A stretch of 64,000 bases of DNA from Gemmatimonadota bacterium. GTDB taxonomy: Bacteria > Gemmatimonadota > Gemmatimonadetes > Longimicrobiales > Gaopeijiaceae. Made by a program: the position numbers and the translations under genes. The notes under the pieces were generated by a model. It saw nothing but the letters and a program-made list of their open reading frames with translations, did not search any database and was not told the origin of the DNA. Below, in pieces: positions 1 through 64,000 of the stretch (positions are counted from its first letter, which is position 1; each line of letters begins with the position of its first letter). The stretch is from assembly GCA_022827345.1 (NCBI GenBank), contig JAJDTB010000027.1, forward strand, positions 62,001 to 126,000, in the 5' to 3' direction.

Positions 1-35
1 TCGGGCCGGTCACCACGCAGCCGAGGGAATCGACC

Positions 36-1151
36 ATGCATCACTCGATCAGCGACCTCACCCGCAACGCGGATTCCCTGTGCGCCACCTGGAGCGGCGG
101 CGCGCAGACCGATCTTCCCTACCTCTGGCTGCGCGACAATTGCGGTTGCGGCGAGTGCCGCGTCGAGCAGACGACGGAGAAGCGGTTCCACCTCTTCCGG
201 GTCCCCAAGGACCTGCGACCCCTCAAAGTCGGCATCGAACGCGCCGGATCCAAGGACGAGGCGATCTTCATCGAGTGGCCGGACGGACACCATACCCGCT
301 ATCGGTCGAGCGAGGTCCACGGCTTCTTGAGCCAGCCTCGCTTCGACCTGCACTACTGGGATGGCCGGTTCCGACCGCGGAGATTCGACTATCAGCGTTT
401 CTTGGCGAGCGACCGCGCAGCGGCGGAGCTGATCGAGGAGTTCCTGCGGACCGGGGTCTGCGTGCTGGTCGACGCCTCCACCGAACCGGACTCGTCGGAG
501 CAGCTCGCGGCCCGGCTCGGCCCGATCCGCGAGGTGCTGTTCGAGCGAATCCACAACGTCAAGGTCGATCCGAAGGGATACAACATCGCGCACACGGGTC
601 TGGCGGTCGCGCCGCACAACGACTTCACCAGCTACACATGGCCGCCGAACGTGCAGGCGCTGCATATGCTGGAGAACGAGTGCGAAGGAGGCGAATCCGT
701 CGTCGTGGACGGCTTCGGCCTGCTCAGCGAACTGCGCCGCGATCACCCCGACAAGTTCGACGTGCTGTGTGCGGTGCCGGTGCCATTCCGCATTTTCAGT
801 GAGGAATACGAGTGCTACGCCGTCAAGCCGATGGTCGGGCTTGACGGCGACGGCGAAGTCAGGCTGGTCCGCTTCAACACCGCACAGATGCAGACCATTC
901 CCCTGTCCGAGCCTCGGCTGGCCGACTTCTACGCCGCCTACCACGAGCTGTCCAGGCGCGTCAACTCCCCCGGCGCGCAGGTCACCTTCCGCTTGGAGGG
1001 CGGGCAGATTCTGCTGTGCGACGGGCACCGGGTGCTGCACGGCCGCACGGCCCTTCGCTCGGACGGTCGGCGCCACCTTCAGGACGCCTATTTCGAGCAC
1101 GACAACGTGCGCAACCACCTGAGATGGCTACGGCTCGGCGGTCGGATCTGA
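36..1151 (+). CDS. gamma-butyrobetaine hydroxylase-like Fe(II)/2-oxoglutarate dioxygenase
   Basis: 371 aa, the usual length for the gamma-butyrobetaine/trimethyllysine dioxygenase branch of the TauD superfamily. The N-terminal GBBH-like (DUF971) domain carries the motif LWLRDNCGCGECR with Cys36, Cys38 and Cys41, which bind zinc in the family. The jelly-roll domain has the iron facial triad: H194-N-D196 in APHNDF and distal His335 in VLHGR, with Arg337 placed to bind 2-oxoglutarate. Family members hydroxylate a trimethylated amine using O2 and 2-oxoglutarate in the cytoplasm. A GAGGGA ribosome site lies just upstream of the ATG. An MTHFR-like gene, a demethylase and a BCCT transporter lie close by, which supports a methylated-amine substrate. 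Gamma-butyrobetaine itself is only a guess. Confidence 0.85.
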   Translation: MHHSISDLTRNADSLCATWSGGAQTDLPYLWLRDNCGCGECRVEQTTEKRFHLFRVPKDLRPLKVGIERAGSKDEAIFIEWPDGHHTRYRSSEVHGFLSQPRFDLHYWDGRFRPRRFDYQRFLASDRAAAELIEEFLRTGVCVLVDASTEPDSSEQLAARLGPIREVLFERIHNVKVDPKGYNIAHTGLAVAPHNDFTSYTWPPNVQALHMLENECEGGESVVVDGFGLLSELRRDHPDKFDVLCAVPVPFRIFSEEYECYAVKPMVGLDGDGEVRLVRFNTAQMQTIPLSEPRLADFYAAYHELSRRVNSPGAQVTFRLEGGQILLCDGHRVLHGRTALRSDGRRHLQDAYFEHDNVRNHLRWLRLGGRI

Positions 1152-1206
1152 AGACCGTAGAGCCGCCATCGGTCGGCCAGCCTCCCCGGCGGCGGTCAGC
1201 CAGATC

Positions 1207-2118
1207 GTGTACCGAATGCCACCTTCGCTAAAGACGCGGACCCGTGCAGCGCTTCGCGACTTGGCTCTCGGCGCCTCGGTCGAGGTCTTGGCAGGTCAGG
1301 TCCCGCCGCCGAGAGCCCTCGCCAGCCACCTCCCGCGCGGATCTTCCATCTATGTGCCGTTCCCGCCCAAGGGCCGGTGGGCGGACACGGTCGTCGCCTG
1401 CGAACGGGTGCTGGCGGCTGGGATGGCGCCGGTGCCGCACCTGCCAGCGCGCTCGGTGCGGAGTTCGGGTCAACTCGACGACTGGCTCGCCGCACTGGTC
1501 GAGACCGGAGTGGTTTCCCTGATGCTGGTGGCCGGAGACCGCGACACGCCCGCAGGCCCGTACCCCGATACGCCGTCCCTGCTCGATTCCGGGCTGCTCG
1601 CCGGGCACGGTCTCCGGCGGCTGGGCGTCACCTCGTATCCGGAGGGGCACCCCCTCGTCGGCCAGGCCGATCTGGATGAAGCGCTCCGGCGCAAGACGGA
1701 ATACGCCCGGGCGACGGGTTCGGAGCTATGGATCGTGACCCAGTTCGTGTTCTCGCACTCTCCCGCGCTCGCCTGGCTGGCGCGGACGAGGGAGGCCGGA
1801 TGCACCCTGCCCGTCCGCATCGGCGTGCCGGGACCGGTCGCACTGAGCGCACTGGTCGGGTACGCTGTCCGCTCCGGCGTCGTGGCGTCCGCCCGGGCGT
1901 TGATGCGCAAGCCGGGCCTCGCACGCTTGGCGGGCAGTTGGTCACCGACCCCCGTTGCGTTGGCGCTCGCCCGGCACTTGGCCGCCTTGGAGAACACGCC
2001 CGCCGTGGACATTCATCTGTTCACCTTCGGCGGCCTCGCGGACGCCGCCGAATGGCTTTCGAGCCTCCCCGATGCCGATTTGGGAGGAACCGCCGATGGG
2101 GTCCATGAGAAACGGTGA
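1207..2118 (+). CDS. methylenetetrahydrofolate reductase-like protein
   Basis: 303 aa, about the length of bacterial MetF. It matches the MTHFR TIM-barrel family: PVPHLPARS near residue 78, then MLVAGDR, and GVTSYPEGHP near residue 140, which in MTHFR lie at the FAD and folate pocket. Overall it is divergent from MetF. Known members interconvert 5,10-methylene- and 5-methyl-tetrahydrofolate. Beside a DmdA/GcvT-like demethylase (convergent, 60 bp away), the likely task is oxidising the methyl-THF made by demethylation; this is inference. The start is uncertain: GTG at 1207, or ATG at 1216, and neither has a strong ribosome site. It follows the dioxygenase gene by 55 bp on the same strand, so the two may be cotranscribed. 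Confidence 0.75.
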   Translation: MYRMPPSLKTRTRAALRDLALGASVEVLAGQVPPPRALASHLPRGSSIYVPFPPKGRWADTVVACERVLAAGMAPVPHLPARSVRSSGQLDDWLAALVETGVVSLMLVAGDRDTPAGPYPDTPSLLDSGLLAGHGLRRLGVTSYPEGHPLVGQADLDEALRRKTEYARATGSELWIVTQFVFSHSPALAWLARTREAGCTLPVRIGVPGPVALSALVGYAVRSGVVASARALMRKPGLARLAGSWSPTPVALALARHLAALENTPAVDIHLFTFGGLADAAEWLSSLPDADLGGTADGVHEKR

Positions 2119-2178
2119 ATCGAAGCGCGACCACCATCGGAACGTCCCGTCGAGTCGCCTGGACGGAAACGCCGTCTG

Positions 2179-3483
2179 TCAGACCGTTGCGTCGAGGCCC
2201 CGGGCCAGCGCCACCTCGCGGGCGCTGGGGTTCACGGAGGGGCGGAAGGGAACCTCGCAAACTTGCGCGCGGTCCGGCCGGCCCGGCGCGCTGGCGTATT
2301 CGTCGGGCAGCCATACGGCGAGATCCGTACCCACGCCCGACTTGGCGGCGGGGACGTACCCGAGCGCGATGTTGCAGCCCAGTTCCGGGGCGTGCCACGG
2401 CGAAGTGAGATAACCGATGGGGTCGCCGCCGTCCGCGTCCGAGACGAGCCAGAAGTCCGGGGCGTAGTCGTCAATGGGCTTGCCACCCAGCGTCATCCCC
2501 ACCATGACCATCGCGAACGGGCAGCACCCGGCGTCCAGCTCGGCCCGCTGGCGCTCGAGCGCGGCCCGCCCGATGTAGTCCCCCTCCTTCGCGCGCGGCA
2601 CCTGGTAGGCCAGGTTGCACTGGAACGGACTCGTCTCGTGGTCGATGTCCTGTCCCCAGGAGAGGATTCCGGCCTGGATCCGGCGCTGGTGGCCCGGAGC
2701 GATCACCATCAACCGGTGCGCCTCTCCGGCCGCGAGCACGGCGCCCCACAGCGTTTCGGCGTGCAGGGTGGCGTCCCGCAGATAGATCTCGTACCCCTTT
2801 TCGCCCGAGAAGCCGGACTGGGAAATCACCACGGAACAGCCCGCGATCTCCGCCTCCATGATCCCATAGTACGGGATGTCCCGGATGCCTTCGCCCACCA
2901 GATCGACCATGAGATCGAGCGACTTCGGCCCCTGGATCTGCAGGGGACAGACGTCGATTTCGTCGATTTCCACCTCCATCCGGAGCCCCACGTTCACGCC
3001 CTGCAGCCAGAACAGAAGGTCGGAATCGGCAAGCGAGAACCAGAACTCGTCGGTGGCAAGCCGCAGCAACACCGGGTCGTTGAGAATGCCGCCCTTTTCG
3101 TTGCAGACAATCACGTATTTCGCGTGCATCGGCTCGATACGGGTCGCGTCGCGGGTGATCACGCAGTCGGTGAACCGTTCCGCGTCCGGCCCCCTGACCC
3201 GGATCTGGCGCTCCACCGCGACATTCCACACGGTGACGTCCCGGGTCAGGGCCTCGTGCTCCGCCGCCGCGCCGCCATCTTCGGGCCGCACGTAGCCGCG
3301 GGGGTGGTAGATGCGGTTGTACACGGTGGCCCGCCAGCAGCCCGCTTCATGCGACAGATGCCAGTAAGGGGACTTGCGGACCCTCGTGGAAATGAGCATT
3401 TCGACCGGCGTGCGCCCGCTCTGGCGCAGGTTGATCGGCACGATCCTGTCGGACTGGTCCACGCTGGTGGGTTGATGGATCAT
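2179..3483 (-). CDS. DmdA/GcvT-like tetrahydrofolate-dependent demethylase (aminomethyltransferase family)
   Basis: 434 aa from the ATG at 3483, which has GGGGAG nine bases upstream. GcvT fold: KYVIVCNEKGGILNDPVLLR and FWFSLADSDLLFWLQG in the first half, then LQIQGPKS, SGFSGEKGYEIYLRD and a C-terminal barrel. The linear pattern is closer to DMSP demethylase (DmdA) and related folate-dependent demethylases than to glycine-cleavage T protein, and no gcvH or gcvP is nearby. DmdA moves a methyl group from dimethylsulfoniopropionate to THF, giving methylmercaptopropionate and 5-methyl-THF. Its neighbours, an MTHFR-like gene and a BCCT carrier, fit this. The substrate could instead be a betaine or dimethylglycine. 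I am sure of the family and only moderately sure of DMSP. Confidence 0.8.
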   Translation of the reverse strand: MIHQPTSVDQSDRIVPINLRQSGRTPVEMLISTRVRKSPYWHLSHEAGCWRATVYNRIYHPRGYVRPEDGGAAAEHEALTRDVTVWNVAVERQIRVRGPDAERFTDCVITRDATRIEPMHAKYVIVCNEKGGILNDPVLLRLATDEFWFSLADSDLLFWLQGVNVGLRMEVEIDEIDVCPLQIQGPKSLDLMVDLVGEGIRDIPYYGIMEAEIAGCSVVISQSGFSGEKGYEIYLRDATLHAETLWGAVLAAGEAHRLMVIAPGHQRRIQAGILSWGQDIDHETSPFQCNLAYQVPRAKEGDYIGRAALERQRAELDAGCCPFAMVMVGMTLGGKPIDDYAPDFWLVSDADGGDPIGYLTSPWHAPELGCNIALGYVPAAKSGVGTDLAVWLPDEYASAPGRPDRAQVCEVPFRPSVNPSAREVALARGLDATV

Positions 3484-3920
3484 CGCCCGGTTCTCCCCTT
3501 GCGTTCCTGGTGTTGAGGCGGTCGCGGGCGCGAACGCCGGTGCAGGTTCAGCATGTCGGACCAAACACCGGGGAGCAAGCGGTTAGAGGCAGGCTGCCAA
3601 CGCTTCCGGCGGTTGACCGGACGCCGCTGGACTCCCCGCGTTCCGCCCCTTGGGACCCGAAGCGGCGGCTGGCGCATGGCCAGAGCCAGTTAGGCTGGCA
3701 ACATCCTGGATAGACTGAGTGTGCACCGATACACTCCAAGGCGGCATCCCAGTCGGGCTGGACGGCTCTATGGACGCACGGAGTGGAAGCCTCGCTCCGT
3801 TCGGGCTCACTCATTCGCTCATGGTGATCGTGGCCGCTAACTTGCTTGGCGACTACAACCAAACGGACCCGGAGAGTCATCTTCACAGCCGCAGCGTCCG
3901 CAGAATGGGAGTTCGTCGCC
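3484..3920. other. 437-bp divergent intergenic region
   Basis: Lies between the demethylase gene (leftward) and the TonB receptor gene (rightward), so it should hold both promoters. I see no conserved coding frame, RNA gene or strong palindrome, and no clear -35/-10 pair. Confidence 0.5.
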
Positions 3921-6542
3921 ATGACAACCTTTCAGAGCAACCTCAGCCTATTCTCAGCCGTCTGTGCCCGAGCCTCGCTTCTGTTGTTGCTGGCCGCAAC
4001 GCCCGTGGCCGCGCAGTCCGAGGGAACCATCAGGGGCACGGTCGAGGACGCGTTCGGCAACGCCATGCCCGGTGTCCGGGTGACGGTGACCGGCTCCGGC
4101 GTGGACGCGGAAGACCTCACCGACGCCGATGGGGCCTATGAGTTCACCGATCTCGCCGTCGGCAACTACGTCGTAACCGCCAACCTGTTCGGCTATGCCG
4201 AGCGGGAGATCCCGGTCAACGTCCGCGCGGGCGCGATTGAAAATGTCCAGATCGTTCTGCAGCCCTTCTTCCAGCTTGATCCGCTGAGCGTGGTGGCGGA
4301 GGAGCCGACGGTCTTCGCGCGCAACTTCGTCGCGGAGCCGATGATTAGGCAGCAGTCGAGCATCACCGCCGTGACCTCGGTGATCGACAACCTTCCCGGC
4401 GTGTCGGTCCAGGAGGGGGACGGGTACGCCTTCGACGACTGGTCGAGCAACGTCGTCATGCGCGGGTTCCAGTCGACGATCAACGACGTGCAGATCGGCA
4501 CCACCATCGACGGATTCCCCAACGGCACATCGGACTATTGGAGCGGCGCGAAGGCGAGCCGGTTCGTGGATCCGATGAACCTCGGTGGGGTCGAGGTGTC
4601 GCAGGGAACCGCCGACATCGCCTCGCGGTCGGTCGAGGCGCTGGGCGGAACGCTCAACTTCCTGACGGCCGACCCGAGGGAGGAGGCGAGCCAGACGGCT
4701 TCCGTCACGATCGGCGAGAACGAGGGTCAGCGGTTCGCCGCTCGCGTCGAGACCGGATCGCTGTTCGGCGGCACGACGCGTGCCTGGGTCGCCGCGATCC
4801 GGCAGGAGGCGACCGACTGGATGGAGGGCTCCGCGAGGAACGAGCGGGAGCACGTCGCCGCCAAGATCGTGTCTTCGCACGGCAACCTCGACCTCACCGG
4901 CTACCTCTCCCACGACGACATCCACGAGGATGTCTACCAGCGGCTCTACAGCGATGCGGACTTCCGCGCCGACCCGCGCTGGGACCGGCTGATCGGCCAC
5001 TGGCCGGGCGTGCCCTACCTGAACCAGTTCTACCGGCCCGGCTGGCAGACCCGGCGCAAGAACACGCTGGCCTACGTGAAGGCCGACTGGTCCGTCAGCG
5101 ACCTGATCTCCCTCAGTGCGGGCGCATACAACCATCACAACTGGGGACGGGGCGACTGGCTGCCGCCCTACATCGTCGACGTGGTGGACGACGGGGACGG
5201 ACCCGAGTCGGAACTGATGGGCCGAGCGCCCGTGCGGGGCGGCACCCAGCTCGGCGTGATCCGGTTCGTGGACAGCAACGGAGCGGCCGTCGGCCCCACG
5301 CCGGGATGCGCGTCGTCCTATATCTTCAACTACTACGGTTCGGGCGGACCGGAAGTCGATCCGGCCTGCCACCTGGGGGCGAGCGCGGTGCAGTCGTACC
5401 GCCACAGCCACTACGGGAAGAACCGCCTCGGCGTGAACATCGACGGGGAGTGGTCCGCGCTGTTCGGCGGGGGACGGGGCAGCGTGTTGCGCGCCGGCAT
5501 CTGGTACGAGAACTCGCGGCGGGACCTCGGACGCGACTGGCATCGCATTCTGGATCCGGCGATCAACTTCAAGTGGGACGAGCGGGCGTACTGGCACCAG
5601 TACGAGTGGGAGTTCCCGCAAGGCGTCTTCAAGTGGTACGCCGAGGAGACGCTCTACTTCGGTCCGTTCGAGTTGACCGGCGGCCTCAAGCAGTACCTCG
5701 TCTCCGTGTCGCGCGACGACCAGTTCGGGGTCGACCGGACTCTTGATGTCGATTCCGACTCGAAGCTGCTCTTCTCCGGCGGCGTCACCTACGAGACGCC
5801 GGTCGAAGGCCTCGATCTGTTCGTAGGCTATGCCGAGAACTTCCGGGCGATCGGCAGCAACCTGCTCGAGGTGCCGGACCGAAGTTTGGACCGCCTTGAG
5901 CCCGAGACAGCCTCGAACGTCGATGTCGGCGTCCAGTACGCAGGCGAGCGGGTCGCCCTGAGCGCCACCCTGTACTCCATCGACTTCGACAACCGGATCT
6001 TCTACCTTGGCCCGCAGACGCCCGCGGGACCCAACTATCTCATCCCCGGAGGCGGAGCCTACTTCAACGCGGGCGGCATCGAAACTAGTGGTGTCGAGTT
6101 GGCCGCCACCGTGGCATTGACGGGCCGGACTTCCCTGTACAGCGCCCTCACGCTCAACGACTCGAAGTACGTCGGGACCGACGACCCGCTCGTCGACGCC
6201 AGCCAGGGCATCGTGCCCGGCACCGACGTGACCGGCGTGCCCCCCCGGCTGTGGGTCGTCTCCCTCGACCGCGACGGACCCTTGGGCGGCGGGCTGTCGG
6301 CAAAGTACACGGCATCGCGCCGCGTCAGTCTGACAGCGGACTGGTACACCGACGCCTACTGGACGGTGGACGCATACGTCAGCTTCAGGGGCGAGGCGCT
6401 GAGCGACCTGTTCCGGTCGACCGAGTTCTCGATCGTCGCGAACAACCTGCTCGACACCCCCTACCTGTCCGCGATCACGGAGAACGCGGCATGGCTGGGC
6501 GCTGCCCGAACCATATCCATGACCGCGACCGTCTCGTTCTGA
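3921..6542 (+). CDS. TonB-dependent outer-membrane receptor with carboxypeptidase-regulatory N-domain
   Basis: 873 aa from the ATG at 3921, chosen because it gives a clean Sec signal (hydrophobic core LLLLLAATPVAAQ) and has GGGAG upstream; an in-frame ATG at 3846 would put 25 charged residues before the signal. After the signal comes a CarboxypepD_reg-like beta-sandwich (about residues 30-115, starting GTIRGTVEDAFGNAMPGV), then the plug (MRGFQS, VEVSQGTADI, GGTLNFLT) and a 22-strand-type barrel ending in TVSF with the C-terminal Phe expected for BamA-dependent insertion. Such receptors import scarce ligands using TonB energy. The ligand is unknown. The BCCT carrier gene follows 123 bp downstream, so an onium compound or a metal used in its breakdown is possible. 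Confidence 0.93.
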   Translation: MTTFQSNLSLFSAVCARASLLLLLAATPVAAQSEGTIRGTVEDAFGNAMPGVRVTVTGSGVDAEDLTDADGAYEFTDLAVGNYVVTANLFGYAEREIPVNVRAGAIENVQIVLQPFFQLDPLSVVAEEPTVFARNFVAEPMIRQQSSITAVTSVIDNLPGVSVQEGDGYAFDDWSSNVVMRGFQSTINDVQIGTTIDGFPNGTSDYWSGAKASRFVDPMNLGGVEVSQGTADIASRSVEALGGTLNFLTADPREEASQTASVTIGENEGQRFAARVETGSLFGGTTRAWVAAIRQEATDWMEGSARNEREHVAAKIVSSHGNLDLTGYLSHDDIHEDVYQRLYSDADFRADPRWDRLIGHWPGVPYLNQFYRPGWQTRRKNTLAYVKADWSVSDLISLSAGAYNHHNWGRGDWLPPYIVDVVDDGDGPESELMGRAPVRGGTQLGVIRFVDSNGAAVGPTPGCASSYIFNYYGSGGPEVDPACHLGASAVQSYRHSHYGKNRLGVNIDGEWSALFGGGRGSVLRAGIWYENSRRDLGRDWHRILDPAINFKWDERAYWHQYEWEFPQGVFKWYAEETLYFGPFELTGGLKQYLVSVSRDDQFGVDRTLDVDSDSKLLFSGGVTYETPVEGLDLFVGYAENFRAIGSNLLEVPDRSLDRLEPETASNVDVGVQYAGERVALSATLYSIDFDNRIFYLGPQTPAGPNYLIPGGGAYFNAGGIETSGVELAATVALTGRTSLYSALTLNDSKYVGTDDPLVDASQGIVPGTDVTGVPPRLWVVSLDRDGPLGGGLSAKYTASRRVSLTADWYTDAYWTVDAYVSFRGEALSDLFRSTEFSIVANNLLDTPYLSAITENAAWLGAARTISMTATVSF

Positions 6543-6665
6543 ACTAGCGCGGGGCCGCGCTGCATGGACGGTCTTCGACCGCTGGGCGGGGGGCGTGGGC
6601 AGAGCGGTGGCAGGACGGGCAAACTGCATGAGCCGGTGTTGTAGGAACCGGCCCAGCCATCGACC

Positions 6666-8258
6666 ATGAGGAGCAGGCGGCACCGGCGAACCACGGCGGA
6701 AGCCGGGCTGTGGAGAGGACTGAATCCCCGGATGGCGCTGGCCGCCACGGGCGTCGTCCTAGCTTTCGTCCTCGCCACGGTCTGGGACGTGGACGCCGCC
6801 GGCACACTGTTCGGCCGCATCCGCGATTGGATCGAGGGCACGCTCGGCTGGTTCTACTTCCTCGTCGTTGGCGCCAACGTGCTCGCCTGCCTGTTCCTCG
6901 TGTGCAGCCGGTTCGGCGGGATCCGGCTCGGCGATGACGCTTCCTCGCCCGAGTTCAAGACCTCATCCTGGCTCGCCATGCTGTTCTCGGCAGGCATCGG
7001 GATCGGACTGCTGTTCTTCTCCATCGCCGAACCACTCTTTTACTTCGACAACAGCCAGGCCGCGGGTTACCCGAACAACCCGAGCGCCGACCTGGCGGGT
7101 GCGGTGTTGCTCGACGAGCAGCGCGCCGTGCACGCCATGCGCGTCACCTATTTCCATTGGGGCATCCACGGATGGTCCGTGTACGTCGTGGTCGGGCTGT
7201 GCCTGGCCTACTTCGGGTTTCGCAGGAAGCTGCCCCTGACGCTGCGCTCCGCCCTATACCCGCTCATCGGCGACCGGATCTACGGGCCAATCGGTGACCT
7301 GGTGGACCTGCTGGCCGTGTTCGGGGGGGTCTTCGGCATCGCGACCTCCCTGGGCCTCGGAGCAAGCCAGATGGCGACCGGACTCGACGTGCTGCTCGGC
7401 GTGGATCCGGGTGTCGCCACGCAGATCGCGCTCATCGCCGCGATCTCGCTGGCGGCGACCCTGTCGGCCGTTTCCGGCGTTAGCCGAGGAATCCGCGTCC
7501 TGTCCGAATGGAACATCCGCCTGAGCCTTCTTCTTCTGGGTTGCTTCCTGTTGCTTGGCCCCTTCACATGGCTCGCCGGATTTGTCGCGACTTCGCTCGG
7601 CGAATACCTGTGGCGCCTGGTACCCATGTCATTCTGGATCGCTGACGATCCGGGGGGAGCCGCCTGGCAAAACGGCTGGACGATCTTCTATTGGGGATGG
7701 TGGATCTCCTGGGCACCCTTCGTCGGCACGTTCATCGCCCGCATCTCGCGGGGGCGCACGCTGCGCGAGTTCATCCTGGGCGTGATGTTCGTCCCGAGCG
7801 GCCTGGTGCTGCTGTGGTTCGGAATCTTCGGCGGCAACGCCATCCATCTGGAACTCAACGCCGCCGCCGGCGTCGGGACCGCCGGGATCATGGAGCTGGT
7901 GCGGGACGCGAACTACGAAGCCGCGCTCTACGCGGCCATCGACCGCATGACCGACATCGGCTGGCTCGCCTGGGCCATGTCGGCCACGGCCACCCTCCTG
8001 CTGGCGACATGGTTCGTGACGTCGTCGGACTCCGGCACCCTTGTCATCACCACCTTGCTCAGCATGGGCGACGCTCACCCCCCTCGGCGTTTCCGCATCG
8101 TCTGGGGGCTCGGCGTGGGCGTGGTAGCCGCCGTGCTCCTGTTGGCCGACGGCCTCCAAGCCTTGCAGACCGCCGCAATAACCGCAGCCCTGCCCGTGAG
8201 CGTCGTGTTGTTGTTCATGATCGCCGGACTGCTCAGATCCTTGGCGCAGGAACGGTGA
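6666..8258 (+). CDS. BCCT-family betaine/carnitine/choline (or DMSP) transporter
   Basis: 530 aa, normal for BCCT carriers, with about 12 membrane segments. The glycine-rich unwound stretch of helix 3 reads AGIGIGLLFF, close to the GMGIG motif of Na+-coupled BetP. The family signature in helix 8 and the following loop reads WGWWISWAPFVGTFIARIS, where the aromatic box binds the quaternary ammonium. The ATG at 6666 is preferred over an internal ATG at 6732 because family members start before the conserved LNP. The family imports glycine betaine, carnitine, choline or DMSP by Na+ or H+ symport. With the dioxygenase and demethylase upstream it probably feeds catabolism rather than osmoprotection alone. 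Confidence 0.93.
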   Translation: MRSRRHRRTTAEAGLWRGLNPRMALAATGVVLAFVLATVWDVDAAGTLFGRIRDWIEGTLGWFYFLVVGANVLACLFLVCSRFGGIRLGDDASSPEFKTSSWLAMLFSAGIGIGLLFFSIAEPLFYFDNSQAAGYPNNPSADLAGAVLLDEQRAVHAMRVTYFHWGIHGWSVYVVVGLCLAYFGFRRKLPLTLRSALYPLIGDRIYGPIGDLVDLLAVFGGVFGIATSLGLGASQMATGLDVLLGVDPGVATQIALIAAISLAATLSAVSGVSRGIRVLSEWNIRLSLLLLGCFLLLGPFTWLAGFVATSLGEYLWRLVPMSFWIADDPGGAAWQNGWTIFYWGWWISWAPFVGTFIARISRGRTLREFILGVMFVPSGLVLLWFGIFGGNAIHLELNAAAGVGTAGIMELVRDANYEAALYAAIDRMTDIGWLAWAMSATATLLLATWFVTSSDSGTLVITTLLSMGDAHPPRRFRIVWGLGVGVVAAVLLLADGLQALQTAAITAALPVSVVLLFMIAGLLRSLAQER

Positions 8259-8355
8259 AATCGCACCCCAATGAAGAAGCCCGACCCGACTCGAAACCGC
8301 ACCATTCCACGCGGCTTCCTCGCTGTTCGGTCGGTCGCGGAGTGCGTCGTCGCGT

Positions 8356-9126
8356 TCATCCTTCCTCCCGGCGCTCCCGTTCCCGTTGGGTTGCCTCCTC
8401 GATCCGCCGGGCTTCGGCGCGTTCCTCCTCGATGGCGCGTGACAGCCCAGTTGCCATCAGCCCGGCGGGCACAGCTACGACGCCCAACCCCAAGAAAAGC
8501 ACGACGAAAGTCCAGATCCTTCCGCCCACCGTGATCGGATACGCGTCGCCGTAGCCCACCGTCGTGAGCGTGACAACGGCCCACCAAAGACTGTCGAACA
8601 CCGAATGGAACTTGTCCGGTTGCGCCTGCGACTCGAAGTGATGTATTCCCATCGCGGCGATGTAGAGCAGGACCAATGTGGCGAACAGAAACACCGTGGC
8701 CTCATCACGTGCGTACCTCAAGGCGCTTCCGATTCGGGCGGTTGCGGTGGTGTACCGGACGGATCCGAATGCGCGGAACAGCCTAAGCAGGTGGAGCACG
8801 CGGAGCGCGCGGAGGTCCATCATCCCGGTCCAGACGAGATTCGCGTAGAACGTCGACAAAGCCACCAAGTCGATGATGCCGTAGAAGCTGAAGATGTACC
8901 TCCACCTCCTGTCAGCGGTGACGATCCGCAGACCGTACTCAATGGTGAAAAGAGCGACGATAAGGTACCTGGCCGCCGCGAGCGCTACTTGCCATGTCGG
9001 TGAGAGGTCGGGAACCGTCGACAGCGACATCGAGATGGCGGACGCAATGATCAGCAGGAGCACGAATCGATCGAACCGGCGTCCCGGAACCGTGTCCGAC
9101 CTCTGCACCATGTCATGTAGATTCAA
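8356..9126 (-). CDS. voltage-gated potassium channel (Kv type)
   Basis: 256 aa, six-helix ion-transport fold. S4 voltage sensor at residues 104-120 has basic residues every third position (R106, R109, H112, R115, R118). The pore loop has the K+ selectivity filter TTVGYGD at 188-194. The C-terminal 30 residues (from IEEERAEARR) are strongly charged and likely coiled coil, a place for tetramer contacts. The start is taken as TTG at 9126 because CGAGG lies eight bases upstream; an ATG at 9111 has no ribosome site. Converges with the BCCT gene, 97 bp apart. Bacterial Kv channels set membrane potential; a link to osmotic handling with the BCCT carrier is speculative. Confidence 0.93.
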   Translation of the reverse strand: MNLHDMVQRSDTVPGRRFDRFVLLLIIASAISMSLSTVPDLSPTWQVALAAARYLIVALFTIEYGLRIVTADRRWRYIFSFYGIIDLVALSTFYANLVWTGMMDLRALRVLHLLRLFRAFGSVRYTTATARIGSALRYARDEATVFLFATLVLLYIAAMGIHHFESQAQPDKFHSVFDSLWWAVVTLTTVGYGDAYPITVGGRIWTFVVLFLGLGVVAVPAGLMATGLSRAIEEERAEARRIEEATQRERERREEG

Positions 9127-9635
9127 TCGAGAGCCTCGTCGGCTTTTGCGGTGGGCGGTGGAGCGCGATCAGAGGCACTTGGTTGCCGTCCATCTCTGCG
9201 CTCATGAACACGCCTCATCGGTGATCTGAGAGCGCACACAAGAATGCTACAGCAGCGCTCGCGCGGCGAGCCGTGCATGGAGTCGCGGATCCAAGCCGGT
9301 GAGTCCGTCACGACTCTGGCGCGCCACTCTAATCGTTTTGTCAACGGGTTCATCACCCGTCCGAAGGGCCGAAGTCGTTCCGAGTGCTGCTGAAGTGTTC
9401 TGTAATCCCGTTAGCTCCACCGAGGAACTTGCATGGGGTCCATCGGTCGACCGGCTGGCCGGTCGCGCCGATTCGTGGATCAACTGGGAATCGCGAGGCC
9501 ACCCTGAGCACGGTTATTCTTGATGTTCAGGTCGTTCGTCGCAGATGCCGTCCCATCGCTCAAGCTACCGGTGAGGCTATTGCATGGTGTTCGAGTCGAT
9601 GCGGAATTCCACTTGAAGGAGTCGTTCTCAGCCAG
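9127..9635. other. 509-bp intergenic region
   Basis: Separates the K+ channel gene from the efflux operon and must carry promoters for both. It holds a perfect 6-bp hairpin (ACGGGT-TCATC-ACCCGT, 9344-9360) without a T run. I see no coding frame that looks real and no RNA gene. Confidence 0.5.
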
Positions 9636-12068
9636 ATGAAAGAAACACGTCTGAAGTCTGTCCAAGCTCGCCCGCGAGCGCTGCCAGCGCTGCTGCTAGG
9701 CATGGTTCCCTGGCTTGTCGTAGGCACGATGCCGGTCCTCCACGCCCAAGAGGCCACCAGTCGCCCGATCGCACAGGTCGCTTTCGTCACGGACGGAGTG
9801 GGCGCCCCCTTCGCGGAGGAGGTCCGCGCCCTCGTCCGCCAAGAACTGATCGCGCTGACGCGTGACGACTTCGACGTGCGATTCCGGGACGAACTTGCCG
9901 GGACGGCAGACAATTTGGCGGACGGGATCGCCCGCGCCCTCGACCGTGTTCTTGCCGACGATGACGTGACCATCGTCGTTACATTGGGGCTGGTAGCTTC
10001 GGAGATGGCCGCCCGCCGGACGCCAGCGCCCAAGCCGGTGATCGCAGCCACGGTGTTCGATGCGCACCTTCAGGGGTTCCCAGAGAGCGCGGGCACGAGC
10101 GGTGTGGCCAACCTGACCTACATTGCGTCGCCTGCGCCCGGACCCGTCATCCGCGATCTGCGCAGATTCCAGGAACTCGCGACGTTCTCCACTGCGGCCA
10201 TGCTGGTTGACGAAGAGGCGGCGGCGACCTTTGCGGACCTTCTCGACCAAGTAGTGGAGACGGCGGCAGACCTCGGCATCACGCTGGAACCGGTGCCCGT
10301 GGGCGAGACGGCGGCGAGCAGCCTCGGTCGTCTTCCCGCTGAAGTCGACGCCGTTTACGTGACTCCGCTGGCTCGGATGGCGGCCGGCGAGTTCGAGCTC
10401 CTCGCGCAGGGTCTCGCAGATCGTCGCCTGCCCTCCTTTTCCTATTCCGGCGACGATGTTGCCAGAGGCATCATGGCCTCCTCGGCGGCCCTGGACCTTC
10501 CAGCTGTAGCCCGGCGGATCGCCCTCAACGCGTTTCGCATCCTGCTGGGCGACGACCCCGCCACGCTTCCGGTGACCCTCGAACCCGGCGAGGCGCTGGT
10601 GGTAAACATGCGCACGGTGCGGCAGGTGGGCGTTCTGCCGCCACTGGGCGCGCTCTTGGAGGCACGACGGCTCTTCGAGGCTCCCGATGGGGTTGTGCGC
10701 AACGTGACCCTGAAGAGCGCCATGGACGATGCCTTGGCCGCCAACCTAGCGCTCGCCGCGGAGGACCAAGCAGTGCGCGCGGGCGCGGAGGAGATTCGCT
10801 TGGCGCGGGCAAGCCGACTCCCGAGTCTGGAAGCTGGCGTGACGGGTGCGACCCATTCGAAGAGCGTCGCGGAGGCCTCCTTCGGACTGCGGCCGCAGCA
10901 CAGCGTGGACGGCGGACTAGCGCTTCGGCAGTTGATCTTCTCGCAGGAAGCCAATGCGAACGTGTCCGTGCAGACATCGTTTCAGGAGTCTAGGGAGCGG
11001 GACAGGGCATCGCTCCGGCTCGACGTGGCACTGGAAGCCGCCGAAGCCTACCTCAACGTCCTGCGGGCGAAAACGCTGGAGCAGGTCCAGCAGGACAACC
11101 TCGACCTGACCCTGGCGTCCCTTCGGCTTGCCCGCGAGCGCGAGCGCATCGGGGCCGCCGGACCCGGCGAGCGGCTTCGGCTCGAAAGCGAACTGGCCAG
11201 GCGAAGGGCCGACCGGATCGACGCCTTCGCGAGACGCTCCGCTGCCGAAGTCGCGCTTAATCAGGTGCTCAGCCGACCGCTCGACGAACAGTTCCTCACG
11301 CCGGAAGCCGACCGCGAAGGGCGAGCGCTGCTGGAAGGCACCCTGGCTACCGGATACTTGGCCGACCTCAACCAAGTCGCGGCGCTGAGCGACTTCCTGG
11401 TGGACGCGGCCCTGCGCCACTCTCCCGAGATTCAGAGCCTCGATGCCGTTGTCGCGGCCCAGGAACGGCTGCTCACGTCGACGCGCCAGGCGTTCTATCT
11501 CCCCAGCGTGGCGCTACAGGGCAGCATGTCCACCAATTTGCTGAGGGAGGGGGCTGGCACATCGTTGCCCGCGGCTCTGCCGATGACCGAAATGACGGAT
11601 TACCCTTGGAACGTGGGCCTCTCCCTCACCTTGCCACTTTTCCAAGGAGCTTCCCGTTTCGCCCGCCGCGAACGAGCCGCCGCCACCCTGGCCCAGGTGC
11701 GACTCCAGCGCGAACTCGCGGCCCGAGGCATCGAGCAGAATGTCCGGGTGCAGCTCCAGTTCGCGCGGGCCAGCCTCGCAGTCGTGACCGAGACCGAGAC
11801 GGCGGCGGCAACCGCCCGACGATCGCTCGAACTGGTCACTGAGGCGTACGCTCAGGGGCTGGCCGGTGTTGTTGATCTCTTGGAGGCGCAGACGGCCGCG
11901 CTGCTCAGTGAGAGAGGCGTTACCAACGCGACGTTTGATTACCTTGTCAACCTGAAACGGGTCGAGCGGGCCGTCGGTCAGTTCGAGGCCCTCGCCACGC
12001 CGGAGGAGCGAGCGAGCTTCGCAAGGCTGCTGGAGGAGTACATTCAAATCGTGGAGGATGGATCGTGA
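9636..12068 (+). CDS. TolC-type outer-membrane efflux protein fused to an N-terminal ABC substrate-binding-like domain
   Basis: 810 aa from ATG 9636, with GAAGGAG upstream and a Sec signal ending near MPVLHAQ. TolC homologues are usually 420-500 aa. Here residues about 45-340 form an extra domain resembling the ABC_sub_bind family (starts AQVAFVTDGVG, then TIVVTLGLVASEMAARR, VIAATVFDAHLQGFP, VDAVYVTPLARM), a periplasmic two-lobed fold. The second half (about 370-800) is an OEP repeat: DDALAANLALAAEDQAV, then the helical hairpins of the tunnel and YPWNVGLSLTLPLF. First gene of an operon with an RND adaptor (1-base overlap) and RND pump, so it is the exit duct. The binding domain might sense or load substrate; this is inference. 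Confidence 0.9.
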   Translation: MKETRLKSVQARPRALPALLLGMVPWLVVGTMPVLHAQEATSRPIAQVAFVTDGVGAPFAEEVRALVRQELIALTRDDFDVRFRDELAGTADNLADGIARALDRVLADDDVTIVVTLGLVASEMAARRTPAPKPVIAATVFDAHLQGFPESAGTSGVANLTYIASPAPGPVIRDLRRFQELATFSTAAMLVDEEAAATFADLLDQVVETAADLGITLEPVPVGETAASSLGRLPAEVDAVYVTPLARMAAGEFELLAQGLADRRLPSFSYSGDDVARGIMASSAALDLPAVARRIALNAFRILLGDDPATLPVTLEPGEALVVNMRTVRQVGVLPPLGALLEARRLFEAPDGVVRNVTLKSAMDDALAANLALAAEDQAVRAGAEEIRLARASRLPSLEAGVTGATHSKSVAEASFGLRPQHSVDGGLALRQLIFSQEANANVSVQTSFQESRERDRASLRLDVALEAAEAYLNVLRAKTLEQVQQDNLDLTLASLRLARERERIGAAGPGERLRLESELARRRADRIDAFARRSAAEVALNQVLSRPLDEQFLTPEADREGRALLEGTLATGYLADLNQVAALSDFLVDAALRHSPEIQSLDAVVAAQERLLTSTRQAFYLPSVALQGSMSTNLLREGAGTSLPAALPMTEMTDYPWNVGLSLTLPLFQGASRFARRERAAATLAQVRLQRELAARGIEQNVRVQLQFARASLAVVTETETAAATARRSLELVTEAYAQGLAGVVDLLEAQTAALLSERGVTNATFDYLVNLKRVERAVGQFEALATPEERASFARLLEEYIQIVEDGS

Positions 12069-13174
12069 TGGACCAATACGTCGCCCGGATCCCTGTCCTC
12101 CTGTTTGCGGTCAGTCTGGTTGCCGGGTGCGGCGGGGAGGAAGCGGCATCCTCTGCGGACATCCGCCCGGTCAGGTATGCCCGCGCCGTCGTCGCGGGCG
12201 CGGACCGGACCCGCACCCTTGCGGGGATCGCCCGAGCGGCCTCCGAGCAGGATCTGGCTTTCCGCGTGGCCGGCACGGTGACCGCAGTGGAGGTCGCCGT
12301 GGGCAGTTCGGTCCGGCTCGGGCAGGTGCTGGCGCGGCTGGACGCCGGCGATCTGGAACTACGGCGCCAGCAAGCCGAAGCCGGTGTCGCTCAGGCGCTT
12401 GCCCAAGCTCGCAACGCGCGCGCAACCTACGAGCGCGTAGTCGCGCTCTACGAGAGCGGCAACGCCTCCATGAGCGACCTGGACGCCGCACGCGCAACCT
12501 ACGAATCGGCGAACGCGTCCGAAACGTCAGCGGCGACGGCGCTGCGCCTCGCCGAGCAGCAGGTATCCTATGCGCGCCTACAGGCGCCGGTGAACGGCTC
12601 GGTCAGCCGAGTGGCGGTGGACGTCAACGAGGCGGTGGGGGCCGGCCAGACCGTAGTGGTCGTCATCGACACGGGTGGAAATCCCGAAGTGCAGGTCGTG
12701 GTGCCGGAGGCCTTCATCGGCGAAATGCGTGCCGGGCGCCCCGCAGAGGTCGTCTTCGGCGCGCTGGGCGACGGCGCCTTCGACGCTACCGTTACGGAGG
12801 TTGGCACGGCAGCCGCAGGCGCCGGTGGCTTTCCGGTGATCGTGCGGTTGAACGCGCAGCCATACGCAGCGCAGGTGCGCCCCGGCATGGCGGCCGAAGT
12901 CACATTCCACATCGAGGGCCGGCCCGGCGCCACTGGAGTTCTGGTTCCACCCGAGGCCGTGGGTCAGGACCAGCGGGGGCGCTTCGTTTACGTCCTCACG
13001 CCGCCGGACACCGCAAACGTCGCCACGGCCGAACGCCGAACCGTTGAAACCGGCGCGCTGATGCCCGAGGGTCTGGAGATTCTCGGAGGCGTGGAGGACG
13101 GCGAATATGTGGCCACCGCCGGACTCGGAACGCTGGCTCCGGGACAGAGGGTGCGCCTCCTGGATGCCCGCTGA
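12068..13174 (+). CDS. RND efflux membrane-fusion (adaptor) lipoprotein
   Basis: 368 aa. ATG 12068 shares its A with the TGA of the upstream gene; a GTG one codon earlier is the alternative start. N-terminal lipoprotein signal with lipobox LVAGC anchors it in the inner membrane. Domains in order: beta-barrel start, lipoyl half (VAGTVTAVEVAVGSSVRLGQ), a short coiled-coil hairpin (QAEAGVAQALAQARNARA), second lipoyl half (LQAPVNGSVS), beta-barrel and membrane-proximal domain. Family HlyD/AcrA (MFP). It bridges the RND pump to the TolC-like protein. The hairpin is short, as in MexA/AcrA types. Translationally coupled to the upstream gene. Confidence 0.94.
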   Translation: MDQYVARIPVLLFAVSLVAGCGGEEAASSADIRPVRYARAVVAGADRTRTLAGIARAASEQDLAFRVAGTVTAVEVAVGSSVRLGQVLARLDAGDLELRRQQAEAGVAQALAQARNARATYERVVALYESGNASMSDLDAARATYESANASETSAATALRLAEQQVSYARLQAPVNGSVSRVAVDVNEAVGAGQTVVVVIDTGGNPEVQVVVPEAFIGEMRAGRPAEVVFGALGDGAFDATVTEVGTAAAGAGGFPVIVRLNAQPYAAQVRPGMAAEVTFHIEGRPGATGVLVPPEAVGQDQRGRFVYVLTPPDTANVATAERRTVETGALMPEGLEILGGVEDGEYVATAGLGTLAPGQRVRLLDAR

Positions 13175-13200
13175 AGGCACTACCCGAACCTTCCTTGCCC

Positions 13201-16200
13201 ATGGACCTGACCCGATACGCAATTGACAACAGGGTCGTCACCTTCGTGGCGCTCGCAGTGGTCGCACTCTCGGGAGTATCCGCATATCGGGGGCTCCCCC
13301 GTGCGGAGGATCCCGGCTTTCTCGTGCGCAGCGCCATCGTGCGCACCCAGTTCCCCGGGGCAGCGCCCGAGCGGGTTGAACTTCTGGTGACCGACAAGCT
13401 GGAGAGCGCAATCCAGGAGATTCCCGAGGTCGCCCACATCACGAGCGAGTCCCGTACCGGACTGTCCATCATCACCGTCGAACTCCGCGAGACCGTGACG
13501 GACCTGCGACCGGTATGGGACAATCTACGCCGGAAGGTGGACCGGACCGCCGGCGAACTGCCCCAGGGGGTGGTTCCGGTCGTGGACGACGAACTAGGGG
13601 ATGTTTTTGGGACCGTGCTGGTGCTTACGGCGGACGGGTTCTCCTACGTCGAACTTGAGGAGATCGCCGAGCAGGTGCGCGATGTCTTTCTGCGGATCGG
13701 CGATGTCGCCAAGGTCGAGATCCACGGGACGCAAGAAGAGCGCGTTTTCGTGGACTTCGACAACGCCCGTCTCTCCGGGCTGGGCCTATCGGTGCCGCAG
13801 CTTCAGGGCATCCTGCAATCCAGCAACATCATCATCTCGGGCGGAGCCGTTGAGACGGGCGTCGAGCGGGTCACCCTGGAGCCTACGGGCAACTTCACGT
13901 CCTTGGACGACATCCGGCAGACGCTGATCACGCTGCCGGGCACAGGCGAGACGGTGTACCTGGGCGATGTTGCCGAAATCCGCCGCGGCTACGCCGATCC
14001 CCCCCGCGCGAGGGTACGAGCCAACGGACAACCGGCCTTGGCGCTGGCGGTCTCGATGCGCGACGGCGGCAACATTATTCAACTGGGCGAGAACATCCGG
14101 GCGGCCGTTACGGAGTTGGAGGGGCGCTATCCCGTCGGTGTCGCCTTCGACATTCTGGCCTTCCAGCCCGAGGTCGTGGACCGGGCCGTGTCCACCTTCG
14201 TGAATTCGATCCTCCAAGCCGTGGGGATCGTTCTGGTGTGCATGCTGCTCTTTCTGGGGCTTCGTACCGGTCTCGTGGTCGCCAGTCTGGTTCCCATGGC
14301 GATGATGGCCACGCTGATGCTGATGCAATACCTGGGCATTGGCCTTGACAAGATGTCGCTGGTCTCGCTGATCATCGCACTGGGACTTCTGGTCGACAAC
14401 GCCATCGTGATGAGCGAATCGATCTTGGTGCGTCTGGAGGGTGGGGAGAACGCGCGCGATGCGGCCCTGGACTCTTCGAGAGAACTTCGCATTCCGCTGC
14501 TGGTCTCCTCTCTGACCACCATCGCCGCATTCCTGCCCATCGTGCTGGCCGAGAGCGCGGTCGGTGAGTACACGGCGCCGCTGGCCGTCGTGATCGCGCT
14601 GACCCTGCTTTCTTCCTGGCTGCTCGCCATCACGATGATCCCGCTCCTGTGCATGATCTTCCTGAGGGTGAAGCGGCGCAGCGGTTCGGCGGGGGACGCG
14701 GAGTTCGACACTCCCTTCTACCGGCGCTATCGCGGAGTTCTCCAATCCCTGCTCCGGCGCCCCCTGGTTACGGTCGCCGGAGCATTCGGACTGCTGGCCG
14801 CAACCTTGGGGCTGTTCCGCCTCGTCGAGCAGAACTTCTTCCCGGACAGCACCGAAGTGCTCTTCACCGGCGATTTCGAGTTCCCCTACGGCACCTCGTT
14901 CGCCCATACGGAAGCGGCCATGCTCGATATCGAGCTTTTCCTGATCGAGGAGCTGGCCGCGGGCGAGAATCGCGAAGGCATCCGCAACTGGGGCATTTTC
15001 ACAGGCACCGGCGCACCCCGCTTCGCTCTCGGCTACAGCCAGGCGCAACCCAACAGCGGATACGCGGCCTTCATCGCAAACGCATCGGTCTTCGACATCC
15101 AGGACACGGTCATCGACCGACTGCGCACATACGTGGAGGCCAATCACCCCGACATCGACGTGTCACTCAAGCGACTGACTTCGGGTCCTGGAGGTGGGAC
15201 GCCGGTGGAGGTCCGGCTCTATGGCGCGGACCAAGACGTTCTTTTCGATCTGGCGGACGGCGTGAAGACCCACCTTGCGTCGCTCCCGGGCACCCGCAAC
15301 ATCACGGACAACTGGGGCGCGCAGACCAAGAAGCTGATCGTGAACATCGACAACGCGCGGGCGCGGCGCGCGGGCATCACCAACCAGGACATTGCCGTCT
15401 CCCTGCGCACGGCCCTATCGGGCTCGCCGGTCACGGAATACCGGGAGGGCGACAAGGCGATTCCCGTGGTGCTGCGCTCCGAAGTCGGAGGGCGGGAGGA
15501 CATCGGCAAACTGGAGTCGATCAACGTCTACGCCCAGTCCGGCCAGAACGTGGCGCTGCGGCAGGTCGCCGACATCGCGCTCACCTTCGAGCCGTCCAGG
15601 ATCCTCCGCCGCGACCGCTCGAAGACGCTGTCGGTTCTCGCGGACCTCGATCCCGGTGCAAACGCCACCGCATTCAGCATCGCCGCCGCCCTGGAGCCTT
15701 GGCTGGCGGAACAGCGGTACAGCTGGCCGGTGGGCTACAGCTACGAGATCGGCGGAACGTTCGAGAGTTCGGCCGACGCCAACGCATCCATCGCCGAGAA
15801 GCTGTCCGTGGCCGGCCTCTTGATCCTTCTCCTGCTGGTGGGCCAGTTCAACTCGCTGCGCAAGCCGTTCATCATCGTCCTCACCATCCCACTGGGCTTC
15901 ATCGGCGTGGTGGCTGGCCTCTTGGTGACCGGGCAGTCATTCGGGTTCATGACGCTGCTCGGCGTCATCTCACTCGCCGGCATCGTCATCAACAACGCGA
16001 TCGTGCTCATCGACCGCATTCGCATCGAGATTGATGAGAACGGTCTGGAGCCCGGTCCGGCGGTCCTGGAAGCTGCACAGCGGAGGCTGCGCCCGATCAT
16101 GCTGACGACGGCGACAACAGTCGGCGGGCTGCTGCCCCTTTGGTTCGGCGGCGACCCCCTCTTCGTCTCAATGGCGGTGGCGATCCTGTTCGGATTGGTG

Positions 16201-16272
16201 TTCGCCACGGTCCTGACCCTGGGGTTCGTGCCGGCCCTCTATTGCTTGCTGTTCCGGGTGCGGTATCGGTGA
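13201..16272 (+). CDS. RND-family inner-membrane efflux pump (AcrB/MexB-like)
   Basis: 1023 aa, the expected size, with 12 membrane helices and two large periplasmic loops. The N-terminal IDNRVVTFVALAVVALSG and porter motifs (FPGAAPERVE) are typical. The helix-4 proton relay region reads LGLLVDNAIVMSES, that is Asp-Asn rather than the Asp-Asp of AcrB, as in many uncharacterised HAE-like pumps. The repeat in the second half is LGVISLAGIVINNAIVLIDR. ATG 13201 is preferred to an in-frame TTG six bases upstream; neither has a strong ribosome site. Last gene of the efflux operon, 26 bp after the adaptor. Substrate cannot be told from sequence. Confidence 0.94.
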   Translation: MDLTRYAIDNRVVTFVALAVVALSGVSAYRGLPRAEDPGFLVRSAIVRTQFPGAAPERVELLVTDKLESAIQEIPEVAHITSESRTGLSIITVELRETVTDLRPVWDNLRRKVDRTAGELPQGVVPVVDDELGDVFGTVLVLTADGFSYVELEEIAEQVRDVFLRIGDVAKVEIHGTQEERVFVDFDNARLSGLGLSVPQLQGILQSSNIIISGGAVETGVERVTLEPTGNFTSLDDIRQTLITLPGTGETVYLGDVAEIRRGYADPPRARVRANGQPALALAVSMRDGGNIIQLGENIRAAVTELEGRYPVGVAFDILAFQPEVVDRAVSTFVNSILQAVGIVLVCMLLFLGLRTGLVVASLVPMAMMATLMLMQYLGIGLDKMSLVSLIIALGLLVDNAIVMSESILVRLEGGENARDAALDSSRELRIPLLVSSLTTIAAFLPIVLAESAVGEYTAPLAVVIALTLLSSWLLAITMIPLLCMIFLRVKRRSGSAGDAEFDTPFYRRYRGVLQSLLRRPLVTVAGAFGLLAATLGLFRLVEQNFFPDSTEVLFTGDFEFPYGTSFAHTEAAMLDIELFLIEELAAGENREGIRNWGIFTGTGAPRFALGYSQAQPNSGYAAFIANASVFDIQDTVIDRLRTYVEANHPDIDVSLKRLTSGPGGGTPVEVRLYGADQDVLFDLADGVKTHLASLPGTRNITDNWGAQTKKLIVNIDNARARRAGITNQDIAVSLRTALSGSPVTEYREGDKAIPVVLRSEVGGREDIGKLESINVYAQSGQNVALRQVADIALTFEPSRILRRDRSKTLSVLADLDPGANATAFSIAAALEPWLAEQRYSWPVGYSYEIGGTFESSADANASIAEKLSVAGLLILLLLVGQFNSLRKPFIIVLTIPLGFIGVVAGLLVTGQSFGFMTLLGVISLAGIVINNAIVLIDRIRIEIDENGLEPGPAVLEAAQRRLRPIMLTTATTVGGLLPLWFGGDPLFVSMAVAILFGLVFATVLTLGFVPALYCLLFRVRYR

Positions 16273-16286
16273 AATGGATGACCTTG

Positions 16287-16310
16287 GCAGCCTGACGTAA
16301 GCCTGGCTGC
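16287..16310 (+). terminator. possible terminator hairpin after the RND operon
   Basis: GCAGCC (16287-16292) and GGCTGC (16305-16310) pair across a 12-base loop, 14 bp after the pump stop codon and between convergent genes. Only a short T pair follows, so an intrinsic terminator is plausible but weak. Confidence 0.3.
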
Positions 16311-16474
16311 TTGGATACACGGGGAGCCTCTTGGCGCGAAACGGCCGACAGGATGTGAGCCGAAGGATCTGTTGTTCGGTCTTGATTGTGGCCAGCCGGA
16401 CGATGGATCTCGTTCCGGGGTATCAAGGACCGGTACAACAATCGTGTGCGGGTGTGAAACGGGTCAGGGCTACC

Positions 16475-17512
16475 CTAAGTCGTGCCCGCACTACGATTCC
16501 ACAAGGCCGCGCGAGAGAGGAACACGCCTGGGTCCGCTCGCCATTCCGCGTAGCCGATCCGCCGCTGGTCGGTAAGCCAATCGAGTCGCTCGTTGATGCA
16601 GTCGAGCAGTTCGCCGTCTTCGGCGTCGAGCGCGAATCCGCCGTACTCCGCCAAGGAATCGACGACGGCCACAGCAAACGCGCCCTCCGATGCTCTCGCC
16701 GCCTCTCCGTTGCCGACCTCGACTTGAGCCACGGCGTCGATCATCCCCGTGCGCAAGGCAGTCAGCAATTCGCTCTCGCCCGACACATCCCCCAAGTAGA
16801 CGACTTGGGGCATCGCAGTCGAAGGCGGGGAGATGCGGGTCCTGCCCTCCAACTCGACCGAGGCGGATGCCGCGGTGATCGTGTAACGGGCCGTCCCGTC
16901 GGCAACCACTACGCCTTGGGGCGTCTCGATTCTCGTCCCGGCCGCAAGGACGCCGCCTTCGTCCGTGAGTCCCGTGATCTGGAGCAACCGCGCCTCTCCG
17001 GTGGACCCGCGGAGGACTCCGACGCGCACCGCACTGCTCAAACTGTCGTACGAACCAAAGCGCTCCGCATCCCGGGATCGAACCAGCAGCGACTGGCGGA
17101 AGGCGATGTGGCCCGACGTGAATTCGATAGCCCGCTCACCCGAGGCATCGAGGGTGCGGGACTCCAGAATGGTGATGCCTCCCCCTACCATGTCGAAATC
17201 GGGTGTCGCCGGAAGCAGCCAGATGCCCGGCCAGTCCGCGACGGGCTTCCGCATGACTGTCATCCCGCGTGGCTCCATCGCCTCGAAAGCCGTAAGCAAA
17301 TCGGCCTCGTATCCTGCGTGCCGGGCGAACCCCGGCGAGTCCGGGTTGGCGTCCTCGCTATGGCTCACAGGCGCGAAGAACGCGTAGAACCCGAACCTGA
17401 TCCGAGCACCGTGATCGGCGGCACAGGCCCCGGGCACAGGATCGACGACGCCGTCGCGGCAGGCGGAAGCAAGCGAAGCAACGACAGCCAAGCCAATGAC
17501 TACGCGAGTCAT
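16475..17512 (-). CDS. family 3 extracellular solute-binding lipoprotein
   Basis: 345 aa from ATG 17512, chosen because it gives a lipoprotein signal (VVIGLAVVASLASAC, lipobox LASAC). The mature protein resembles the SBP_bac_3 fold: RIRFGFYAFFAPVSH at the start of lobe 1, GYEADLLTAFEAM, DMVGGGITILESR where family members have the conserved G-G-T type loop, RVGVLRGSTGEA crossing to lobe 2, and a C-terminal return (LDCINERLDWLTDQRRIGYAEW). Such proteins bind amino acids or small anions for ABC import or act as sensors. No permease or ATPase gene is beside it, so partners must be elsewhere. Ligand unknown. Confidence 0.8.
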   Translation of the reverse strand: MTRVVIGLAVVASLASACRDGVVDPVPGACAADHGARIRFGFYAFFAPVSHSEDANPDSPGFARHAGYEADLLTAFEAMEPRGMTVMRKPVADWPGIWLLPATPDFDMVGGGITILESRTLDASGERAIEFTSGHIAFRQSLLVRSRDAERFGSYDSLSSAVRVGVLRGSTGEARLLQITGLTDEGGVLAAGTRIETPQGVVVADGTARYTITAASASVELEGRTRISPPSTAMPQVVYLGDVSGESELLTALRTGMIDAVAQVEVGNGEAARASEGAFAVAVVDSLAEYGGFALDAEDGELLDCINERLDWLTDQRRIGYAEWRADPGVFLSRAALWNRSAGTT

Positions 17513-17837
17513 CCCGCCGGTCCCGGGCCGCTGGGATCTGTCGGACTGTTCGCCCCCGATTCGCAGCCCTCGAAGACCCGACATTTCGAGCAAATCAACG
17601 GTGTCTTACCCCCAGTTCAGCGTACCCTTCGTTGGTTCGCCAAGAGAGAGCCCTCCGTTGAGGGTTCCCCCGTTGGCAATGGCAGTTTCTGGAGGCGGTC
17701 GACCTGCTGGCGGCGGCATCGTCGCCAAGGTAGTAGAGGGATACCGGATCGCCACTGGCGCGAAAGCATGGGGAGGCGTACGGCACCGCGCCCCGGCTTT
17801 GCGGGAATGGCGATCACGATCGTCCATGTCCCGCTGG
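17513..17837. other. 325-bp intergenic region
   Basis: Lies between the beta-barrel gene and the solute-binding lipoprotein gene, both leftward. I see no clear gene, terminator or promoter in it. Confidence 0.45.
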
Positions 17838-18449
17838 TCACCGCACCGGGAAGACCAAGCCGGTCTGAAGGCTCAGGTGCCGGGTCTTGGCGTCAGCGTC
17901 GTCCACCTCGGCAAGTCCGAGCGAGTAAAGCACATCGAAACCCAAGCGGAGACTGCCCGCGAGAGGAAGCTCGACACCTCCGCCGAAGGCCAGCCCGTAG
18001 TCGAGCGCCCTGATGTCGAAGCCCCCATCGTCGCAGGGGGCACTGAGACTGAAACTCTCGGCGGCGGCTTCCACATCGCATGAGAGTCGGTAGCCGGCCC
18101 AAGGGCCGGCCAGCACACCCACGGAAAAGCCTCCTTTGCCCGGCGTGGCGAGCCTCGTCAAGGCCGAGAACTGGAGGTAGTCGACATCGAGCGTGACCTC
18201 GAAGCCCTCGACGGTGGCGGTGCCGCCCTTCTGAGCGTACACGCCTCCAAGTCTCAGGCTGAGCACGCTGGAGGCGCGGATGCCGAGGTCCATGCCCGCC
18301 ACGATGCGGGAGACAGATTCTTCCTCGACTTCCACCCCTTGGATGGCGACGGTTGCGAAGCCGATGCCGCCTCTCAGGCCCAACGTGGTTTGAGCGGTCG
18401 CCGGGACGGCGATCAACATGAGACCGGCCAGCCAGATGAACCTGCTCAT
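17838..18449 (-). CDS. small outer-membrane beta-barrel protein (OmpA-barrel/PorT-like)
   Basis: 203 aa with a Sec signal ending PATAQ. The mature part is about eight amphipathic strands with turns (LGLRGGIGFATVAI, LSLRLGGVYAQKGG, FSVGVLAGPWAGYRL, LDYGLAFGGGVEL) and ends in a strand LQTGLVFPVR, typical of the outer-membrane beta-barrel domain family (PF13505/PF13568). Two Cys (in LSCDVE and APCDDG) may form a loop disulfide. ATG 18449 has GGAGAG eight bases upstream. Function unknown; such proteins are usually adhesins, porins or assembly aids. A stem-loop sits in its predicted 5' leader. Confidence 0.82.
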   Translation of the reverse strand: MSRFIWLAGLMLIAVPATAQTTLGLRGGIGFATVAIQGVEVEEESVSRIVAGMDLGIRASSVLSLRLGGVYAQKGGTATVEGFEVTLDVDYLQFSALTRLATPGKGGFSVGVLAGPWAGYRLSCDVEAAAESFSLSAPCDDGGFDIRALDYGLAFGGGVELPLAGSLRLGFDVLYSLGLAEVDDADAKTRHLSLQTGLVFPVR

Positions 18450-18497
18450 GGTATGCTCTCCGTTCCGGTTTCTTGCGACCGAAGCGTCTCATATGTC

Positions 18498-18529
18498 CCT
18501 TCGGCCTCCTCCGAAGGAGGCGGAATATA
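18498..18529 (-). promoter_or_regulatory. candidate -10 element and 5'-leader stem-loops of the beta-barrel gene
   Basis: On the minus strand a -10-like TATATT (18524-18529) is followed at once by two overlapping perfect 7-bp inverted repeats: GCCTCCT/AGGAGGC (18504-18521, 4-base loop) and CCTTCGG/CCGAAGG (18498-18517, 6-base loop). They share bases and cannot form together. A transcript starting here would begin with this stem, about 50 nt before the ribosome site, as in mRNAs stabilised by a 5' hairpin. No good -35 is visible. Confidence 0.4.
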
Positions 18530-18724
18530 ACACGTGGAGCCAAACGACGAGTGGAAGTGGAGCCCCTCATGCGCCCGCCCTTGGCTTCCAACCTTGGCAA
18601 CGAGACTCAAGTCGCCGTGAACGCAAAAGCATTTTGGACGTGACTCATGGCCCAACTCGGATATCCTCCGAAGACGCCGTCATCGTCTCCGCCGCCGTGT
18701 CGCCACGGCTTGTGGCGCTTACTG

Positions 18725-18786
18725 CCGGATACGTCGAAACCGACGCGTTGCGCGCCGGACCCTTTACCGGACACGTCGGGACCGCT
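18725..18786. repeat. degenerate 20-bp direct repeat, two copies
   Basis: The block CCGGAYACGTCGRRACCG occurs at 18725-18744 and 18767-18786, 42 bp apart, 15 of 20 bases equal. Repeats of this kind occur at insertion-sequence ends, but no transposase or clear inverted terminus is present. Confidence 0.35.
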
Positions 18787-18980
18787 GACTCGCGGGAAGC
18801 CTAGGAAGACTGGGTGGGGTTTGATTTGGGCCAGTCGCACAGCGGCAAATCACCTGCTCCGATTCCCGCCGATCACTCCTGCATTCCGGGGATTTCGGGA
18901 CGGTTCAGTCGGATGCCCTTCAACGGCAGGAGTGGCAGATCGTGCAGCCCTGATTGAACTTACGTGATCTCCTGCCTTGA

Positions 18981-19505
18981 TTAGCCCCTTCGGGTTTCCG
19001 CTACTGCGACGTTTGCCGCGAGGCGTTCGCCGCCCTCGACGGCCGCGACCCCCTCGACATCCCCGACCCGCCGGCCGACGAAGCGTGGCGGCGCTTTCGC
19101 TGGGACAGCGTCACGCACGCGGTGCGGGAGCTGGCAGGCGCCGTGCACGCCCACGGCAAGCCCATCACCGCGGCCGTCTTCCCGACTCCGGCCATCGCGC
19201 GCCGCCTCGTCCGCCAGGCGTGGGACGAGTGGCCGCTCGACCGCGTCTTCCCGATGCTGTATCACAGCTTCTACCTCGAGGACATCGACTGGATCGGGGA
19301 CGGCGTGCGCGAAGGGGTTGCAGCGCTGGGCTCGACGCCGCTGAACGCGGGGCTCTACCTTCCGGCGCTGGAACCGGCGCAGCTGGGCGAGGCGGTCGCC
19401 ACCGCGCGCGCGGCGGGTGCGTCGGGCGTGTCGCTCTTCGAAATGCATGGGCTGACCGACGAGCACCTGGCGGCCCTCAAGGAAGCGCTGGCTGGCACCG
19501 CGTGA
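18981..19505 (+). pseudogene. 5'-truncated remnant, C-terminal part of a possible TIM-barrel glycoside-hydrolase-like protein
   Basis: An open frame runs from just after a TGA at 18978 to the stop at 19505 without a plausible start near its 5' end. It translates as coherent protein from the first codons: FRYCDVCREAF, then HAHGKPITAAVFPTP, RVFPMLYHSFYLEDIDW, GLYLPALEPAQLGEAV and GASGVSLFEMHGLTD. The alternation of short strands and helices with conserved aromatics, and the CxxC, recall the C-terminal half of GHL-type (glycoside-hydrolase-like) barrels. An internal ATG at 19122 could still give a 127-aa product, but the conserved part starts well before it. I read this as a gene that lost its 5' portion. 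The family call is tentative. Confidence 0.5.
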
Positions 19506-19568
19506 CGAAACTGCGCTACACTACCCGACGGTGTTTCCGTGCTGGAAGTCCCCGCGTTCAATCGACTT

Positions 19569-19586
19569 TGTAATATTTACATTACA
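19569..19586. promoter_or_regulatory. palindromic candidate operator upstream of the M81 peptidase gene
   Basis: Perfect inverted repeat TGTAAT-N6-ATTACA in an unusually AT-rich stretch (about 19567-19620) that stands out from the GC-rich surroundings, 58 bp before the ATG. The half-site TTTAC recurs at 19597, 21 bp from the copy at 19576, which is two helical turns. It resembles a dimeric regulator site over a promoter. Confidence 0.45.
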
Positions 19587-19643
19587 GTTTGTCATGTTTA
19601 CCGTACATTCACTCATTTCTCGACCACGACCTGAGGCGACCCG

Positions 19644-21239
19644 ATGAGGAATACCGCTTGCACCCTGATGCTCACCCTTGCCACAGCGCTCTCCGCCTGC
19701 ACCGTCGCCTACGAGGGTGACAACGAAGAAGGCACGACGTTTCGTCTTGGCTCGGCGGACACGTCCGGCCAGGTGCGCATCGCGGTCGCGCGCTTTCAGC
19801 ACGAGACCTGCACCTTCTGCCCGGGCGGCGACACCGAGGTCGAGGATTGGCTGCGCCACAGCGAGCCGATTTCCGGCGAGGCGCTGCTGACGTCCGGCGG
19901 CTATGTGGGCGGCTTCACCAAGCGGGCGCGAGAGTTCGGCGATGTGGAGCTGGTGCCGCTGACCTCGCCGGTCGGCGTTTTCGGAGGATCGTCCAGGAGT
20001 TGGAACACGAAGGCGACCTTCGACCATTTCATGGACATCATGCTCGCCGAGTTGGAGGAGCAGCTTCCCGTAGACGCGGTCTACCTGGCCCTGCACGGCG
20101 CGATGGCCGTTCGCGACGTCCCCCGCCCCGAGGCGGAGATCGCGCGCCGGTTCCGCGAGGCGGTCGGCCCCGGCGTCCCAATTGCGGGGACCTTCGACCT
20201 GCACGGCAACGAGGACGCCGAGTTCCTCGAGCACGCCGACTTCGCCTTCGTCACCAAGCGCTTCCCGCACTACGACTCCTACATCCAGGGCGAGCGCGCG
20301 GCGCGGGCCCTGCGGCTCGCGGTGCTGGGCGAATACCGGTCCACGACGGCCACGCGCAAGCCCGGGATCATCACGGCGACCGTGCTGCAGTGGACCGGCC
20401 AGTCGCCGGCGATGGACATCATGGAGCGGGCACGGCGCTGGGAAGCGCGCGAGAACGACGCCTACGTGAGCATCTTTTTCGGCTACCCCTGGTCGGACGT
20501 CCCCGACGTGGGGGCCACCATCCACGTCATGACCAACGACGATCAGGCGCTCGCCGACCGGATCGCCGACGACATGGACGATTTCATGTGGCGCGTGCGC
20601 GAGGACTTCGCGGTGGGCAGCTACCCGGCGCCGGACGATGCCGCGCGGATCGTCGCCACGGCCATCTCGCACGGCGAGACCCCCGTCGCCGTCGGCGATT
20701 ACAGCGACCGCCCCGGCGACGCGACCCACATCCTCAGCGCCTTCGAGGCCGCGGGGATCGGCAACGTCCTCTACGGTACGATCACCTCGCCCGCCACGCT
20801 GGAGGCCCTCGCGGCGGCCGGCTCCGGGGCCGGCGACCCCTTCGACATGGAGATCGGCGGCTTCACGCCTTCGGGCGGCTCGCCCCGGCGCGTCGTCGGC
20901 ACCCTGGAGTACTTCGGCGAGGGCTTCGGCTACGACGCCATCGCCGCGGTCTCCTTCGGCGACGGGAACGTCGTCTTCCTCACCCCGGCGTACGAACAGG
21001 TCCTATACCCCGACGCCTTCCGCTTCGGCGCGATCGACCCCGCCGACTACGACGTCTTCGTCGTCAAGTCCCGCGTGCACTTCCGCCGCGGCTTCGACGA
21101 GACCGGGTACGCGCCCACCATCGTGATCGTCGAGGCACCGGAGCCGTTTGTCGGGACGACTCACCTCGACGCGCTGACCTACGAGAATGTGGATCTGGGT
21201 ACCTTGTACCCCTATGGCACACCCGAGAGCCGGAGATAG
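19644..21239 (+). CDS. M81 family metallopeptidase (MlrC-like) lipoprotein
   Basis: 531 aa with a lipoprotein signal (lipobox LSAC near residue 19) and GAGG before the ATG. It carries the M81 (microcystinase C) landmarks in order: ARFQHETCTF near the N-terminus (family HETNTF), AVYLALHGAM, then GTFDLHGN with the metal-binding Asp and His, FPHYDSY, and GDYSDRPGDAT corresponding to the family's D-x-D-N/P-G loop. MlrC cleaves the linear peptide products of microcystin. Most members have unknown substrates, probably small peptides or cyclic imides. Secretion as a lipoprotein is less usual for this mostly cytoplasmic family. A fatty-acid desaturase gene follows 9 bp later, so the two are likely cotranscribed. 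Confidence 0.9.
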   Translation: MRNTACTLMLTLATALSACTVAYEGDNEEGTTFRLGSADTSGQVRIAVARFQHETCTFCPGGDTEVEDWLRHSEPISGEALLTSGGYVGGFTKRAREFGDVELVPLTSPVGVFGGSSRSWNTKATFDHFMDIMLAELEEQLPVDAVYLALHGAMAVRDVPRPEAEIARRFREAVGPGVPIAGTFDLHGNEDAEFLEHADFAFVTKRFPHYDSYIQGERAARALRLAVLGEYRSTTATRKPGIITATVLQWTGQSPAMDIMERARRWEARENDAYVSIFFGYPWSDVPDVGATIHVMTNDDQALADRIADDMDDFMWRVREDFAVGSYPAPDDAARIVATAISHGETPVAVGDYSDRPGDATHILSAFEAAGIGNVLYGTITSPATLEALAAAGSGAGDPFDMEIGGFTPSGGSPRRVVGTLEYFGEGFGYDAIAAVSFGDGNVVFLTPAYEQVLYPDAFRFGAIDPADYDVFVVKSRVHFRRGFDETGYAPTIVIVEAPEPFVGTTHLDALTYENVDLGTLYPYGTPESRR

Positions 21240-21248
21240 ATTGGCCGT

Positions 21249-22268
21249 ATGAAGATCGATCGCGAACAGGTCCGCCACTGGAAGCGGGTCCTCTCCCCCT
21301 ACTTCGGACCCGACGACCGACGCAGCGCCTGGCAGATGGGGTACACCGCCGTGCTGTTCGCGGCCGGGTGGACGCTCATGTACTGGAGCCTCTCGGTCGG
21401 CTACTGGCTCACGCTGCTGCTGGCCGTTCCGACCGCCGGACTGATCATGCGGCTGTTCATGTTCCAGCACGACTGCGGGCACGGGTCCTACTTCAGGTCG
21501 CGGCGCCTGGCCTGCGTTGCCGGCTCGGTGATCGGCGTGCTCACCCTCACGCCCTACCACTACTGGCGGAAGACGCACGCCATCCACCACGCGCATTCGG
21601 GGGATCTGGATATGCGGAGTTTCGGCGACATCGTCACCGTCACCGTTCGGGAATACGAGGCGATGTCCCCTCTGCAGCGCCTCGGCTACCGGCTGTACCG
21701 CAACCCGATCATTCTCTTCGGTCCCGGCGCGGCATTTCACTTCTTCATCAAGCACCGCTTCCCCTGGGACGTGCCCCGGACGTGGAAGCGCGAATGGCAG
21801 TCGGTATGGTGGACCAACGTAGCACTGGCCGCGATCCTGACCGCCGCCTGGCTGACCATCGGGATCGGACCGTTTCTGATGGTTCAGCTTCCGATCACGC
21901 TCATTTCGATCGCGACGGGCGTGTGGCTCTTCTACGTGCAGCACCAGTTCGAGGACGCCTACTGGCACTGGCACGAGGACTGGGACTACTACGATGCGGG
22001 CCTGTTCGGCTCGTCGTTCCTGCGCCTGCCGAAGGTGCTGCAGTGGTTCACCGCGAACATCGGCCTGCACCACGTACACCACCTGAGCGCGCGCATCCCC
22101 AACTACCGGCTCCAGCGCTGCCACGACGAGAACCCGGAGCTGTGGCAGGCGCCCACGATGTCGCTGTGGGACGGCCTCAAGGCGATCCCCCTGGCACTCT
22201 GGGACGAGGGTGGGCGCAAGTTGATTTCGTTCCGCCAGTACCGGCGGCTGAGGGCGGCCAGAGCCTGA
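21249..22268 (+). CDS. membrane fatty acid desaturase
   Basis: 339 aa with four or more membrane helices and the three histidine boxes of the DesA/desaturase superfamily: HDCGH near residue 75, HAIHH near 116 and HHVHH near 283, which bind the di-iron centre. Such enzymes use O2 and electrons from ferredoxin or cytochrome b5-type donors to put a double bond in a membrane lipid acyl chain. It starts 9 bp after the M81 peptidase gene and converges with the Rieske-TPP gene. The spacing and order of the boxes match acyl-lipid (omega-type) desaturases; related families hydroxylate or act on carotenoids, so the substrate is not certain. Confidence 0.92.
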   Translation: MKIDREQVRHWKRVLSPYFGPDDRRSAWQMGYTAVLFAAGWTLMYWSLSVGYWLTLLLAVPTAGLIMRLFMFQHDCGHGSYFRSRRLACVAGSVIGVLTLTPYHYWRKTHAIHHAHSGDLDMRSFGDIVTVTVREYEAMSPLQRLGYRLYRNPIILFGPGAAFHFFIKHRFPWDVPRTWKREWQSVWWTNVALAAILTAAWLTIGIGPFLMVQLPITLISIATGVWLFYVQHQFEDAYWHWHEDWDYYDAGLFGSSFLRLPKVLQWFTANIGLHHVHHLSARIPNYRLQRCHDENPELWQAPTMSLWDGLKAIPLALWDEGGRKLISFRQYRRLRAARA

Positions 22269-22339
22269 TTTCGGACTCCCGGCTCGCGCCGGCGCCAGCC
22301 GCCGGACGCCCTGCCGCCGGTTGACCGGCGCCCCGGACG

Positions 22340-24376
22340 CTACACCAGCGCCGGGTCCGCGATGACCTCCACGGTCGCCGGACCGTCGCAGGCCAGCGCC
22401 TCCGCCAGCGCTTCGTCCAGCTCACCCGCTCTGCGCACCCGGACTCCGAACGCACCGCACAGCTGCGCGTACTTCGAGAAGTCGGGGTTGTGGAGCGATG
22501 TCTGCCACACGTCGAGGTTCCCGGCGCGCTGCTCCTTCGAGATCTTGCCCAGCTCGTCGTTGTTGAGCACGAGGTGCGTGATGTTCATCCCGTACTTCAC
22601 GGCCGTGGTGATCTCGGCGAGGTACTGGCCGTAGCCTCCGTCACCCGACACGGCGACCACCTGGCGCCCGCTGAAGGGCGTTCCCGATTCCCGGGTCGCG
22701 GCCCACGCCCCCAGCGCGGCCGGGTAGGCGAAGCCGATCGAGCCCAGATACCCCGACATGAGGACCGCGTGGTCGCGGCATTCGAAGTAGCGCCCGAAGG
22801 AATAGGCGTTGTTGCCCACGTCCACGGTCAGGATCGCGTCGTCATTCACGGTGCGGGCGAGCGCCGCGAAGATCGCCGCCGAGTTGACGCCCCGGCCCTG
22901 GTCGTCGGCTTCGCGGCGCGCCTTCTCGGTCCGCCAGATCCGCCACCGGTCCGCGATCTCGCCGCGGTGGTCGATCGATGCCGCGCCGCCCGCCTCCACC
23001 GCCTCGGCAAAACGCTTCACGGTCACCCCGATCTCTCCCCACACGGGGACGTCCACCGCGTGGAACTTGCCCAGCGCCATCGGATCGAAGTCGACCTGGA
23101 TCGTCGGCTTCTTCGGCGTGATGCCGGTGTGGTTCGAAAAGCTCGCCCCCAGCACGAGCAGCAGGTCGCTCTCGTTCATGAACCAGCTGGCGATGGGCGT
23201 GCCGCTGCGGCCCAGCACGCCGCACCCGAGCGGGTGGGCGTCGGAGATGATCCCCTTGGCCTTGAAGGTGGTGATCACCGGGCACTGCAGACGCTCCGCC
23301 AGCGCCGTGATCCGGTCCATGTGGAAGCGCGCGCCGTGCCCGGCGACGATCACCGGCCTCTCGGCGCGGGTTAGCAGCCGGATCGCATCGTCCAGCGCGT
23401 CGGCGGGGGGCGCGATGGTCCTGCGGGTCATGCGGCCGGCCGGCGAGCCCGGCTCGCTCCCCTCCCTGGCCGGCAGCACCTGCACCTCGTCCGGGAAGAT
23501 GAGGTGCGACACGCCCCGGTTCAGGATCGCGCTCTTGCACGCCAGATTGACCAGTTCGGCGTGCTTGCTCGTGTGCAGCACCGGCTGGCTCCACTGCGCG
23601 ACCTGCCCGAAAGCCGCTTTCAGGTCGACCTCCTGGAACGCCCCGGGGCCGAGCACCTGCGTGTCGACCTGTCCGGTGAGCGCCAGCACCGGCGAGCGGT
23701 CCACGTTGGCGTCCCAGAGCCCGGTCAGCAGGTTGGTGGCCCCCGGCCCCGCGATCGACAGACACGCCGCCGGCCGCCCCGTCAGCTTGCCGTACGCCGA
23801 GGCCGCAAACGACGCCGCCCCCTCGTGACGGATGCCGATGAAGGTCATCTCGCCCGCGGCCTCCCGCCGCCGGATCGCGTCGGCCAGTCCCAGGTTGGAG
23901 TGGCCGACCATCCCCCACACCCAGCGCACCCCCCAGTTGGCCATCGTCCTGGCCATCAGGTCAGAGACGGTCTCGACGTGCATCTCGTCCTCGGGCATCC
24001 CCACGTACACGCCGTCGTCGCGCACATCGACCCTGTAGGTGGCGACGCCGTCGTCGTAGCCTCCCGGCGGCTTGCCCGTCAGCGGATGGAAGTCCCATCC
24101 GTGCCAGGGACAGCGCAGCCACCCGTTCTCGATCGACCCCTCGCCAAGGGGGCCGCCCTGATGCGGACACTTGTTGTCGAGCGCGGCGTAGATGCCCTTG
24201 TGGCGGGTCATGCAGACGGTCTTGCGGCCGCAGCTGACCGGCTTGACGCGGCCCTCGGGGAGCTCGTCGGGCGCGAGCACCTTGAGCCAGCGGATGCGGG
24301 GGTCGGTGGCGGATGCGCCGTTGCCGGACGCGCGGGCGGACGACTCGTTATCGGGACTGGCGGGCTTGTCGGACAT
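22340..24376 (-). CDS. fusion of a Rieske [2Fe-2S] domain and a thiamine-diphosphate enzyme (pyruvate oxidase/acetolactate synthase-like)
   Basis: 678 aa from ATG 24376; a longer frame would run into the divergent FKBP gene. After a flexible 25-residue start, residues about 28-130 are a Rieske domain with ligands C70-x-H72 (CPHQGG) and C89-x2-H92 (CPWHGWDF). From about 135 to the end is a full three-domain ThDP enzyme: activating Glu185 in IRHEGAASF, GPGATNLLTG, a middle FAD/nucleotide-type domain, and the ThDP-Mg motif GDGGYGQYLAEI to LVLNNDE. Pyruvate oxidases and relatives pass electrons from decarboxylation to flavin and quinone. The attached Rieske cluster suggests an internal electron acceptor or donor; this is inference. 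Substrate unknown, cytoplasmic (no signal). Confidence 0.9.
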   Translation of the reverse strand: MSDKPASPDNESSARASGNGASATDPRIRWLKVLAPDELPEGRVKPVSCGRKTVCMTRHKGIYAALDNKCPHQGGPLGEGSIENGWLRCPWHGWDFHPLTGKPPGGYDDGVATYRVDVRDDGVYVGMPEDEMHVETVSDLMARTMANWGVRWVWGMVGHSNLGLADAIRRREAAGEMTFIGIRHEGAASFAASAYGKLTGRPAACLSIAGPGATNLLTGLWDANVDRSPVLALTGQVDTQVLGPGAFQEVDLKAAFGQVAQWSQPVLHTSKHAELVNLACKSAILNRGVSHLIFPDEVQVLPAREGSEPGSPAGRMTRRTIAPPADALDDAIRLLTRAERPVIVAGHGARFHMDRITALAERLQCPVITTFKAKGIISDAHPLGCGVLGRSGTPIASWFMNESDLLLVLGASFSNHTGITPKKPTIQVDFDPMALGKFHAVDVPVWGEIGVTVKRFAEAVEAGGAASIDHRGEIADRWRIWRTEKARREADDQGRGVNSAAIFAALARTVNDDAILTVDVGNNAYSFGRYFECRDHAVLMSGYLGSIGFAYPAALGAWAATRESGTPFSGRQVVAVSGDGGYGQYLAEITTAVKYGMNITHLVLNNDELGKISKEQRAGNLDVWQTSLHNPDFSKYAQLCGAFGVRVRRAGELDEALAEALACDGPATVEVIADPALV

Positions 24377-24497
24377 GGCGGAGGACCCCGGTTGGTGGAC
24401 AGGAACGACGCAGAATAGTGTACCCTTATGGGCCGATGCAGGTTCGGATTGGGGAACATCGACGGTCACGGACAATGACCAGACGGGGAGCGAACAC

Positions 24498-24968
24498 ATG
24501 AAGCGGTCGGGTAACCGGGCTGGAGGCGTGGTGATGGGGCTGGCGGTGGTCGGGGCCGCGCTGACGGCCTGCGGAGACGACATGACCGGCCCCCAGGCCA
24601 TCGAGGACGCCGAGTTCGCGTCGTCGCTCGGGATCAATCTGGCGAATTTCACCCGAACCTCGTCCGGCCTCTACTACGAGGACATTGCGGAGGGCTCGGG
24701 CGATCCGGCCGCCGCCGGACAGGAGGTCGAGGTCTCCTATGCCGGCTGGCTGACCGACGGCACCGAGTTCGACAGGGGGGAGTTCAGCTTCATTCTGGGC
24801 GCGCGCGAGGTCGTGGCCGGCTTCGACGAGGGCGTCACGGGGATGAAGGTGGGCGGGATCCGCCGGATCATCATCCCGCCGGCGCTGGGGTACGGCAGCC
24901 AGGGGAGCGGGCCCGTGCCGCCCAACGCGATCATGATCTTCCGGATCGAGGTGCTGGCGATCGGGTGA
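24498..24968 (+). CDS. FKBP-type peptidyl-prolyl cis-trans isomerase lipoprotein
   Basis: 156 aa from ATG 24498 with GGGGAG seven bases before. Lipoprotein signal (VVGAALTACG). FKBP domain at about 55-155: VSYAGWLTDGTEFDRG, VVAGFDEGVTGMKVGG, IIIPPALGYGSQG, VPPNAIMIFRIEVL, with the drug/proline pocket residues (Tyr, Phe, Asp, Val-Ile type, Trp replaced by FDEGV) in the FkpA/MIP arrangement but without the dimerising helix domain. It would help protein folding at the cell envelope. It is divergent from the Rieske-TPP gene, 121 bp apart. Confidence 0.94.
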   Translation: MKRSGNRAGGVVMGLAVVGAALTACGDDMTGPQAIEDAEFASSLGINLANFTRTSSGLYYEDIAEGSGDPAAAGQEVEVSYAGWLTDGTEFDRGEFSFILGAREVVAGFDEGVTGMKVGGIRRIIIPPALGYGSQGSGPVPPNAIMIFRIEVLAIG

Positions 24969-25012
24969 GGGATGCGGGGCCTGCGTATTGGTTCCGCCAG
25001 ACGTCCGGCGAT

Positions 25013-25387
25013 TCAGTCCGCTGTCGTCACACCCTGGTCACTCAGGCGCATGAAGTCGGCCTTGTTTGCGGTGGCGACGGGCGCGCCGTCCGCCTGTGCC
25101 GCAGCCGCGATCATACAGTCGATCAGCGATCCGCGGCGGCGTCCCGATTCGTTGAAGAGCCGGGCAGCCGATTCCGCGTCGTCCCTGGTGAAGTCCCGGT
25201 GGCGACCGATAATCGCCCCTGCCACGGCCAACTCCGACGCCGTCAGTGGCCCGCACTGAAACTCCGCCCAGGCCACCGAGCACACCGCGAGGGACTCACC
25301 ATGGGCGATCCATCGGCGAAGCGCCTGATCCTCCGGCGTCCCGCGCACCAGAGCCCGGATCAGAAAACTCGTGTCCAGGTGGATCAT
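25013..25387 (-). CDS. vapC: VapC-type PIN-domain toxin (ribonuclease)
   Basis: 124 aa, normal for VapC. The four acidic PIN residues are present: D5 (HLDTSFL), E42 (WAEFQCG), D90 (SLIDCMIAA) and D111 (NKADFMRL), which hold Mg2+ in the RNA-cleaving site. The ATG at 25387 overlaps the antitoxin stop by four bases (ATGA), so translation is coupled. VapC toxins cut tRNA or rRNA at single sites when the antitoxin is lost. The family call is firm; the target is unknown. Confidence 0.92.
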   Translation of the reverse strand: MIHLDTSFLIRALVRGTPEDQALRRWIAHGESLAVCSVAWAEFQCGPLTASELAVAGAIIGRHRDFTRDDAESAARLFNESGRRRGSLIDCMIAAAAQADGAPVATANKADFMRLSDQGVTTAD

Positions 25388-25671
25388 TCGGATCCGGACC
25401 AGAGCCGCCGCCCCGCCGCGGCGCGCTCGGCCCTGAGGTCTTGCTCCCACTGCCCGAGATCCACACCGCGCGCGCGCACCGTGTCCTGCAGTCGGGTGAG
25501 CGCTTCGAGGGCGACGCTGCCACCCTCGTCGTCACCCGCCACCAGCGCGATGCGGAGCGCACGACGGATGACTTCCGACTTGGACACGTCCCAGCGGTTC
25601 GCGAGTCCTTCCAGCGTGCGGACCGAGTCCACGTCGAGGGAGTAGGTGGATTTGATGGTGGTTATGGCCAT
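25384..25671 (-). CDS. vapB: ribbon-helix-helix antitoxin of the VapBC module
   Basis: 95 aa. N-terminal strand and two helices form a ribbon-helix-helix DNA-binding domain (TIKSTYSLDVDSVRTLEGL, then WDVSKSEVIRRALRIAL), followed by an acidic and basic tail that would wrap the toxin. It would repress its own promoter as a dimer. The ATG sits inside the palindrome TATGGCCATA and has no ribosome site; a promoter lies so close that the message is probably leaderless (see the promoter entry). Confidence 0.9.
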   Translation of the reverse strand: MAITTIKSTYSLDVDSVRTLEGLANRWDVSKSEVIRRALRIALVAGDDEGGSVALEALTRLQDTVRARGVDLGQWEQDLRAERAAAGRRLWSGSE

Positions 25672-25705
25672 ATAAGATAGTATGGCCGTACTCTCGTCAG
25701 ATCAA
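25663..25705 (-). promoter_or_regulatory. vapBC promoter with two palindromic operator boxes; likely leaderless start
   Basis: On the minus strand TTGATC (25700-25705), a 17-bp spacer and TACTAT (25677-25682) form a -35/-10 pair, each matching consensus at four of six bases. Only five bases separate the -10 from the vapB ATG, so transcription should begin at or next to the start codon. Two copies of a palindrome overlap this promoter: TATGGCCATA (25663-25672, containing the ATG) and GTATGGCCGTAC (25680-25691), about 18 bp apart. Confidence 0.6.
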
Positions 25706-25757
25706 GACGGTCACGGCGTTGGGAAAAAGGGGGTGGAACCTGGTGGGCGGTCTCGTC

Positions 25758-26135
25758 CTAGACCCCGACCAGCTCCCCCAGCACGAACACATCTGTGAGC
25801 AGCGCCCGCACGTGGATCGACGCGTTGAGGTTGTCGATCAGCTGGGACGAGACCGCAGGCTGCGCCGCCACGAGGTTGACCAGCGCCAGCGATGCCTCCG
25901 CGTCGCGCGCGAGGACGGCAAGGGCGCCGTCGGTGGCGTCACCCGCCGGGAGATGGGCGCGGAATGCGTCGTCCAGACCGTCCAGCGCTCCGGCGAAGCC
26001 GCCGAGAAAATCGCGGACCTGGGAGCCGGCCTTGCTGGCCGCGTCGTCGACCAGCCCCTGGGCCGCGTAGGCGAGGAAGAACTCGTAGCCCTCCTCGATG
26101 GCGTCGATGCGGCCCTTCAACTCGTCACGGCTCAC
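25758..26135 (-). CDS. unknown small helical acidic protein, last gene of the periplasmic molybdenum-hydroxylase operon
   Basis: 125 aa from the GTG at 26135, which has GCGAGG about ten bases upstream; a GTG at 26210 overlapping the cytochrome stop is possible but would add a low-conservation-looking leader. I do not recognise the family. The sequence is almost all alpha-helix with no signal or membrane span: SRDELKGRIDAIEEGYEFFL, VRDFLGGFAGALDGLDDAF, DAEASLALVNLVAAQ. It follows the cytochrome b gene in the same direction. Position and size fit a dedicated maturation or assembly helper of the TorD/NarJ kind, but that is only an inference from context. Confidence 0.65.
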   Translation of the reverse strand: MSRDELKGRIDAIEEGYEFFLAYAAQGLVDDAASKAGSQVRDFLGGFAGALDGLDDAFRAHLPAGDATDGALAVLARDAEASLALVNLVAAQPAVSSQLIDNLNASIHVRALLTDVFVLGELVGV

Positions 26136-26202
26136 GGGCAGGGCACCTCGCTGAAGGAATCGGTCGCCGGGGGGAATCCGTCGCTCTGCTTTTCCACCCC
26201 CC

Positions 26203-27039
26203 CTAATCACCCTCCGCGTCGGCCGCCGCGGACCCTGCTTCGGCCACCGTCCAGCGCGCCGGGTCGTGGTTCTGGAGGTAGCGCTCGCGGTCGATCCAGC
26301 CGTTGATCATCGACCAGGTCATCCAGCGCTTCTCGGGCCGGATCGCGAAGTAGACGTGGGCGATGACGAGGAAGATGAGGCCGATGCCGCAGACCCCGTG
26401 GATCACGTAGATCCAGCCCCACGCGGTGTCGCCGAACATGTAGGTGTTCATCGGCAGCAGGAAGTTGTCGACGCGGAACATCATCAGGACGCCGGTGACC
26501 ACCGCGCCGAGGGTCGCGATCATGGCGACGTGGTGGAACATCTTCTGATCGACCGGATACTTGCCGGCGCGCGGGCGCTCGATGTCCGCCTGGCCCATCG
26601 CCGCCTTCAGGCCGAGCTTGCCCTCCTCGACGTCGCGGCGGTCGATCCACATCGTCCAGAAGTCCTGCTTCGCGAAGACGTGGTAGATATGGTAGATGAC
26701 CGTCAGGATCAGCAGGACGCCCGCGATCCAGTGGATCGTCACCCAGGGGAACTGGATCCCGATGACGGGGAAGAAGGCCGTGATCAGCAGCGCGAACATG
26801 GTCACGCTCATCGACCAGTGGAATCCGCGCGCGCCGGTCGTGTGGCGCAGCAGTTTGGCGGGCAGTCCGCGCGCCTCGTCCTCGTCGATCTCGCCGGTGT
26901 CCACCTTCTTCGGCACCAGCAGGGCGTGGCCCACCACGAACGCGGCGCCGATGATCACCGCCGCCCAGATCAGATCCCACGAGACACCGATGGGGACGTT
27001 CTCGCCCCAGGGATTCAGTGCGCGCCGAAGGAATTCCAT
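26203..27039 (-). CDS. membrane cytochrome b (formate dehydrogenase gamma/cytochrome b561-like)
   Basis: 278 aa from ATG 27039 (GGAGAG eight bases before). Four to five membrane helices with His residues placed for two b hemes: RGFHWSMSVTMFALLI, VTIHWIAGVLLI plus YHIYHVF, FHHVAMIATLGAVVTGV and YVIHGVCGIGLIFLVIAHVYF. This is the DHb/FdnI-type di-heme fold that takes electrons from a periplasmic enzyme and passes them to quinone. Directly after the FAD subunit of a Tat-exported molybdenum hydroxylase, it is the likely electron outlet of that enzyme. The C-terminal tail after the last helix (EKRWMTWSMINGW) is charged and cytoplasmic. Confidence 0.88.
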   Translation of the reverse strand: MEFLRRALNPWGENVPIGVSWDLIWAAVIIGAAFVVGHALLVPKKVDTGEIDEDEARGLPAKLLRHTTGARGFHWSMSVTMFALLITAFFPVIGIQFPWVTIHWIAGVLLILTVIYHIYHVFAKQDFWTMWIDRRDVEEGKLGLKAAMGQADIERPRAGKYPVDQKMFHHVAMIATLGAVVTGVLMMFRVDNFLLPMNTYMFGDTAWGWIYVIHGVCGIGLIFLVIAHVYFAIRPEKRWMTWSMINGWIDRERYLQNHDPARWTVAEAGSAAADAEGD

Positions 27040-27106
27040 GGTCTGTCTCTCCGTTGGATGACCGATAGGCAAACCCGGGAGCCCGCGGACTCCCGGTTGC
27101 GCAAAA

Positions 27107-28108
27107 TCAGGCCGCGTCCCGAATCGACCGCTTCACCAGGTTCCGCGTGAGGGCGATCTTGTAGTCGTTGTGCCGGAGCGCACGCGCACCTTCGACCGCG
27201 ATCTCCCCGGCCATCTGTCCCGTTTCGTCGCTGGGCTCGCGTCCGCGGATCGCCGCTTCGACCGCGCCCATCCGCACCGGGTACGGCGCGATGCTGTTGA
27301 CGACGATCCGTGCGTCCTGGATGACGCCGCCCTGCACCTGCAGCATCGACGCGACGCTCACGAGCGAGAAGTCCCAAGACTTGCGGTCGCGGATCTTCTC
27401 GAAGTACCACCGCGCGCCCTCCCACGGGGCCGGCAGCACGATGCGGGTGAGGAGGTCGCCGGGCTCGAGCACGGTCATGCGCTCGATGTCGATGTCGGGG
27501 CCGATGAAGAAGTCGGTGGCCGCGAAGGTGCGCTCGCCGGAGGTGCTGACGACCACCATCTCGGCGTCGAGCGCGACGAGGGCGGGCGCGGTGTCCGAGG
27601 GATTGACCGCGACGCAGCGGTCGGCGCCCACGATGCAGTGTTCGCGGTTCATCGAGCGCCGCGTGCCGGCGTAGCAGATGTTGCCGCCCGCGCGGTAGCA
27701 TGGCCACCCGCTCCGGTAGTACCAGCAGCGGGTATCCTGCACGATGTTGCCGCCGAGCGTACCCTGGTTGCGGATCTGGGGCGTGGCCACCAGCCCCGCG
27801 GCCTCGGCGAGGAGCGGGTAGGCGCCCTGCACCCCGCCGTGTTCGGCGATGTCGGTGAGGCTCGTCATGGCCCCGATGTCGAGTCCGCCGGATGCCCCGT
27901 CCGCGATGCCGCGGATCTCGTCCACGGCGGCGAGGTCGATCACCGCCGCCGGGCGCTTGATCCGGTCCTTGAACCAGTCGAAGGTGTCGAGTCCTCCCGC
28001 GAGCACCCAGCCCTGGTCGCCGTACTGGTCCATGAGCCGGACCGCGTCGTCTACGCCCGCCGGTTGAAAGAGCTCGAACGGCGGGATCATGTCACGTATG
28101 ACAGCCAC
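27107..28108 (-). CDS. molybdenum hydroxylase FAD/[4Fe-4S] subunit (PaoB/YagS-like)
   Basis: 333 aa CoxM-type FAD subunit. FAD-binding motifs are present: VLAGGLDTFDW and RNQGTLGGNIVQDTR. Right after these the chain carries a cysteine set, C128, C137, C145 and C158, in the pattern seen in E. coli PaoB (YagS), where it binds an extra [4Fe-4S] cluster; ordinary xanthine dehydrogenase FAD subunits lack it. No signal peptide, so export would be by piggyback with the Tat-bearing small subunit, as in PaoABC. It sits between the large subunit (40 bp) and the cytochrome b gene. Confidence 0.9.
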   Translation of the reverse strand: MAVIRDMIPPFELFQPAGVDDAVRLMDQYGDQGWVLAGGLDTFDWFKDRIKRPAAVIDLAAVDEIRGIADGASGGLDIGAMTSLTDIAEHGGVQGAYPLLAEAAGLVATPQIRNQGTLGGNIVQDTRCWYYRSGWPCYRAGGNICYAGTRRSMNREHCIVGADRCVAVNPSDTAPALVALDAEMVVVSTSGERTFAATDFFIGPDIDIERMTVLEPGDLLTRIVLPAPWEGARWYFEKIRDRKSWDFSLVSVASMLQVQGGVIQDARIVVNSIAPYPVRMGAVEAAIRGREPSDETGQMAGEIAVEGARALRHNDYKIALTRNLVKRSIRDAA

Positions 28109-28147
28109 TTTATTTCTCCTTGTCGGTCAGACGCGCGTGTTCACTCA

Positions 28148-30547
28148 TCAGACGTGGGTGTCCAGCAGCCCGTAGGGACGGGGCCGGCCTTCCAGTTCGG
28201 CGAGGATCATGTCGGAGGTGAGGGGCGTTCGGCACAGGCAGAGTCCGCCCATGGCGTCGGCCACGGCGCACGCGTAGGCCGCCTCGCCGGCGCCCACGGG
28301 GGGCTCGCCGATACCCTTTGCTCCGACCGGGGTATGGGGGTCCGGCTCGTTGACGGCCGCGAACCGGGGGCTGAGCGGGACATCGAGGATTCCCGGCGGA
28401 CGCGCGGTGTAGAAGCGCTTGGTGAAGGGGATGCCCCACTTCGGGTCGAAGACCCAGCGCTGGCTCTTCGCCATCCCGATCCCCTGGAAGACGCCGCCGT
28501 TGGTCTGGCCGGCGAGCGAGCGCGGGTGCATGACCGTGCCGCAGTCGGTGGACGAGGCGAGATCCACGATCTCGACCTCGCCGGTCTCGACGTCGAGTTC
28601 GATCTGGGCGAAGGTGGCCACCCAGGTGAAGACCGCGCCGGCCTGCGGATAGTTGTCCCTCGCGGCGGCGATGAGCCCCTCTCCGGCCAGGCCGGCCACG
28701 GCCGCCTTGGTGGCGTCGTTGAGGTCTTCGGGGACGACTTCGCCGCTGAACCTGCCGCCCATGGCCATCGCGCGTTCCGCCGCTTGCGCGAAACTGAGGC
28801 CGGCGGCGCGGTTGCCTGCGCGGAAGACGCGCCCCTCGGAGACGCGGTAGTCGCCGGGTGAGCCGCCAAGCTCGCTCGCGGCCAGTTCCTGCAGCAGGCC
28901 GACCAGCGCCGTCGCTGCCGCGTGGTTGGCACGGGTGTGGGCGTGGGTGGTCTGGCTGCCCGCCTGCACCGTGCTGAAGGGCAGGTGCTTGCTGGTGTCG
29001 CCCCAGACGATGACGACATCGTCCCACGCAAGGTCGAGGACGTCGGCCGCGGGGCGCGCGGTGTCGGCGATCGAGTGCGTGCCGAGGTTCCCGATGCCCT
29101 GGTGGACGTACAACTTGCCGTCGGGACGGATGACCAGGAGGCCGTCGCGTCCGGTGCTGCCCGCGGTGAACGGGCTGAGCCCCATGCCGACGCCGGTCAC
29201 CTTGGTGCCGTTGCGCTGGCCCGACAGCTGGCTCTTCTCTTCCCAGCCGAAGAGTTCGCCGCCCAGATCCAGCGCCTCGCGCACGTACGCGCTGGTGAAC
29301 GGTCCCTGGTTGGGCCCGAGCCAGCCGTCGTGGCCCGGCGCATTGATCTTGCGGATCTCGAGGCGGTCGACGCCGAGTTCGCGGGCCGCCTTGTCGACCA
29401 GCGGCTCGAGCATGGCGACGATCTGCGCCCCGCCCGGCGCCCGCTGTGCGGATCGCGGCGGCGTATTGGTGTACACGGGCACGCCCTGGAAGCGCATGTT
29501 CTCGGGCTGGTAGATGGCGGTGGCGACCGTGCCGGCGGTGCTGAAGTCGCTGGCGCGTCCGTATGGTCCGCCGTCCTGGACGATGTAGAGGTCGAGCGCC
29601 GTCATGCGGCCGTCGCCGCGGAAGCCGATCCTGGCCCAGCCCTGGAATCCGGCGCGGGCGCGGCCGATGTAGTTCTCTTCGTAGCGCGTGATCCGGAGCA
29701 TCACCGGACGGCCGATCTTGCGGGACAGCACTGCGGGGACCGCCATGGACGGCACCCCCGAGATCTTGCTGCCGAAGCCGCCGCCGCAGTACTCGCCGAT
29801 GAATACCACATCGTCCGCCTCAACCCCGGCCATGCGCGCGACGCTGCCCCGGGTCCGTTCCGTACTCTGCGTCGAGCCGTGCAGGAAGAGCTTCCCGTTC
29901 TGCCAGTACGCCATGCAGGAGCGGGGCTCCATGGGGTGGTGCGTCACCGACTGGTGGACGATCGTCTCCTCGACGATGACCGCCGCTTCGTCGAAGGCCG
30001 CGTCCACGTCGCCGATCGTCCACTCCGTCGCGGGCTCGCCCATGGGCAGCCTGTCGGGTCCGGCCTCGTCGAAGACCGAATTCGGCCACTTCAGCGTGGT
30101 CGCTTCGCCGCGTCCGCCGACGTTGCCGTCCAGGCGCGCGTCGGGGCCGCCCTCGCGAAGGCTCTCGAGGGGATCGAGTACGAAGGGCAACTGCTCGAAG
30201 TCGACCCGGATCGCCTCCACTGCGGCTGCGGCGGTCGTTTCGTCCACGGCCGCCACCGCAAGGATCGGCTCACCCTCGTACTTGGGCTCGTCCGTCAACG
30301 CGGCTTCCCCGATCCCCTGTTCCTGCTGCGGCAGCTCCGACGCCCTCAGAATCCCCAGAACTCCCTCCATCGCCTCGGCCCTGCTCGTGTCCACGCTGCG
30401 GACCCGCGCGTGCGGCATGGGACTCAGCAGGAGTTTCGCGAAGACCATGCCCTCGGCGCGGAAGTCCTCGGCGTATCGGGCCCGGCCCGTAATCTTCGCT
30501 CGAAGATCCGGTGGGGAGATGTCCGTGCCGATTACGTTCTCAGCCAT
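28148..30547 (-). CDS. molybdenum hydroxylase large (molybdopterin) subunit, PaoC-like
   Basis: 799 aa, standard for the xanthine oxidase family Mo subunit. N-terminal a/b hammerhead (ITGRARYAEDFRAEGM), then two Mo-pterin domains with [22 protein letters not shown] and the catalytic glutamate in GAKGIGEPPVG near the C-terminus, which attacks with the Mo-OH. It has no signal peptide. The family oxidises aldehydes, purines or aromatic heterocycles with water as oxygen source. PaoC relatives oxidise aldehydes, mainly aromatic, in the periplasm. Substrate here is not known. Small subunit upstream (16 bp), FAD subunit downstream. Confidence 0.92.
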   Translation of the reverse strand: MAENVIGTDISPPDLRAKITGRARYAEDFRAEGMVFAKLLLSPMPHARVRSVDTSRAEAMEGVLGILRASELPQQEQGIGEAALTDEPKYEGEPILAVAAVDETTAAAAVEAIRVDFEQLPFVLDPLESLREGGPDARLDGNVGGRGEATTLKWPNSVFDEAGPDRLPMGEPATEWTIGDVDAAFDEAAVIVEETIVHQSVTHHPMEPRSCMAYWQNGKLFLHGSTQSTERTRGSVARMAGVEADDVVFIGEYCGGGFGSKISGVPSMAVPAVLSRKIGRPVMLRITRYEENYIGRARAGFQGWARIGFRGDGRMTALDLYIVQDGGPYGRASDFSTAGTVATAIYQPENMRFQGVPVYTNTPPRSAQRAPGGAQIVAMLEPLVDKAARELGVDRLEIRKINAPGHDGWLGPNQGPFTSAYVREALDLGGELFGWEEKSQLSGQRNGTKVTGVGMGLSPFTAGSTGRDGLLVIRPDGKLYVHQGIGNLGTHSIADTARPAADVLDLAWDDVVIVWGDTSKHLPFSTVQAGSQTTHAHTRANHAAATALVGLLQELAASELGGSPGDYRVSEGRVFRAGNRAAGLSFAQAAERAMAMGGRFSGEVVPEDLNDATKAAVAGLAGEGLIAAARDNYPQAGAVFTWVATFAQIELDVETGEVEIVDLASSTDCGTVMHPRSLAGQTNGGVFQGIGMAKSQRWVFDPKWGIPFTKRFYTARPPGILDVPLSPRFAAVNEPDPHTPVGAKGIGEPPVGAGEAAYACAVADAMGGLCLCRTPLTSDMILAELEGRPRPYGLLDTHV

Positions 30548-30563
30548 CTCGATTCTCCTCTCG

Positions 30564-31196
30564 CTATGCCCGGGAGCGGGACAGCTCGGCCGCCCGCATC
30601 GCGGTGTTCAGGATCTTGTCGTAGTCGCCGCAGCGGCAGAGGTTGCCGGCAAGCAGCTCGGCCGCCTCTTCGCGGCTCGGACTCGGGTTCTTCGACAGCA
30701 TGCCGACCATGCTCATCGTGAAGCCGGGCGCGCAGAAGGCGCACTGGAAGCCGCCCTCGTCGATGACCGCCTGCTGCACCGGGTGGAGCTCGCCATCGCT
30801 CTCCAGCCCCTCGATCGTCGTGACCTCGCGGCCGAGCACCGAGTGCGTCAGGATCGAGCAGCCGTAGTGGGTGGTGCCGTCGAGCAGCACGGTGCACGCA
30901 CCGCATTCGGCCCGGTCGCAACCGAGCTTCGTGCCGGTCAGGCCGAGCTGGTAGCGCAGCGTCATGGCAAGCGTCTCGTGCTTGGGAACGTCGACGCGGC
31001 GCTGCTGGCCGTTGACGGTGAGGGTCACGAGCCGCTCCACGGCGCCCTGGGCGGACAGCATCGGCGCCAGCATGCCGCTTTCGCGGAAGAGGTATCCGGC
31101 GGCTGAAGCGGTGGCGCCGGCGGCGATCACCCCCTTGATGAACTTGCGGCGGGTGAATCCGCCTCTCCTCGATTGAATGACCTGGGTATCCAGCAT
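30564..31196 (-). CDS. molybdenum hydroxylase [2Fe-2S] small subunit with Tat signal (PaoA-like)
   Basis: 210 aa from ATG 31196. The N-terminus has a twin-arginine signal (TRRKFIKG, R16-R17, then a hydrophobic AAGATASAAGYLF stretch), marking export of the folded complex. Plant-type ferredoxin domain: C93, C98, C101, C113. C-terminal four-helix [2Fe-2S] domain: C152, C155, C187, C189 (in LCRCGDYD). About 50 residues longer than cytoplasmic CoxS because of the Tat leader. A GAGG ribosome site lies ten bases upstream. Together with the next two genes it forms a PaoABC-like periplasmic enzyme. Confidence 0.93.
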   Translation of the reverse strand: MLDTQVIQSRRGGFTRRKFIKGVIAAGATASAAGYLFRESGMLAPMLSAQGAVERLVTLTVNGQQRRVDVPKHETLAMTLRYQLGLTGTKLGCDRAECGACTVLLDGTTHYGCSILTHSVLGREVTTIEGLESDGELHPVQQAVIDEGGFQCAFCAPGFTMSMVGMLSKNPSPSREEAAELLAGNLCRCGDYDKILNTAMRAAELSRSRA

Positions 31197-31288
31197 CGAT
31201 CTGCACCTCACTCCGGAATGGGGCGGGACCTGCATTCGGTCACATTATATGGCGGCGCGCGCGATGAGGCCAACCCGGGGGAGGGGTA

Positions 31289-31705
31289 TCAGCCGCCGCC
31301 ACCCAGCTTCGAGTCCAGCGTCATCTCGTCCTCGTCGATGGTGCCCCAGAGCAAAAGCGCACCCGCCGCGATGATCGCGGACGGGTAGAAGAGCACCTGC
31401 GAGCCGTCGAGGAACCAGCCCCAGGGGTCGATGATGGACTTCCAGACGCCGAGGGCGGTAATCAGCAGAATGACGAATGCGACCGGGTAGGCGCGGCGGC
31501 GCCAGAGGCCGAGTACCACCAGGGCACCCAGGATGATCTGGAGGACGCCGAGGACGTTCAGGACGGCCGCTTGCGAGCCGATGCCGAGGTAGAACGTCTC
31601 GGCGACGGCCTGGCCGTGCTCGACGTTGAACAGCTTGTCGAGTCCCCACATGACCAGCAGCCAGCCGGTTGTTATTCGCAAGAGGCACAGTCCCCAGCGT
31701 TTCAT
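31289..31705 (-). CDS. DoxX-like small membrane protein
   Basis: 138 aa with four predicted membrane helices (LLRITTGWLLVMWGLDKLF, VLNVLGVLQIILGALVVLG, VAFVILLITALGVW, AIIAAGALLLWG), fitting the DoxX/DUF417-like fold. Known DoxX proteins belong to a thiosulfate:quinone oxidoreductase; most relatives are uncharacterised and tied to redox or stress. First gene in line with the molybdenum hydroxylase operon (92 bp before the small subunit), so it may help connect that enzyme to the quinone pool. Function not known. Confidence 0.75.
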   Translation of the reverse strand: MKRWGLCLLRITTGWLLVMWGLDKLFNVEHGQAVAETFYLGIGSQAAVLNVLGVLQIILGALVVLGLWRRRAYPVAFVILLITALGVWKSIIDPWGWFLDGSQVLFYPSAIIAAGALLLWGTIDEDEMTLDSKLGGGG

Positions 31706-31814
31706 GATTTGCCCTTTTCTGATGTGTTGGTCCGGTTCGGATTCACTGTGGACTTAGGCGTTGCGGGCCGAGGTGTCCAGCGGTGCCCGTCCATGCCGGC
31801 CCCCGTGTCGGCCC

Positions 31815-34800
31815 TCATCGGTTCCCTCCCGGGCGCCTCCACCGAACCGGCGGCGGCGGCTCATCCTCGAAGGTCACCCTTCCACCGCTCTCCAGCAGGC
31901 GCAGCGCCTCGTGAACGGCCGCTTCCAATTGCGGGTCGCCCCCGGCGATCACCGGGGCGGGGTCGTTGCGCACTTCGATGTCCGGCGCCACTCCTTCGGC
32001 CTCCACGGCCCACTCCCCGTTGACGTCGAAGAAGCCGCCGCGCGGGGCCACGAACCCACCTCCGTCGATGAGGGGCGGGGTGTCCCAGGTGCCGACCAGC
32101 CCGCCCCAGGTCTTTGTGCCCACCAGCGGACCGACCCCGCGGAAGCGGAACAGGTACGGCAACAGGTCGCCCCCCGAGCCCGCGCGCTCGTTGATCACCA
32201 TGACCTTGGGTCCGAAGAGGCCGGCCATCGGCTGGGTCCAGGGCTTTCGGTCGCCGGCGCGGGAGTTGAAATACCCGGTGAGTTCGCGGTCAAGAACTTC
32301 GACGATGTAGTCGGCCGCCGAGCCTCCGCCGTTGTTGCGCTCGTCGATGACGGCGCCCTGGCGGTCCTGCTGGGCGTAGAACATGCGGTTGAAGTACTGG
32401 TAGCCGCCCTGGCCGGTGTTCGGGAGCCAGACGTAGGCGAGCCGGCCTCCGCTCATCTCGTCGACGCGGGCCTGGTTGGCTTCGACCCAGGCCCAGCGCC
32501 GCAGCGTGCCCTCGTTGCCGGTGGGTTCGACGAGGATGTCGCGGGCGTCTTCGGCCGAAGGCGAGGACGCGACCGTCAGTGTGATGACGCGGCCGGCCGT
32601 TCCCTCGAGCAGGCCATAGGGGTTGGTGGGGGCGCGCAGTTCGGCCCCGTCGACCGCGAGAAGGTAGTCGCCCTCCTGCACGTCCATCCCCGGGTGGGAG
32701 AGCGGTCCGGCCAGCCCCGGCGTCCAGTCGCCGCCGTTGTAGATGCGCGCGATGCGGTAGAAGCCGTCCTCCTCTTCCAGATCGGCGCCGAGGAGGCCTG
32801 TGCGGGGGTTGTCGAGATCCGGGTAGTCGCCGCCGCGCACGTACGAGTGTCCGACCGCGATTTCGCCCGAGAGCATGTCCAGCAGGTGGTTGAAGTCGGA
32901 GCGGTGCCGCACGTCCGGGAGCCACGCCGAGTACCAGTCCCAGACGTCATCCCAGGGTGCGCCGTGCTGGTTGTCGACGTAGAGGAAGTCGCGCATGAAG
33001 CGCCAGCCGTCGCGGAGCATCTGCGCGTATTCGGCCCTGGGTTCCACCCGAACGCGCAGGTTGCCCAGGTCGAGGGCGCCGTCGCTGCCCGAAGGCGGAC
33101 GGGCGGTGCTGACGATGCGCCAGCCCCCGCTGAAGTAGAGCAGGCTGCCGCGGTCGTGGGAGACGGCGAGGCGTCCGCCGCGCTCCAGGAAGTCCTCCGC
33201 TTCGCGGTCTTCCACGGAGTACTTGAGGACGGAGCCGCCGCCGAATCCGCCGCCCTGCAGGATGAAGACCGTTCCGGACGGTCCCGGGACCAGGCCCGCG
33301 TAGTCTTCCGTGTCCAGGCCCGGGGCGTCGATGATGCGCGCGGCGATGTCGTCGAACTCAATGATCACCTCGGGTGGATCGTCGCTGCCGGCAGCGGTGC
33401 GGCTGCCCGAGCCGGCCTCGCCGGTCTCGGTGTCCGCGTCGCCATCGTCGCTGCCATCCTCGGCGCCCTCCTCCTCGTCGCTCCGGGGCAGGAAGGGCGA
33501 GGGCTCGTCTGCGCTGAGGAGCGCGAGGTAGAGGGCGCGGGTCACCGGCCTGTCATAGGACGTCATGTCCAGCCAGCCGGTGTTCAGTGCATAATTGGTG
33601 GAACCGAGGAAGTAGAGGTACTTGCCCGAGGCGTCCCACACCGGCGTGATCGCGTCGGACATGCCGTCGGTGAGCTGGCGCGTGTCCCCCGATTCCGTGT
33701 CGTGAACGAAGATCGCGCGCAGCTGGTTGTCGAGTCGGCGAGCGTACGCGAGCCAGCGTGAGTCCGGCGACCAGACGGGGTTCATCGTGCGCTGCGGATG
33801 CGCGAAGCGGTCGGTGTCGATGTGCGCCACATCGCCCGACTCGACCTCCAGCACGAGCACGCGGTAGTGGGTGTCGGTGAAGGCCAGGCGAGTCCCATCG
33901 GGCGACCACTCGGGGCGGAAGTAGAACGACGGCTCGTCGATCCCGATGCGGCGCGGGTTCGATCCGTCCTGGTCGGCGATGACGAGCGCGTACTCGTCCC
34001 CCTCGTCGTTGAACCACGCGATCTGCGACCCGTCGGGGGACCACACCGGATGACGGTCGGCCACCCCGGGGCTGCGGGTCAGGTTGCGCCACGAACCTTC
34101 ATCGGCAGGCACGGTGAAGACCTCGCCGCGCCATTCGAAGAGCGCGCGTTTGCCGCTGGGGGACAGGCGGGCGTCGCGGAGCTGCGGGGCCGGAACGGCT
34201 TCCCAGCGCGGGCGCGACCAGTTCATGTCGCCGGTCACGTTGATGACCAGCTGCCGCGAGGCGCCGGTGGCCACTTCAAGCTCGTGCAGGTAGCCGGCCT
34301 GCTCGTAGACCACCACTCCGTCGCCGGCGCCCAGGGACTTCACGTCGAAGTCCGCGTGGTGGGTGAGCTGGCGCTCTGTGCCGGTGCCCGGATCGAACGA
34401 CCAGACGTTGCTCGCCCAGTCCCGCTCCGACATGTAGTAGACGACGCCGTCCATCCACACCGGGTCCATCTGGCGCTCGCCTTCCCACGGCGGCGTGGTG
34501 CGCTCCCACGTCGATGTCGACACGATGGCCACTGGCTGCGCCTGCCCGCCCCGGTAGTTGCGCCACTCCGGGTCCCAGTAGCCGATCTCCTGGTAGGCCA
34601 GGTGGGCGCCGTCGGCGGACATGCCGCCGAGGTAGGCCTGGGGAAGCGCGAGGGGCGTTGGAAGCCCGCCATCGGGCGCCACGGTGTAGAACTTCCAGAG
34701 CTGGGTCGGGACTCCTTCCCGTCCTGATTGGAAGAGGATGTCGCCGTCAGGTGTCCACCCCTGGACCACGTCCGCAGCCGGGTGCCAGGTGAGCCGCTCG

Positions 34801-35129
34801 GGCTGGCCACCGTCGGCCGGCATCAGGTAGACATCGGTGTTGCCGCCGTACTGGCCGGAGAAGGCGATCCAGCGGCCGTCCGGGCTGAAGGCGGCGTCGG
34901 TCTCGGCGCCCTCCGAGCTGGTGAGGCGGGTCGCGTCACCGCCGTCGCGCGCTACCGTCCACAGGTCGTTGGCGTGGGTGAAGACGATGTGGGTCGTGCT
35001 GACGTCGGGCTGGCGGAGGAAGCGGGTGCCCTGGGCGTGGGTGGGGGTGGGGGTGGCGAGTAGAGAGGCCGACCACGCGGCGGCAAGGGCGAGGGCGTAG
35101 CACCAAGGGGAACGTGTAGGACGAGACAT
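31815..35129 (-). CDS. secreted tricorn-like S41 family peptidase
   Basis: 1104 aa from ATG 35129, which gives a Sec signal ending TPTHAQ. Domains in order: WD40/TolB-like beta-propeller repeats (TRLTSSEGAETDAAFSPDG, AFSPDGRWIAFSGQYGG and similar to about residue 520), an acidic linker rich in D/E/G near 590-620, a helical C1-like region, PDZ (about 780-870), and the S41 catalytic core with nucleophile region VINERAGSGGDLLPYLF and GGLVGTWDTPPL. This is the architecture of archaeal tricorn protease, which trims peptides, here exported to the periplasm. It is a common secreted peptidase type in Gemmatimonadota and Bacteroidota. Single gene, divergent from the AbiEii-like pair. Confidence 0.92.
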   Translation of the reverse strand: MSRPTRSPWCYALALAAAWSASLLATPTPTHAQGTRFLRQPDVSTTHIVFTHANDLWTVARDGGDATRLTSSEGAETDAAFSPDGRWIAFSGQYGGNTDVYLMPADGGQPERLTWHPAADVVQGWTPDGDILFQSGREGVPTQLWKFYTVAPDGGLPTPLALPQAYLGGMSADGAHLAYQEIGYWDPEWRNYRGGQAQPVAIVSTSTWERTTPPWEGERQMDPVWMDGVVYYMSERDWASNVWSFDPGTGTERQLTHHADFDVKSLGAGDGVVVYEQAGYLHELEVATGASRQLVINVTGDMNWSRPRWEAVPAPQLRDARLSPSGKRALFEWRGEVFTVPADEGSWRNLTRSPGVADRHPVWSPDGSQIAWFNDEGDEYALVIADQDGSNPRRIGIDEPSFYFRPEWSPDGTRLAFTDTHYRVLVLEVESGDVAHIDTDRFAHPQRTMNPVWSPDSRWLAYARRLDNQLRAIFVHDTESGDTRQLTDGMSDAITPVWDASGKYLYFLGSTNYALNTGWLDMTSYDRPVTRALYLALLSADEPSPFLPRSDEEEGAEDGSDDGDADTETGEAGSGSRTAAGSDDPPEVIIEFDDIAARIIDAPGLDTEDYAGLVPGPSGTVFILQGGGFGGGSVLKYSVEDREAEDFLERGGRLAVSHDRGSLLYFSGGWRIVSTARPPSGSDGALDLGNLRVRVEPRAEYAQMLRDGWRFMRDFLYVDNQHGAPWDDVWDWYSAWLPDVRHRSDFNHLLDMLSGEIAVGHSYVRGGDYPDLDNPRTGLLGADLEEEDGFYRIARIYNGGDWTPGLAGPLSHPGMDVQEGDYLLAVDGAELRAPTNPYGLLEGTAGRVITLTVASSPSAEDARDILVEPTGNEGTLRRWAWVEANQARVDEMSGGRLAYVWLPNTGQGGYQYFNRMFYAQQDRQGAVIDERNNGGGSAADYIVEVLDRELTGYFNSRAGDRKPWTQPMAGLFGPKVMVINERAGSGGDLLPYLFRFRGVGPLVGTKTWGGLVGTWDTPPLIDGGGFVAPRGGFFDVNGEWAVEAEGVAPDIEVRNDPAPVIAGGDPQLEAAVHEALRLLESGGRVTFEDEPPPPVRWRRPGGNR

Positions 35130-35293
35130 CGGCTTGAGCTCCAGTGCGGATGGGGAAAGCTGGATGGTGACCGGGAAGCTGGCAGTTGGCGGCGCGGTCG
35201 CAAGTGGGGGCACGGTTCCGTCGGTGTCAGTTCGCGTTCACTTCACTTGAGTAGATTATTGGGGAATGCCTCGAGCGCCGACCTGGGAGCGAC

Positions 35294-35962
35294 ATGAATC
35301 CGCGTCTGGACACCCTGCCTCCGCCTCAGCGCCTGCTGTGGCCTGAGTTGCGAGCGACCCCGAGTCGCTTCGTCCTGTATGGCGGGACCGCCATTGCGTT
35401 GCGTCTCGCCCACCGTGAGTCGGAAGATTTCGACTTTTTCTCCTCGGAGCCCCTCGATGGCGATGCTCTGTTGGCCGGCGTCCAGTATCTGAACGGCGCG
35501 ACGGTTGTTCAGCGTGCAACCGACACGCTTACGTGCGTGGTCGATCGCGGAGGACCCGTACGTGTGTCCTTCTTCGGGGGACTTCCGCTCAACCGCGTCG
35601 AGTCGCCGCAATCGGCCGAGGGGCCGGGCATACTTGTCGCTTCGTCAGGAGACCTGGGCGGCACCAAGGCCCACGTCGTGCAGAGCCGGGCGCTCTCCAA
35701 GGATTACACCGACATCGATGCGCTTATGAGGCTGGGGCAAGTTCCGCTCACTTCGATGCTTGGCGCTGCGACCGCGATCTATGGAGAGCACTACAACGCC
35801 ATGCTCACCCTGAAGGCCCTGACCTACTTCGATGACGGAGACTTGAAGCAGCTCCCCGCAGTCGTGCGCAGGCGCCTGTCCCAAGCCGCGGCCAGGGTGG
35901 ACCCGGAGTCGATCCCGTACTACGAACCGCGTCCGGGACTTGTGCCGAGTAGCCCGCGATGA
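35294..35962 (+). CDS. AbiEii/MenT-like nucleotidyltransferase (toxin candidate)
   Basis: 222 aa. Nucleotidyltransferase signature of the AbiEii/AbiGii toxin family: LYGGTAIALRL (G30-G31) and ESEDFDFF with the metal-binding pair D45 and D47. The C-terminal half carries LSKDYTDIDALMRLG and MLTLKALTYFDDGD, where family members place Lys and Asp for nucleotide chemistry. AbiEii binds GTP; related MenT toxins add nucleotides to tRNA. ATG 35294 has GGGAG nearby. The next gene overlaps by four bases, so this is a two-gene module, either toxin-antitoxin or phage abortive infection. Confidence 0.85.
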   Translation: MNPRLDTLPPPQRLLWPELRATPSRFVLYGGTAIALRLAHRESEDFDFFSSEPLDGDALLAGVQYLNGATVVQRATDTLTCVVDRGGPVRVSFFGGLPLNRVESPQSAEGPGILVASSGDLGGTKAHVVQSRALSKDYTDIDALMRLGQVPLTSMLGAATAIYGEHYNAMLTLKALTYFDDGDLKQLPAVVRRRLSQAAARVDPESIPYYEPRPGLVPSSPR

Positions 35963-36279
35963 GGTCATCCGACACGACTTCCATGACCGGCACGCCGCAG
36001 CAGCACTCTCCGGAACTGCTGGCAGTTGCCAAGCGCGTGGTGTGGTTCAAGTCACCGGCGGCGACGCTCGCCGACGATGTGTTCTTCCTCAACTACCTCA
36101 TGATATACGGCACCGTCGAGGATCTCGCGGTGGCACGACCGAGCTACGACGACGATGATTTTCGCGCAGCGCTGCGAAACGCGCTGCCCGGGATCTTCGA
36201 CGCGCGCTCATGGGCCTACTGGCACGCGCGTCTTGACATGGGGCCTGCCCCGCCGCGTCCGGTCCGGAAGTTCCCTTAA
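35959..36279 (+). CDS. partner of the AbiEii-like nucleotidyltransferase (candidate antitoxin)
   Basis: 106 aa; ATG 35959 overlaps the toxin stop (ATGA). A second ATG at residue 9 is possible. The pattern KRVVWFKSPAATLADDVFFL, NYLMIYGTVEDLAV, FRAALRNALPGIFDARSW and a Pro-rich basic tail is one I associate with small proteins next to AbiEii-like genes, from memory and not checked. No DNA-binding domain is evident, unlike AbiEi. Here it lies downstream of the toxin, the reverse of the abiEi-abiEii order. Confidence 0.75.
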   Translation: MRSSDTTSMTGTPQQHSPELLAVAKRVVWFKSPAATLADDVFFLNYLMIYGTVEDLAVARPSYDDDDFRAALRNALPGIFDARSWAYWHARLDMGPAPPRPVRKFP

Positions 36280-36299
36280 CAACGAAGGACTCGAACTTG

Positions 36300-37496
36300 A
36301 TGGCGCGAAACACAGGGGGTCCGGGGCGCTTCGGGTTGCTGGTGGCTCTCCTGACCTCGACCCTTGCCGGCTGCGACGGCGCAGCAACCCAAAGCGCGTT
36401 GAGCGTGACGGACAGCGCCGGGATTCGAATCACAAACGACATGGCCAGTCGCGGTACCGCCAGCGTTTGTTCGCTGGCCCAAGCTCCGGACACACGCGTG
36501 ACCAGCCCGGCCTCGGGCGAATGGATGCTGTACAGGATCGAAGACCTCGACCGGATGGAGGATGGCCGCCTCGTTGTGGTGAACCGGGGCTCTCAGGAGC
36601 TGTTCGTGTTCGGTCGAGACGGGGAGTTTGTCCGATCCCTCGGCGGACGCGGAGAAGGCCCCGGGGAGTTCCTGGACCCCGTCGAGCTCGATTTCGTCGG
36701 CGACTCGATCGTTGTGTGGGATTGGGGGTTGGGAAGACTCGTACTTTTCGGGCCTGACGGATCTCACGAGAGAAGCGTCACGCTTCAGCCGCCGGTGCCC
36801 AATCCCACCGGGCGAGTGGGTATGCTCGGGCATGAGGTGATAGCCATCGGCAGCCATGATGTGCGACTGTCTCGCACGCAGTTGATGCCTCAGTTCCTGC
36901 AGGTGCTTCGGTACGACTGGAGTGGCACCCTGCTCGACACGCTGGTGACACTGCCGTATGGAGAGGTGGGATTCGTCGATCAAGAGTCCAACATGGGGGG
37001 AAGGCCGCTCTTTGAGTCGAGAGGGGTTTTTTCGACGCATGGCGACCTGCTCTACACTTCCAGGGGCGACTCGCCCGAGGTTCGCATACATCGGGGAGAG
37101 CGTCTCGAGTCGATGGTCCGGTGGGACCCAGGTGACCTGTCCGTTTCCGAGGAGTACGTGGAGGCCTACAGAGCTGCCTACATGGAAGGAGCCGGCGAGT
37201 TGGCGCCGCAACGTCGCAGGAGGCTCGATGCGTTTCCGGTCAAGGAGACGTTTCCCGCCGTCATGGAGATTCAGATTGACCCCATGGATCGCATTTGGAT
37301 CCGGACTTTCGACCGGCCCGGCGCGACCACAACCGAGTGGCTGGGCTTTGCGGACAGCGGCGCGTTCATCTGCAGCCTGTCCGTGCCGAAGGCCCTTACG
37401 GTCTTGCACTTCGACCCGGGGGCAGTTGTGGGCGTACACCGGGACGAAATGGACGTTGAGTCCGTCGAGGTAAGGTCATTCACCCTCCCGGGTTGA
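36300..37496 (+). CDS. 6-bladed beta-propeller (NHL-like) lipoprotein
   Basis: 398 aa from ATG 36300 (an in-frame TTG precedes it directly). Lipoprotein signal with lipobox LAGC. The mature part is a propeller of repeated strands: [38 protein letters not shown] with GEGPGEF, a motif typical of the 6-bladed propeller family (PF17170-like), and [15 protein letters not shown]. Such lipoproteins are numerous in Gemmatimonadota and Bacteroidota and probably bind or sense ligands at the surface; none has a firm function. It stands alone between the toxin pair and the coxS gene, and no partner is evident. Confidence 0.85.
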
Positions 37497-37703
37497 CTCT
37501 GGGGAATCACCGCGGTCGCGCTCCGTTTGGCTGACAAGGGCGCACACGCGTTGGCACCGAGCCAGAAACACCACCTATTCCGCTTGCGTCCCCGCCCGCC
37601 GATTGCCATTCTGTTCCACCGGTCGGCGGCGCTGCAATTCCTGGCACGAAGCGCGCTCGCCGTTGGCCGAAAAACGTCCCCCCAACACCCTCTGGAGGTG
37701 CCC

Positions 37704-38173
<470 letters not shown>

Positions 38174-38177
<4 letters not shown>

Positions 38178-40531
38178 GTGCGAACGGTTCAGGGATCGGC
38201 GCATCGGTCAAGCGCAAGGAAGACCAGCGCTTCCTCACCGGCCGAGGCCGCTACACCGACGACATCAATCTGCCCGGGCAGCTGTACGGGTACATCCTGC
38301 GCTCGCCGGTCGCGCACGCAAACATCGGAGGGATCGACACCAGCGCGGCGATGGCGGCGCCGGGCGTCCACGCGGTGTTCACCGGCAAGGACATGGAAGG
38401 CGTGGGCAGCATCCCGACGGGGTGGCTGATCCACAGCAAGGACGGCTCGCCGATGGTCGAGCCGCCGCATCCGGCGCTTGCGATCGGCAAGGTGCGCTAC
38501 GCGGGCGACTGCGTGGCGATCGTCGTCGCAGAGACGAAGAGGCAGGCGAAGGCCGCAGCCAACCTCGTCGACGTCGACTACCAGGAGCTTCCGGCCGTGG
38601 CCTCGATCGAGGCGGCCGAGGCCGACGGGGCGGCGCAGGTCTTCGACGAGGCGCCCGGCAATGTCTGCTACGACTGGGAAGTCGGCGACAAGGGCGCGAC
38701 CGACGCCGCCTTCGAAGGTGCGGCGCACGTGGTGTCGATCGACGTGGTCAACAACCGCCTGGTCCCCAACGCGATCGAGCCGCGCGCGGCCATCGCGAAC
38801 TTCGACCCGGCGACCGACGAATACACACTATACACAACCAGTCAGAACCCCCACCTGATTCGGCTCCTGCTCGGCGCCTTCGTCCTCGGACTGCCCGAGC
38901 ACAAGCTGCGGATCATCGCGCCCGACGTGGGCGGCGGGTTCGGCTCCAAGATCCCGCACTACGCGGAAGAGGCGATCCTGACCTGGACCGCCGGACAGCT
39001 GGGCAGGCCCGTGAAGTGGACCTGCGAGCGCATCGACGCCTTCAAGTCCGACACGCACGGGCGCGACCACATCAGCACGGCGAAGCTCGCGCTGGACGCC
39101 GACGGCAAGTTCCTCGGACTGCACGTATCCACCAAGGCGAACCTGGGCGCGTATCTGTCCACCTTCGCAACCTGTGTTCCGACGTACCTGTACGGCATCC
39201 TCTTCGCGGGGCCGTACACGACGCCCGCGGTCTACTGCGAGGTCAAGTCGTTCTTCACCAACACGGTGCCGGTCGACGCGCTTCGCGGAGCGGGACGGCC
39301 CGAGGCGACCTACCTGCTCGAGCGGCTCGTCGACAAGGCGGCCGTGGAGCTCGGCATGGACCGGGTGGAGATCCGCCGCCAGAACTTCATCCGCGAGTTC
39401 CCGTATCAGACGCCGGTCGCGCTGCAATACGACCAGGGCGACTACGACGCCACGCTGGACCTGGCGCTCGACGCGTCGGACTGGGCGGGCTTCGAGGCGC
39501 GGCGTGCGGAGGCTGCGGCGCGCGGGAAGTGCCGCGGAATCGGCATCTCGACCTTCATCGAGGCGTGCGGAATCGCGCCCTCGGCGGTGGTGGGGTCGCT
39601 GGGCGCGCGTGCCGGGCTGTATGAATCCGGCAGCGTGAGGGTCCACCCGACGGGCTCGGTTTCGGTCTTCACCGGGACGCACAGTCACGGCCAGGGCCAC
39701 GAGACGACCTTCGCGCAGATCGTCTCCGACATGCTCGGGGTCGACTTCGCCGCGGTCGACGTGGTGCACGGGGACTCGGCGAAGATTCCGTTCGGGATGG
39801 GAACGTACGGTTCGCGCTCGCTGGCGGTGGGCGGGACGGCGATCTACCTCGCCGTCGAGAAGGTGATCGAGAAGGGCAAGAAGATCGCCGCGCACCTGCT
39901 GGAGGCTTCGGTCGAGGACATCGAGTTCGAGAACGGATCCTTTACGGTGGCCGGGACGGACCGGTCGACCTCGCTGGGCGACGTCGCGCTGACGGCGTAC
40001 GTGCCGCACAACTACCCCGAGGGGCTGGAGCCCGGGCTCGAGGAGACCGCGTTCTACGATCCGCTCAACTTCACCTTCCCGGCGGGCACGCACGTGGCCG
40101 AGGTCGAGGTGGACCCGGAGACGGGCGAGGTGGACGTGGTCGCGGTGACCGGCGCGGACGATGTGGGCCGGATCATCAACCCGATGATCGTGGCCGGCCA
40201 GCTGCACGGCGGGCTCGCGCACGGGATCGGCCAGGCGCTCCTGGAGGACTGCATCTACCAGGACGACGGGCAGCTCGCGACAGGGTCCTACCTGGACTAC
40301 ACGATGCCGCGCGCGGCGGACCTGCCGTCCTTCAACATCAACCACAACACGACGCTCTGCACCCACAACCCGCTCGGCGCGAAGGGCGTCGGCGAAGTGG
40401 GATCGATCGGGATTCCCCCGGCGGTGATCAACGCGGTAATCGACGCGCTGCGCCCGCTCGGCGTGAACGACATGACGATGCCCGCCACGTCGCAAAGGGT
40501 GTGGCAGGCCATCCAACAGGCCCAGGGCTGA
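38174..40531 (+). CDS. CoxL-like (form II) molybdenum hydroxylase large subunit
   Basis: 785 aa from ATG 38174 (ATGA overlap, GGAGGTGG before it). Xanthine-oxidase family Mo subunit: [14 protein letters not shown] at the start, [12 protein letters not shown], and catalytic Glu in [15 protein letters not shown]. The active-site loop reads ALRGAGR at residues 369-375. True CO dehydrogenase (form I) has AYxCSFR with the Cu-binding Cys; this loop matches the form II type AYRGAGR and lacks that Cys. So CO oxidation is unlikely or unproven, and the substrate is unknown. It is annotated in many genomes as CO dehydrogenase large subunit. Confidence 0.93.
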
Positions 40532-40543
40532 TCGGAGAACATT

Positions 40544-41341
40544 GTGAACGATTTCACATACCACGCACCGACATCGTTGGATGAGGCTCTCGCGGCCCTG
40601 CGGGGCGCGGAGGGCGCGAAACTGATCGCGGGCGGGCACAGCCTGCTGCCGGTCATGAAGCTGAACCTGGCCGCGCCGAGTGACCTGGTGTCGCTGGCGG
40701 GCGTGCCGGGGCTGGCGGACATCAGCGACGACGGTGACTCGGTTACGGTGGGGGCGATGTGCACCCACGCGCAGGTGGCCGGATCGGCGACGGTGCAGGG
40801 CCGGATTCCGGCTCTGGCCGCGATGGCCGACGGGATCGGCGACGCGCAGGTGAGGAACGCGGGGACGATCGGGGGCTCGGTGGCGCATAACGACCCTGCG
40901 GCGGACTACCCGGCGGCCTGCGTGGCGCTGGGCGCGACGATCGTGACCGACCGCCGCGAGATTGGAGCCGATGACTTCTTCCAGGGCATGTTCATGACGC
41001 CGCTGGCCGGCGACGAGGTGGTGACGGCGGTGCGTTTCCCGGTACCGTCGCGCGCGGCCTACGCCAAGTTCGCGAACCCGGCGTCGAAGTACGCGGTGGC
41101 CGGGGTGATGGTCGCGGACGGGCCCGACGGTGTGCGGGTGGCCGTGACGGGCGCATCTGGCGACGGCGTGTTCAGGGTGGGCGAGATGGAGGCCGCGCTG
41201 GCCGGCTCGTTCAGCGCCGATGCGGTGGCCGGGATCTCGGTGTCGTCCGACGGGATGCTGTCGGACACGGCGGCCGGGGCCGACTACCGGGCGCACCTGG
41301 TGACCGTGATGGCGAAGCGCGCCGTGGAGGCCTGCGGATAG
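40544..41341 (+). CDS. CoxM-type FAD subunit of a molybdenum hydroxylase
   Basis: 265 aa; GTG start with GGAGA seven bases upstream, 12 bp after the large subunit. FAD-binding motifs: IAGGHSLLPVMK (family AGGQSL) and RNAGTIGGSVAHNDP (family GTIGGNxAxxDP). It lacks the extra cysteine set seen in the PaoB-like gene at 27-28 kb. It passes electrons from the Fe-S subunit to quinone or another acceptor. Gene order S-L-M differs from the classic coxMSL of CO oxidisers. Converges with a VapBC module. Confidence 0.94.
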   Translation: MNDFTYHAPTSLDEALAALRGAEGAKLIAGGHSLLPVMKLNLAAPSDLVSLAGVPGLADISDDGDSVTVGAMCTHAQVAGSATVQGRIPALAAMADGIGDAQVRNAGTIGGSVAHNDPAADYPAACVALGATIVTDRREIGADDFFQGMFMTPLAGDEVVTAVRFPVPSRAAYAKFANPASKYAVAGVMVADGPDGVRVAVTGASGDGVFRVGEMEAALAGSFSADAVAGISVSSDGMLSDTAAGADYRAHLVTVMAKRAVEACG

Positions 41342-41368
41342 GGGCGGCGGCCGGGAACAGGCGTGCGG

Positions 41369-41794
41369 TCACTGGAAAGGGGCGAGGAGGGGGATGATGC
41401 GCCGCCGCGCCTGCCGGTAGATGCGGAAACCCGAATCGAGCGTCATGACGGAGCCGCCCCGGGTCCTCTCGACGATGCGCACCAGACAGGCGTCCGCGAA
41501 TGACATGGGAACATCGGCGTACCTGCGCATCAGATGTGCAACGGCGTCCGCATCCGCACCGGTGTCGAGGACACTCGCGACCTCGAGCACGCCCCGCCGT
41601 ACGAGCCGCACCGGGAGACTCGGGTCGGCGCCCGCGCGCCGCAGCAGGAATGATGCCTCCGAGAGAACCGCTTCGCAGGTGAGCAGCGGCGCCCGCAGGT
41701 CCTCGAATCGGGTGCGAGCCCAGTCGTGCCGCGCCTCGTCCGCGTCGAGGAGCGCGACGATCGGTCCGGTGTCAACGACGACGGTCGGGCGCAT
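41369..41794 (-). CDS. vapC: PIN-domain toxin, second VapC
   Basis: 141 aa. PIN acidic residues: D8 (VVVDTGPIVALLD), E46 (AVLSEASFLLRR), D101 (SFADACLV) and D120 (TLDSGF). The N-terminus VVVDTGPI is typical. The gene starts 23 bases inside the end of the antitoxin gene, so the two are translationally coupled. Sequence differs clearly from the VapC at 25 kb, so this is an independent module and not a recent copy. Confidence 0.92.
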   Translation of the reverse strand: MRPTVVVDTGPIVALLDADEARHDWARTRFEDLRAPLLTCEAVLSEASFLLRRAGADPSLPVRLVRRGVLEVASVLDTGADADAVAHLMRRYADVPMSFADACLVRIVERTRGGSVMTLDSGFRIYRQARRRIIPLLAPFQ

Positions 41795-42050
41795 TGGTGC
41801 GGGCGTCGGTGATCATCGCCTCTGCGAGGAGTTTGTCGTCGGTTCCCAGATCAGTCCGCCCGCTGCGAAAAGCGCCCACGAGGTCGCCCGCCAGCTGCGC
41901 GCAACTCGGGGGAGCGGCGCAGGTGTTGTACTCGAGCGCCTGGTCGATCATCTCCCGCACGAGCGCCGACTTCGTGATGTTGCGCCGCCTGGCCTCGGCG
42001 GCCAGCGCGCCGTACATGTCGTCGGGCAGCTTGAAGGAAAAGGTGCTCAT
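41772..42050 (-). CDS. vapB: ribbon-helix-helix antitoxin, second VapB
   Basis: 92 aa from ATG 42050, chosen because the RHH domain begins at once (STFSFKLPDDMYGALAAEAR, then NITKSALVREMIDQAL). The tail (TDDKLLAEAMITDARTN) would bind the toxin. No ribosome site precedes the ATG; only six bases lie between a -10-like element and the start codon, which suggests a leaderless message. Confidence 0.9.
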   Translation of the reverse strand: MSTFSFKLPDDMYGALAAEARRRNITKSALVREMIDQALEYNTCAAPPSCAQLAGDLVGAFRSGRTDLGTDDKLLAEAMITDARTNAPDRRR

Positions 42051-42056
42051 GGGGAC

Positions 42057-42090
42057 ATGGTAATACGACCTGCTGCAGATCGCAATACGA
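42057..42090 (-). promoter_or_regulatory. promoter of the second vapBC module, with direct repeats; likely leaderless
   Basis: Minus strand: TTGCGA (42080-42085), 17-bp spacer, TACCAT (42057-42062), then six bases to the ATG. Both hexamers match consensus at four of six positions. The heptamer AATACGA (plus-strand reading) occurs at 42062-42068 and 42084-42090, 22 bp apart, overlapping the -10 and -35; these may be antitoxin-binding boxes. Confidence 0.55.
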
Positions 42091-42157
42091 GGGACGTGAT
42101 GAGCGCGCCGATTCCGTCCCACACCGGGCGCGCACCCCTCGCAGGGTGGAGGGCGAC

Positions 42158-43126
42158 GTGACCCGCCGTCCGCAACCCCCTCGGAGTCGCCCCCCGTCCG
42201 TCGACGACGCCGTCGCATTGTTGCGCGGCCAGGGTTACGTGGCCGACGTGGGTCTGGGCACGGCCCTTTTCCTGTCGCTCGAACTGGGCCGGCCGCTGTT
42301 GCTGGAGGGCGAGGCGGGCGTCGGCAAGACCGAGGTGGCGAAGACGCTGGCGGCGGGACTCGGCCGTCCGCTCATTCGGCTGCAATGCTACGAGGGACTG
42401 GATCTGGCGTCCGCCGCGTACGAGTGGAACTACGCGAAGCAGATGATCCATATCCGGGCTGCGGAGGGAGACGGCAGCCGGGCACCTGGTGCGAGCGCCG
42501 GTGCGGCCGATGGACCGCGCACCGACACCGACAACCCGCCCGCCGACCTCGCCCGCGACGTCTTTTCCGAGGACTTCCTCATCCGGCGCCCCCTGCTCTC
42601 CGCTCTCGACCCGGCCGACGGCGTCGCCCCCGTCCTCCTCATCGACGAACTCGACCGCACCGACGAGCCCTTCGAGGCATACCTGCTGGAGATTCTGTCG
42701 GACTTTCAGATCACGATCCCGGAGCTGGGCACGGTGACCGCCACCGAACCGCCCCACGTCGTCATCACCTCCAACCGGACCCGCGAGATCCACGACGCGC
42801 TCAAGCGCCGCTGCATCTATCACTGGATCGACTACCCGACCGCGGCGCGCGAACTGGAGATCCTGGCGTCACGCGTTCCGGACGCGCCGGAGCAGCTGAG
42901 CACCCAGGTGGTGGCGTTCGTGCAGAAGGTGCGCGAGCTGGAGCTGTTCAAACGGCCCGGCGTGGCGGAGACGCTGGACTGGACCCGCGCGCTCATGGCG
43001 CTCGACCGTCACACGCTCGACCGGGAGACCGCGCACCGCACGCTCGGGGTGCTGCTCAAGTACCAGGACGACCTGGAGCGAATGGCCGAGGGCGGGGTGG
43101 AAGAGGTGATGGCAGCGGCGGAATGA
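42158..43126 (+). CDS. MoxR-family AAA+ ATPase (CoxD-like)
   Basis: 322 aa from the GTG at 42158, which has GGAGG at good spacing; a GTG four codons earlier lacks one. Walker A LEGEAGVGKTE near residue 50, Walker B VLLIDELDR near 165, sensor-1 region VVITSNRTREIHDALKRRC, typical of MoxR/CoxD. CoxD ATPases work with a VWA protein (CoxE) to finish the Mo active site of CoxSLM-type enzymes. The coxSLM operon lies 0.8 kb upstream on the same strand, separated by the inserted vapBC, and a CoxE-like gene is at 51.7 kb. An acidic or Gly/Ala-rich insert lies between Walker A and B. Confidence 0.92.
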   Translation: MTRRPQPPRSRPPSVDDAVALLRGQGYVADVGLGTALFLSLELGRPLLLEGEAGVGKTEVAKTLAAGLGRPLIRLQCYEGLDLASAAYEWNYAKQMIHIRAAEGDGSRAPGASAGAADGPRTDTDNPPADLARDVFSEDFLIRRPLLSALDPADGVAPVLLIDELDRTDEPFEAYLLEILSDFQITIPELGTVTATEPPHVVITSNRTREIHDALKRRCIYHWIDYPTAARELEILASRVPDAPEQLSTQVVAFVQKVRELELFKRPGVAETLDWTRALMALDRHTLDRETAHRTLGVLLKYQDDLERMAEGGVEEVMAAAE

Positions 43127-43173
43127 CCCGAGCTGCCGGAACAGAGCTGGATAATGCACCGAGGGGCGCGCCC

Positions 43174-44946
43174 TCACCGCACCCGCCCGAACCTCACGTC
43201 CCGTGTCCGCCCGCTCGACAGGTAGAAGCCGATGACCTCGCCGTTGCGGTCGCGCTCGAAGGCGAACGCCGTGCCGCCGCCCGAGAAGGTGTCCGCGTCG
43301 TCGCCGGGCGTCAGCGCCGCGTTGCCCAGTCTGCGCTGGTACCTGACAAGGTCGCCGCCTTCGACCGTGAAGGTGTAGAAGGTCTCGATCTCCTCGCTGA
43401 AGAACCGGCCCGCGAAGGCCGCGAGATCATCCTCCGTCGGCTGCCACGGTTCGGTGGCCGCTTCCTCGTCTGCCGGGTCGCCGCCGCCGGCAGCGTCGCC
43501 CTCCTCCTCCTCTTCTTCCATCGCATCCCCGAAGAAGGCCGCGGCCAGTTCGAAGGCAACCGAGCTGTTGAACTGCGCGTGGTTGCTCTGGACCGTGATG
43601 CCCGCGTTGATCTCGGGGTAATAGGCCAGCATCGAGCGGTGGGCCACGTCGGAGCCGCCGTGGTTCACGCGCTTGAGTCCGCCCTGCTCGCCGACGCTGA
43701 GGCCGTAGCCGTAGCCGGTCTCGTCGCCGTTGTTCAGCACGAAAGAGGTCATCATCTCGTCGATGCTCGCGCGCGTGCCGACCTGCGGGCTGGCGTAGTT
43801 CTCGACCCAGGTCTGGAGGTCGGCGACCGATGCGTACACGGCACCGGCACCGACCGCGGCGCCGAAGTCGCCGATCTGCCGATAGCCGCCGGGCGACGGC
43901 GTGTAGCCTTCGGACCTGTTGGGAACGATGGCGCGCGGCGAGGGCCGGACCATGCTCGCGGTCATTCCGAGCGGGCCGAAGACGTTCTCCTCCATGAAGA
44001 CGTGGAAGTCCTGGCCAGAGGTGCGTTCGACGATCGCCGCGGCGAGCCCGAACGCCGTGTTGTTGTAGTTGTACTCGGCGCCGGGGTCGTTCTGGAGGGC
44101 CGGCTGGCGCTGCACGATGTCGATGATCTCCGAGCGGTCGATCCAGTCGCCCTGGTTGAGGAGGCGGCCGGTCATCCGCATGAGGTTCAGGAACTCGCGC
44201 AGGCCGGAGGTGTGCGTGAGGAGGTGCCGGACCTGGATGGTCTCGGCGAAGGCGGGCAGTTCGGGGATGTGCGAGCGGATGTCGTCGTCCAGGGACAGCA
44301 GCCCGCGCTCCTGCTGGAGCATGACGGCGAAGGCGGTGAACTGCTTCGAGGTCGAGCCGATGTTGGTGCTGGTCTCGGGCGTGAACGGGACCCCATGGGT
44401 GAGGTCGGCCATCCCGTAGGCCTCCGAGTACAGTGTGTTCCCGTCGCGCCACACCTGGACGGCGGCTCCCGGCGTGTGGTCGCCGTCGAACCGCGCCATC
44501 AGCTGGTCGGTGAGCTGCTCGGGGTCCGTAGCGACGGGCTCGTGGCGCAGCAGGGTGATCACAAACAGACCGCTGATCCCGGCGAAGTCTTCCGCGACCG
44601 ACAGTTCGACCGTGTGCGTGCCGGCGCTCGAGGTGCGCCCTGCGAAGCGCTCGATGCCCTGGCCGAGCCCTCCGAACTGCCCGATCTGCTCCCCGTCCGG
44701 ATCCAGGATGCGGATGTTCACGTCGACCGAAATCTGGTCCACTTCACCCATGACGAATTCGTTCCCGTCCGCGTCGATCGTGTAGCTGGCCGTTTGTCCG
44801 GGGGAGAGAGCGCCCGTGACCATGCGGCCCGGTTGCAGTTCCGTGGTCTGTCCCCACGCCTGGCAGCCTGCGACGAGGATCGGGACCAGGGCCCAGAGGG
44901 CGAAAGGCGAATGGCGGCCAGGGCGGCGGCGGGCGACCGGGTTCAT
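43174..44946 (-). CDS. PPC-domain class C beta-lactamase-like serine hydrolase lipoprotein
   Basis: 590 aa from ATG 44946 (AGGAG before). Lipobox ILVAGC. Residues about 25-140: PPC-like beta-sandwich (PGRMVTGALSPGQTASYTID). Residues about 150-470: beta-lactamase/DD-peptidase fold with SxxK in GSTSKQFT, YxN in YNYNNTAFG, and HxG in VNHGGSD replacing KTG. C-terminal lipocalin-like DUF3471-type segment (EDDLAAFAGRFFSEEIETFY). These enzymes hydrolyse D-amino peptides or esters in the envelope; the substrate is unknown. It lies right after a longer paralogue in the same direction, clearly a tandem duplication. Confidence 0.9.
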   Translation of the reverse strand: MNPVARRRPGRHSPFALWALVPILVAGCQAWGQTTELQPGRMVTGALSPGQTASYTIDADGNEFVMGEVDQISVDVNIRILDPDGEQIGQFGGLGQGIERFAGRTSSAGTHTVELSVAEDFAGISGLFVITLLRHEPVATDPEQLTDQLMARFDGDHTPGAAVQVWRDGNTLYSEAYGMADLTHGVPFTPETSTNIGSTSKQFTAFAVMLQQERGLLSLDDDIRSHIPELPAFAETIQVRHLLTHTSGLREFLNLMRMTGRLLNQGDWIDRSEIIDIVQRQPALQNDPGAEYNYNNTAFGLAAAIVERTSGQDFHVFMEENVFGPLGMTASMVRPSPRAIVPNRSEGYTPSPGGYRQIGDFGAAVGAGAVYASVADLQTWVENYASPQVGTRASIDEMMTSFVLNNGDETGYGYGLSVGEQGGLKRVNHGGSDVAHRSMLAYYPEINAGITVQSNHAQFNSSVAFELAAAFFGDAMEEEEEEGDAAGGGDPADEEAATEPWQPTEDDLAAFAGRFFSEEIETFYTFTVEGGDLVRYQRRLGNAALTPGDDADTFSGGGTAFAFERDRNGEVIGFYLSSGRTRDVRFGRVR

Positions 44947-45032
44947 TGCGGGGCTCCTGTCGCGGAGGGAGAATCTCGCTTGAAGATTGAAGAGTTCGCG
45001 CCGCATCGAGTCCGGGCAAGTGGCCATCTCCC

Positions 45033-47048
45033 TCACCGAACCCGCCCGAACCTCACATCTCGCGTCCGCACATTGCTCAGGTAGAACCCGATCACCTGGC
45101 CGTTGCGGTCGCGCTCGAAGGCGTATGACATCCCGCCTCCCGAGAAGCCGTCCTTCTCGCCGGGCGTGAGCGTCGCCGCGTCCAGCCGGCGCTGGTGCAT
45201 GACCAGGTCGCCATCCTCCACCGTGAAGGTGTAGTAGGTCTCCAGTTCCTCGCTGAAGAAGCGGCCGGTGAAGTCGGCCAGGGCCTCCTCATCCGGCTTC
45301 CACTCCTCCGGGGCGTCGTCGGCCAGACGGGTTGCGCGCTGCTGCTGGCCGCCCTGGTTCATGATGGCTGCCGCTACGTCGCCGTCGTCTCCGCGCAGGA
45401 AGGTGACCAAGGCCTCGACCGGAAGCAGGCGGAAGGTCGAGTCGGACGTGGGCACCATCTCGATCCGGGGCTGGCCGGTGGCCTGCGTGTAGAAGGTGTC
45501 GCCATCGCGGCTGAAGGTGAGGATGAAGGTGGGCGCGGCGTCGAGCGCGTAGCGGCCGACGAACTCGTCGAAGTCCTCCGCGTCGTAGTCCTCGGGGTCG
45601 AACTCGCTCGCAACGGCCTCTTCCTCCTCCTCGAGTTCCATGGCGTCCTTGAAGAACGCTTCGGCCAACTCGAATGCGAGGTTGCTGTTGAACTGGGCGT
45701 GGTTGCTCTGGGTGGTGATGCCGGCGTTGATCTCGGGGTAGTACACGAGCATCGAGCGGTGCGCGACATCGGCGCCGCCGTGATGAACGCGCTTGAGCCC
45801 GCCCTGCTCGTCGACGGAGAGGCCGTAGCCATAGCCGGTCTCCTCGCCGTCGGTGAGCACGAACGAGGTCATCATCTCGTCGATGCTCTCGCGGGTGCCT
45901 ACGCGGGGGTCGACGTAGTTCTCCACCCAGGTCTGGAGGTCGCCGATGGTGCTGTAGACCGCGCCGGCCCCGACCGCTCCGCCGAGGTCGCCGATCTGGC
46001 GGTAGCCGTCCTCGGTGGGCGTGTAGCCCTCGGACTGGTTGGGGACCATGTGGCGGGGCGACGGACGCACCATGGACCCGGTCATGCCGAGAGGGCCGAA
46101 CACGTTGTCCTCCATGAAGGCGTGGAAATCCTGGCCCGAGGTGCGCTCGACGATGGCGGCGGCCAGGCCGAAGGCCGTGTTGTTGTAGTTCCACTCGGCG
46201 CCGGGGGCGTTCTGGAGCGCTGGCTGGCGCTGAACGATGTCGATCAGCTCGGAGCGGTCGATCCAGTCGCCGCGGTCGAGGCGGCGGCCCGTCATGCGCA
46301 GCAGGTTGAGGAATTCGCGGAGTCCCGAGGTGTGGGTGATGAGGTGCCGCACCTGGATGGTGCCGTCGAACCTGGGCAGTTCGGGGATGTGGGTGCGGAT
46401 GTCGTCGTCGAGGGAGAGGTGGCCGCGTTCGGCCTGCAGCATGACGGCGAAGGCGGTGAACTGCTTGGAGGTGGAGCCGATGTTGGTGCGGGTGTCCTCT
46501 TCGAACGGCAGGCCGTAGGTCAGGTTGGCCATGCCGGAGGTGTTGGAGTAGAGCGTCTCGCCGTCGCGCCAGACACGGATCGCGGCGCCGGGTGAGTTCG
46601 GGCCGTCGAAGCGGGACATCATCTGGTCGGTGAGTTTGGCGGGGTCGGTCGCGATGGGTTCGTGACGGAGCAGGGTGATTTGGTAGTCGCCGGTCTCGTC
46701 TCCGTCGTCGTCCGTGGCGATGAGCTCGACGGTGTAGGTGCCGGAGGCCGAGGTGCGGCCGCTGAAGCGTTGGTGGCCGCGGCCGAGCCCGCCGATGCGG
46801 CCGAGCTGGGTGTCGTCCGGGTCGAGTATGCGGATCGTGACGTCGATGGAGATCTGGTTGACTTCGCCCAGGATGAAGTCGTCCTCGTCGGCCTGGACGG
46901 TGTAGCGGGCGGTGTCGCCGGTGGAAAGGGAACCGGAGAGGGTGCGGCGCTGTTGCAGTTCGGTCTGGGCGGAAACGCCGGTGGCGGCGAGGATAGCCAG
47001 CAGCGCGGTTGCGAGAATGGCCGAGAGGCGAACTGAAGGTGTATTCAT
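45033..47048 (-). CDS. PPC-domain class C beta-lactamase-like serine hydrolase (longer paralogue)
   Basis: 671 aa from ATG 47048; Sec signal ending GVSAQ, with no lipobox, so periplasmic or secreted, unlike its neighbour. Same order of domains: PPC-like start (QRRTLSGSLSTGDTARYTV), catalytic core with GSTSKQFT, WNYNNTAFG and VHHGGAD, then a C-terminus that holds two DUF3471-type segments (YDAEDFDEFVGRYALD and EEALADFTGRFFSEELETYY), where the neighbour keeps only one. The two proteins agree over most of their length and even in their last residues (TRDVRFGRVR). Duplication was followed by loss or gain of one C-terminal repeat and of the lipid anchor. Confidence 0.9.
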   Translation of the reverse strand: MNTPSVRLSAILATALLAILAATGVSAQTELQQRRTLSGSLSTGDTARYTVQADEDDFILGEVNQISIDVTIRILDPDDTQLGRIGGLGRGHQRFSGRTSASGTYTVELIATDDDGDETGDYQITLLRHEPIATDPAKLTDQMMSRFDGPNSPGAAIRVWRDGETLYSNTSGMANLTYGLPFEEDTRTNIGSTSKQFTAFAVMLQAERGHLSLDDDIRTHIPELPRFDGTIQVRHLITHTSGLREFLNLLRMTGRRLDRGDWIDRSELIDIVQRQPALQNAPGAEWNYNNTAFGLAAAIVERTSGQDFHAFMEDNVFGPLGMTGSMVRPSPRHMVPNQSEGYTPTEDGYRQIGDLGGAVGAGAVYSTIGDLQTWVENYVDPRVGTRESIDEMMTSFVLTDGEETGYGYGLSVDEQGGLKRVHHGGADVAHRSMLVYYPEINAGITTQSNHAQFNSNLAFELAEAFFKDAMELEEEEEAVASEFDPEDYDAEDFDEFVGRYALDAAPTFILTFSRDGDTFYTQATGQPRIEMVPTSDSTFRLLPVEALVTFLRGDDGDVAAAIMNQGGQQQRATRLADDAPEEWKPDEEALADFTGRFFSEELETYYTFTVEDGDLVMHQRRLDAATLTPGEKDGFSGGGMSYAFERDRNGQVIGFYLSNVRTRDVRFGRVR

Positions 47049-47130
47049 TGGATGATCCGATCGTGAGCCGAGGATGGACGGTGGCAAACGTTAGGATGGA
47101 CCGGACAAGCCAGGCAAATCGAGATCAATC

Positions 47131-47346
47131 CTGGATTCGGAAGGCGATCTCCTGATGGCGACCGGCCTGGCGCTCGTCCTGGGTTGGCCGTGGGCACTCG
47201 GGCCGTGGCTGTATCCCCTGTACTACGTGGCACTGCTCGTGCCGCGGGAGCACGACGACGACCGGCGGTGCGCTTCGAAGTACGGCCGGCTCTGGCAGCA
47301 GTACCGCGAGAGGGTTCCGTGGCGTATCGTGCCGCAGGTCTATTGA
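47131..47346 (+). pseudogene. C-terminal remnant of a sterol reductase (ERG4/ERG24-like) family protein
   Basis: About 70 codons ending at a TGA at 47346. The translation GDLLMATGLAL, LYPLYYVALLVPREHDDD, KYGRLWQQY and VPWRIVPQVY follows the very end of the delta14/delta24-sterol reductase family (membrane helix, then the basic C-terminal NADPH-site tail with conserved KYG-W-Y and VP-RI-P). The ATG at 47155 would give only 63 aa, and the codons before it already read as family sequence, so the gene has lost about 350 upstream codons. It borders a DUF1214/sulfotransferase/SDR cluster. The family call rests on motif memory. Confidence 0.6.
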
Positions 47347-47431
47347 CTGGTCGGCGTGCCCGTCGACACCGGGCTTCGCCAACCCATCAGCCGCGCGGGG
47401 ACCTCACCAGGCGCCGGCACAGGAAGCACTA

Positions 47432-48628
47432 ATGAGAAGACTCGTCATTCGACTGCTCGGTCTGTTCCGCCGCACTTCCCTGCTCGCACTGAGGCTGCGC
47501 GGCAGGAAGCCGGCCGATGCTGCCGAAGAGCGCGTGGTCAACGGCAAGGCCTGGGACGAGTTCTGCGATACGCTGAAGGCGGCCGGTGCCGCGCTGAGCT
47601 TCCCCGGTGCGCCCCGCGACCCCTTCAACCAGGCCGAGGGCTACCGCTACCTCAGCCGCCTGGCCCGTGGCGGCTTGATGGCATTCGTCGAATACGCCGA
47701 CCCGCGTGCGCCGGCCCTGCACCGCGTGGCCCACGAAACCGTCAAGCTGGGCAGCGACAACCCCGACAACTACTACCAGACGGCTGCGATCCGTGGCGAT
47801 TACGAATACCGAATCACCGGTCGGCGCAACACGGTCAAGTACCTCGGCTTCGGTACCCAGGCCGGGCACTATGGGCAGGGTGGGGGCATGCCTCCCACCG
47901 GCTACGTCGAGGCCGGGGAGCTGGAGATCGACGCGGATGGCCGGTTCGAGATGATCGTCAGCAGCCGGCGGCACGAGGGGAACTGGCTGCCGATGACGGC
48001 CGATAGCGGGACGCTGATCGTGCGACAGACGTTTCTGGACCGGGAGACCGAGGTTCCGGCCGAACTGAATATCGAGCGCATCAACTGCCCGGACGACGAG
48101 AAGCGGCCCCGTCCCCTGACACCGGAGCAGATCGACGAAGGACTCAAGTCCGCCAGCACGCTGGTAGCGGGCGCGGCAATGCTCTTCGCCAACTGGGCTC
48201 GCGGCTTCCGGAAGCACACCAACACGCTCCCCATGTTTGATCCGGAGGTTTCGCTCGCGGCGGGCGGCGATCCGAACATCGCCTACTATCACAGTCATTG
48301 GGCCGTGGCCGAGGACGAAGCGCTTGTCATCGAGGCGACGCCGCCCGAGTGCGAACACTGGAACTTCCAGCTCAACAATTACTGGATGGAGTCGCTGGAC
48401 TACCGCCATCACACCATCCACACCAACAAGCACCTGGCGCACCACGAGGAAGACGGATCAGTGCGCATCGTGGTGGCCCACGAGGACCCGGGATTGCCGA
48501 ACTGGATCGAGACTGCCGGACATACCTCGGGCACGATGTGTTTCCGCTGGATCAGGGCGGCGGAGCATCCGCAACCGCGAACGCGGGTTGTGAAGCTGTC
48601 GGAGCTGGACGCCCTTCGTCATGGGTAG
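47432..48628 (+). CDS. DUF1214 domain protein
   Basis: 398 aa, cytoplasmic, no signal or membrane span. The C-terminal half fits DUF1214: YYHSHWAVAEDEALVIEATP, CEHWNFQLNNYWMESLDYR, and VRIVVAHEDPGLPNWIETAG, GTMCFRWIRA. The N-terminal part (DNYYQTAAIRGDYEYRITG, YLGFGTQAGHYG) is a beta-rich DUF1254/1214-type sandwich. Biochemical function is unknown. From memory, such genes recur beside sulfotransferase and SDR genes in actinobacterial and other lipid or steroid loci. AGGAAG lies before the ATG. First gene of a four-gene same-strand set. Confidence 0.85.
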   Translation: MRRLVIRLLGLFRRTSLLALRLRGRKPADAAEERVVNGKAWDEFCDTLKAAGAALSFPGAPRDPFNQAEGYRYLSRLARGGLMAFVEYADPRAPALHRVAHETVKLGSDNPDNYYQTAAIRGDYEYRITGRRNTVKYLGFGTQAGHYGQGGGMPPTGYVEAGELEIDADGRFEMIVSSRRHEGNWLPMTADSGTLIVRQTFLDRETEVPAELNIERINCPDDEKRPRPLTPEQIDEGLKSASTLVAGAAMLFANWARGFRKHTNTLPMFDPEVSLAAGGDPNIAYYHSHWAVAEDEALVIEATPPECEHWNFQLNNYWMESLDYRHHTIHTNKHLAHHEEDGSVRIVVAHEDPGLPNWIETAGHTSGTMCFRWIRAAEHPQPRTRVVKLSELDALRHG

Positions 48629-48679
48629 CCGGCCTGCAGACGGGCGCCCCCCATCGAGGCGGCCCACGCGGGAGGCCTG

Positions 48680-49939
48680 ATGGAGACCTCGACCGACTAC
48701 CGCAACCCCCACCGCCCCTTACCGGTTTCGCTCTTCAACCAGGCTGGCCGAATGGCCCGGCGGTGCGGCCTCAACGATGACCTGGATGTCGGCAGGATGA
48801 TCGACGCGGCGCGCCGGCAGACCGGCCTGTCCGACTTCGGTGACGAGTGGTTCGTCGAGCCGCTCGATGTTCTCGTCCGCTCGATCAACGCAGAGGCACG
48901 ACTGACCCCGTTGGGAGTGAGGATTCAGCGATCACGGATCGTCTCGGCGCTCTCGATCCGCTTGCGCGTCGAACGGCTGTTGCGGGAGCACCCCGAGATT
49001 CACGACATCCGTCTCGGCAGGACCATCGTGATCGCCGGCCTGCAGCGCACTGCCACGACAACGCTGCACCGCCTGATCGCGGCGGACCCCCGTGCTCGGG
49101 CGCTGCGGTCGTGGGAGGCGCTGAATCCGGTGCCGCTTTCCCGCGAACGGACGGGTGATCTCCGGCGCCGGATCCGTCACGCGATGATGGCGGCCCGGGC
49201 CGTCCGATATCTCGCTCCGGAGTTCTTCGTAGTTCATCCGATCGCCTACGACGCACCCGAGGAGGATGTCCTTCTCCTCGACGTGTGCTTCATGAGCCAG
49301 GCACCCGAAGCGGCGATGCACGTACCGAGCTACGCCAGGTGGCTCGAGGGACAGGATCACACGAAGTGCTACGAGTATCTGCTCACTCTGCTCAGGATCC
49401 TCCACTGGCAGCGCCCCGGCGACTTCTGGATCCTCAAGACTCCTCACCATGCGGAGCACCTCGACGTGATTCTGGATGTCCTGCCCGATGTTCGCATCGT
49501 GCAGACGCACCGCGATCCGAGGAAGGCGATACCGTCGTTCCTGAGCATGGTGGCGCACGGACGCGGAATCCTGAGCGATCACGTCGACCCGGAGGAGATC
49601 GGGACGCACTGGCTACGCAAGATTCTGCGCATGATGGAGCGCTCGATGACCGCTCGGAGAGCGGCGGGCGACGGTGTGTTCGTCGATGTATCGTACTACG
49701 ATGTGGTCGCGGATCCGCTGGGCGAACTGCAGAGGGTGTACGAGGGTACGGGGATCGAATTCACCGAGAAGGCCCGGAGTGCCGCGCAAGCGGTTTCTGG
49801 ACGAGACGTGAAGGACCGCCACGGCAGACACGTCTATTCGCCCGCGAGCTTCGGCCTCGACAGTGCTTCCATCGACGAGGCCACCGCCTTCTACAGGCGG
49901 GCGTACCGTATCCCCCACGAGGACGCCAACGGCGGGTGA
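48680..49939 (+). CDS. sulfotransferase family protein
   Basis: 419 aa. PAPS-binding 5'-phosphosulfate loop IVIAGLQRTATTTLHRL near residue 115 and 3'-phosphate motif TDR/S-type region VRIVQTHRDPRKAIPSFLSM near residue 270. DFWILKTPHHAEHLDVIL is the acceptor/PAPS-site strand-helix typical of the Sulfotransfer_3 group. It would move sulfate from PAPS to a hydroxyl or amine of a small molecule or lipid. GGGAGG four bases before the ATG. The next gene (SDR) starts 4 bp after the stop, so the products likely act in one pathway, perhaps on a sterol-like or other hydrophobic alcohol; this is inference. Confidence 0.9.
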   Translation: METSTDYRNPHRPLPVSLFNQAGRMARRCGLNDDLDVGRMIDAARRQTGLSDFGDEWFVEPLDVLVRSINAEARLTPLGVRIQRSRIVSALSIRLRVERLLREHPEIHDIRLGRTIVIAGLQRTATTTLHRLIAADPRARALRSWEALNPVPLSRERTGDLRRRIRHAMMAARAVRYLAPEFFVVHPIAYDAPEEDVLLLDVCFMSQAPEAAMHVPSYARWLEGQDHTKCYEYLLTLLRILHWQRPGDFWILKTPHHAEHLDVILDVLPDVRIVQTHRDPRKAIPSFLSMVAHGRGILSDHVDPEEIGTHWLRKILRMMERSMTARRAAGDGVFVDVSYYDVVADPLGELQRVYEGTGIEFTEKARSAAQAVSGRDVKDRHGRHVYSPASFGLDSASIDEATAFYRRAYRIPHEDANGG

Positions 49940-49943
49940 CCCG

Positions 49944-50984
49944 ATGCCCACCACGAAACGCGACACGATCCTCAGCGCGGTGACCGGTGCGGTCGCTGAC
50001 CGCCTGTCGCAGCGAAAGACGCTGAGCCCGGTCCCCGAGAGCGTTCGCATCGACGGCAAGACCTGCCTCGTTACCGGGGCCAACAGCGGGCTCGGGAAGG
50101 CGGTTGCGGTGGACCTGGCGAGGCGAGGGGGACGCGTGTTGATGGCCTGCCGAGGCGGCCATCCCGACGCCGCGGAAGAGGTGAAGCGGCTCTCGGGATC
50201 CGACGCGGTCGCGATGCTGAAGGTGGACCTTGCCGACCTGGGCTCCGTGCAGGCGCTCTGCGACAGGCTCGAGAGCGACGTTGAAAGGCTGGACATCGTC
50301 GTCCTCAACGCCGGCGTGATGCCGCGCACCGGGCGACGGTCGGCCCAGGGGTACGAACTGATGTTCGCCGTGCACTTCCTGGCCAACCGGCTCCTGATCA
50401 ACCGACTCCTGTCCGACGGCACGATCCGCCCGGACAGCCGTTCCGGCAGAGTGCCAAGGATCGTCCTTGTCGCATCGGAGGCGCATCGGTCCGCCGGCCC
50501 CATCGACTTCGACCATTTCGGCGCGTTCACCGACTACGGCCTGAGGGACGGCCTGAAGCACTACGGGATGAGCAAGCTGCACCTTTGCACATATGCGCAG
50601 GAGCTCTCGCGCCGGCTGAATCCGGGCGGCGAGGTGCGCGTGGCGGTGACGTCGCTCTGCCCGGGCGCGGTCAACTCCAACCTGGCGCGCGAGGCCCCGG
50701 TGCTGCTTAAGCCGCTGCTCCACCCGATCATGCGGCTCTTCTTTGCGGCGCCGGAAAAGGCTGCGGCACCGGTCACCTACGCCTGCTGCGCGGACGGCCT
50801 GGAGCGGCGCAGCGGGGTCTACCTGCACCTCATGCAGGAGAAGGGACCCTCCGCGCTGGCGATGGACGAGGGCGCCGGGGCGAGGCTGTGGGACGAGAGT
50901 GCGGCATTGCTTGCGCGGCACGTCAAGGGCGGTGAGGCGGACGGGTCCGGGCCGATGCCCCACCAGCGCACAGGAGACGCATGA
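49944..50984 (+). CDS. short-chain dehydrogenase/reductase (retinol dehydrogenase-like)
   Basis: 346 aa from ATG 49944; the start is set by the upstream stop 4 bp away. Classical SDR: cofactor motif TGANSGLGKAVA, acidic or basic strand-2 end MACRGG (favouring NADP(H)), NNAG-like LNAGVM, and the catalytic Tyr-x3-Lys in HYGMSKLHL with Ser in LVASEAHRS. PGAVNSNLAR follows as in retinol dehydrogenase and protochlorophyllide reductase relatives. About 80 residues longer than minimal SDRs, with an extended N-terminus and C-terminal tail. Between the sulfotransferase and SRPBCC genes, it likely oxidises or reduces the alcohol handled by that set. Confidence 0.92.
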   Translation: MPTTKRDTILSAVTGAVADRLSQRKTLSPVPESVRIDGKTCLVTGANSGLGKAVAVDLARRGGRVLMACRGGHPDAAEEVKRLSGSDAVAMLKVDLADLGSVQALCDRLESDVERLDIVVLNAGVMPRTGRRSAQGYELMFAVHFLANRLLINRLLSDGTIRPDSRSGRVPRIVLVASEAHRSAGPIDFDHFGAFTDYGLRDGLKHYGMSKLHLCTYAQELSRRLNPGGEVRVAVTSLCPGAVNSNLAREAPVLLKPLLHPIMRLFFAAPEKAAAPVTYACCADGLERRSGVYLHLMQEKGPSALAMDEGAGARLWDESAALLARHVKGGEADGSGPMPHQRTGDA

Positions 50985-50987
50985 CCC

Positions 50988-51437
50988 GTGTTCCGGCACT
51001 TGATCAGTTCGGACGCTGTGGAGATCGAGGCCCCGATCGAGAGGGTGTGGGAAACCCTCCTGGACATCGACCGATACGGCGTGTGGAACCCCTTCACCAC
51101 CCGCGTCGAGACCACATTCGAAATCGGCTCGCCCGTCGACCTCTACGTCAAGCTGGGCCCAATCAGGCTCAGGCAGCCAGAACGAATCGAGGTTGTCGAC
51201 CCGCCGCGCCTGCTCGTCTGGAGTACGAAGGTCGGCCACCCGCTTCTGGTCTCGGCCAGGCGGGAGCAGCGTCTGGACGATCTGGGCACAGGCCGCTGCC
51301 GCTACGTCACGACCGACGTGTTCACCGGGTTGCTGACGCCGCTGGTCGTCCTTCTGTTCGGCCGGCTCGTGCGCCGCGGCTTCAACGACATGGCATCGGG
51401 TTTGAAGCGGCATTCGGAGAGCCTCGCCGGAGAGTAG
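50988..51437 (+). CDS. SRPBCC (START/Bet v1-like) domain protein
   Basis: 149 aa; GTG start 3 bp after the SDR stop, with AGGAGA of the shared leader upstream. Family pattern: strand VEIEAPIERVWETLLDIDRYGVW with NPFT, then VVDPPRLLVWSTK, TDVFTGLLTPLV and a long C-terminal helix FNDMASGLKRHSESL. The fold is a deep hydrophobic cavity that binds lipids or polyketides or works as a cyclase/dehydrase. Terminal intact member of the DUF1214-sulfotransferase-SDR set, consistent with a hydrophobic substrate. Confidence 0.88.
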   Translation: MFRHLISSDAVEIEAPIERVWETLLDIDRYGVWNPFTTRVETTFEIGSPVDLYVKLGPIRLRQPERIEVVDPPRLLVWSTKVGHPLLVSARREQRLDDLGTGRCRYVTTDVFTGLLTPLVVLLFGRLVRRGFNDMASGLKRHSESLAGE

Positions 51438-51464
51438 CCAGTCCCGCCACCGCGAAGCGTGGGG

Positions 51465-51610
51465 TCAGGATGTCTCCGCCTGCTGCCCGTACGCCGTCGC
51501 CGGCGGCACCCGCAGGTCCCACACCAGGCCCAGCTTCTCGAGGGCTTCGGCGCGAGCAGCCAGCCCGCTCCCAGGCCCGATATGCCAGCACCCACGACCG
51601 CGATTCTCAT
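51465..51610 (-). pseudogene. remnant of an FAD-dependent oxidoreductase (start of gene with internal deletion)
   Basis: On the minus strand an ATG at 51610 opens with a dinucleotide-binding fold, MRIAVVGAGISGLGAGWLL, the standard start of NAD(P)/FAD-binding amine-oxidase-like proteins. After 20 codons the sense jumps by one frame into ALEKLGLVWDLRVPPATA and stops at 51465. So only the first 20 codons plus an unrelated or distal piece remain. A full gene of this type commonly starts a flavoprotein of 400 or more residues. Confidence 0.55.
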
Positions 51611-51699
51611 CCTCAAGGATAGTCCGGCACCCGGCCGGTGTTCCCGAGGTTCCATCGCGGCGAATCGACTTCAGCGCGAGAGCACCGTATTGATTGACC

Positions 51700-52986
51700 A
51701 TGACCGGCAAGCCCACCCACCCCGGCCGCCTCCCCGAAAACGTCGCGCACTTCGTGCGCCTGCTGCGCGCCGCCGGCCTGCCCGTCGGACCCGGCCACAC
51801 GATCACCGCCGCCCGCGCACTGGCCGCCGTGGACATCACGGCTAGGCGGCAATTCTACTGGGCCCTGCACGGCACCCTCGTCTCGAAGCGCGAGCACCGC
51901 CACGTCTTCGACAGCGCCTTCCGCCTCTTCTGGCGCGATCCCTTCGGTGCGGACGAGGCGCTCAACGCGCTGCTTTCACGCTCGCAGATCCCCGTCGAAA
52001 AGCCGCCGTCCCGCGCTCCGGCCCGGCTGTCGCCCGAAGACGAGACCGCGCCGCGTCCGCAAGCCCTGCCCGAGCGCGAAGTCGCACACGAAATCCCCTT
52101 GCGGCTGGCCTTTTCCCCGACCGAAGTCCTTCGCACCAAGGACTTCGAGGAGATGACCGCCGCCGAAGTCATGCAGGCGAAGGAGGCCATCCGCTCGCTC
52201 AGGCTCGACCTTCGCCCGGTGCTCACCCGCCGCCACGAGCCCGATCCGCGGGGCCGCTTCATCGACCTGCGCCGCACGCTCCGCACCAGCGTCCGCACCG
52301 GCGGGTGCCCACTTCCCCTGCAGCGGCAGTCGATGAAGACCCGCCGGCCCACGATCGTGGCCCTCTGCGACATCTCCGGCTCGATGGAGTCCTATTCGCG
52401 CATCCTCCTGCACTTCTTCCACGCGCTCACCAACGCCGCCGACCGCGTCCACACCTTCGTCTTCGGCACCCGCCTCACCAACATCACCCGCCTGCTGCGC
52501 GACCGCGACGTCGACCGCGCACTGGACCGAATCGGCACCACGGTGCAGGACTGGTACGGCGGCACCCGCATCGGCGCCTCGCTACAAGCCTTCAACCTGC
52601 ACTGGTCCCGCCGGCTCCTCGCTCAGGGCGCCGTCGTCCTCCTCGTCACCGACGGGCTGGACCGCGAGGGCGGCGACGGCATCCGCGCCCAGGCCCGCCG
52701 GCTGCGCAAGTCGTGCCGAAGCGTGATCTGGCTGAATCCGTTGCTCCGCTACCGGGCCTTCGCCCCTCGGGCCGCCGGCATCAAGGCGTTGCTGCCCGAG
52801 GTGGATGAGCATCGACCGGTCCACAATCTCGACAGCCTCGCGGAGTTGGCCGCCACCCTGAGCGGGCGCGGTTTACTGGCGCGCCACCCTGCATCCGCCT
52901 ATGATGCCATAGGCAGTCCGGCCACGACGGATCGGCTGCATCGGAAGGGGTCAGGATCCCGGTTCAGCAAGGAGACAACAGGATGA
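51700..52986 (+). CDS. CoxE-like VWA domain protein
   Basis: 428 aa from ATG 51700 (an in-frame TTG is two codons earlier). N-terminal helical domain (HFVRLLRAAGLPVGPGHTI, FYWALHGTLVSKREH), a conserved basic middle (RGRFIDLRRTLRTSVRTGG), then a VWA domain with MIDAS motif CDISGSMESYS, later Thr in GTRIGASLQAF and Asp in LLVTDGLD. CoxE proteins pair with MoxR/CoxD ATPases (one is at 42 kb) to mature CoxL-type Mo sites. Its stop overlaps the start of the aminotransferase gene by four bases, an unusual partner, so here it is not in the cox operon. Confidence 0.9.
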   Translation: MTGKPTHPGRLPENVAHFVRLLRAAGLPVGPGHTITAARALAAVDITARRQFYWALHGTLVSKREHRHVFDSAFRLFWRDPFGADEALNALLSRSQIPVEKPPSRAPARLSPEDETAPRPQALPEREVAHEIPLRLAFSPTEVLRTKDFEEMTAAEVMQAKEAIRSLRLDLRPVLTRRHEPDPRGRFIDLRRTLRTSVRTGGCPLPLQRQSMKTRRPTIVALCDISGSMESYSRILLHFFHALTNAADRVHTFVFGTRLTNITRLLRDRDVDRALDRIGTTVQDWYGGTRIGASLQAFNLHWSRRLLAQGAVVLLVTDGLDREGGDGIRAQARRLRKSCRSVIWLNPLLRYRAFAPRAAGIKALLPEVDEHRPVHNLDSLAELAATLSGRGLLARHPASAYDAIGSPATTDRLHRKGSGSRFSKETTG

Positions 52987-54149
52987 ACACCAGGTTTTCT
53001 CGTCGTCACTTCATGGGCAGCGCGGTCGCCGCCCTCGGCGCGGCCGGGCTCAGGCCCAGGTCCGCTCTCGGCCTCACGCTGCCGCCTCCGCCGAAGGGCC
53101 TCGGCCCGGTCGACCCCTACGACGACCTCGCCAAGCTGTCCTCCAACGAGAACCCGTACGGGCCTTCCGAGAAGATGATGGCGTCGATGAACGCCGCGTG
53201 GAAGTACTCGAACCGGTACGGCTACCCCGACGGCGATGTCCTCGAGAAGATCGCCGAGCACCACGGCGTCGGCACCGACCACATCATCATGCACGCCGGG
53301 TCCGGCGAGACGCTCAAGGTCGCCGCGCTCGCATTCCTCAGGCACGAGGAGAAGGTGGTCGGCGTCGAGCCCACCTACCTCACCGTGTACCGGGCCGCCT
53401 CGGGCGTGGACGCCGACGCGATCATCCGCCCGCTCCTTTCCGACCATACCCAGGACATCGACGACCTCATCCAGGTCACGAAGCGCAACTACCGCGATGT
53501 CGGCATGGTCTACGTCTGCAACCCCAACAACCCGACCGGCGTGGTCGTCCCCGATTCGGACATCCGGCACCTCCTCGACAACATCCCCGAGGACATCCCG
53601 GTCCTGATCGACGAGGCCTACCACCACTTCGTGCAGGATCCGCGCTACGCGACGGCGGTCCCCTACATCCAGGAAGGCCGCAAGGTCCTCGTCACCCGCA
53701 CCTTCTCCAAGATCTACGGCATGGCCGGGCTGCGCCTCGGCTACGGGATCGCCCCGCCCGAGATGATCGACCAGATGCGCACCTACACCACCGGCACGAT
53801 CAACGCGCTCGTCAAGTGGGGCGGTGTGGCCGCGCTCGAGGATACCGAGTCCGAGGCGTATGTCAGGGACACGACCATCGCGCTTCGGGACGCCACGGCG
53901 GACAAGCTCCGAGGCCAGGGTTTCGAGGTGATCCCGTCGGAGACCAACTTCTTCATGGTCCACACCGGCCGTCCGGCGTCCGAGGTGAGGGCGGCGTTCC
54001 GCCAGCGCGATGTCGCCGTGGGCCGCGACTTCCCGCCGATGCTGGATTATCTCCGGGTGTCGATCGGGACCGAGGACGAGATGGAGCGCTTCCTCGCGGG
54101 ATGGAACGAGATCTTCCCCGACGGGATGACGGCCACGGGAACGAGGTAG
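52983..54149 (+). CDS. Tat-exported PLP aminotransferase (HisC-like)
   Basis: 388 aa. Twin-arginine signal at the start (SRRHFMGSAVAALGAAG, cleavage near RSALG). The rest is a fold type I aminotransferase close to histidinol-phosphate aminotransferase: KLSSNENPYGPSEK, HAGSGETLKVAAL, VCNPNNPTGVV, LIDEAYHHF, and the PLP lysine in TRTFSKIYGMAGLRLGYG, then Arg near the C-terminus (YLRVSIGTEDE). HisC is cytoplasmic; a Tat leader would place this one in the periplasm with PLP already bound. Overlaps the CoxE-like gene by four bases. Substrate unknown; no his genes are near. Confidence 0.9.
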   Translation: MNTRFSRRHFMGSAVAALGAAGLRPRSALGLTLPPPPKGLGPVDPYDDLAKLSSNENPYGPSEKMMASMNAAWKYSNRYGYPDGDVLEKIAEHHGVGTDHIIMHAGSGETLKVAALAFLRHEEKVVGVEPTYLTVYRAASGVDADAIIRPLLSDHTQDIDDLIQVTKRNYRDVGMVYVCNPNNPTGVVVPDSDIRHLLDNIPEDIPVLIDEAYHHFVQDPRYATAVPYIQEGRKVLVTRTFSKIYGMAGLRLGYGIAPPEMIDQMRTYTTGTINALVKWGGVAALEDTESEAYVRDTTIALRDATADKLRGQGFEVIPSETNFFMVHTGRPASEVRAAFRQRDVAVGRDFPPMLDYLRVSIGTEDEMERFLAGWNEIFPDGMTATGTR

Positions 54150-54265
54150 CCGCGACACCTCACGCGGCGGGTCCGACGACGCTTGGGCCGCTGACCGGTG
54201 CACCGGCACCCTTGCTGAAAGCCGGCGTCACAAAGCGGGTGGGTAGGCGTGCACGGCGGCGTGCC

Positions 54266-55117
54266 ATGTGGCGCTCTCGCACGGTCGTCGTGTCGGCAGC
54301 TTCGGTCGCGTTGTTGCCCTGGATGCCACTGAAGGCAGCCGCCCAGGACTGCCCGGACCGGCTCGAGGTGCTCCTCGAACGTCCCTACGCCGACGCTGCC
54401 GGCCTGACCGTGGGTTCCACCGTTTCCGTGCGCCCCGCGATCGAGGCCGAACCCTGCGCCGCGGCGGTCGCAGGCATCTTCGAGCCGCTGCCCGACCCCG
54501 CCGCGCTCAACGCGACGCGGCCGCGCGTGCTGTTCCACCTGCCGCACCTGCAGGGGCTGACCGGCCGGCGGAACGAGGTCGACTACTTCACGGTGCGTAC
54601 CCGGCCCGGCACCGACCTGGCCACGCTCGCAGCCGATCTCGACCCGCTGCTTCCCGGCGCCCAGGTCCTGCCCGTCAGCGAGGTGGCCGAGCGGTCGTCC
54701 ACGACGTTCCGCGTCGTCAGCCGCTTTCACACGGCGATCGCGGCGATCACCCTGATCGCGGGCGGCGTGTTCCTGGCCTGCATCATGATCCTGAAGGTCC
54801 AGGAGCGGCGCCTGCCGGTCGCGGCCGCGCGCCTCACCGGCATCCCGCGCCGACTGCTGTTCTGGTGGACGGTGGCCGAGGCTGCGCTGCTGTCCACACT
54901 CGGCGGAGCCGCCGGACTCGGCGTCGGGATCGCGAGTTCCGCGGTGGTCAACGCCTACTACCAGCGCTACTACGACACCACGCTGGTGTTCTCCCAGGTG
55001 ACCGGCGGGGTCGTGGCCGAAGCACTGGCGCTGGCGGTGCTGCTGGGCATGGCGGCGGGCGTGTTCGCGGCTGTCAGGCTGCTGGCGTCCAACCCTCTCG
55101 ATGAAGTCGGACGCTAG
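54266..55117 (+). CDS. ABC transporter permease, FtsX/MacB-type (short form)
   Basis: 283 aa from ATG 54266. A hydrophobic N-terminus (VVVSAASVALLPWMPLKAAA) looks more like a signal peptide than a cytoplasm-facing helix 1. Then a short periplasmic segment (LEVLLERPYADAAGL, IFEPLPDPAALNATRPRV) and the FtsX core with three helices (TAIAAITLIAGGVFLACIMI, RRLLFWWTVAEAALLSTLGG, ALAVLLGMAAGVFAAVRLL). About 100 residues shorter than the next permease. First gene of a four-gene ABC operon (permease, permease, ATPase, permease-lipocalin). AttF-like. Confidence 0.82.
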   Translation: MWRSRTVVVSAASVALLPWMPLKAAAQDCPDRLEVLLERPYADAAGLTVGSTVSVRPAIEAEPCAAAVAGIFEPLPDPAALNATRPRVLFHLPHLQGLTGRRNEVDYFTVRTRPGTDLATLAADLDPLLPGAQVLPVSEVAERSSTTFRVVSRFHTAIAAITLIAGGVFLACIMILKVQERRLPVAAARLTGIPRRLLFWWTVAEAALLSTLGGAAGLGVGIASSAVVNAYYQRYYDTTLVFSQVTGGVVAEALALAVLLGMAAGVFAAVRLLASNPLDEVGR

Positions 55118-55123
55118 CAATTC

Positions 55124-56302
55124 ATGCTGGCACTCAATTCCATGCGCGAGTTCCGCACGCGCCCGCTCCGCACCCTGCTCACCCTGGCCGGCGTCGCGGT
55201 CACGACCGCCATGCTCGCCGACATGCTCATGCTGGGCCGCGGAATCACGCAGAGCTTCGGGGAACTGCTCGAGTCGCGCGGCTACGAGCTGCGGCTCACC
55301 CCGAAGGGCACCCTCCCCTTCGACACCGAGGCGACGGTGCCCGGGTTCGCGACCCTGCGGGACAGCGTGGCCAGTGTGGCCGGGGTCGAGCGCGTCGCAC
55401 CCGTCCTTGCGGCCTCGGTCACGGTGGAGGCCGCTGACGATGCGGGACGTTCCGTCGAGGCGTTGGCGCTCGGCATGGATTCGGGCGATCAGGGCCTGTA
55501 TCGGCTCACCGAAGGCGGGATGCCCCGGCCCGGCGAGGTGCTCACCGACGCCGAGGTGGGTGACTCGCTCGGCGCGGAGCCCGGGAGCGTGGTGCGTCTG
55601 CGGCCGGCCGGCGCTTCCGGAGCCTGGGGACGCCGTGCCACTGCACAGGTCTCCGGAGTCGGCGAGTTCGCTTTCGCCTCCCGCGGCGACCTCCAGGTCG
55701 TCCTGCGCCTCGACGACCTGCAGGCGCTCTCGTCACAGGAAGATCAGGTGTCGTTTGCGATGATTCGAATCGGCGAGGGGCTCGACCCCGACTCGGTGCG
55801 CGCCGCGATCCTGGAGCGTGTCGACCGCGTGGAGATCGTGACGCTGGCCGGGATCTCGGAACGCCTCGACGCGCGGCTGTCCTATTTCCGGCAGACGGCG
55901 CTGATCCTCGCGACCGTCAGCCTCGTTGTGGCCACCCTTCTAGTCGGCACGCTGACCGCCGTTTCGGTGAGCGAACGGCTGGGGCTGATCGCGGCCCTGC
56001 GCGCGATCGGTCTCTCGCGGCGGCGGATCGTGGGCGGGCTCGCCGCCGAGAGCGTGGTGCTCTGCGCGATCGGCGGCGCGATCGGCGTCGGGCTGTCGGT
56101 GGCGGTGGCGGGCTATCTCGAGTCCATCCTCTCGGATTTCCCCGGCCTGCCGGTGGCGGTGCGGTTCTTCGTGGTGAGCGCCGACAGCCTGGTGACCGCC
56201 TTCGTGCTGCTGCTGGTTGCCGGAACGGCCGCAGGGCTGATTCCGGCGCTCAACGCGACGCGGCTCGAGGTGGCGTCCCTCCTGCACAAGGAAGCCCCGT
56301 GA
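55124..56302 (+). CDS. ABC transporter permease, FtsX/MacB-type (full form)
   Basis: 392 aa; ATG 6 bp after the previous stop. Standard MacB/FtsX layout: helix 1 (LLTLAGVAVTTAMLADML), a periplasmic core domain of about 200 residues (SRGYELRLTPKG to RIGEGLDPDSVRAAIL), then three helices (LILATVSLVVATLLVGTL, VVLCAIGGAIGVGLSVAVA, LVTAFVLLLVAGTAAGLIP) and ALNATRLEVASLLH. With the ATPase that overlaps it (GTGA) it forms a type VII (mechanotransmission) exporter, of the AttG kind. Likely moves lipids or lipoproteins, or works in the periplasm without transport. Confidence 0.92.
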   Translation: MLALNSMREFRTRPLRTLLTLAGVAVTTAMLADMLMLGRGITQSFGELLESRGYELRLTPKGTLPFDTEATVPGFATLRDSVASVAGVERVAPVLAASVTVEAADDAGRSVEALALGMDSGDQGLYRLTEGGMPRPGEVLTDAEVGDSLGAEPGSVVRLRPAGASGAWGRRATAQVSGVGEFAFASRGDLQVVLRLDDLQALSSQEDQVSFAMIRIGEGLDPDSVRAAILERVDRVEIVTLAGISERLDARLSYFRQTALILATVSLVVATLLVGTLTAVSVSERLGLIAALRAIGLSRRRIVGGLAAESVVLCAIGGAIGVGLSVAVAGYLESILSDFPGLPVAVRFFVVSADSLVTAFVLLLVAGTAAGLIPALNATRLEVASLLHKEAP

Positions 56303-56973
56303 GCGATATCGTTGTCGCCGCGCGCGACCTGACGCGCGACTACCGCACGGGTGGGACACGGGTGCGGGCGCTCCGCGGTGTCTCCATCAACGTGCCGCGC
56401 GGTGATTTCCTGGCGGTCACGGGGCCCAGCGGTTCCGGCAAATCCACCCTGCTGCACCTGCTCGGCGGGGTCGACACGCCGACATCGGGCGAGGTGGTCT
56501 TTCTGGGCCGCAACCTCGAGCGGATGTCGGTGGAAGAGAGGGCTGCGCTTCGCCTCGAGCAGGTCGGCCTCGTGTTTCAGCGGTTCCACCTGCTGCCGAT
56601 GCTCACCGCGCTCGAGAACGTGGAGCTTCCCCTCGCCGCCGCGCGCGTCCCCCGCGGGCTCCGGCGCGCAAGAGCCGCGGCCGTGCTCGATCGGGTCGCT
56701 CTTGCCGACAGGCTCCACCACAGACCCGGGGAACTGTCCGGCGGTCAATGCCAGCGCGTCGCGATCGCACGCGCCCTCGCCAACGAGCCCGCGCTCGTGC
56801 TGGCCGACGAGCCCACCGGTGAACTGGACCGCGCCACATCGCGGGAGGTGCTCGCTCTCTTCCAGTCGCTGAACGCCGAAGGGACCACCGTCGTGGTCGC
56901 GACCCACGACCTTGCGCTCGCGGCCGGCGCGAAGCGCAGCATCGAGGTCGTGGACGGGAGGGCGGCCCCATGA
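56299..56973 (+). CDS. ABC transporter ATP-binding protein (MacB/LolD/AttE-like)
   Basis: 224 aa; GTG start overlapping the permease stop. Walker A GPSGSGKSTLLHLLGG, Q-loop VGLVFQRFHLLPMLTALEN, signature LSGGQCQRVAIARALANEP, Walker B LVLADEPTGELD and H-loop VVVATHD. The LLPxLTxxEN Q-loop and TGELD are characteristic of the LolD/MacB/FtsE group that pairs with FtsX-like permeases. It powers the two neighbouring permeases. Stop overlaps the start of the permease-lipocalin gene. Confidence 0.96.
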   Translation: MSDIVVAARDLTRDYRTGGTRVRALRGVSINVPRGDFLAVTGPSGSGKSTLLHLLGGVDTPTSGEVVFLGRNLERMSVEERAALRLEQVGLVFQRFHLLPMLTALENVELPLAAARVPRGLRRARAAAVLDRVALADRLHHRPGELSGGQCQRVAIARALANEPALVLADEPTGELDRATSREVLALFQSLNAEGTTVVVATHDLALAAGAKRSIEVVDGRAAP

Positions 56974-58445
56974 TCTCGCGCCTCGTATGGGCCTCGCTGC
57001 GGCAACGGTCAAGGCGCAGCGCGCTCCTGCTGGGTGGATACGCGCTCGGCGTCGGGGTCACGATCGTGCTGCTCTCGGTGGGCCAGGCCATGGTCGATCA
57101 GGCGCGCGACAGGGAACTGCTGGGCGGCGGCGACCTGATCGTGCTGCCGGACGGCATCGATCTGGAGACGCTCCGGACCGGCGGCGCAAGCTCGATGTAC
57201 TTCGCCGTCGAGCAGGCTCCGCTCCTCTACCGCGAAGTTCTCGCCGGCACCCGCTTCGACGACCGGATCGCGGCGGCGGCCCCGTGGATCGACGACGAGC
57301 TCCTCTACCTCGAGGCCGACACCGGGCTGGTGCCGATCTCGGCGGGTGGGACGATGCCGGAACTTGCGGCCGAACTCGGCGCGGCGCCCCAGCTCGTGGC
57401 GGGCAGTTGGGAGGACGTTGATGCCGACCGCAGCTGGCGCGGTCCATCGACGGCCGAGCTCTACCGCTCCATCGACGGCCTGCACCACCCGCGCGGTGCC
57501 GCGGCGCAGGACACGACCTGGGCCGAGTGGCACTACTTCAATGTCCTGCTCCCCGATTCGGGGTGGCTCTACCTGACCTACATGGTCGGCGGCGACGTTC
57601 CCGACGGCCGGTGGTGGGGCCGCATGCTGGCCACCCGGGTCGCTCCGGAACCGGAACCCGAGACGGTGTATTCGGTGACGGTCGGCCCGGAGGACGTCAC
57701 CTTTGCAGAGGGTGATCCGGACCTGGTGATCGGAACGTCGAGTGTCGCGGTGCGGGCCGATGGGTCCTATCGGTTGCTCGCTCGCGTGCCCGTGGAAGGC
57801 GGCGCAGCCAGCGCGGATCCGGAGCCCCTCACCGTCGACCTCATCGTGTCGGAGCGCACGCGCCGCTACCTGCCGCCGGTCGAAATCGGCGGCAGCGGCT
57901 TCGTCTCGGGGTACACGGTCCCGCTCCTGGATGCTCGTGCCACGGGAAGCGTGTGCGAAGGCAGGCGCTGTCACCGGCTCGAGGATGCGCGCACCTACCA
58001 CGATCACAACTGGGGCACCTGGTCGCGCGTGACGTGGGATTGGGGACAGGCGAGGGCGGGAGACTACTCGGTACTGTATGGGGGAGTCGCGCAGGAGAAC
58101 GAGGGCGCGGAAGCGACGCCGGGCGGCCGGTTCCTGTACCTGGCCGACGAGCACGGTTTCGCTGGTGTCTTCGCGATTCGCGACCTCACCACCCGATGGC
58201 CGGGTCCCGTGGGCCAGGGCACACCTGACGCGATCGCGATTCACGCCGACAACGGACCGGACTCGCTCGCCCTCGCCGTCACCGTCGGCCACACCCGGGT
58301 GACGCCGATTCCGATTGCACCCGACGGTACGAACGCCCTCTTCTACCAGATGCGCGGAACACTGGAGCTTTCCGGACGCCTCTTCGGCACCGAAGTTCAA
58401 GAGAGCGGCGACGGGTTCTTCGAGACCTGGACCCGGGACCGCTGA
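56970..58445 (+). CDS. fusion of a permease-like N-terminus with a CrtC/AttH lipocalin-like domain
   Basis: 491 aa; ATG overlaps the ATPase stop. Residues 1-130 resemble the first helix and start of the periplasmic core of an FtsX-type permease (LRQRSRRSALLLGGYALGVG, VTIVLLSVGQAM, then GGDLIVLPDG). From about 180 to the end is a double-lipocalin CrtC/AttH-like domain: TWAEWHYFNVLLPDSGWLYL, VSERTRRYLPP, and the family hallmark YHDHNWGTWSR near residue 350. In Agrobacterium and others, attE-F-G-H code ATPase, permeases and a separate AttH. Here AttH would be tethered to the periplasmic face of the transporter. Ligand probably lipid-like; inferred from the fold. Confidence 0.85.
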   Translation: MISRLVWASLRQRSRRSALLLGGYALGVGVTIVLLSVGQAMVDQARDRELLGGGDLIVLPDGIDLETLRTGGASSMYFAVEQAPLLYREVLAGTRFDDRIAAAAPWIDDELLYLEADTGLVPISAGGTMPELAAELGAAPQLVAGSWEDVDADRSWRGPSTAELYRSIDGLHHPRGAAAQDTTWAEWHYFNVLLPDSGWLYLTYMVGGDVPDGRWWGRMLATRVAPEPEPETVYSVTVGPEDVTFAEGDPDLVIGTSSVAVRADGSYRLLARVPVEGGAASADPEPLTVDLIVSERTRRYLPPVEIGGSGFVSGYTVPLLDARATGSVCEGRRCHRLEDARTYHDHNWGTWSRVTWDWGQARAGDYSVLYGGVAQENEGAEATPGGRFLYLADEHGFAGVFAIRDLTTRWPGPVGQGTPDAIAIHADNGPDSLALAVTVGHTRVTPIPIAPDGTNALFYQMRGTLELSGRLFGTEVQESGDGFFETWTRDR

Positions 58446-58452
58446 TCCCTCC

Positions 58453-59472
58453 TCAGCGACCTGCCCTTCGACCCGCCGCACGCCCCTTCCCCGAATCCGC
58501 CAGGCTCGCCAGCGCCTCGGGGAATTGCACGAAAAGCGCCTGGTCCAGGATGTAGTCCGGGCCGAACCGGATCGCCCACGACTCGAGCAGCAGGGCAATA
58601 GTGCTCGCGGGCAACTGTCCCTCCCGGTAGCGGTCGAGCAGCCCGCCGAAGTGCACCCTCTCCCCCCGGCCAAGCTCCCCGCTGAAGAAGCCGAAGATGT
58701 GCTGAAACACGTTGATCATCGACGCGTAGCTCGGAGTGGTCTCGAGTGCACCCAGGAAACCGGTACGGTATTCGGCGAGGACCGCGTCGAAGCGATCCCC
58801 GCCGTGGTTGGCGACCACCCTGCCGAGCGCGCGCAGCCCGCGCTCGCTGTAGGCCAGCAACAGGAACTTGTACGCCGCGTGGAACCGCACCAGATCGGCG
58901 ATTCGCCCCGTTCTGGCCAACTGCCGCAGCCGTGCGGTCGCGAAGAGCTTGGTGAGGAAGTGCTCGCGGATGCGATGATTGCGCAGCCGCCCTTCGTCCT
59001 CGACCGCCAGATGCCCGTAGCGTTCGAGCACCGCCGCCGCGAAGAGGCCCGCGCCGCGCCGCACGACGCCTCCGGCATCGGCCCCGGCAAAGACCTTGAC
59101 GCTGCCTGTCCCGCAGCTCGGGGACCGCGATTTGAGGATGAACCCGTCCACTTCGCCGAGGCCGTCCAGATACCGGGCCGAGAAGCCCTCCATGTCTTCC
59201 GTCAGATCGAGACCCGTGGACGGCTGCACGAGCCGATTCCGCCCCCCTTCCGCCACAATGCGGATCGGATCCCGCGGCACTCCCAGTCCTACCTGGACTT
59301 CCGGACACACCGGGCAATACTCGACATGAGGGGCCAACGCATGCACGAGATCGAAGTGTATGCGCGCGCCGTTGTAGCGGCAGGGCTCGAACTCGAGGCA
59401 CTCGCTGATCACCAGAACGGGTTTCGGGAATTCCCGCACGGGAGCGCTCAAGGACGCGGTCGACCGGATCAT
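58453..59472 (-). CDS. DUF523-DUF1722 protein (YbgA-like)
   Basis: 339 aa from ATG 59472. N-terminal DUF523 with conserved cysteines (ISECLEFEPCRYNG, YCPVCPEVQVGLGVPR, SRSPSCGTGSVKVF), likely an Fe-S or metal site. C-terminal DUF1722 = YbgA (HLAVEDEGRLRNHRIREHF, RTGRIADLVRFHAAYKFLLL, NHGGDRFDAVLAEY, YILDQALFVQFPEALASL). Start overlaps the photolyase stop by four bases. E. coli ybgA also sits next to phrB, so the link with photorepair is conserved far apart in bacteria. DUF523 homologues have been tied to thiouracil desulfuration, but the role here is unknown. Confidence 0.92.
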   Translation of the reverse strand: MIRSTASLSAPVREFPKPVLVISECLEFEPCRYNGARIHFDLVHALAPHVEYCPVCPEVQVGLGVPRDPIRIVAEGGRNRLVQPSTGLDLTEDMEGFSARYLDGLGEVDGFILKSRSPSCGTGSVKVFAGADAGGVVRRGAGLFAAAVLERYGHLAVEDEGRLRNHRIREHFLTKLFATARLRQLARTGRIADLVRFHAAYKFLLLAYSERGLRALGRVVANHGGDRFDAVLAEYRTGFLGALETTPSYASMINVFQHIFGFFSGELGRGERVHFGGLLDRYREGQLPASTIALLLESWAIRFGPDYILDQALFVQFPEALASLADSGKGRAAGRRAGR

Positions 59473-60950
59473 GGCGCCGAATACCTTTCGATATATCGGC
59501 GGACCCGATACTTGCGCGCGGTGTTGGCCGAACTCATGTACCGGATCTTGCCGAACACGGGCCGCTCCGGACCCCATGCGCGGTCGTGCAGGCCAAGAAC
59601 CCAGAGGATTCCCGTGCAGGAGTTCGGGTCTCGCCCGTCCAGTGCGTACTTGTCGTTCAGCGCGATCATGGTCCCGAGCGCGGTGCGGGCGCTCTCACTC
59701 CACTCGAATATCTTCTTGCCCCAGAGCATCCGCAGGTAGTTGTGGATCCGCCCCTCGCGCCGGAGTTGATTCTGCGCTGCGTTCCAGAGCGGGTCATGCG
59801 TGCGGGCATGCTCGAAGTCGTCGATGTCGTAGAGGGGCCCCCGGGGGTCCCCCGCATGATCGGCCAGTGTTTTGCGGGCCCACGCGGGGAGCGCCTCGAA
59901 TCTGTCGTAGCCGTCGACGTGAAGGCATCGGTTGTATCCGAGTTCGCGCCACGTCACGAGCTGGTCGAGGAACGCCTCCGCGCTCTCGCTCATTCCCCAC
60001 CATCCCGTCCGCCGCCCCGAGGTCTGGGGAGCGAGCCGGTCGGGCGTCCAGGTCTCCGCGGCCGCTATGCGGTCGAAGACTTCGTGGGACGAGATGTGGC
60101 CAAAGTGCAGGTACGGTGACAGACGGCTGGTGGCGTCGAGTTCAGGCTGGTTGCGGTCGGCGGCGTAGCGTGGCAGCGCCCGGTCGACAAAGGTGGACAG
60201 GTGCGCGGAGGCCGCCTCGGGACCGCCCCGCATCATCACCGGCGGGACCGCGTGGTCGATCGGAAGACGGGCGACGACGGACGCGGGGTCGTCCAGGTCG
60301 GCCGGCGGCCACCGCTCCGTAATCCCGGGCGGGATCGCGGCGGACGTTCCACGAGGCATTGCGGCCAGGGGATCCGGCAACGGCGGCAGCGACAGATGTC
60401 CCGCAAGGTGCTTCTGCAGGAACCGGCGGAACGAGTACGCCGTGGGGAAGGTCCGCTCGGCCACCCGCATCGGGAGCAGTCCGTTGGAGTCGACGGTCTC
60501 GAACCGCACCTTCAGCCGGCGCGCGACCGCCGCCCGCATTCGAGGAAGGAAAAAGGCGGGAAAATCGTCGGTGACCACCACCGCCGCATGCGCCGCGAGC
60601 GCCTCGACCAGCCCCCTTCCGGCCCCGTCCCGCGGCTCGATGTAGGGGTAGCAGGTCACGCCCCGTTCACGCAGGCGTGTTTGATTGTCCGCCATCCCGT
60701 CGATGATGAACCGGTGAAAGCGGTCGCAGGCCCACCGGTAGCCCGCACGGAGCGCTTCCAGCACAAGGACCGGCCGGCCGAGGGCGGCACCGTGTTCGAC
60801 GGCCCGCTGCAGCGCGAAGTTCCACCGGGTCCTGCGCGCGGCGGTCATCCAGTACAGCACGAATCGGCCGTCGGGGGCGACAGGCGCGTCATTCTCGGCC
60901 GTGATCCGGATCGGCGGCGTCAGTTTTCGATCCTGTAGCGTTGCCAGCAT
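59469..60950 (-). CDS. phr: class II CPD photolyase
   Basis: 493 aa from ATG 60950. DNA photolyase N-terminal domain (RFVLYWMTAARRTRWNFAL, RPVLVLEALRAGYRW) and C-terminal FAD domain. Class II features: SRLSPYLHFGHIS, FLDQLVTWRELGYN, RREGRIHNYLRMLWGKKIFEWS, and NDKYALDGRDPNSCTGILWVLGLHDRAW. It splits UV-made cyclobutane pyrimidine dimers with blue light. Its presence implies exposure to sunlight. Forms an operon with the YbgA-like gene, and is divergent from the amidase gene (126 bp). Confidence 0.95.
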   Translation of the reverse strand: MLATLQDRKLTPPIRITAENDAPVAPDGRFVLYWMTAARRTRWNFALQRAVEHGAALGRPVLVLEALRAGYRWACDRFHRFIIDGMADNQTRLRERGVTCYPYIEPRDGAGRGLVEALAAHAAVVVTDDFPAFFLPRMRAAVARRLKVRFETVDSNGLLPMRVAERTFPTAYSFRRFLQKHLAGHLSLPPLPDPLAAMPRGTSAAIPPGITERWPPADLDDPASVVARLPIDHAVPPVMMRGGPEAASAHLSTFVDRALPRYAADRNQPELDATSRLSPYLHFGHISSHEVFDRIAAAETWTPDRLAPQTSGRRTGWWGMSESAEAFLDQLVTWRELGYNRCLHVDGYDRFEALPAWARKTLADHAGDPRGPLYDIDDFEHARTHDPLWNAAQNQLRREGRIHNYLRMLWGKKIFEWSESARTALGTMIALNDKYALDGRDPNSCTGILWVLGLHDRAWGPERPVFGKIRYMSSANTARKYRVRRYIERYSAP

Positions 60951-61076
60951 GGTGTTTCCGGTGTCCCCAGTGGGCAGGCGTGGATGCGTTCGCCAATATT
61001 GTACCCGCACCGCGGCTCACCCTTCCCATGTGCCGCAAATCAACCCACTCCCCAACCCGAAAGAGAGCGACGGCAC

Positions 61077-62531
61077 ATGACCCGTCCGTCCATCGCCGCC
61101 ACCGCTGGCCAGGTCCGCAGCGGCTCCACCTCGGCCCGCGCCCTGGTGGAAGACGCCATCCGGTCCCACGAGGCCAGCGACCTCGACGCCTACATCGTCT
61201 TCGACCCCGATGGGGCGCTCCGCCAGGCCGATGCGGTGGACGGCGCCGTGTCTCGCGGCGAGGATCCCGGGCCGCTCGCCGGCATCACGGTGTCGGTGAA
61301 GGATCTCTACGGTGTCGAAGGCCTCCCGATCCGCGCCGGCACCAAGCGCGAACTCCCCGCCCGCTGGCAGCGCGAAGGCTTCCTCGTGCGCACCCTCCGC
61401 CGCCTGGGCGCCGTCATCGTCGGCAAGACCCACACCGTCGAACTCGCCTTCGGCGGCGTCGGCCTGAACCCCAACACCGGCACCCCCGTCAACCCCTGGG
61501 ATCCGGAGCGGCACCGCGCGCCGGGGGGTTCGTCGTCAGGGGCGGGGGTAAGTCTGTGGGAGAGGTCGGCCATGATCGCGCTGGGAAGCGACACAGGAGG
61601 ATCGGTGCGGATTCCGGCGTCGGCGACGGGGGTAGTGGGTCACCGCCACACCACGGGACGGTGGCCGACCGATGGCGTCGTTCCCCTCTCGACGACCCTC
61701 GATTCGGTGGGACTCCTGACGCACACAGCGGCCGATTCCCAGCACGTCTTCGGTCTCGTCGACCGATTCGCCCCGCGAAGTCAAACGGGCCGCGGCCGCC
61801 AGGCCCCCGGCCACCACGACGACGACCGCGGCGACGCCTCCGCCCCACCCCACCCCGACCACATCCGCGGCCTCCGCATCGGCCTCCCGCGGAGCGGTCT
61901 CTGGCGGGAAACCGAGCCCGACATCTCCGCGACCGTTCGGCAGGCCCTCGACGAGCTGGCGGACGCCGGCGCCCAGGTCTTCGAGGTCGACGCGCCCGAG
62001 CTCCAGGAAGCCGGCGAACGCTACCTGGCCGGCGAACTCGTCCAGCCGGAGCGTTCCGAGTCGCTGGAGCGCCACCTCCCGGGCTGGACCGAAATCCTGG
62101 ACCCCATCATCGGCAAGCGTCTCGAGGCCGCCCACGGGGTGACCGCGATCGAGTACGTCGCCATCCTCCGCCTGCGCCGCCGCCTCTCGGCAAGCATCCA
62201 CGCGCGCATGGACGCCGGCGAGGTCGACCTCCTCGCCACCCCCACCCTACCCATCACCCCCCCGACGCTGGCCTCCCTATCGGAACTGGATGTCTACCGC
62301 GCCGTCAACCGCAGCATGCTCTCCGGGACCGGCCCGGCGAGCATGCTCGACCTGTGCGCGGTGACCCTGCCAGCCGGCCTGGACCGGCACGGCATGCCCA
62401 CCGGCCTGCAGCTCATCGGCCGCAGCGGCAGCGACCACTCCCTGCTGGCCCGCGCGGCAGCGGCCGAAACCGTGCTCGGCACCAACCTGGAGCGCATCGG
62501 CGTCCCCCCTCGCATGGCGCGTCCGCGTTAG
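61077..62531 (+). CDS. amidase signature family enzyme
   Basis: 484 aa from ATG 61077 (GAGAG before). Ser-cisSer-Lys triad of the amidase signature: Lys in TVSVKDLYGVEG, cis-Ser in APGGSSSGAGVS, and nucleophilic Ser in GSDTGGSVRIPAS. A His/Asp/Pro-rich insert of about 25 residues (around HHDDDRGDASAPPHPDH) lies after residue 230 and looks disordered. C-terminus with GLDRHGMPTGLQLIGR as in GatA-like amidases. No gatB or gatC is adjacent, so it is a free-standing amidase of small amides rather than the tRNA amidotransferase. Cytoplasmic. Substrate unknown. Confidence 0.92.
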   Translation: MTRPSIAATAGQVRSGSTSARALVEDAIRSHEASDLDAYIVFDPDGALRQADAVDGAVSRGEDPGPLAGITVSVKDLYGVEGLPIRAGTKRELPARWQREGFLVRTLRRLGAVIVGKTHTVELAFGGVGLNPNTGTPVNPWDPERHRAPGGSSSGAGVSLWERSAMIALGSDTGGSVRIPASATGVVGHRHTTGRWPTDGVVPLSTTLDSVGLLTHTAADSQHVFGLVDRFAPRSQTGRGRQAPGHHDDDRGDASAPPHPDHIRGLRIGLPRSGLWRETEPDISATVRQALDELADAGAQVFEVDAPELQEAGERYLAGELVQPERSESLERHLPGWTEILDPIIGKRLEAAHGVTAIEYVAILRLRRRLSASIHARMDAGEVDLLATPTLPITPPTLASLSELDVYRAVNRSMLSGTGPASMLDLCAVTLPAGLDRHGMPTGLQLIGRSGSDHSLLARAAAAETVLGTNLERIGVPPRMARPR

Positions 62532-62627
62532 CCGTCACGCGGGCACGGGCCCACCCCCCTAACCCCTGACACGACCCGCCCCCGTCGTCCTGCCGGACGC
62601 GACCGACCCCGCGCCACCCACGTCCCC

Positions 62628-63311
62628 CTACCCCAGCCGCAGCGCCCCGATCACCTGCGCCAGCACCGCCACCGCGATCTCCTCCGGCGTCCGCGCCCCG
62701 ATCGGCAGCCCCACCGGCCCGTGTATCCGCTCCAGCGCCGCGCCATCGAACCCCAGCCCGCCGAGCCGTTCCCGCCGAGCCGCCTGGGTCTTCCGGCTCC
62801 CCAGCGCGCCGATGTAGAAGGCGTCGCTCTCCAGCGCGGCGATCAGCGCGGGATCGTCGATCTTGGGATCGTGCGTGAGCGCGACGACCCCCGTGCGATC
62901 GTCCGGACGCAGCCCATCCATCACCATGTCGGGCCACTCGGTCACCAGCGCCGCGCCGGGGAACCGGTCCGCCGTGGCGAACCCCTCGCGCGGATCGAGC
63001 ACCGTGACCTGCAAGCCCGCGATCGTCGCCATCGGCACCAGCGCCTGCGCGATGTGCACCGCGCCCACGATGATCAGCCGCGGCGGCCGCACATAGGGCC
63101 GCAGAAAGACCGGCCCGTCCGCCGTCTCGACCGTCCGAGGGTCGCCGGTCGCAAGGGCCGCCGCAACAGCATCGCCGTCCAGCCCCAGGACCGCCGACCG
63201 CGCGCCCCGCGCAATCAGCTCCTGCGCCCCGTCCGAGAGCCGCGTCGCCACCACCACATCACGCCCGGCCCGCTGCGCGTCGACCACCTCCCGCAGGACA
63301 TCGCCCCTCAT
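62628..63311 (-). CDS. XdhC/CoxI family protein, C-terminal Rossmann part as a separate gene
   Basis: 227 aa from ATG 63311; four-base overlap with the upstream gene. XdhC C-terminal domain: RLIIVGAVHIAQALVPMA (Rossmann loop), TVLDPREGFATADRFPG, VVALTHDPKIDDPAL, FYIGALGSRKTQAARRERL, and VGLPIGARTPEEIAVAVLAQV. XdhC proteins bind Mo cofactor and insert it, after sulfuration, into xanthine dehydrogenase family enzymes. The N-terminal half is in the neighbouring gene. It could serve either or both molybdenum hydroxylases in this window. Confidence 0.93.
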   Translation of the reverse strand: MRGDVLREVVDAQRAGRDVVVATRLSDGAQELIARGARSAVLGLDGDAVAAALATGDPRTVETADGPVFLRPYVRPPRLIIVGAVHIAQALVPMATIAGLQVTVLDPREGFATADRFPGAALVTEWPDMVMDGLRPDDRTGVVALTHDPKIDDPALIAALESDAFYIGALGSRKTQAARRERLGGLGFDGAALERIHGPVGLPIGARTPEEIAVAVLAQVIGALRLG

Positions 63312-63688
63312 CGGGCCTGCTGCACCGGCGTCTCGACCGCCGGCGCCCCGACCACCGGCTCCACGAAGAGGTGCACCCTCCCCCCGCACGCCAGCCCCAC
63401 CTCCCACGCCATCTCGTTCGTCACCCCGAACTCCAGGGTGCGCGGCTCGCCCGACTCGATCACCTCGAGCGCCGTCTGGATCACCGCGCCCTCGATGCAT
63501 CCCCCCGACACCGACCCGGCGAAGTCGCCGTTCGCCGCGATCGCCATGTGGCTCCCGGCGCGCCTCGGGGCCGACCCCCAGGTGCGCGTCACCGTCGCCA
63601 GGGCGACCCGGCGGCCCTCGTCCACCCACTCCACCGCTTGCGCGAGCACGGGATCGGCGTTCGTGTGTCTGCTGTTCGGCTGGTCCAT
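63308..63688 (-). CDS. XdhC/CoxI family protein, N-terminal part as a separate gene
   Basis: 126 aa from ATG 63688. The XdhC N-terminal domain: RRVALATVTRTWGSAPRRAG, MAIAANGDFAGSVSGGCIEGAVI with the conserved SGGC-E, and EVGLACGGRVHLFVEP. The SGGC cysteine and CGG motif are thought to handle the Mo cofactor. In most XdhC this is joined to the Rossmann domain in one chain of about 330 aa; here translation is coupled through an ATGA overlap, so the parts likely assemble. Divergent from sufU, 38 bp apart. Confidence 0.92.
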   Translation of the reverse strand: MDQPNSRHTNADPVLAQAVEWVDEGRRVALATVTRTWGSAPRRAGSHMAIAANGDFAGSVSGGCIEGAVIQTALEVIESGEPRTLEFGVTNEMAWEVGLACGGRVHLFVEPVVGAPAVETPVQQAR

Positions 63689-63726
63689 GGGACCGGAAGC
63701 TATACCTCCCGGCAAGGCGCGCAACG

Positions 63727-64000
63727 TTGGCCGCGACCCCAGGCGATGAACTCTTCCAGGCCGTGATCCGGGATCACTTCCGGCGGCCCCGCAACCGCGG
63801 CCCCCTGGACGCCCCCGCCACCAGCGGCCACGCCCACAACCCCTTCTGCGGCGACACCGTCAGGATCTGGGCGCGGGTCGAAGGCGGCCGCATCGCCGAA
63901 GTGACCTTCGACGGCCGCGGCTGCGCGATCTCGCAGGCGGCCGCATCGATGCTCACCACCCTCATGAAGGGCAAGCGGCTGGACTCGGTCGACTTTTTGC
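63727..64000 (+). CDS. SufU/NifU-like iron-sulfur or zinc scaffold protein (runs off the window)
   Basis: 5' part only, 91 codons. No ATG is available; a TTG at 63727 with AAGG upstream is the best start. Translation shows the SufU pattern: GDELFQAVIRDHFRRPRN, HNPFCGDTVRIWARVEGG, and FDGRGCAISQAAASMLT with MKGK. The first Cys with Asp two residues on, and the second Cys in GRGC, are the metal ligands; the third Cys lies beyond the window end. SufU works with SufS cysteine desulfurase, by zinc-aided sulfur transfer, in Fe-S assembly. sufB/C/D/S genes may follow. Confidence 0.88.
   Translation, partial: MAATPGDELFQAVIRDHFRRPRNRGPLDAPATSGHAHNPFCGDTVRIWARVEGGRIAEVTFDGRGCAISQAAASMLTTLMKGKRLDSVDFL

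Follow-up and report, generated by a model that had tools for sequence, protein, structure and literature searches.

The window, by which we mean the whole stretch of 64,000 nucleotides analysed, contains at 22340..24376 on the minus strand a gene for a protein of 678 aa, in which a Rieske [2Fe-2S] domain is joined to a thiamine diphosphate (ThDP) enzyme. The frame translates from an ATG at 24376 to a stop codon at 22340. Residues 1–24 have low confidence in the AlphaFold2 model and are unaligned in many homologues, and the frame stays open upstream as far as a GTG at 24652; thus, the start codon is not certain. The gene stands alone in the window: a fatty acid desaturase gene (21249-22268, plus strand) converges on it, and an FKBP-type isomerase gene (24489-24968, plus strand) diverges from it. 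Farther along, a PIN-domain (VapC-like) protein is encoded at 25013-25450 (minus strand), and the stretch 26203-30547 (minus strand) holds molybdenum hydroxylase genes (large subunit at 28148-30547, FAD subunit at 27107-28108) and, after them on the same strand, a gene at 26203-27072 for a membrane protein of the cytochrome b561 type. This protein may link the molybdenum hydroxylase to quinone.

All domains of the fusion protein, encoded on the minus strand, were matched by Pfam far over the respective cut-offs. The Rieske domain occupies residues 30–127 (23996..24289): PF00355 matches residues 30–102 with an E-value of 5e-17 (62 bits against a gathering threshold of 20.3), and the strands of the model span residues 28–128. 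Its ligand loops, C70-x-H72 and C89-x2-H92, are encoded at 24101..24169. The ThDP enzyme comprises residues 136–671, where TPP_enzyme_N, _M and _C (E-values of 4e-33 to 4e-30) occur in this order with a catalytic Glu and a GDG...NN motif, the features of the ThDP pyruvate oxidase/AHAS superfamily. TPP_enzyme_N (PF02776; residues 136–254; 23615..23971) carries the catalytic E185 and the pocket residues H159 and F247-Q248, which are aligned to E50, D27 and F112-Q113 of E. coli PoxB, respectively. TPP_enzyme_M (PF00205; residues 329–454; 23015..23392) is probably an FAD-binding domain, and TPP_enzyme_C (PF02775; residues 519–671; 22364..22822) contains the ThDP/Mg motif, with GDG at 578–580 and NN at 605–606, and K611 (codon at 22544..22546), aligned to PoxB F465. 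The complete Rieske site and the complete ThDP enzyme that the preliminary description had reported are thus both present.

Homologues were sought in about 85,000 prokaryotic species genomes, and the best 80 of more than 580 candidate stretches were kept. These show 62–90% identity over almost the full length, and they come from Acidobacteriota, Myxococcota, Nitrospirota, Planctomycetota, Gemmatimonadota, Cyanobacteria, Pseudomonadota, Bacteroidota, Calditrichota, an actinobacterium, haloarchaea and others; the identical Rieske–ThDP architecture, for which a search across genomes had been proposed, is kept in homologues of many phyla. Three features were found in an alignment of 74 rows, consisting of 73 of the best 80 homologues and the window protein. 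One is that the four Rieske ligands, E185, F247, Q248, H159, K611 and E615 are invariant in all rows. Another is that the join (residues 118–140) has a deletion in none of the 74 rows and an insertion in one, which bears out the single frame with a gapless join described earlier. The last feature is that the mean pairwise identity is 0.70 for the Rieske half and 0.70–0.76 for the three TPP domains: the Rieske half evolves as slowly as the ThDP half, and this is more in keeping with a functional redox centre inside the enzyme than with an accident.

The preliminary description had held that homologues without the N-terminal domain, together with a sequencing or assembly join, would speak against the fusion. 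Neither was encountered. When 298 Gemmatimonadota genomes were queried with the ThDP half (E ≤ 1e-90), no close homologue lacking the Rieske domain was found: all 11 copies (66–100% identity) carry it, and the next ThDP relatives below them are only about 33% identical. Since every close homologue is fused, an assembly join or a frameshift fusion is ruled out, and chance is untenable as the origin, the ligands and E185 being invariant across many phyla. In a congener (G003), the copy has lost an internal segment and is truncated at its end. Copies on haloarchaeal plasmids are 66% identical and one on a Mycobacteroides plasmid is 54% identical; the high identity between bacterial and haloarchaeal plasmid copies suggests horizontal transfer between them. 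Haloferax larsenii is one of the carriers with the gene on a plasmid, and Neolewinella persica is a further carrier.

The nearest solved sequences to the Rieske half are the ferredoxins CarAc (1vck, carbazole dioxygenase) and T4moC (1vm9, toluene-4-monooxygenase), with which it shares the ligand pattern and an alignment across the entire domain. Rieske ferredoxin components of this kind have a low potential and carry electrons from one protein to another, between a flavoprotein and an oxygenase. The extra disulfide-forming Cys residues of the high-potential bc1/b6f Rieske proteins are absent from the loops of the fusion, which read CPHQG and CPWHG.

For the ThDP half, the nearest solved sequence is E. 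coli PoxB, with 28% identity. The AlphaFold2 model (mean pLDDT 89, pTM 0.86) superimposes on PoxB with Z 40.5 and 2.6 A over 517 residues; HKA synthase is effectively tied, and PQO and AHAS are close behind. The likeness to PoxB extends to the catalytic Glu (E50), F112, Q113 and E469, the last matched by E615, where AHAS-type relatives have W. In the central domain, G389, F413 and D429 are aligned to PoxB G252, F276 and D292, which we take from the PoxB annotation to be FAD contacts; these positions are thus retained, and they are also common to AHAS-type enzymes, where FAD contacts occur without redox chemistry. The differences from PoxB are equally clear. At the position of PoxB F465 (annotated in PoxB for electron transfer) and POX F479, the aromatic residue is absent and the invariant K611 is found instead; the invariant H159 replaces D27; and the C-terminal lipid/quinone-binding peptide of PoxB is missing, the fusion chain ending at about PoxB residue 531 of 572. 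The curated NCBIfam pyruvate oxidase equivalogs also score well under their cut-offs (NF006377, 386.6 against 742 bits; NF006591, 294.7 against 792; TIGR02720, 291.4 against 638). These characters place the ThDP half in the POX superfamily, as a member distinct from PoxB. Where the earlier label was "thiamine-diphosphate decarboxylase-type", the ThDP half is a relative of the PoxB/POX-type oxidases rather than a generic decarboxylase. K611 may bind a second carboxylate group on the substrate or reflect an altered electron or proton path.

Next to many of these genes lies a second Rieske fusion, a widespread protein of about 545 aa with an N-terminal Rieske domain and a glutamate synthase FMN domain (PF01645), hereafter referred to as Rieske-GltS. 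In 29 of 29 cases it has the [3Fe-4S] motif C-x5-C-x4-C and a full set of Rieske ligands. Because there is no glutaminase domain and PSRFPD stands where GltS has PPPHHD, it is doubtful that the protein acts as a conventional glutamate synthase. Rieske-GltS adjoins the Rieske–ThDP gene in 32 of the best 80 of more than 580 stretches, lying upstream of it 26 times and downstream 6 times; 17 of the gaps measure −9 to 87 bases. In the window's own genome it is encoded elsewhere (G000:C48:26512-28119, L132:6489-8132; 68%). It is present in 38 of the 49 fusion-bearing genomes; the 11 that lack it are the eight cyanobacteria of the set and three more. Of 59 relatives, 13 have it, among them all six that carry the fusion or what remains of it (p = 4e-5, a value that treats as independent genomes that are not). 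Of the 298 Gemmatimonadota genomes, 23 have it, and 9 of the 11 fusion carriers are among these (p = 9e-10, on the same assumption of independence, which does not hold). On a plasmid of Halorubrum salinarum (L120:6302-13000), Rieske-GltS lies amid genes for an NAD(P)H-hydrate epimerase, DsrE/TusA/rhodanese proteins, a DUF3179 protein, a cupin and an M20 hydrolase, and this island recurs on haloarchaeal plasmids.

In 7 of the 8 cyanobacterial loci, the Rieske–ThDP gene is adjoined, in place of Rieske-GltS, by a gene for an FMN_red flavoprotein (PF03358). Relatives of this flavoprotein (59–61% identity) also occur together with the fusion in a Gemmatimonadota genome and on the Mycobacteroides plasmid. 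FMN_red was found in 9 of the 11 fusion genomes without Rieske-GltS against 3 of the 38 with it (p = 5e-6, the genomes being counted as independent, which they are not). The p-values given here ignore relatedness: 8 of the 11 fusion genomes without Rieske-GltS are cyanobacteria. FMN_red occurs in 13 of the 298 Gemmatimonadota genomes, and in this sample all 11 fusion bearers have one partner or the other (p = 6e-12, again for non-independent genomes treated as independent); the window's own genome encodes both. In two fusion genomes (G330 and G362), neither partner was found as far as they were searched. Rieske-GltS and FMN_red belong to unrelated sequence classes, both of FMN-binding families, and the replacement of one by the other suggests a common role, most simply that of redox partner of the fusion's Rieske domain. 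Their co-occurrence is neutral as to the direction of electron flow.

Other neighbours also recur among the best 80 of the more than 580 stretches. In 23 loci (e.g., L021:5104-5979 and L041:9329-10156), the fusion is clustered with a gene for a DUF5996-type protein, some members being too divergent for Pfam; nothing in the PDB convincingly resembles its high-confidence model (pLDDT 95; best Foldseek E 0.21, best VIA Z 6.8), and it may represent an undescribed fold. Na+/H+ antiporters are found in 8 loci, and in 5 there is a membrane protein that is similar to ferric reductases and carries a Rieske domain at its C-terminus. The latter, a third Rieske fusion (L133:4289-5806 in G000:C5; L071:2438-3565), adjoins Rieske-GltS in G020; the gene after it encodes an orphan membrane protein with the motif FYVGY early in its sequence. 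In four Nitrospirae loci the fusion is followed by a carbonic anhydrase, which would suit a CO2-releasing enzyme. The neighbourhoods are too variable to indicate a substrate from gene context, and the haloarchaeal copies lie on plasmids amid unrelated redox and sulfur genes.

From these results we propose that the fusion is a soluble oxidoreductase for a 2-oxoacid (pyruvate-like), that it depends on FAD and ThDP and belongs to the PoxB/POX superfamily, and that it has its own electron outlet through the Rieske cluster to an interchangeable flavoprotein, a proposal that we regard as evenly poised between right and wrong. The oxidoreductase part is based on the complete, invariant Rieske and ThDP sites, on the fold, pocket and sequence closest to PoxB, on the retained FAD-contact positions and on the loss of the membrane peptide. 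The outlet part is based on the ferredoxin-like Rieske half and on the adjacency, co-occurrence and replacement of the flavin partners, with which an internal Rieske relay fits. In the proposed mechanism, ThDP would attack and decarboxylate a 2-oxoacid, and the resulting carbanion/enamine would reduce FAD in the central domain. FAD would then pass electrons one at a time to the low-potential Rieske cluster of the same chain, which would deliver them to a separate flavin partner, either the FMN/[3Fe-4S] protein Rieske-GltS or, in cyanobacteria and a few others, the FMN_red flavoprotein. In this scheme we infer the FAD occupancy, the direction of electron flow, the substrate and the physical contact with the partners; because F465 of PoxB is an invariant Lys here, the step from ThDP to FAD may differ or be absent. 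As a more speculative and rather unlikely extension, the Rieske–ThDP fusion and Rieske-GltS may form a two-protein chain, in which electrons from 2-oxoacid decarboxylation pass from Rieske to Rieske and directly drive a GltS-type reduction, NAD(P)H, ferredoxin and quinone all being bypassed; in cyanobacteria, a flavodoxin-like protein would be the substitute.

The direction of flow may be the reverse, with the FMN_red or GltS-like flavoprotein reducing the Rieske cluster and the cluster the flavin of the ThDP enzyme, for a reductive or resetting chemistry as in Rieske oxygenase systems. The nearest Rieske relatives are indeed ferredoxins fed by flavin reductases, FMN_red proteins are usually NAD(P)H-driven reductases, and the direction-neutral co-occurrence accommodates this flow as well. 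Nevertheless, the nearest ThDP relatives in sequence and fold include the pyruvate-oxidising PoxB and PQO, and we know of no reductive ThDP/FAD enzyme of PoxB-like fold; we therefore consider electron entry through the Rieske domain improbable. The replacement of the electron-transfer residue by K611, the pocket H159 against D27 of PoxB and the scores of AHAS-type enzymes close behind POX would instead agree with a non-redox carboligase or lyase, resembling AHAS or glyoxylate carboligase, with FAD in a structural role and a Rieske cluster that is either structural too or a sensor of O2 or redox state. In such an enzyme, the conservation of the Rieske half at the level of the catalytic half, the E615 that follows PoxB rather than AHAS, and the prevalence of flavin/Fe-S redox proteins among the recurrent partners would be hard to accommodate, and we give this interpretation a small share of the probability.

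The association with the partners could also be indirect, through a shared stress or nitrogen/carbon regulon or the same mobile islands, the true acceptor being a housekeeping ferredoxin, flavodoxin or quinone. The isolation of the gene in the window, the mixed surroundings of the haloarchaeal copies and the recurrence of Na+/H+ antiporters and DUF5996 proteins are in line with this, but two partners of unrelated sequence classes that nonetheless both belong to FMN-binding families and replace each other would not be expected from it; we judge such an indirect link unlikely.

The pattern of partners leads to a specific, testable hypothesis on the acceptor, and it links three families that have been little studied, the Rieske-GltS protein, the FMN_red flavoprotein and DUF5996. 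In the open-access library searched, no paper describing the Rieske–ThDP architecture was found. The fusion, whose identity stays near 70% from one bacterial phylum to another and in haloarchaea as well, is annotated, as are the haloarchaeal and Mycobacteroides plasmid copies, only as "thiamine pyrophosphate-binding protein"; the sequences are already public, and what they encode is a new architecture, probably with new wiring, within a known enzyme superfamily.

CarAc and T4moC are separate small proteins serving oxygenases, whereas the Rieske domain of the fusion is attached to a ThDP enzyme. AHAS and glyoxylate carboligase share with the fusion the fold and the FAD-type central domain but have no Fe-S domain. 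The POX enzymes of L. plantarum and A. viridans share the fold, the domain order and the pocket F-Q, but they pass electrons to O2, and the fusion has a fused cluster and Lys for the pocket Phe. PoxB (pyruvate:ubiquinone oxidoreductase; PDB 3eya/3ey9) and C. glutamicum PQO (9ev6) are alike in the three TPP domains and the fold; neither has the N-terminal Rieske domain, which would take the place of the membrane/quinone outlet of PoxB and of the O2 outlet of POX. In the known ThDP oxidoreductases, electrons leave via FAD to quinone or O2, or via [4Fe-4S] clusters to ferredoxin; a POX-type chain with a Rieske outlet of its own would add a further kind of wiring.

Follow-up and report, generated by a model that had tools for sequence, protein, structure and literature searches.

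The window, by which we mean the whole 64,000-nucleotide stretch analysed, holds what is more probably than not the remaining core of a mobile operon for sulfating sterols or steroids, one that has repeatedly eroded at its reductase end. Its genes probably act to sulfate sterol-like lipids. What was observed directly is the gene content, synteny, breakpoints, selection and cross-phylum distribution, together with the association with sterol-reductase and PAPS genes. The insertion site and its two edges are as follows.

45033-47087, minus strand: beta-lactamase-family gene, left edge of the site (Pfam PF00144, E 1.4e-61; syntenic in the 11 congeners read)
47131-47346, plus strand: C-terminal stump of an ERG4/ERG24 (Delta14-sterol-reductase-like) gene (Pfam PF01222, E 2e-15; intact counterpart at L020 7016-8170 in G063)
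47432-48628, plus strand: DUF1214 protein, 398 aa (Pfam PF06742, E 4.2e-7)
48680-49939, plus strand: PAPS-dependent-type sulfotransferase, 419 aa (Pfam PF13469, Sulfotransfer_3, E 9.4e-43)
49944-50984, plus strand: SDR2, short-chain dehydrogenase, 346 aa (Pfam PF00106, E 1.6e-19)
50988-51437, plus strand: SRPBCC (START-like lipid-binding fold) protein, 149 aa (Pfam PF10604, Polyketide_cyc2, E 5.4e-10)
51474-51542, minus strand: last codons of a fatty-acid desaturase, a scar outside the cluster (88% identity to L163 7727-7795, where the desaturase of G247 has its 3' end)
51543-51610, minus strand: first ~22 codons of an Amino_oxidase flavoprotein, a scar outside the cluster (aligns with the start of L163 12530-13816, intact in G247)
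51694-52986, plus strand: VWA CoxE-like gene, right edge of the site (Pfam PF05762, E 2.9e-65; in 22/23 genomes of the genus)

Pfam confirmed the DUF1214, sulfotransferase, SDR and SRPBCC genes that a sequence-only reading had named. All four are open frames, closely packed, with dN/dS values of 0.08-0.35 against relatives, and are under purifying selection. The sulfotransferase (dN/dS 0.20-0.23) scores 147.4 bits against a Sulfotransfer_3 cut-off of 27, matches 2ZQ5 (E 1e-47, 384 aa) and 2Z6V (E 5e-42) in the PDB, and carries a P-loop-like stretch, GLQRTATT, and a THRDP stretch, which we take to be PAPS-sulfotransferase motifs. Among the relatives' sulfotransferases aligned over >300 residues (79 of 82 rows), the pattern GxxR[TS]x[TS][TSA] is present in 75/79 and [TV]HR[DN]P in 69/79. 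The SRPBCC protein has a 97% identical counterpart in G173. NCBIfam assigned DUF1214, the sulfotransferase, SRPBCC and both reductases to no family, and a promoter/terminator scan, weak for this phylum, found none, including no sigma-70-like promoter.

DUF1214 is the operon's most conserved member, with 85-92% identity in 11 further genomes from the phylum sample (one partial) and a dN/dS of 0.08-0.12. Its 30.9 bits exceed the family cut-off of 25, and its structure model (pLDDT 87.9 from 60 sequences, 44.5 from 10) has the fold of the Burkholderia cenocepacia DUF1214 protein 6ANS (Z 43.4 over 368 residues) and of the DUF1254/DUF1214-like VPA0106/VPA0735 (Z ~12-13). Above Z 8 all fold matches, these included, are uncharacterised, and galectin-like and other beta-sandwich rows reach Z <=6.6. 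Unlike the window's protein, neither 6ANS nor VPA0106/VPA0735 was seen with a sulfotransferase partner in the data examined. An apparent C-terminal DUF1214 remnant in G200 was rejected, its match stopping at a contig edge.

The left border had been read as the remnant of a sterol reductase, and that reading holds. The frame at 47095-47343 matches ERG4_ERG24 at 56.9 bits (cut-off 27; E 2e-15) over profile positions 366-432 of 432. This was the sole Pfam match at the 0.01 threshold, and a DUF1295 or ICMT-like identity was rejected. At 47131-47346 the protein's final 68 residues are left; the window copy lacks the remainder of a complete transmembrane reductase, including the cofactor-binding core. 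Judged from its sequence, the ERG match is well above chance and the copy is a remnant, the C-terminal sixth alone, that is no working member of the family and cannot be active. In the congener G063 the intact counterpart occupies the same position in a complete operon, SDR1-ERG24-DUF1214-sulfotransferase-SDR2-SRPBCC; it spans profile positions 78-432, shares 70% identity with the stump over 77 aa, and has Delta(14)-sterol reductases alone as PDB matches. The closest of these is the bacterial Delta14-sterol reductase 4QUV (E 3e-43), with which it has a C-terminal stretch in common. An intact SDR1-ERG pair lies immediately 5' of DUF1214 in Gemmatimonadota, Acidobacteriota and Gammaproteobacteria; the full clusters with an intact reductase that the sequence-only reading proposed looking for are thus present in relatives, and the outcome by which it would have been refuted, a left frame that does not align with ERG4/ERG24 together with homologous clusters lacking both outer genes, did not arise. 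In G095 the reductase is also broken, at a breakpoint unlike the window's, and that break is independent. The further idea that the pathway swaps its oxidoreductases found no support; a distant sterol-reductase homologue lies elsewhere in the window's genome, on C37, and could stand in for the lost enzyme.

The operon seems to be spread over many lineages by horizontal transfer and is frequent among sponge-labelled MAGs. Hits among the relatives include two marine myxobacteria, Enhygromyxa salina and Paraliomyxa miuraensis. Among the best 80 of 293 relatives, the sulfotransferase lies directly 3' of DUF1214 in 77 loci, the other three stopping at contig ends, and ERG lies near DUF1214 in 7; the core without ERG and SDR1 is kept in other families and phyla. 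SDR2 shares 76-78% identity with copies in Acidobacteriota, Dadabacteria and Chloroflexi bins versus 70% with a congener's copy, and these cross-phylum identities point to horizontal transfer. The counts rest on protein queries because PF06742, as a profile query against whole genomes, failed to pick up the DUF1214 of the window itself. Loci L021, L022, L024, L026 and L027, which lie on the same contigs as L032, L035, L034, L038 and L036, were dropped before neighbour clustering; the tree leaves out L023, L025, L028, L029 and L030, and alignment A2 comprises the window and 59 of 82 full-length DUF1214 relatives. Stray contigs in MAG bins could raise the apparent number of phyla. DUF1214 relatives also occur on plasmids, with no annotated sulfotransferase nearby in 4/8 regions viewed.

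The link to sterols extends beyond the operon. In the phylum sample an intact ERG homologue was found anywhere in the genome in 11/12 DUF1214-positive versus 9/286 DUF1214-negative genomes, a comparison not corrected for phylogeny, and inside the genus the corresponding figures are 2/2 versus 6/16 (p 0.18). Among 39 further operon-bearing genomes searched (L058 left out), 26 have an intact sterol reductase and 13 have none. The window's genome encodes a squalene-monooxygenase/oxidosqualene-cyclase fusion on contig C75, adjoined by a CYP51 that is a decayed stump. The cluster itself contains neither an oxidosqualene cyclase nor a squalene monooxygenase and does not class as a sterol biosynthesis cluster. 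G305 carries a whole sterol cluster, including a sterol methyltransferase, and the operon-type reductase is distant from the biosynthetic type found there (38% across 251 aa with the L210 copy). Some operon copies adjoin genes making or recycling PAPS, the sulfate donor: an APS kinase lies directly 5' of the module in L069, L080 and L089, CysQ-CysD-CysN lie beside it in Paraburkholderia, and CysC-CysD in Tsukamurella. The sulfation of a hydrophobic alcohol, as proposed from the sequence, fits these neighbours.

The sulfotransferase match 2ZQ5 is M. tuberculosis STF1, Rv3529c, and we take the window's SDR and DUF1214 to be homologues of the Rv3529c-Rv3531c set, for which the sulfotransferase alone was compared. 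No ERG24 or SRPBCC is known from the region of that set, which, in contrast to the window's cluster, is one of steroid degradation. PMC6429209 lists the adjacent Rv3529c-Rv3530c-Rv3531c among cholesterol-catabolism genes and gives Rv3531c as a predicted requirement for growth on cholesterol. The module might serve steroid breakdown or detoxification instead of the making of a sterol sulfate, with sulfation and oxidation preparing, storing or exporting intermediates while the cell grows on sterols from a host or the environment, a role we consider unlikely. It would suit the sphingomonad DUF1214 genes on pNL2, which have a steroid Delta-isomerase, FadD3 and acyl-CoA dehydrogenases in their vicinity, the strong KshA_C matches in the Gordonia genomes G316 and G317 (163-316 bits), those in G313 (234-236) and G311 (118-211), and the enrichment of steroid degraders in sponges reported in PMC5790920. 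However, KshA_C matches in Gemmatimonadota bearers reach 62-83 bits (two of 74-75 bits in the window's genome), weak values resembling generic Rieske oxygenases, and a Delta14-type reductase in the operon better suits sterol building or remodelling than ring opening.

It is less probable still that the acceptor of the operon's sulfate is a lipid alcohol other than a sterol, such as a hopanoid, a long-chain alcohol or a polyketide, and that ERG is an occasional neighbour with another target. No ERG lies beside DUF1214 in 73 of the best 80 of 293 relatives' loci, the SRPBCC and SDR families are unspecific, and in G307, G308 and G312 the sole cyclase is of the squalene-hopene type, with the DDTA motif in the G308 and G312 copies read. 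Against this stand the association of operon and ERG across phyla, the strong KshA_C matches in three bearers without ERG, and the operon itself, in which no hopanoid-specific genes were seen.

The sterol biosynthesis clusters of sponge symbionts are among the closest known systems. PMC10070321 describes sterol gene clusters in demosponge metagenomes and names "fused SMO/OSC homologs", so that we do not present the fusion as new; the available text of PMC4919349 contains neither "fused" nor "fusion". One fusion of this kind occurs in the window's genome, and G305 carries a whole cluster, but the window's cluster is a separate tailoring operon on a contig other than that of the fusion, and sulfotransferases go unmentioned in the text of PMC10070321. 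PMC10469786, on Palauibacterales, does not mention sterol, steroid or sulfotransferase, and a literature search, with most subscription journals outside it, returned no report of DUF1214 with a sulfotransferase or of a sulfation operon.

The right border had likewise been read as a decayed redox gene of this pathway. By profile the flavoprotein remnant falls under the Pfam cut-off (NAD_binding_8, E 0.007); we accept it because of synteny, the same DNA beginning an intact Amino_oxidase gene in the congener G247. There, this gene opens a neighbouring operon that also contains two CMAS methyltransferases, DUF1295 and the desaturase, so the remnant is real but belongs to an operon other than that of the left stump and is excluded as a cluster member and as this pathway's lost redox gene. 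The statement that both borders carry decayed redox genes needs the addition that the right scar also holds a desaturase tail. As aligned with G247, the right-hand remnants are the scar of a 5.9-kb deletion in the neighbouring cyclopropane/desaturase operon.

The description of a shrinking pathway fared better. At the same site in 11 congeners, 4 keep smaller leftovers (G173 has SDR2 and SRPBCC alone; G017, G152 and G066 have short fragments) and 7 have nothing detectable; the independently broken G095 reductase and the CYP51 stump beside the oxidosqualene cyclase agree with it. That the window's copy is itself a dying fragment without present function, its relatives alone working, is very improbable: such leftovers, the truncated reductase, the missing SDR1 and the sigma-70-like promoter not found by a scan weak for this phylum would fit, but the four genes remain open, tightly packed and constrained, and other families and phyla keep this core in the absence of ERG and SDR1.

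Under the sulfation reading, the full operon would take the form SDR1-ERG24-DUF1214-sulfotransferase-SDR2-(SDR3)-SRPBCC and would modify a sterol or steroid; its substrate, the order of its steps and the role of DUF1214 are what we infer. The dehydrogenases, with the sterol reductase where present, would set the oxidation state of the sterol ring or side chain, SRPBCC would bind the hydrophobic intermediate, and the sulfotransferase, constantly accompanied by the beta-sandwich protein DUF1214, would use PAPS to sulfate a hydroxyl group of the sterol. The window's lineage would have lost the reductase end, with selection still acting on the other four genes. The substrate may be self-made, given the fusion in the window's genome, or host-derived, a possibility raised by the several operon bearers in which no cyclase was detected: G063, G095, G060, G056, G303, G304, G309 and G310 showed no full-length cyclase and no squalene epoxidase. 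It is possible, though with less than even probability, that bacteria of many phyla, a good number of them represented by sponge-labelled MAGs, have acquired from one another an operon for sterol sulfation in which the uncharacterised DUF1214 protein constantly accompanies the PAPS sulfotransferase.

If this is true, DUF1214, a large family of unknown function, would be assigned to sulfation chemistry, its first function, and bacterial sterol metabolism would gain a sulfation branch. Sterol sulfates are known from sponges, and symbionts could be their source or converter; the operon would provide a testable bacterial gene set for sterol sulfates in animal symbioses. Sterol genes would then move between phyla and erode from one end, and such erosion bears on the reading of single bacterial sterol genes as evidence of sterol production.

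Pfam bears out both the sterol-reductase remnant and all four intact genes proposed in the sequence-only reading, the remnant matching ERG4_ERG24 (E 2e-15, profile positions 366-432). The core genes are packed on the plus strand, with intergenic gaps of 51, 4 and 3 bases (from coordinates), in a 4.79-Mb draft genome that is 97% complete; the window is positions 62001-126000 of its contig C41. The site and its surroundings comprise:

42146-43126: MoxR-like ATPase frame (named by eye)
43174-47087, minus: two tandem beta-lactamase-family genes
47131-47346, plus: stump, the C-terminus of an ERG4/ERG24 sterol reductase (ERG)
47432-51437, plus: core of DUF1214, sulfotransferase, SDR2 and SRPBCC
51542/51543: fusion of a desaturase tail to the first codons of a flavoprotein
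51694-54149: CoxE-like VWA gene (Pfam), which bounds the site opposite the MoxR-like frame, with an adjacent aminotransferase

The beta-lactamase-family pair is probably a duplication, as the DNA of the two genes cross-matches in congeners (~77-82%).

The DUF1214 protein is found in 12 of 298 genomes of the phylum (85-92% identity; the match in G200 is cut off by a contig edge), namely the window's genome, its congener G063, G095 from another genus of the same family, and nine of another family. In G063, an intact 384-residue reductase, whose PDB matches are Δ(14)-sterol reductases only, and the dehydrogenase SDR1 lie directly upstream of DUF1214. The SDR1-ERG-DUF1214 arrangement is also intact outside the phylum, in two Acidobacteriota loci (L040, L042) and one from Gammaproteobacteria (L044); it carries an internal deletion in L041 and is divergent in L054, and in L072 the reductase lies 3.4 kb upstream. 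The G095 reductase is reduced to a stump with in-frame stops and a breakpoint unlike the window's, and in G060 and G209, of the other family, SDR1 has shrunk to its final 43 residues, which precede DUF1214. Given these intact operons and differing breakpoints, the left border is a decayed redox gene, as had been suggested, and more specifically an eroded piece of the sulfotransferase operon, whose reductase was lost more than once.

The core itself is not in free drift. Nei-Gojobori estimates (our own script) from comparisons of the window, G063, G095 and, for the genes it has, the congener G173 put dN/dS at 0.08-0.12 (DUF1214), 0.20-0.23 (sulfotransferase), 0.22-0.25 (SDR2) and 0.26-0.35 (SRPBCC). 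The value for the ERG tail (0.20-0.29 over 67-68 codons) probably reflects mostly the time preceding truncation. A DUF1214 model built from 60 sequences (pLDDT 87.9) is predicted to be helical at the N-terminus and mainly strands past residue 110; it matches 6ANS, an uncharacterised Burkholderia cenocepacia protein, with a Z of 43.4 over 368 residues, and this fold comparison yields no function.

What lies between the beta-lactamase gene and coxE differs among genomes of the window's genus.

Content of the insertion site in the genus
Window: ERG stump and four-gene core
G173: SDR2, SRPBCC and a Fic gene
G017: sulfotransferase, SDR2 and SRPBCC, all as fragments
G152, G066: SRPBCC fragments
G247: operon of Amino_oxidase flavoprotein, two CMAS methyltransferases, DUF1295 and desaturase
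The 7 of 11 congeners read other than G173, G017, G152 and G066: no detectable trace of the core

The flavoprotein remnant at the right border had been read as possibly a decayed gene of the pathway, an assignment ruled out by the intact G247 operon. The window joins the tail of a G247-type desaturase to the flavoprotein's start, so that ~5.9 kb is missing relative to that operon, and the border is a deletion scar of a neighbouring operon. The Fic-domain gene of G173 (L162 5591-6787) occupies the site of the window's core; Fic-like starts also occur in L164 (3295-4491) and L167 (7848-9050).

A genome-contig scan recovered 293 relatives, and neighbourhoods were counted for the best 80. In 77 of these 80 loci a sulfotransferase comes after DUF1214 in the same orientation, and in the three others the contig ends within 36, 0 and 192 bases; SDR2 is nearby in 65, SRPBCC in 41, SDR1 in 9 (the thresholds overlook the short SDR1 tail of L036), ERG in 7 and APS kinase in 4. 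By record label, bearers among the best 80 include Gemmatimonadota, Acidobacteriota, Dadabacteria, several Pseudomonadota, Actinomycetota, Bacteroidota, Chloroflexi and myxobacteria. On the DUF1214 tree, a set of 15 rows (support 100/97) that includes the window spans five phyla, and the labels taken together require 17 changes where 10 is the minimum possible. Window SDR2 is 76-78% identical to proteins from Acidobacteriota, Dadabacteria and Chloroflexi bins versus 70% to its congener's, whereas ClpX of G060 is 73% identical to that of the window's genome versus 65% for the gammaproteobacterium G305 and 59% for the acidobacterium G303. Horizontal transfer of the operon is the simplest reading, with stray contigs in bins as a caveat. 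RHO, COS, IRC or APA labels mark 18 of these 80 records and fit, in our view, the sponges Rhopaloeides, Coscinoderma, Ircinia and Aplysina named in PMC8163846. In Acidimicrobiia, a luciferase-like monooxygenase gene stands divergent beside the operon (L073 7931-8995, minus, and other loci).

Sulfation is suggested because some copies adjoin genes for PAPS synthesis or recycling. APS kinase is immediately upstream of the module in L069, L080 and L089; in Paraburkholderia sprentiae, CysQ, CysD and CysN follow DUF1214-sulfotransferase with one gene intervening, and in Tsukamurella CysC-CysD is divergent from DUF1214-SDR-sulfotransferase. Two Novosphingobium plasmids carry CysQ near DUF1214, with no sulfotransferase annotated in those stretches; of four other plasmid regions, two have neither, one has a sulfotransferase 4 kb off and one is unannotated.

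The sterol reading rests on the reductase in the operon and on ERG co-occurrence in bearer genomes. In the phylum sample, 11 of the 12 genomes with DUF1214 but 9 of the 286 without it carry an intact ERG4/ERG24 homologue (E below 1e-29; Fisher p 6e-14, uncorrected for kinship); within the window's genus the figures are 2/2 versus 6/16 (p 0.18). Further afield, 26 of 39 operon-bearing genomes have one, and the search found none in G313, G316, G317, G319, G329, G331, G333, G334, G336, G338, G339, G340 and G341 (for the last, no more than a weak partial match). Strong KshA_C matches, a mark of steroid degraders, occur in G313, G316 and G317, the three ERG-less bearers examined for this domain. 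Rv3529c, Rv3530c and Rv3531c are presumably homologues of the sulfotransferase, SDR and DUF1214, in keeping with the match of the sulfotransferase to 2ZQ5. These adjacent genes are placed among cholesterol-catabolism genes in PMC6429209. A further ERG4/ERG24 homologue, in a congener (L113, G059:C9:3569-4873), covers nearly the whole profile at 431.6 bits, far above other Gemmatimonadota copies.

Genes for sterol synthesis accompany the operon in some bearers. Contig C75 of the window's genome encodes, in a single frame (L173 4261-7638, minus), a 1125-residue protein in which a squalene-epoxidase domain is fused to an oxidosqualene cyclase bearing the DCTAE motif, 96-97% identical in G173 and G162 and 85-86% in G045 and G097 (C-terminal part at a contig edge in G097); PMC10070321 already speaks of fused SMO/OSC homologs. 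Directly upstream (L173 7641-7961, minus) is a decayed CYP51 C-terminus without the haem-cysteine stretch, common to G162 (L184) and G045 (L185). Judged from these genes, the organism may cyclise oxidosqualene but is probably unable to demethylate at C14, in which case a Δ14 reductase would have nothing to act on. We infer that such an idle step would fit the loss of the operon reductase, although a distant homologue (C37:7811-8869, E 2.4e-35, whole-genome search) is still intact. G305 combines the intact SDR1-ERG sulfation operon (L044) with a complete-looking sterol cluster (L209 4064-13380) of genes in a row: 3beta-HSD-like, Rieske, Δ14-reductase (matching 4QUV, E 1.5e-67), CYP51 (E 2e-101) and fused SQMO-OSC, plus, in divergent orientation, a gene with a sterol-methyltransferase C-terminal domain; gene order is similar in L210 (G311). 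Neither a full-length cyclase nor a squalene epoxidase was found in G063, G095, G060, G056, G303, G304, G309 or G310, so any sterol would be imported there unless the draft genomes miss genes. Elsewhere in the window's genome, two minus-strand frames, each a GPP34 domain with a cytochrome P450, adjoin a Rieske/KshA_C gene (C60, L198 5270-10974), and G063 has a similar frame (L201 15882-17915).

The window's cluster is thus real, and is the partly decayed copy of an operon that is widespread and transferred. Its most likely function is the sulfation of a sterol or steroid, where the choice of a sterol as substrate, the transfer of sulfate and the part played by DUF1214 are our inferences.
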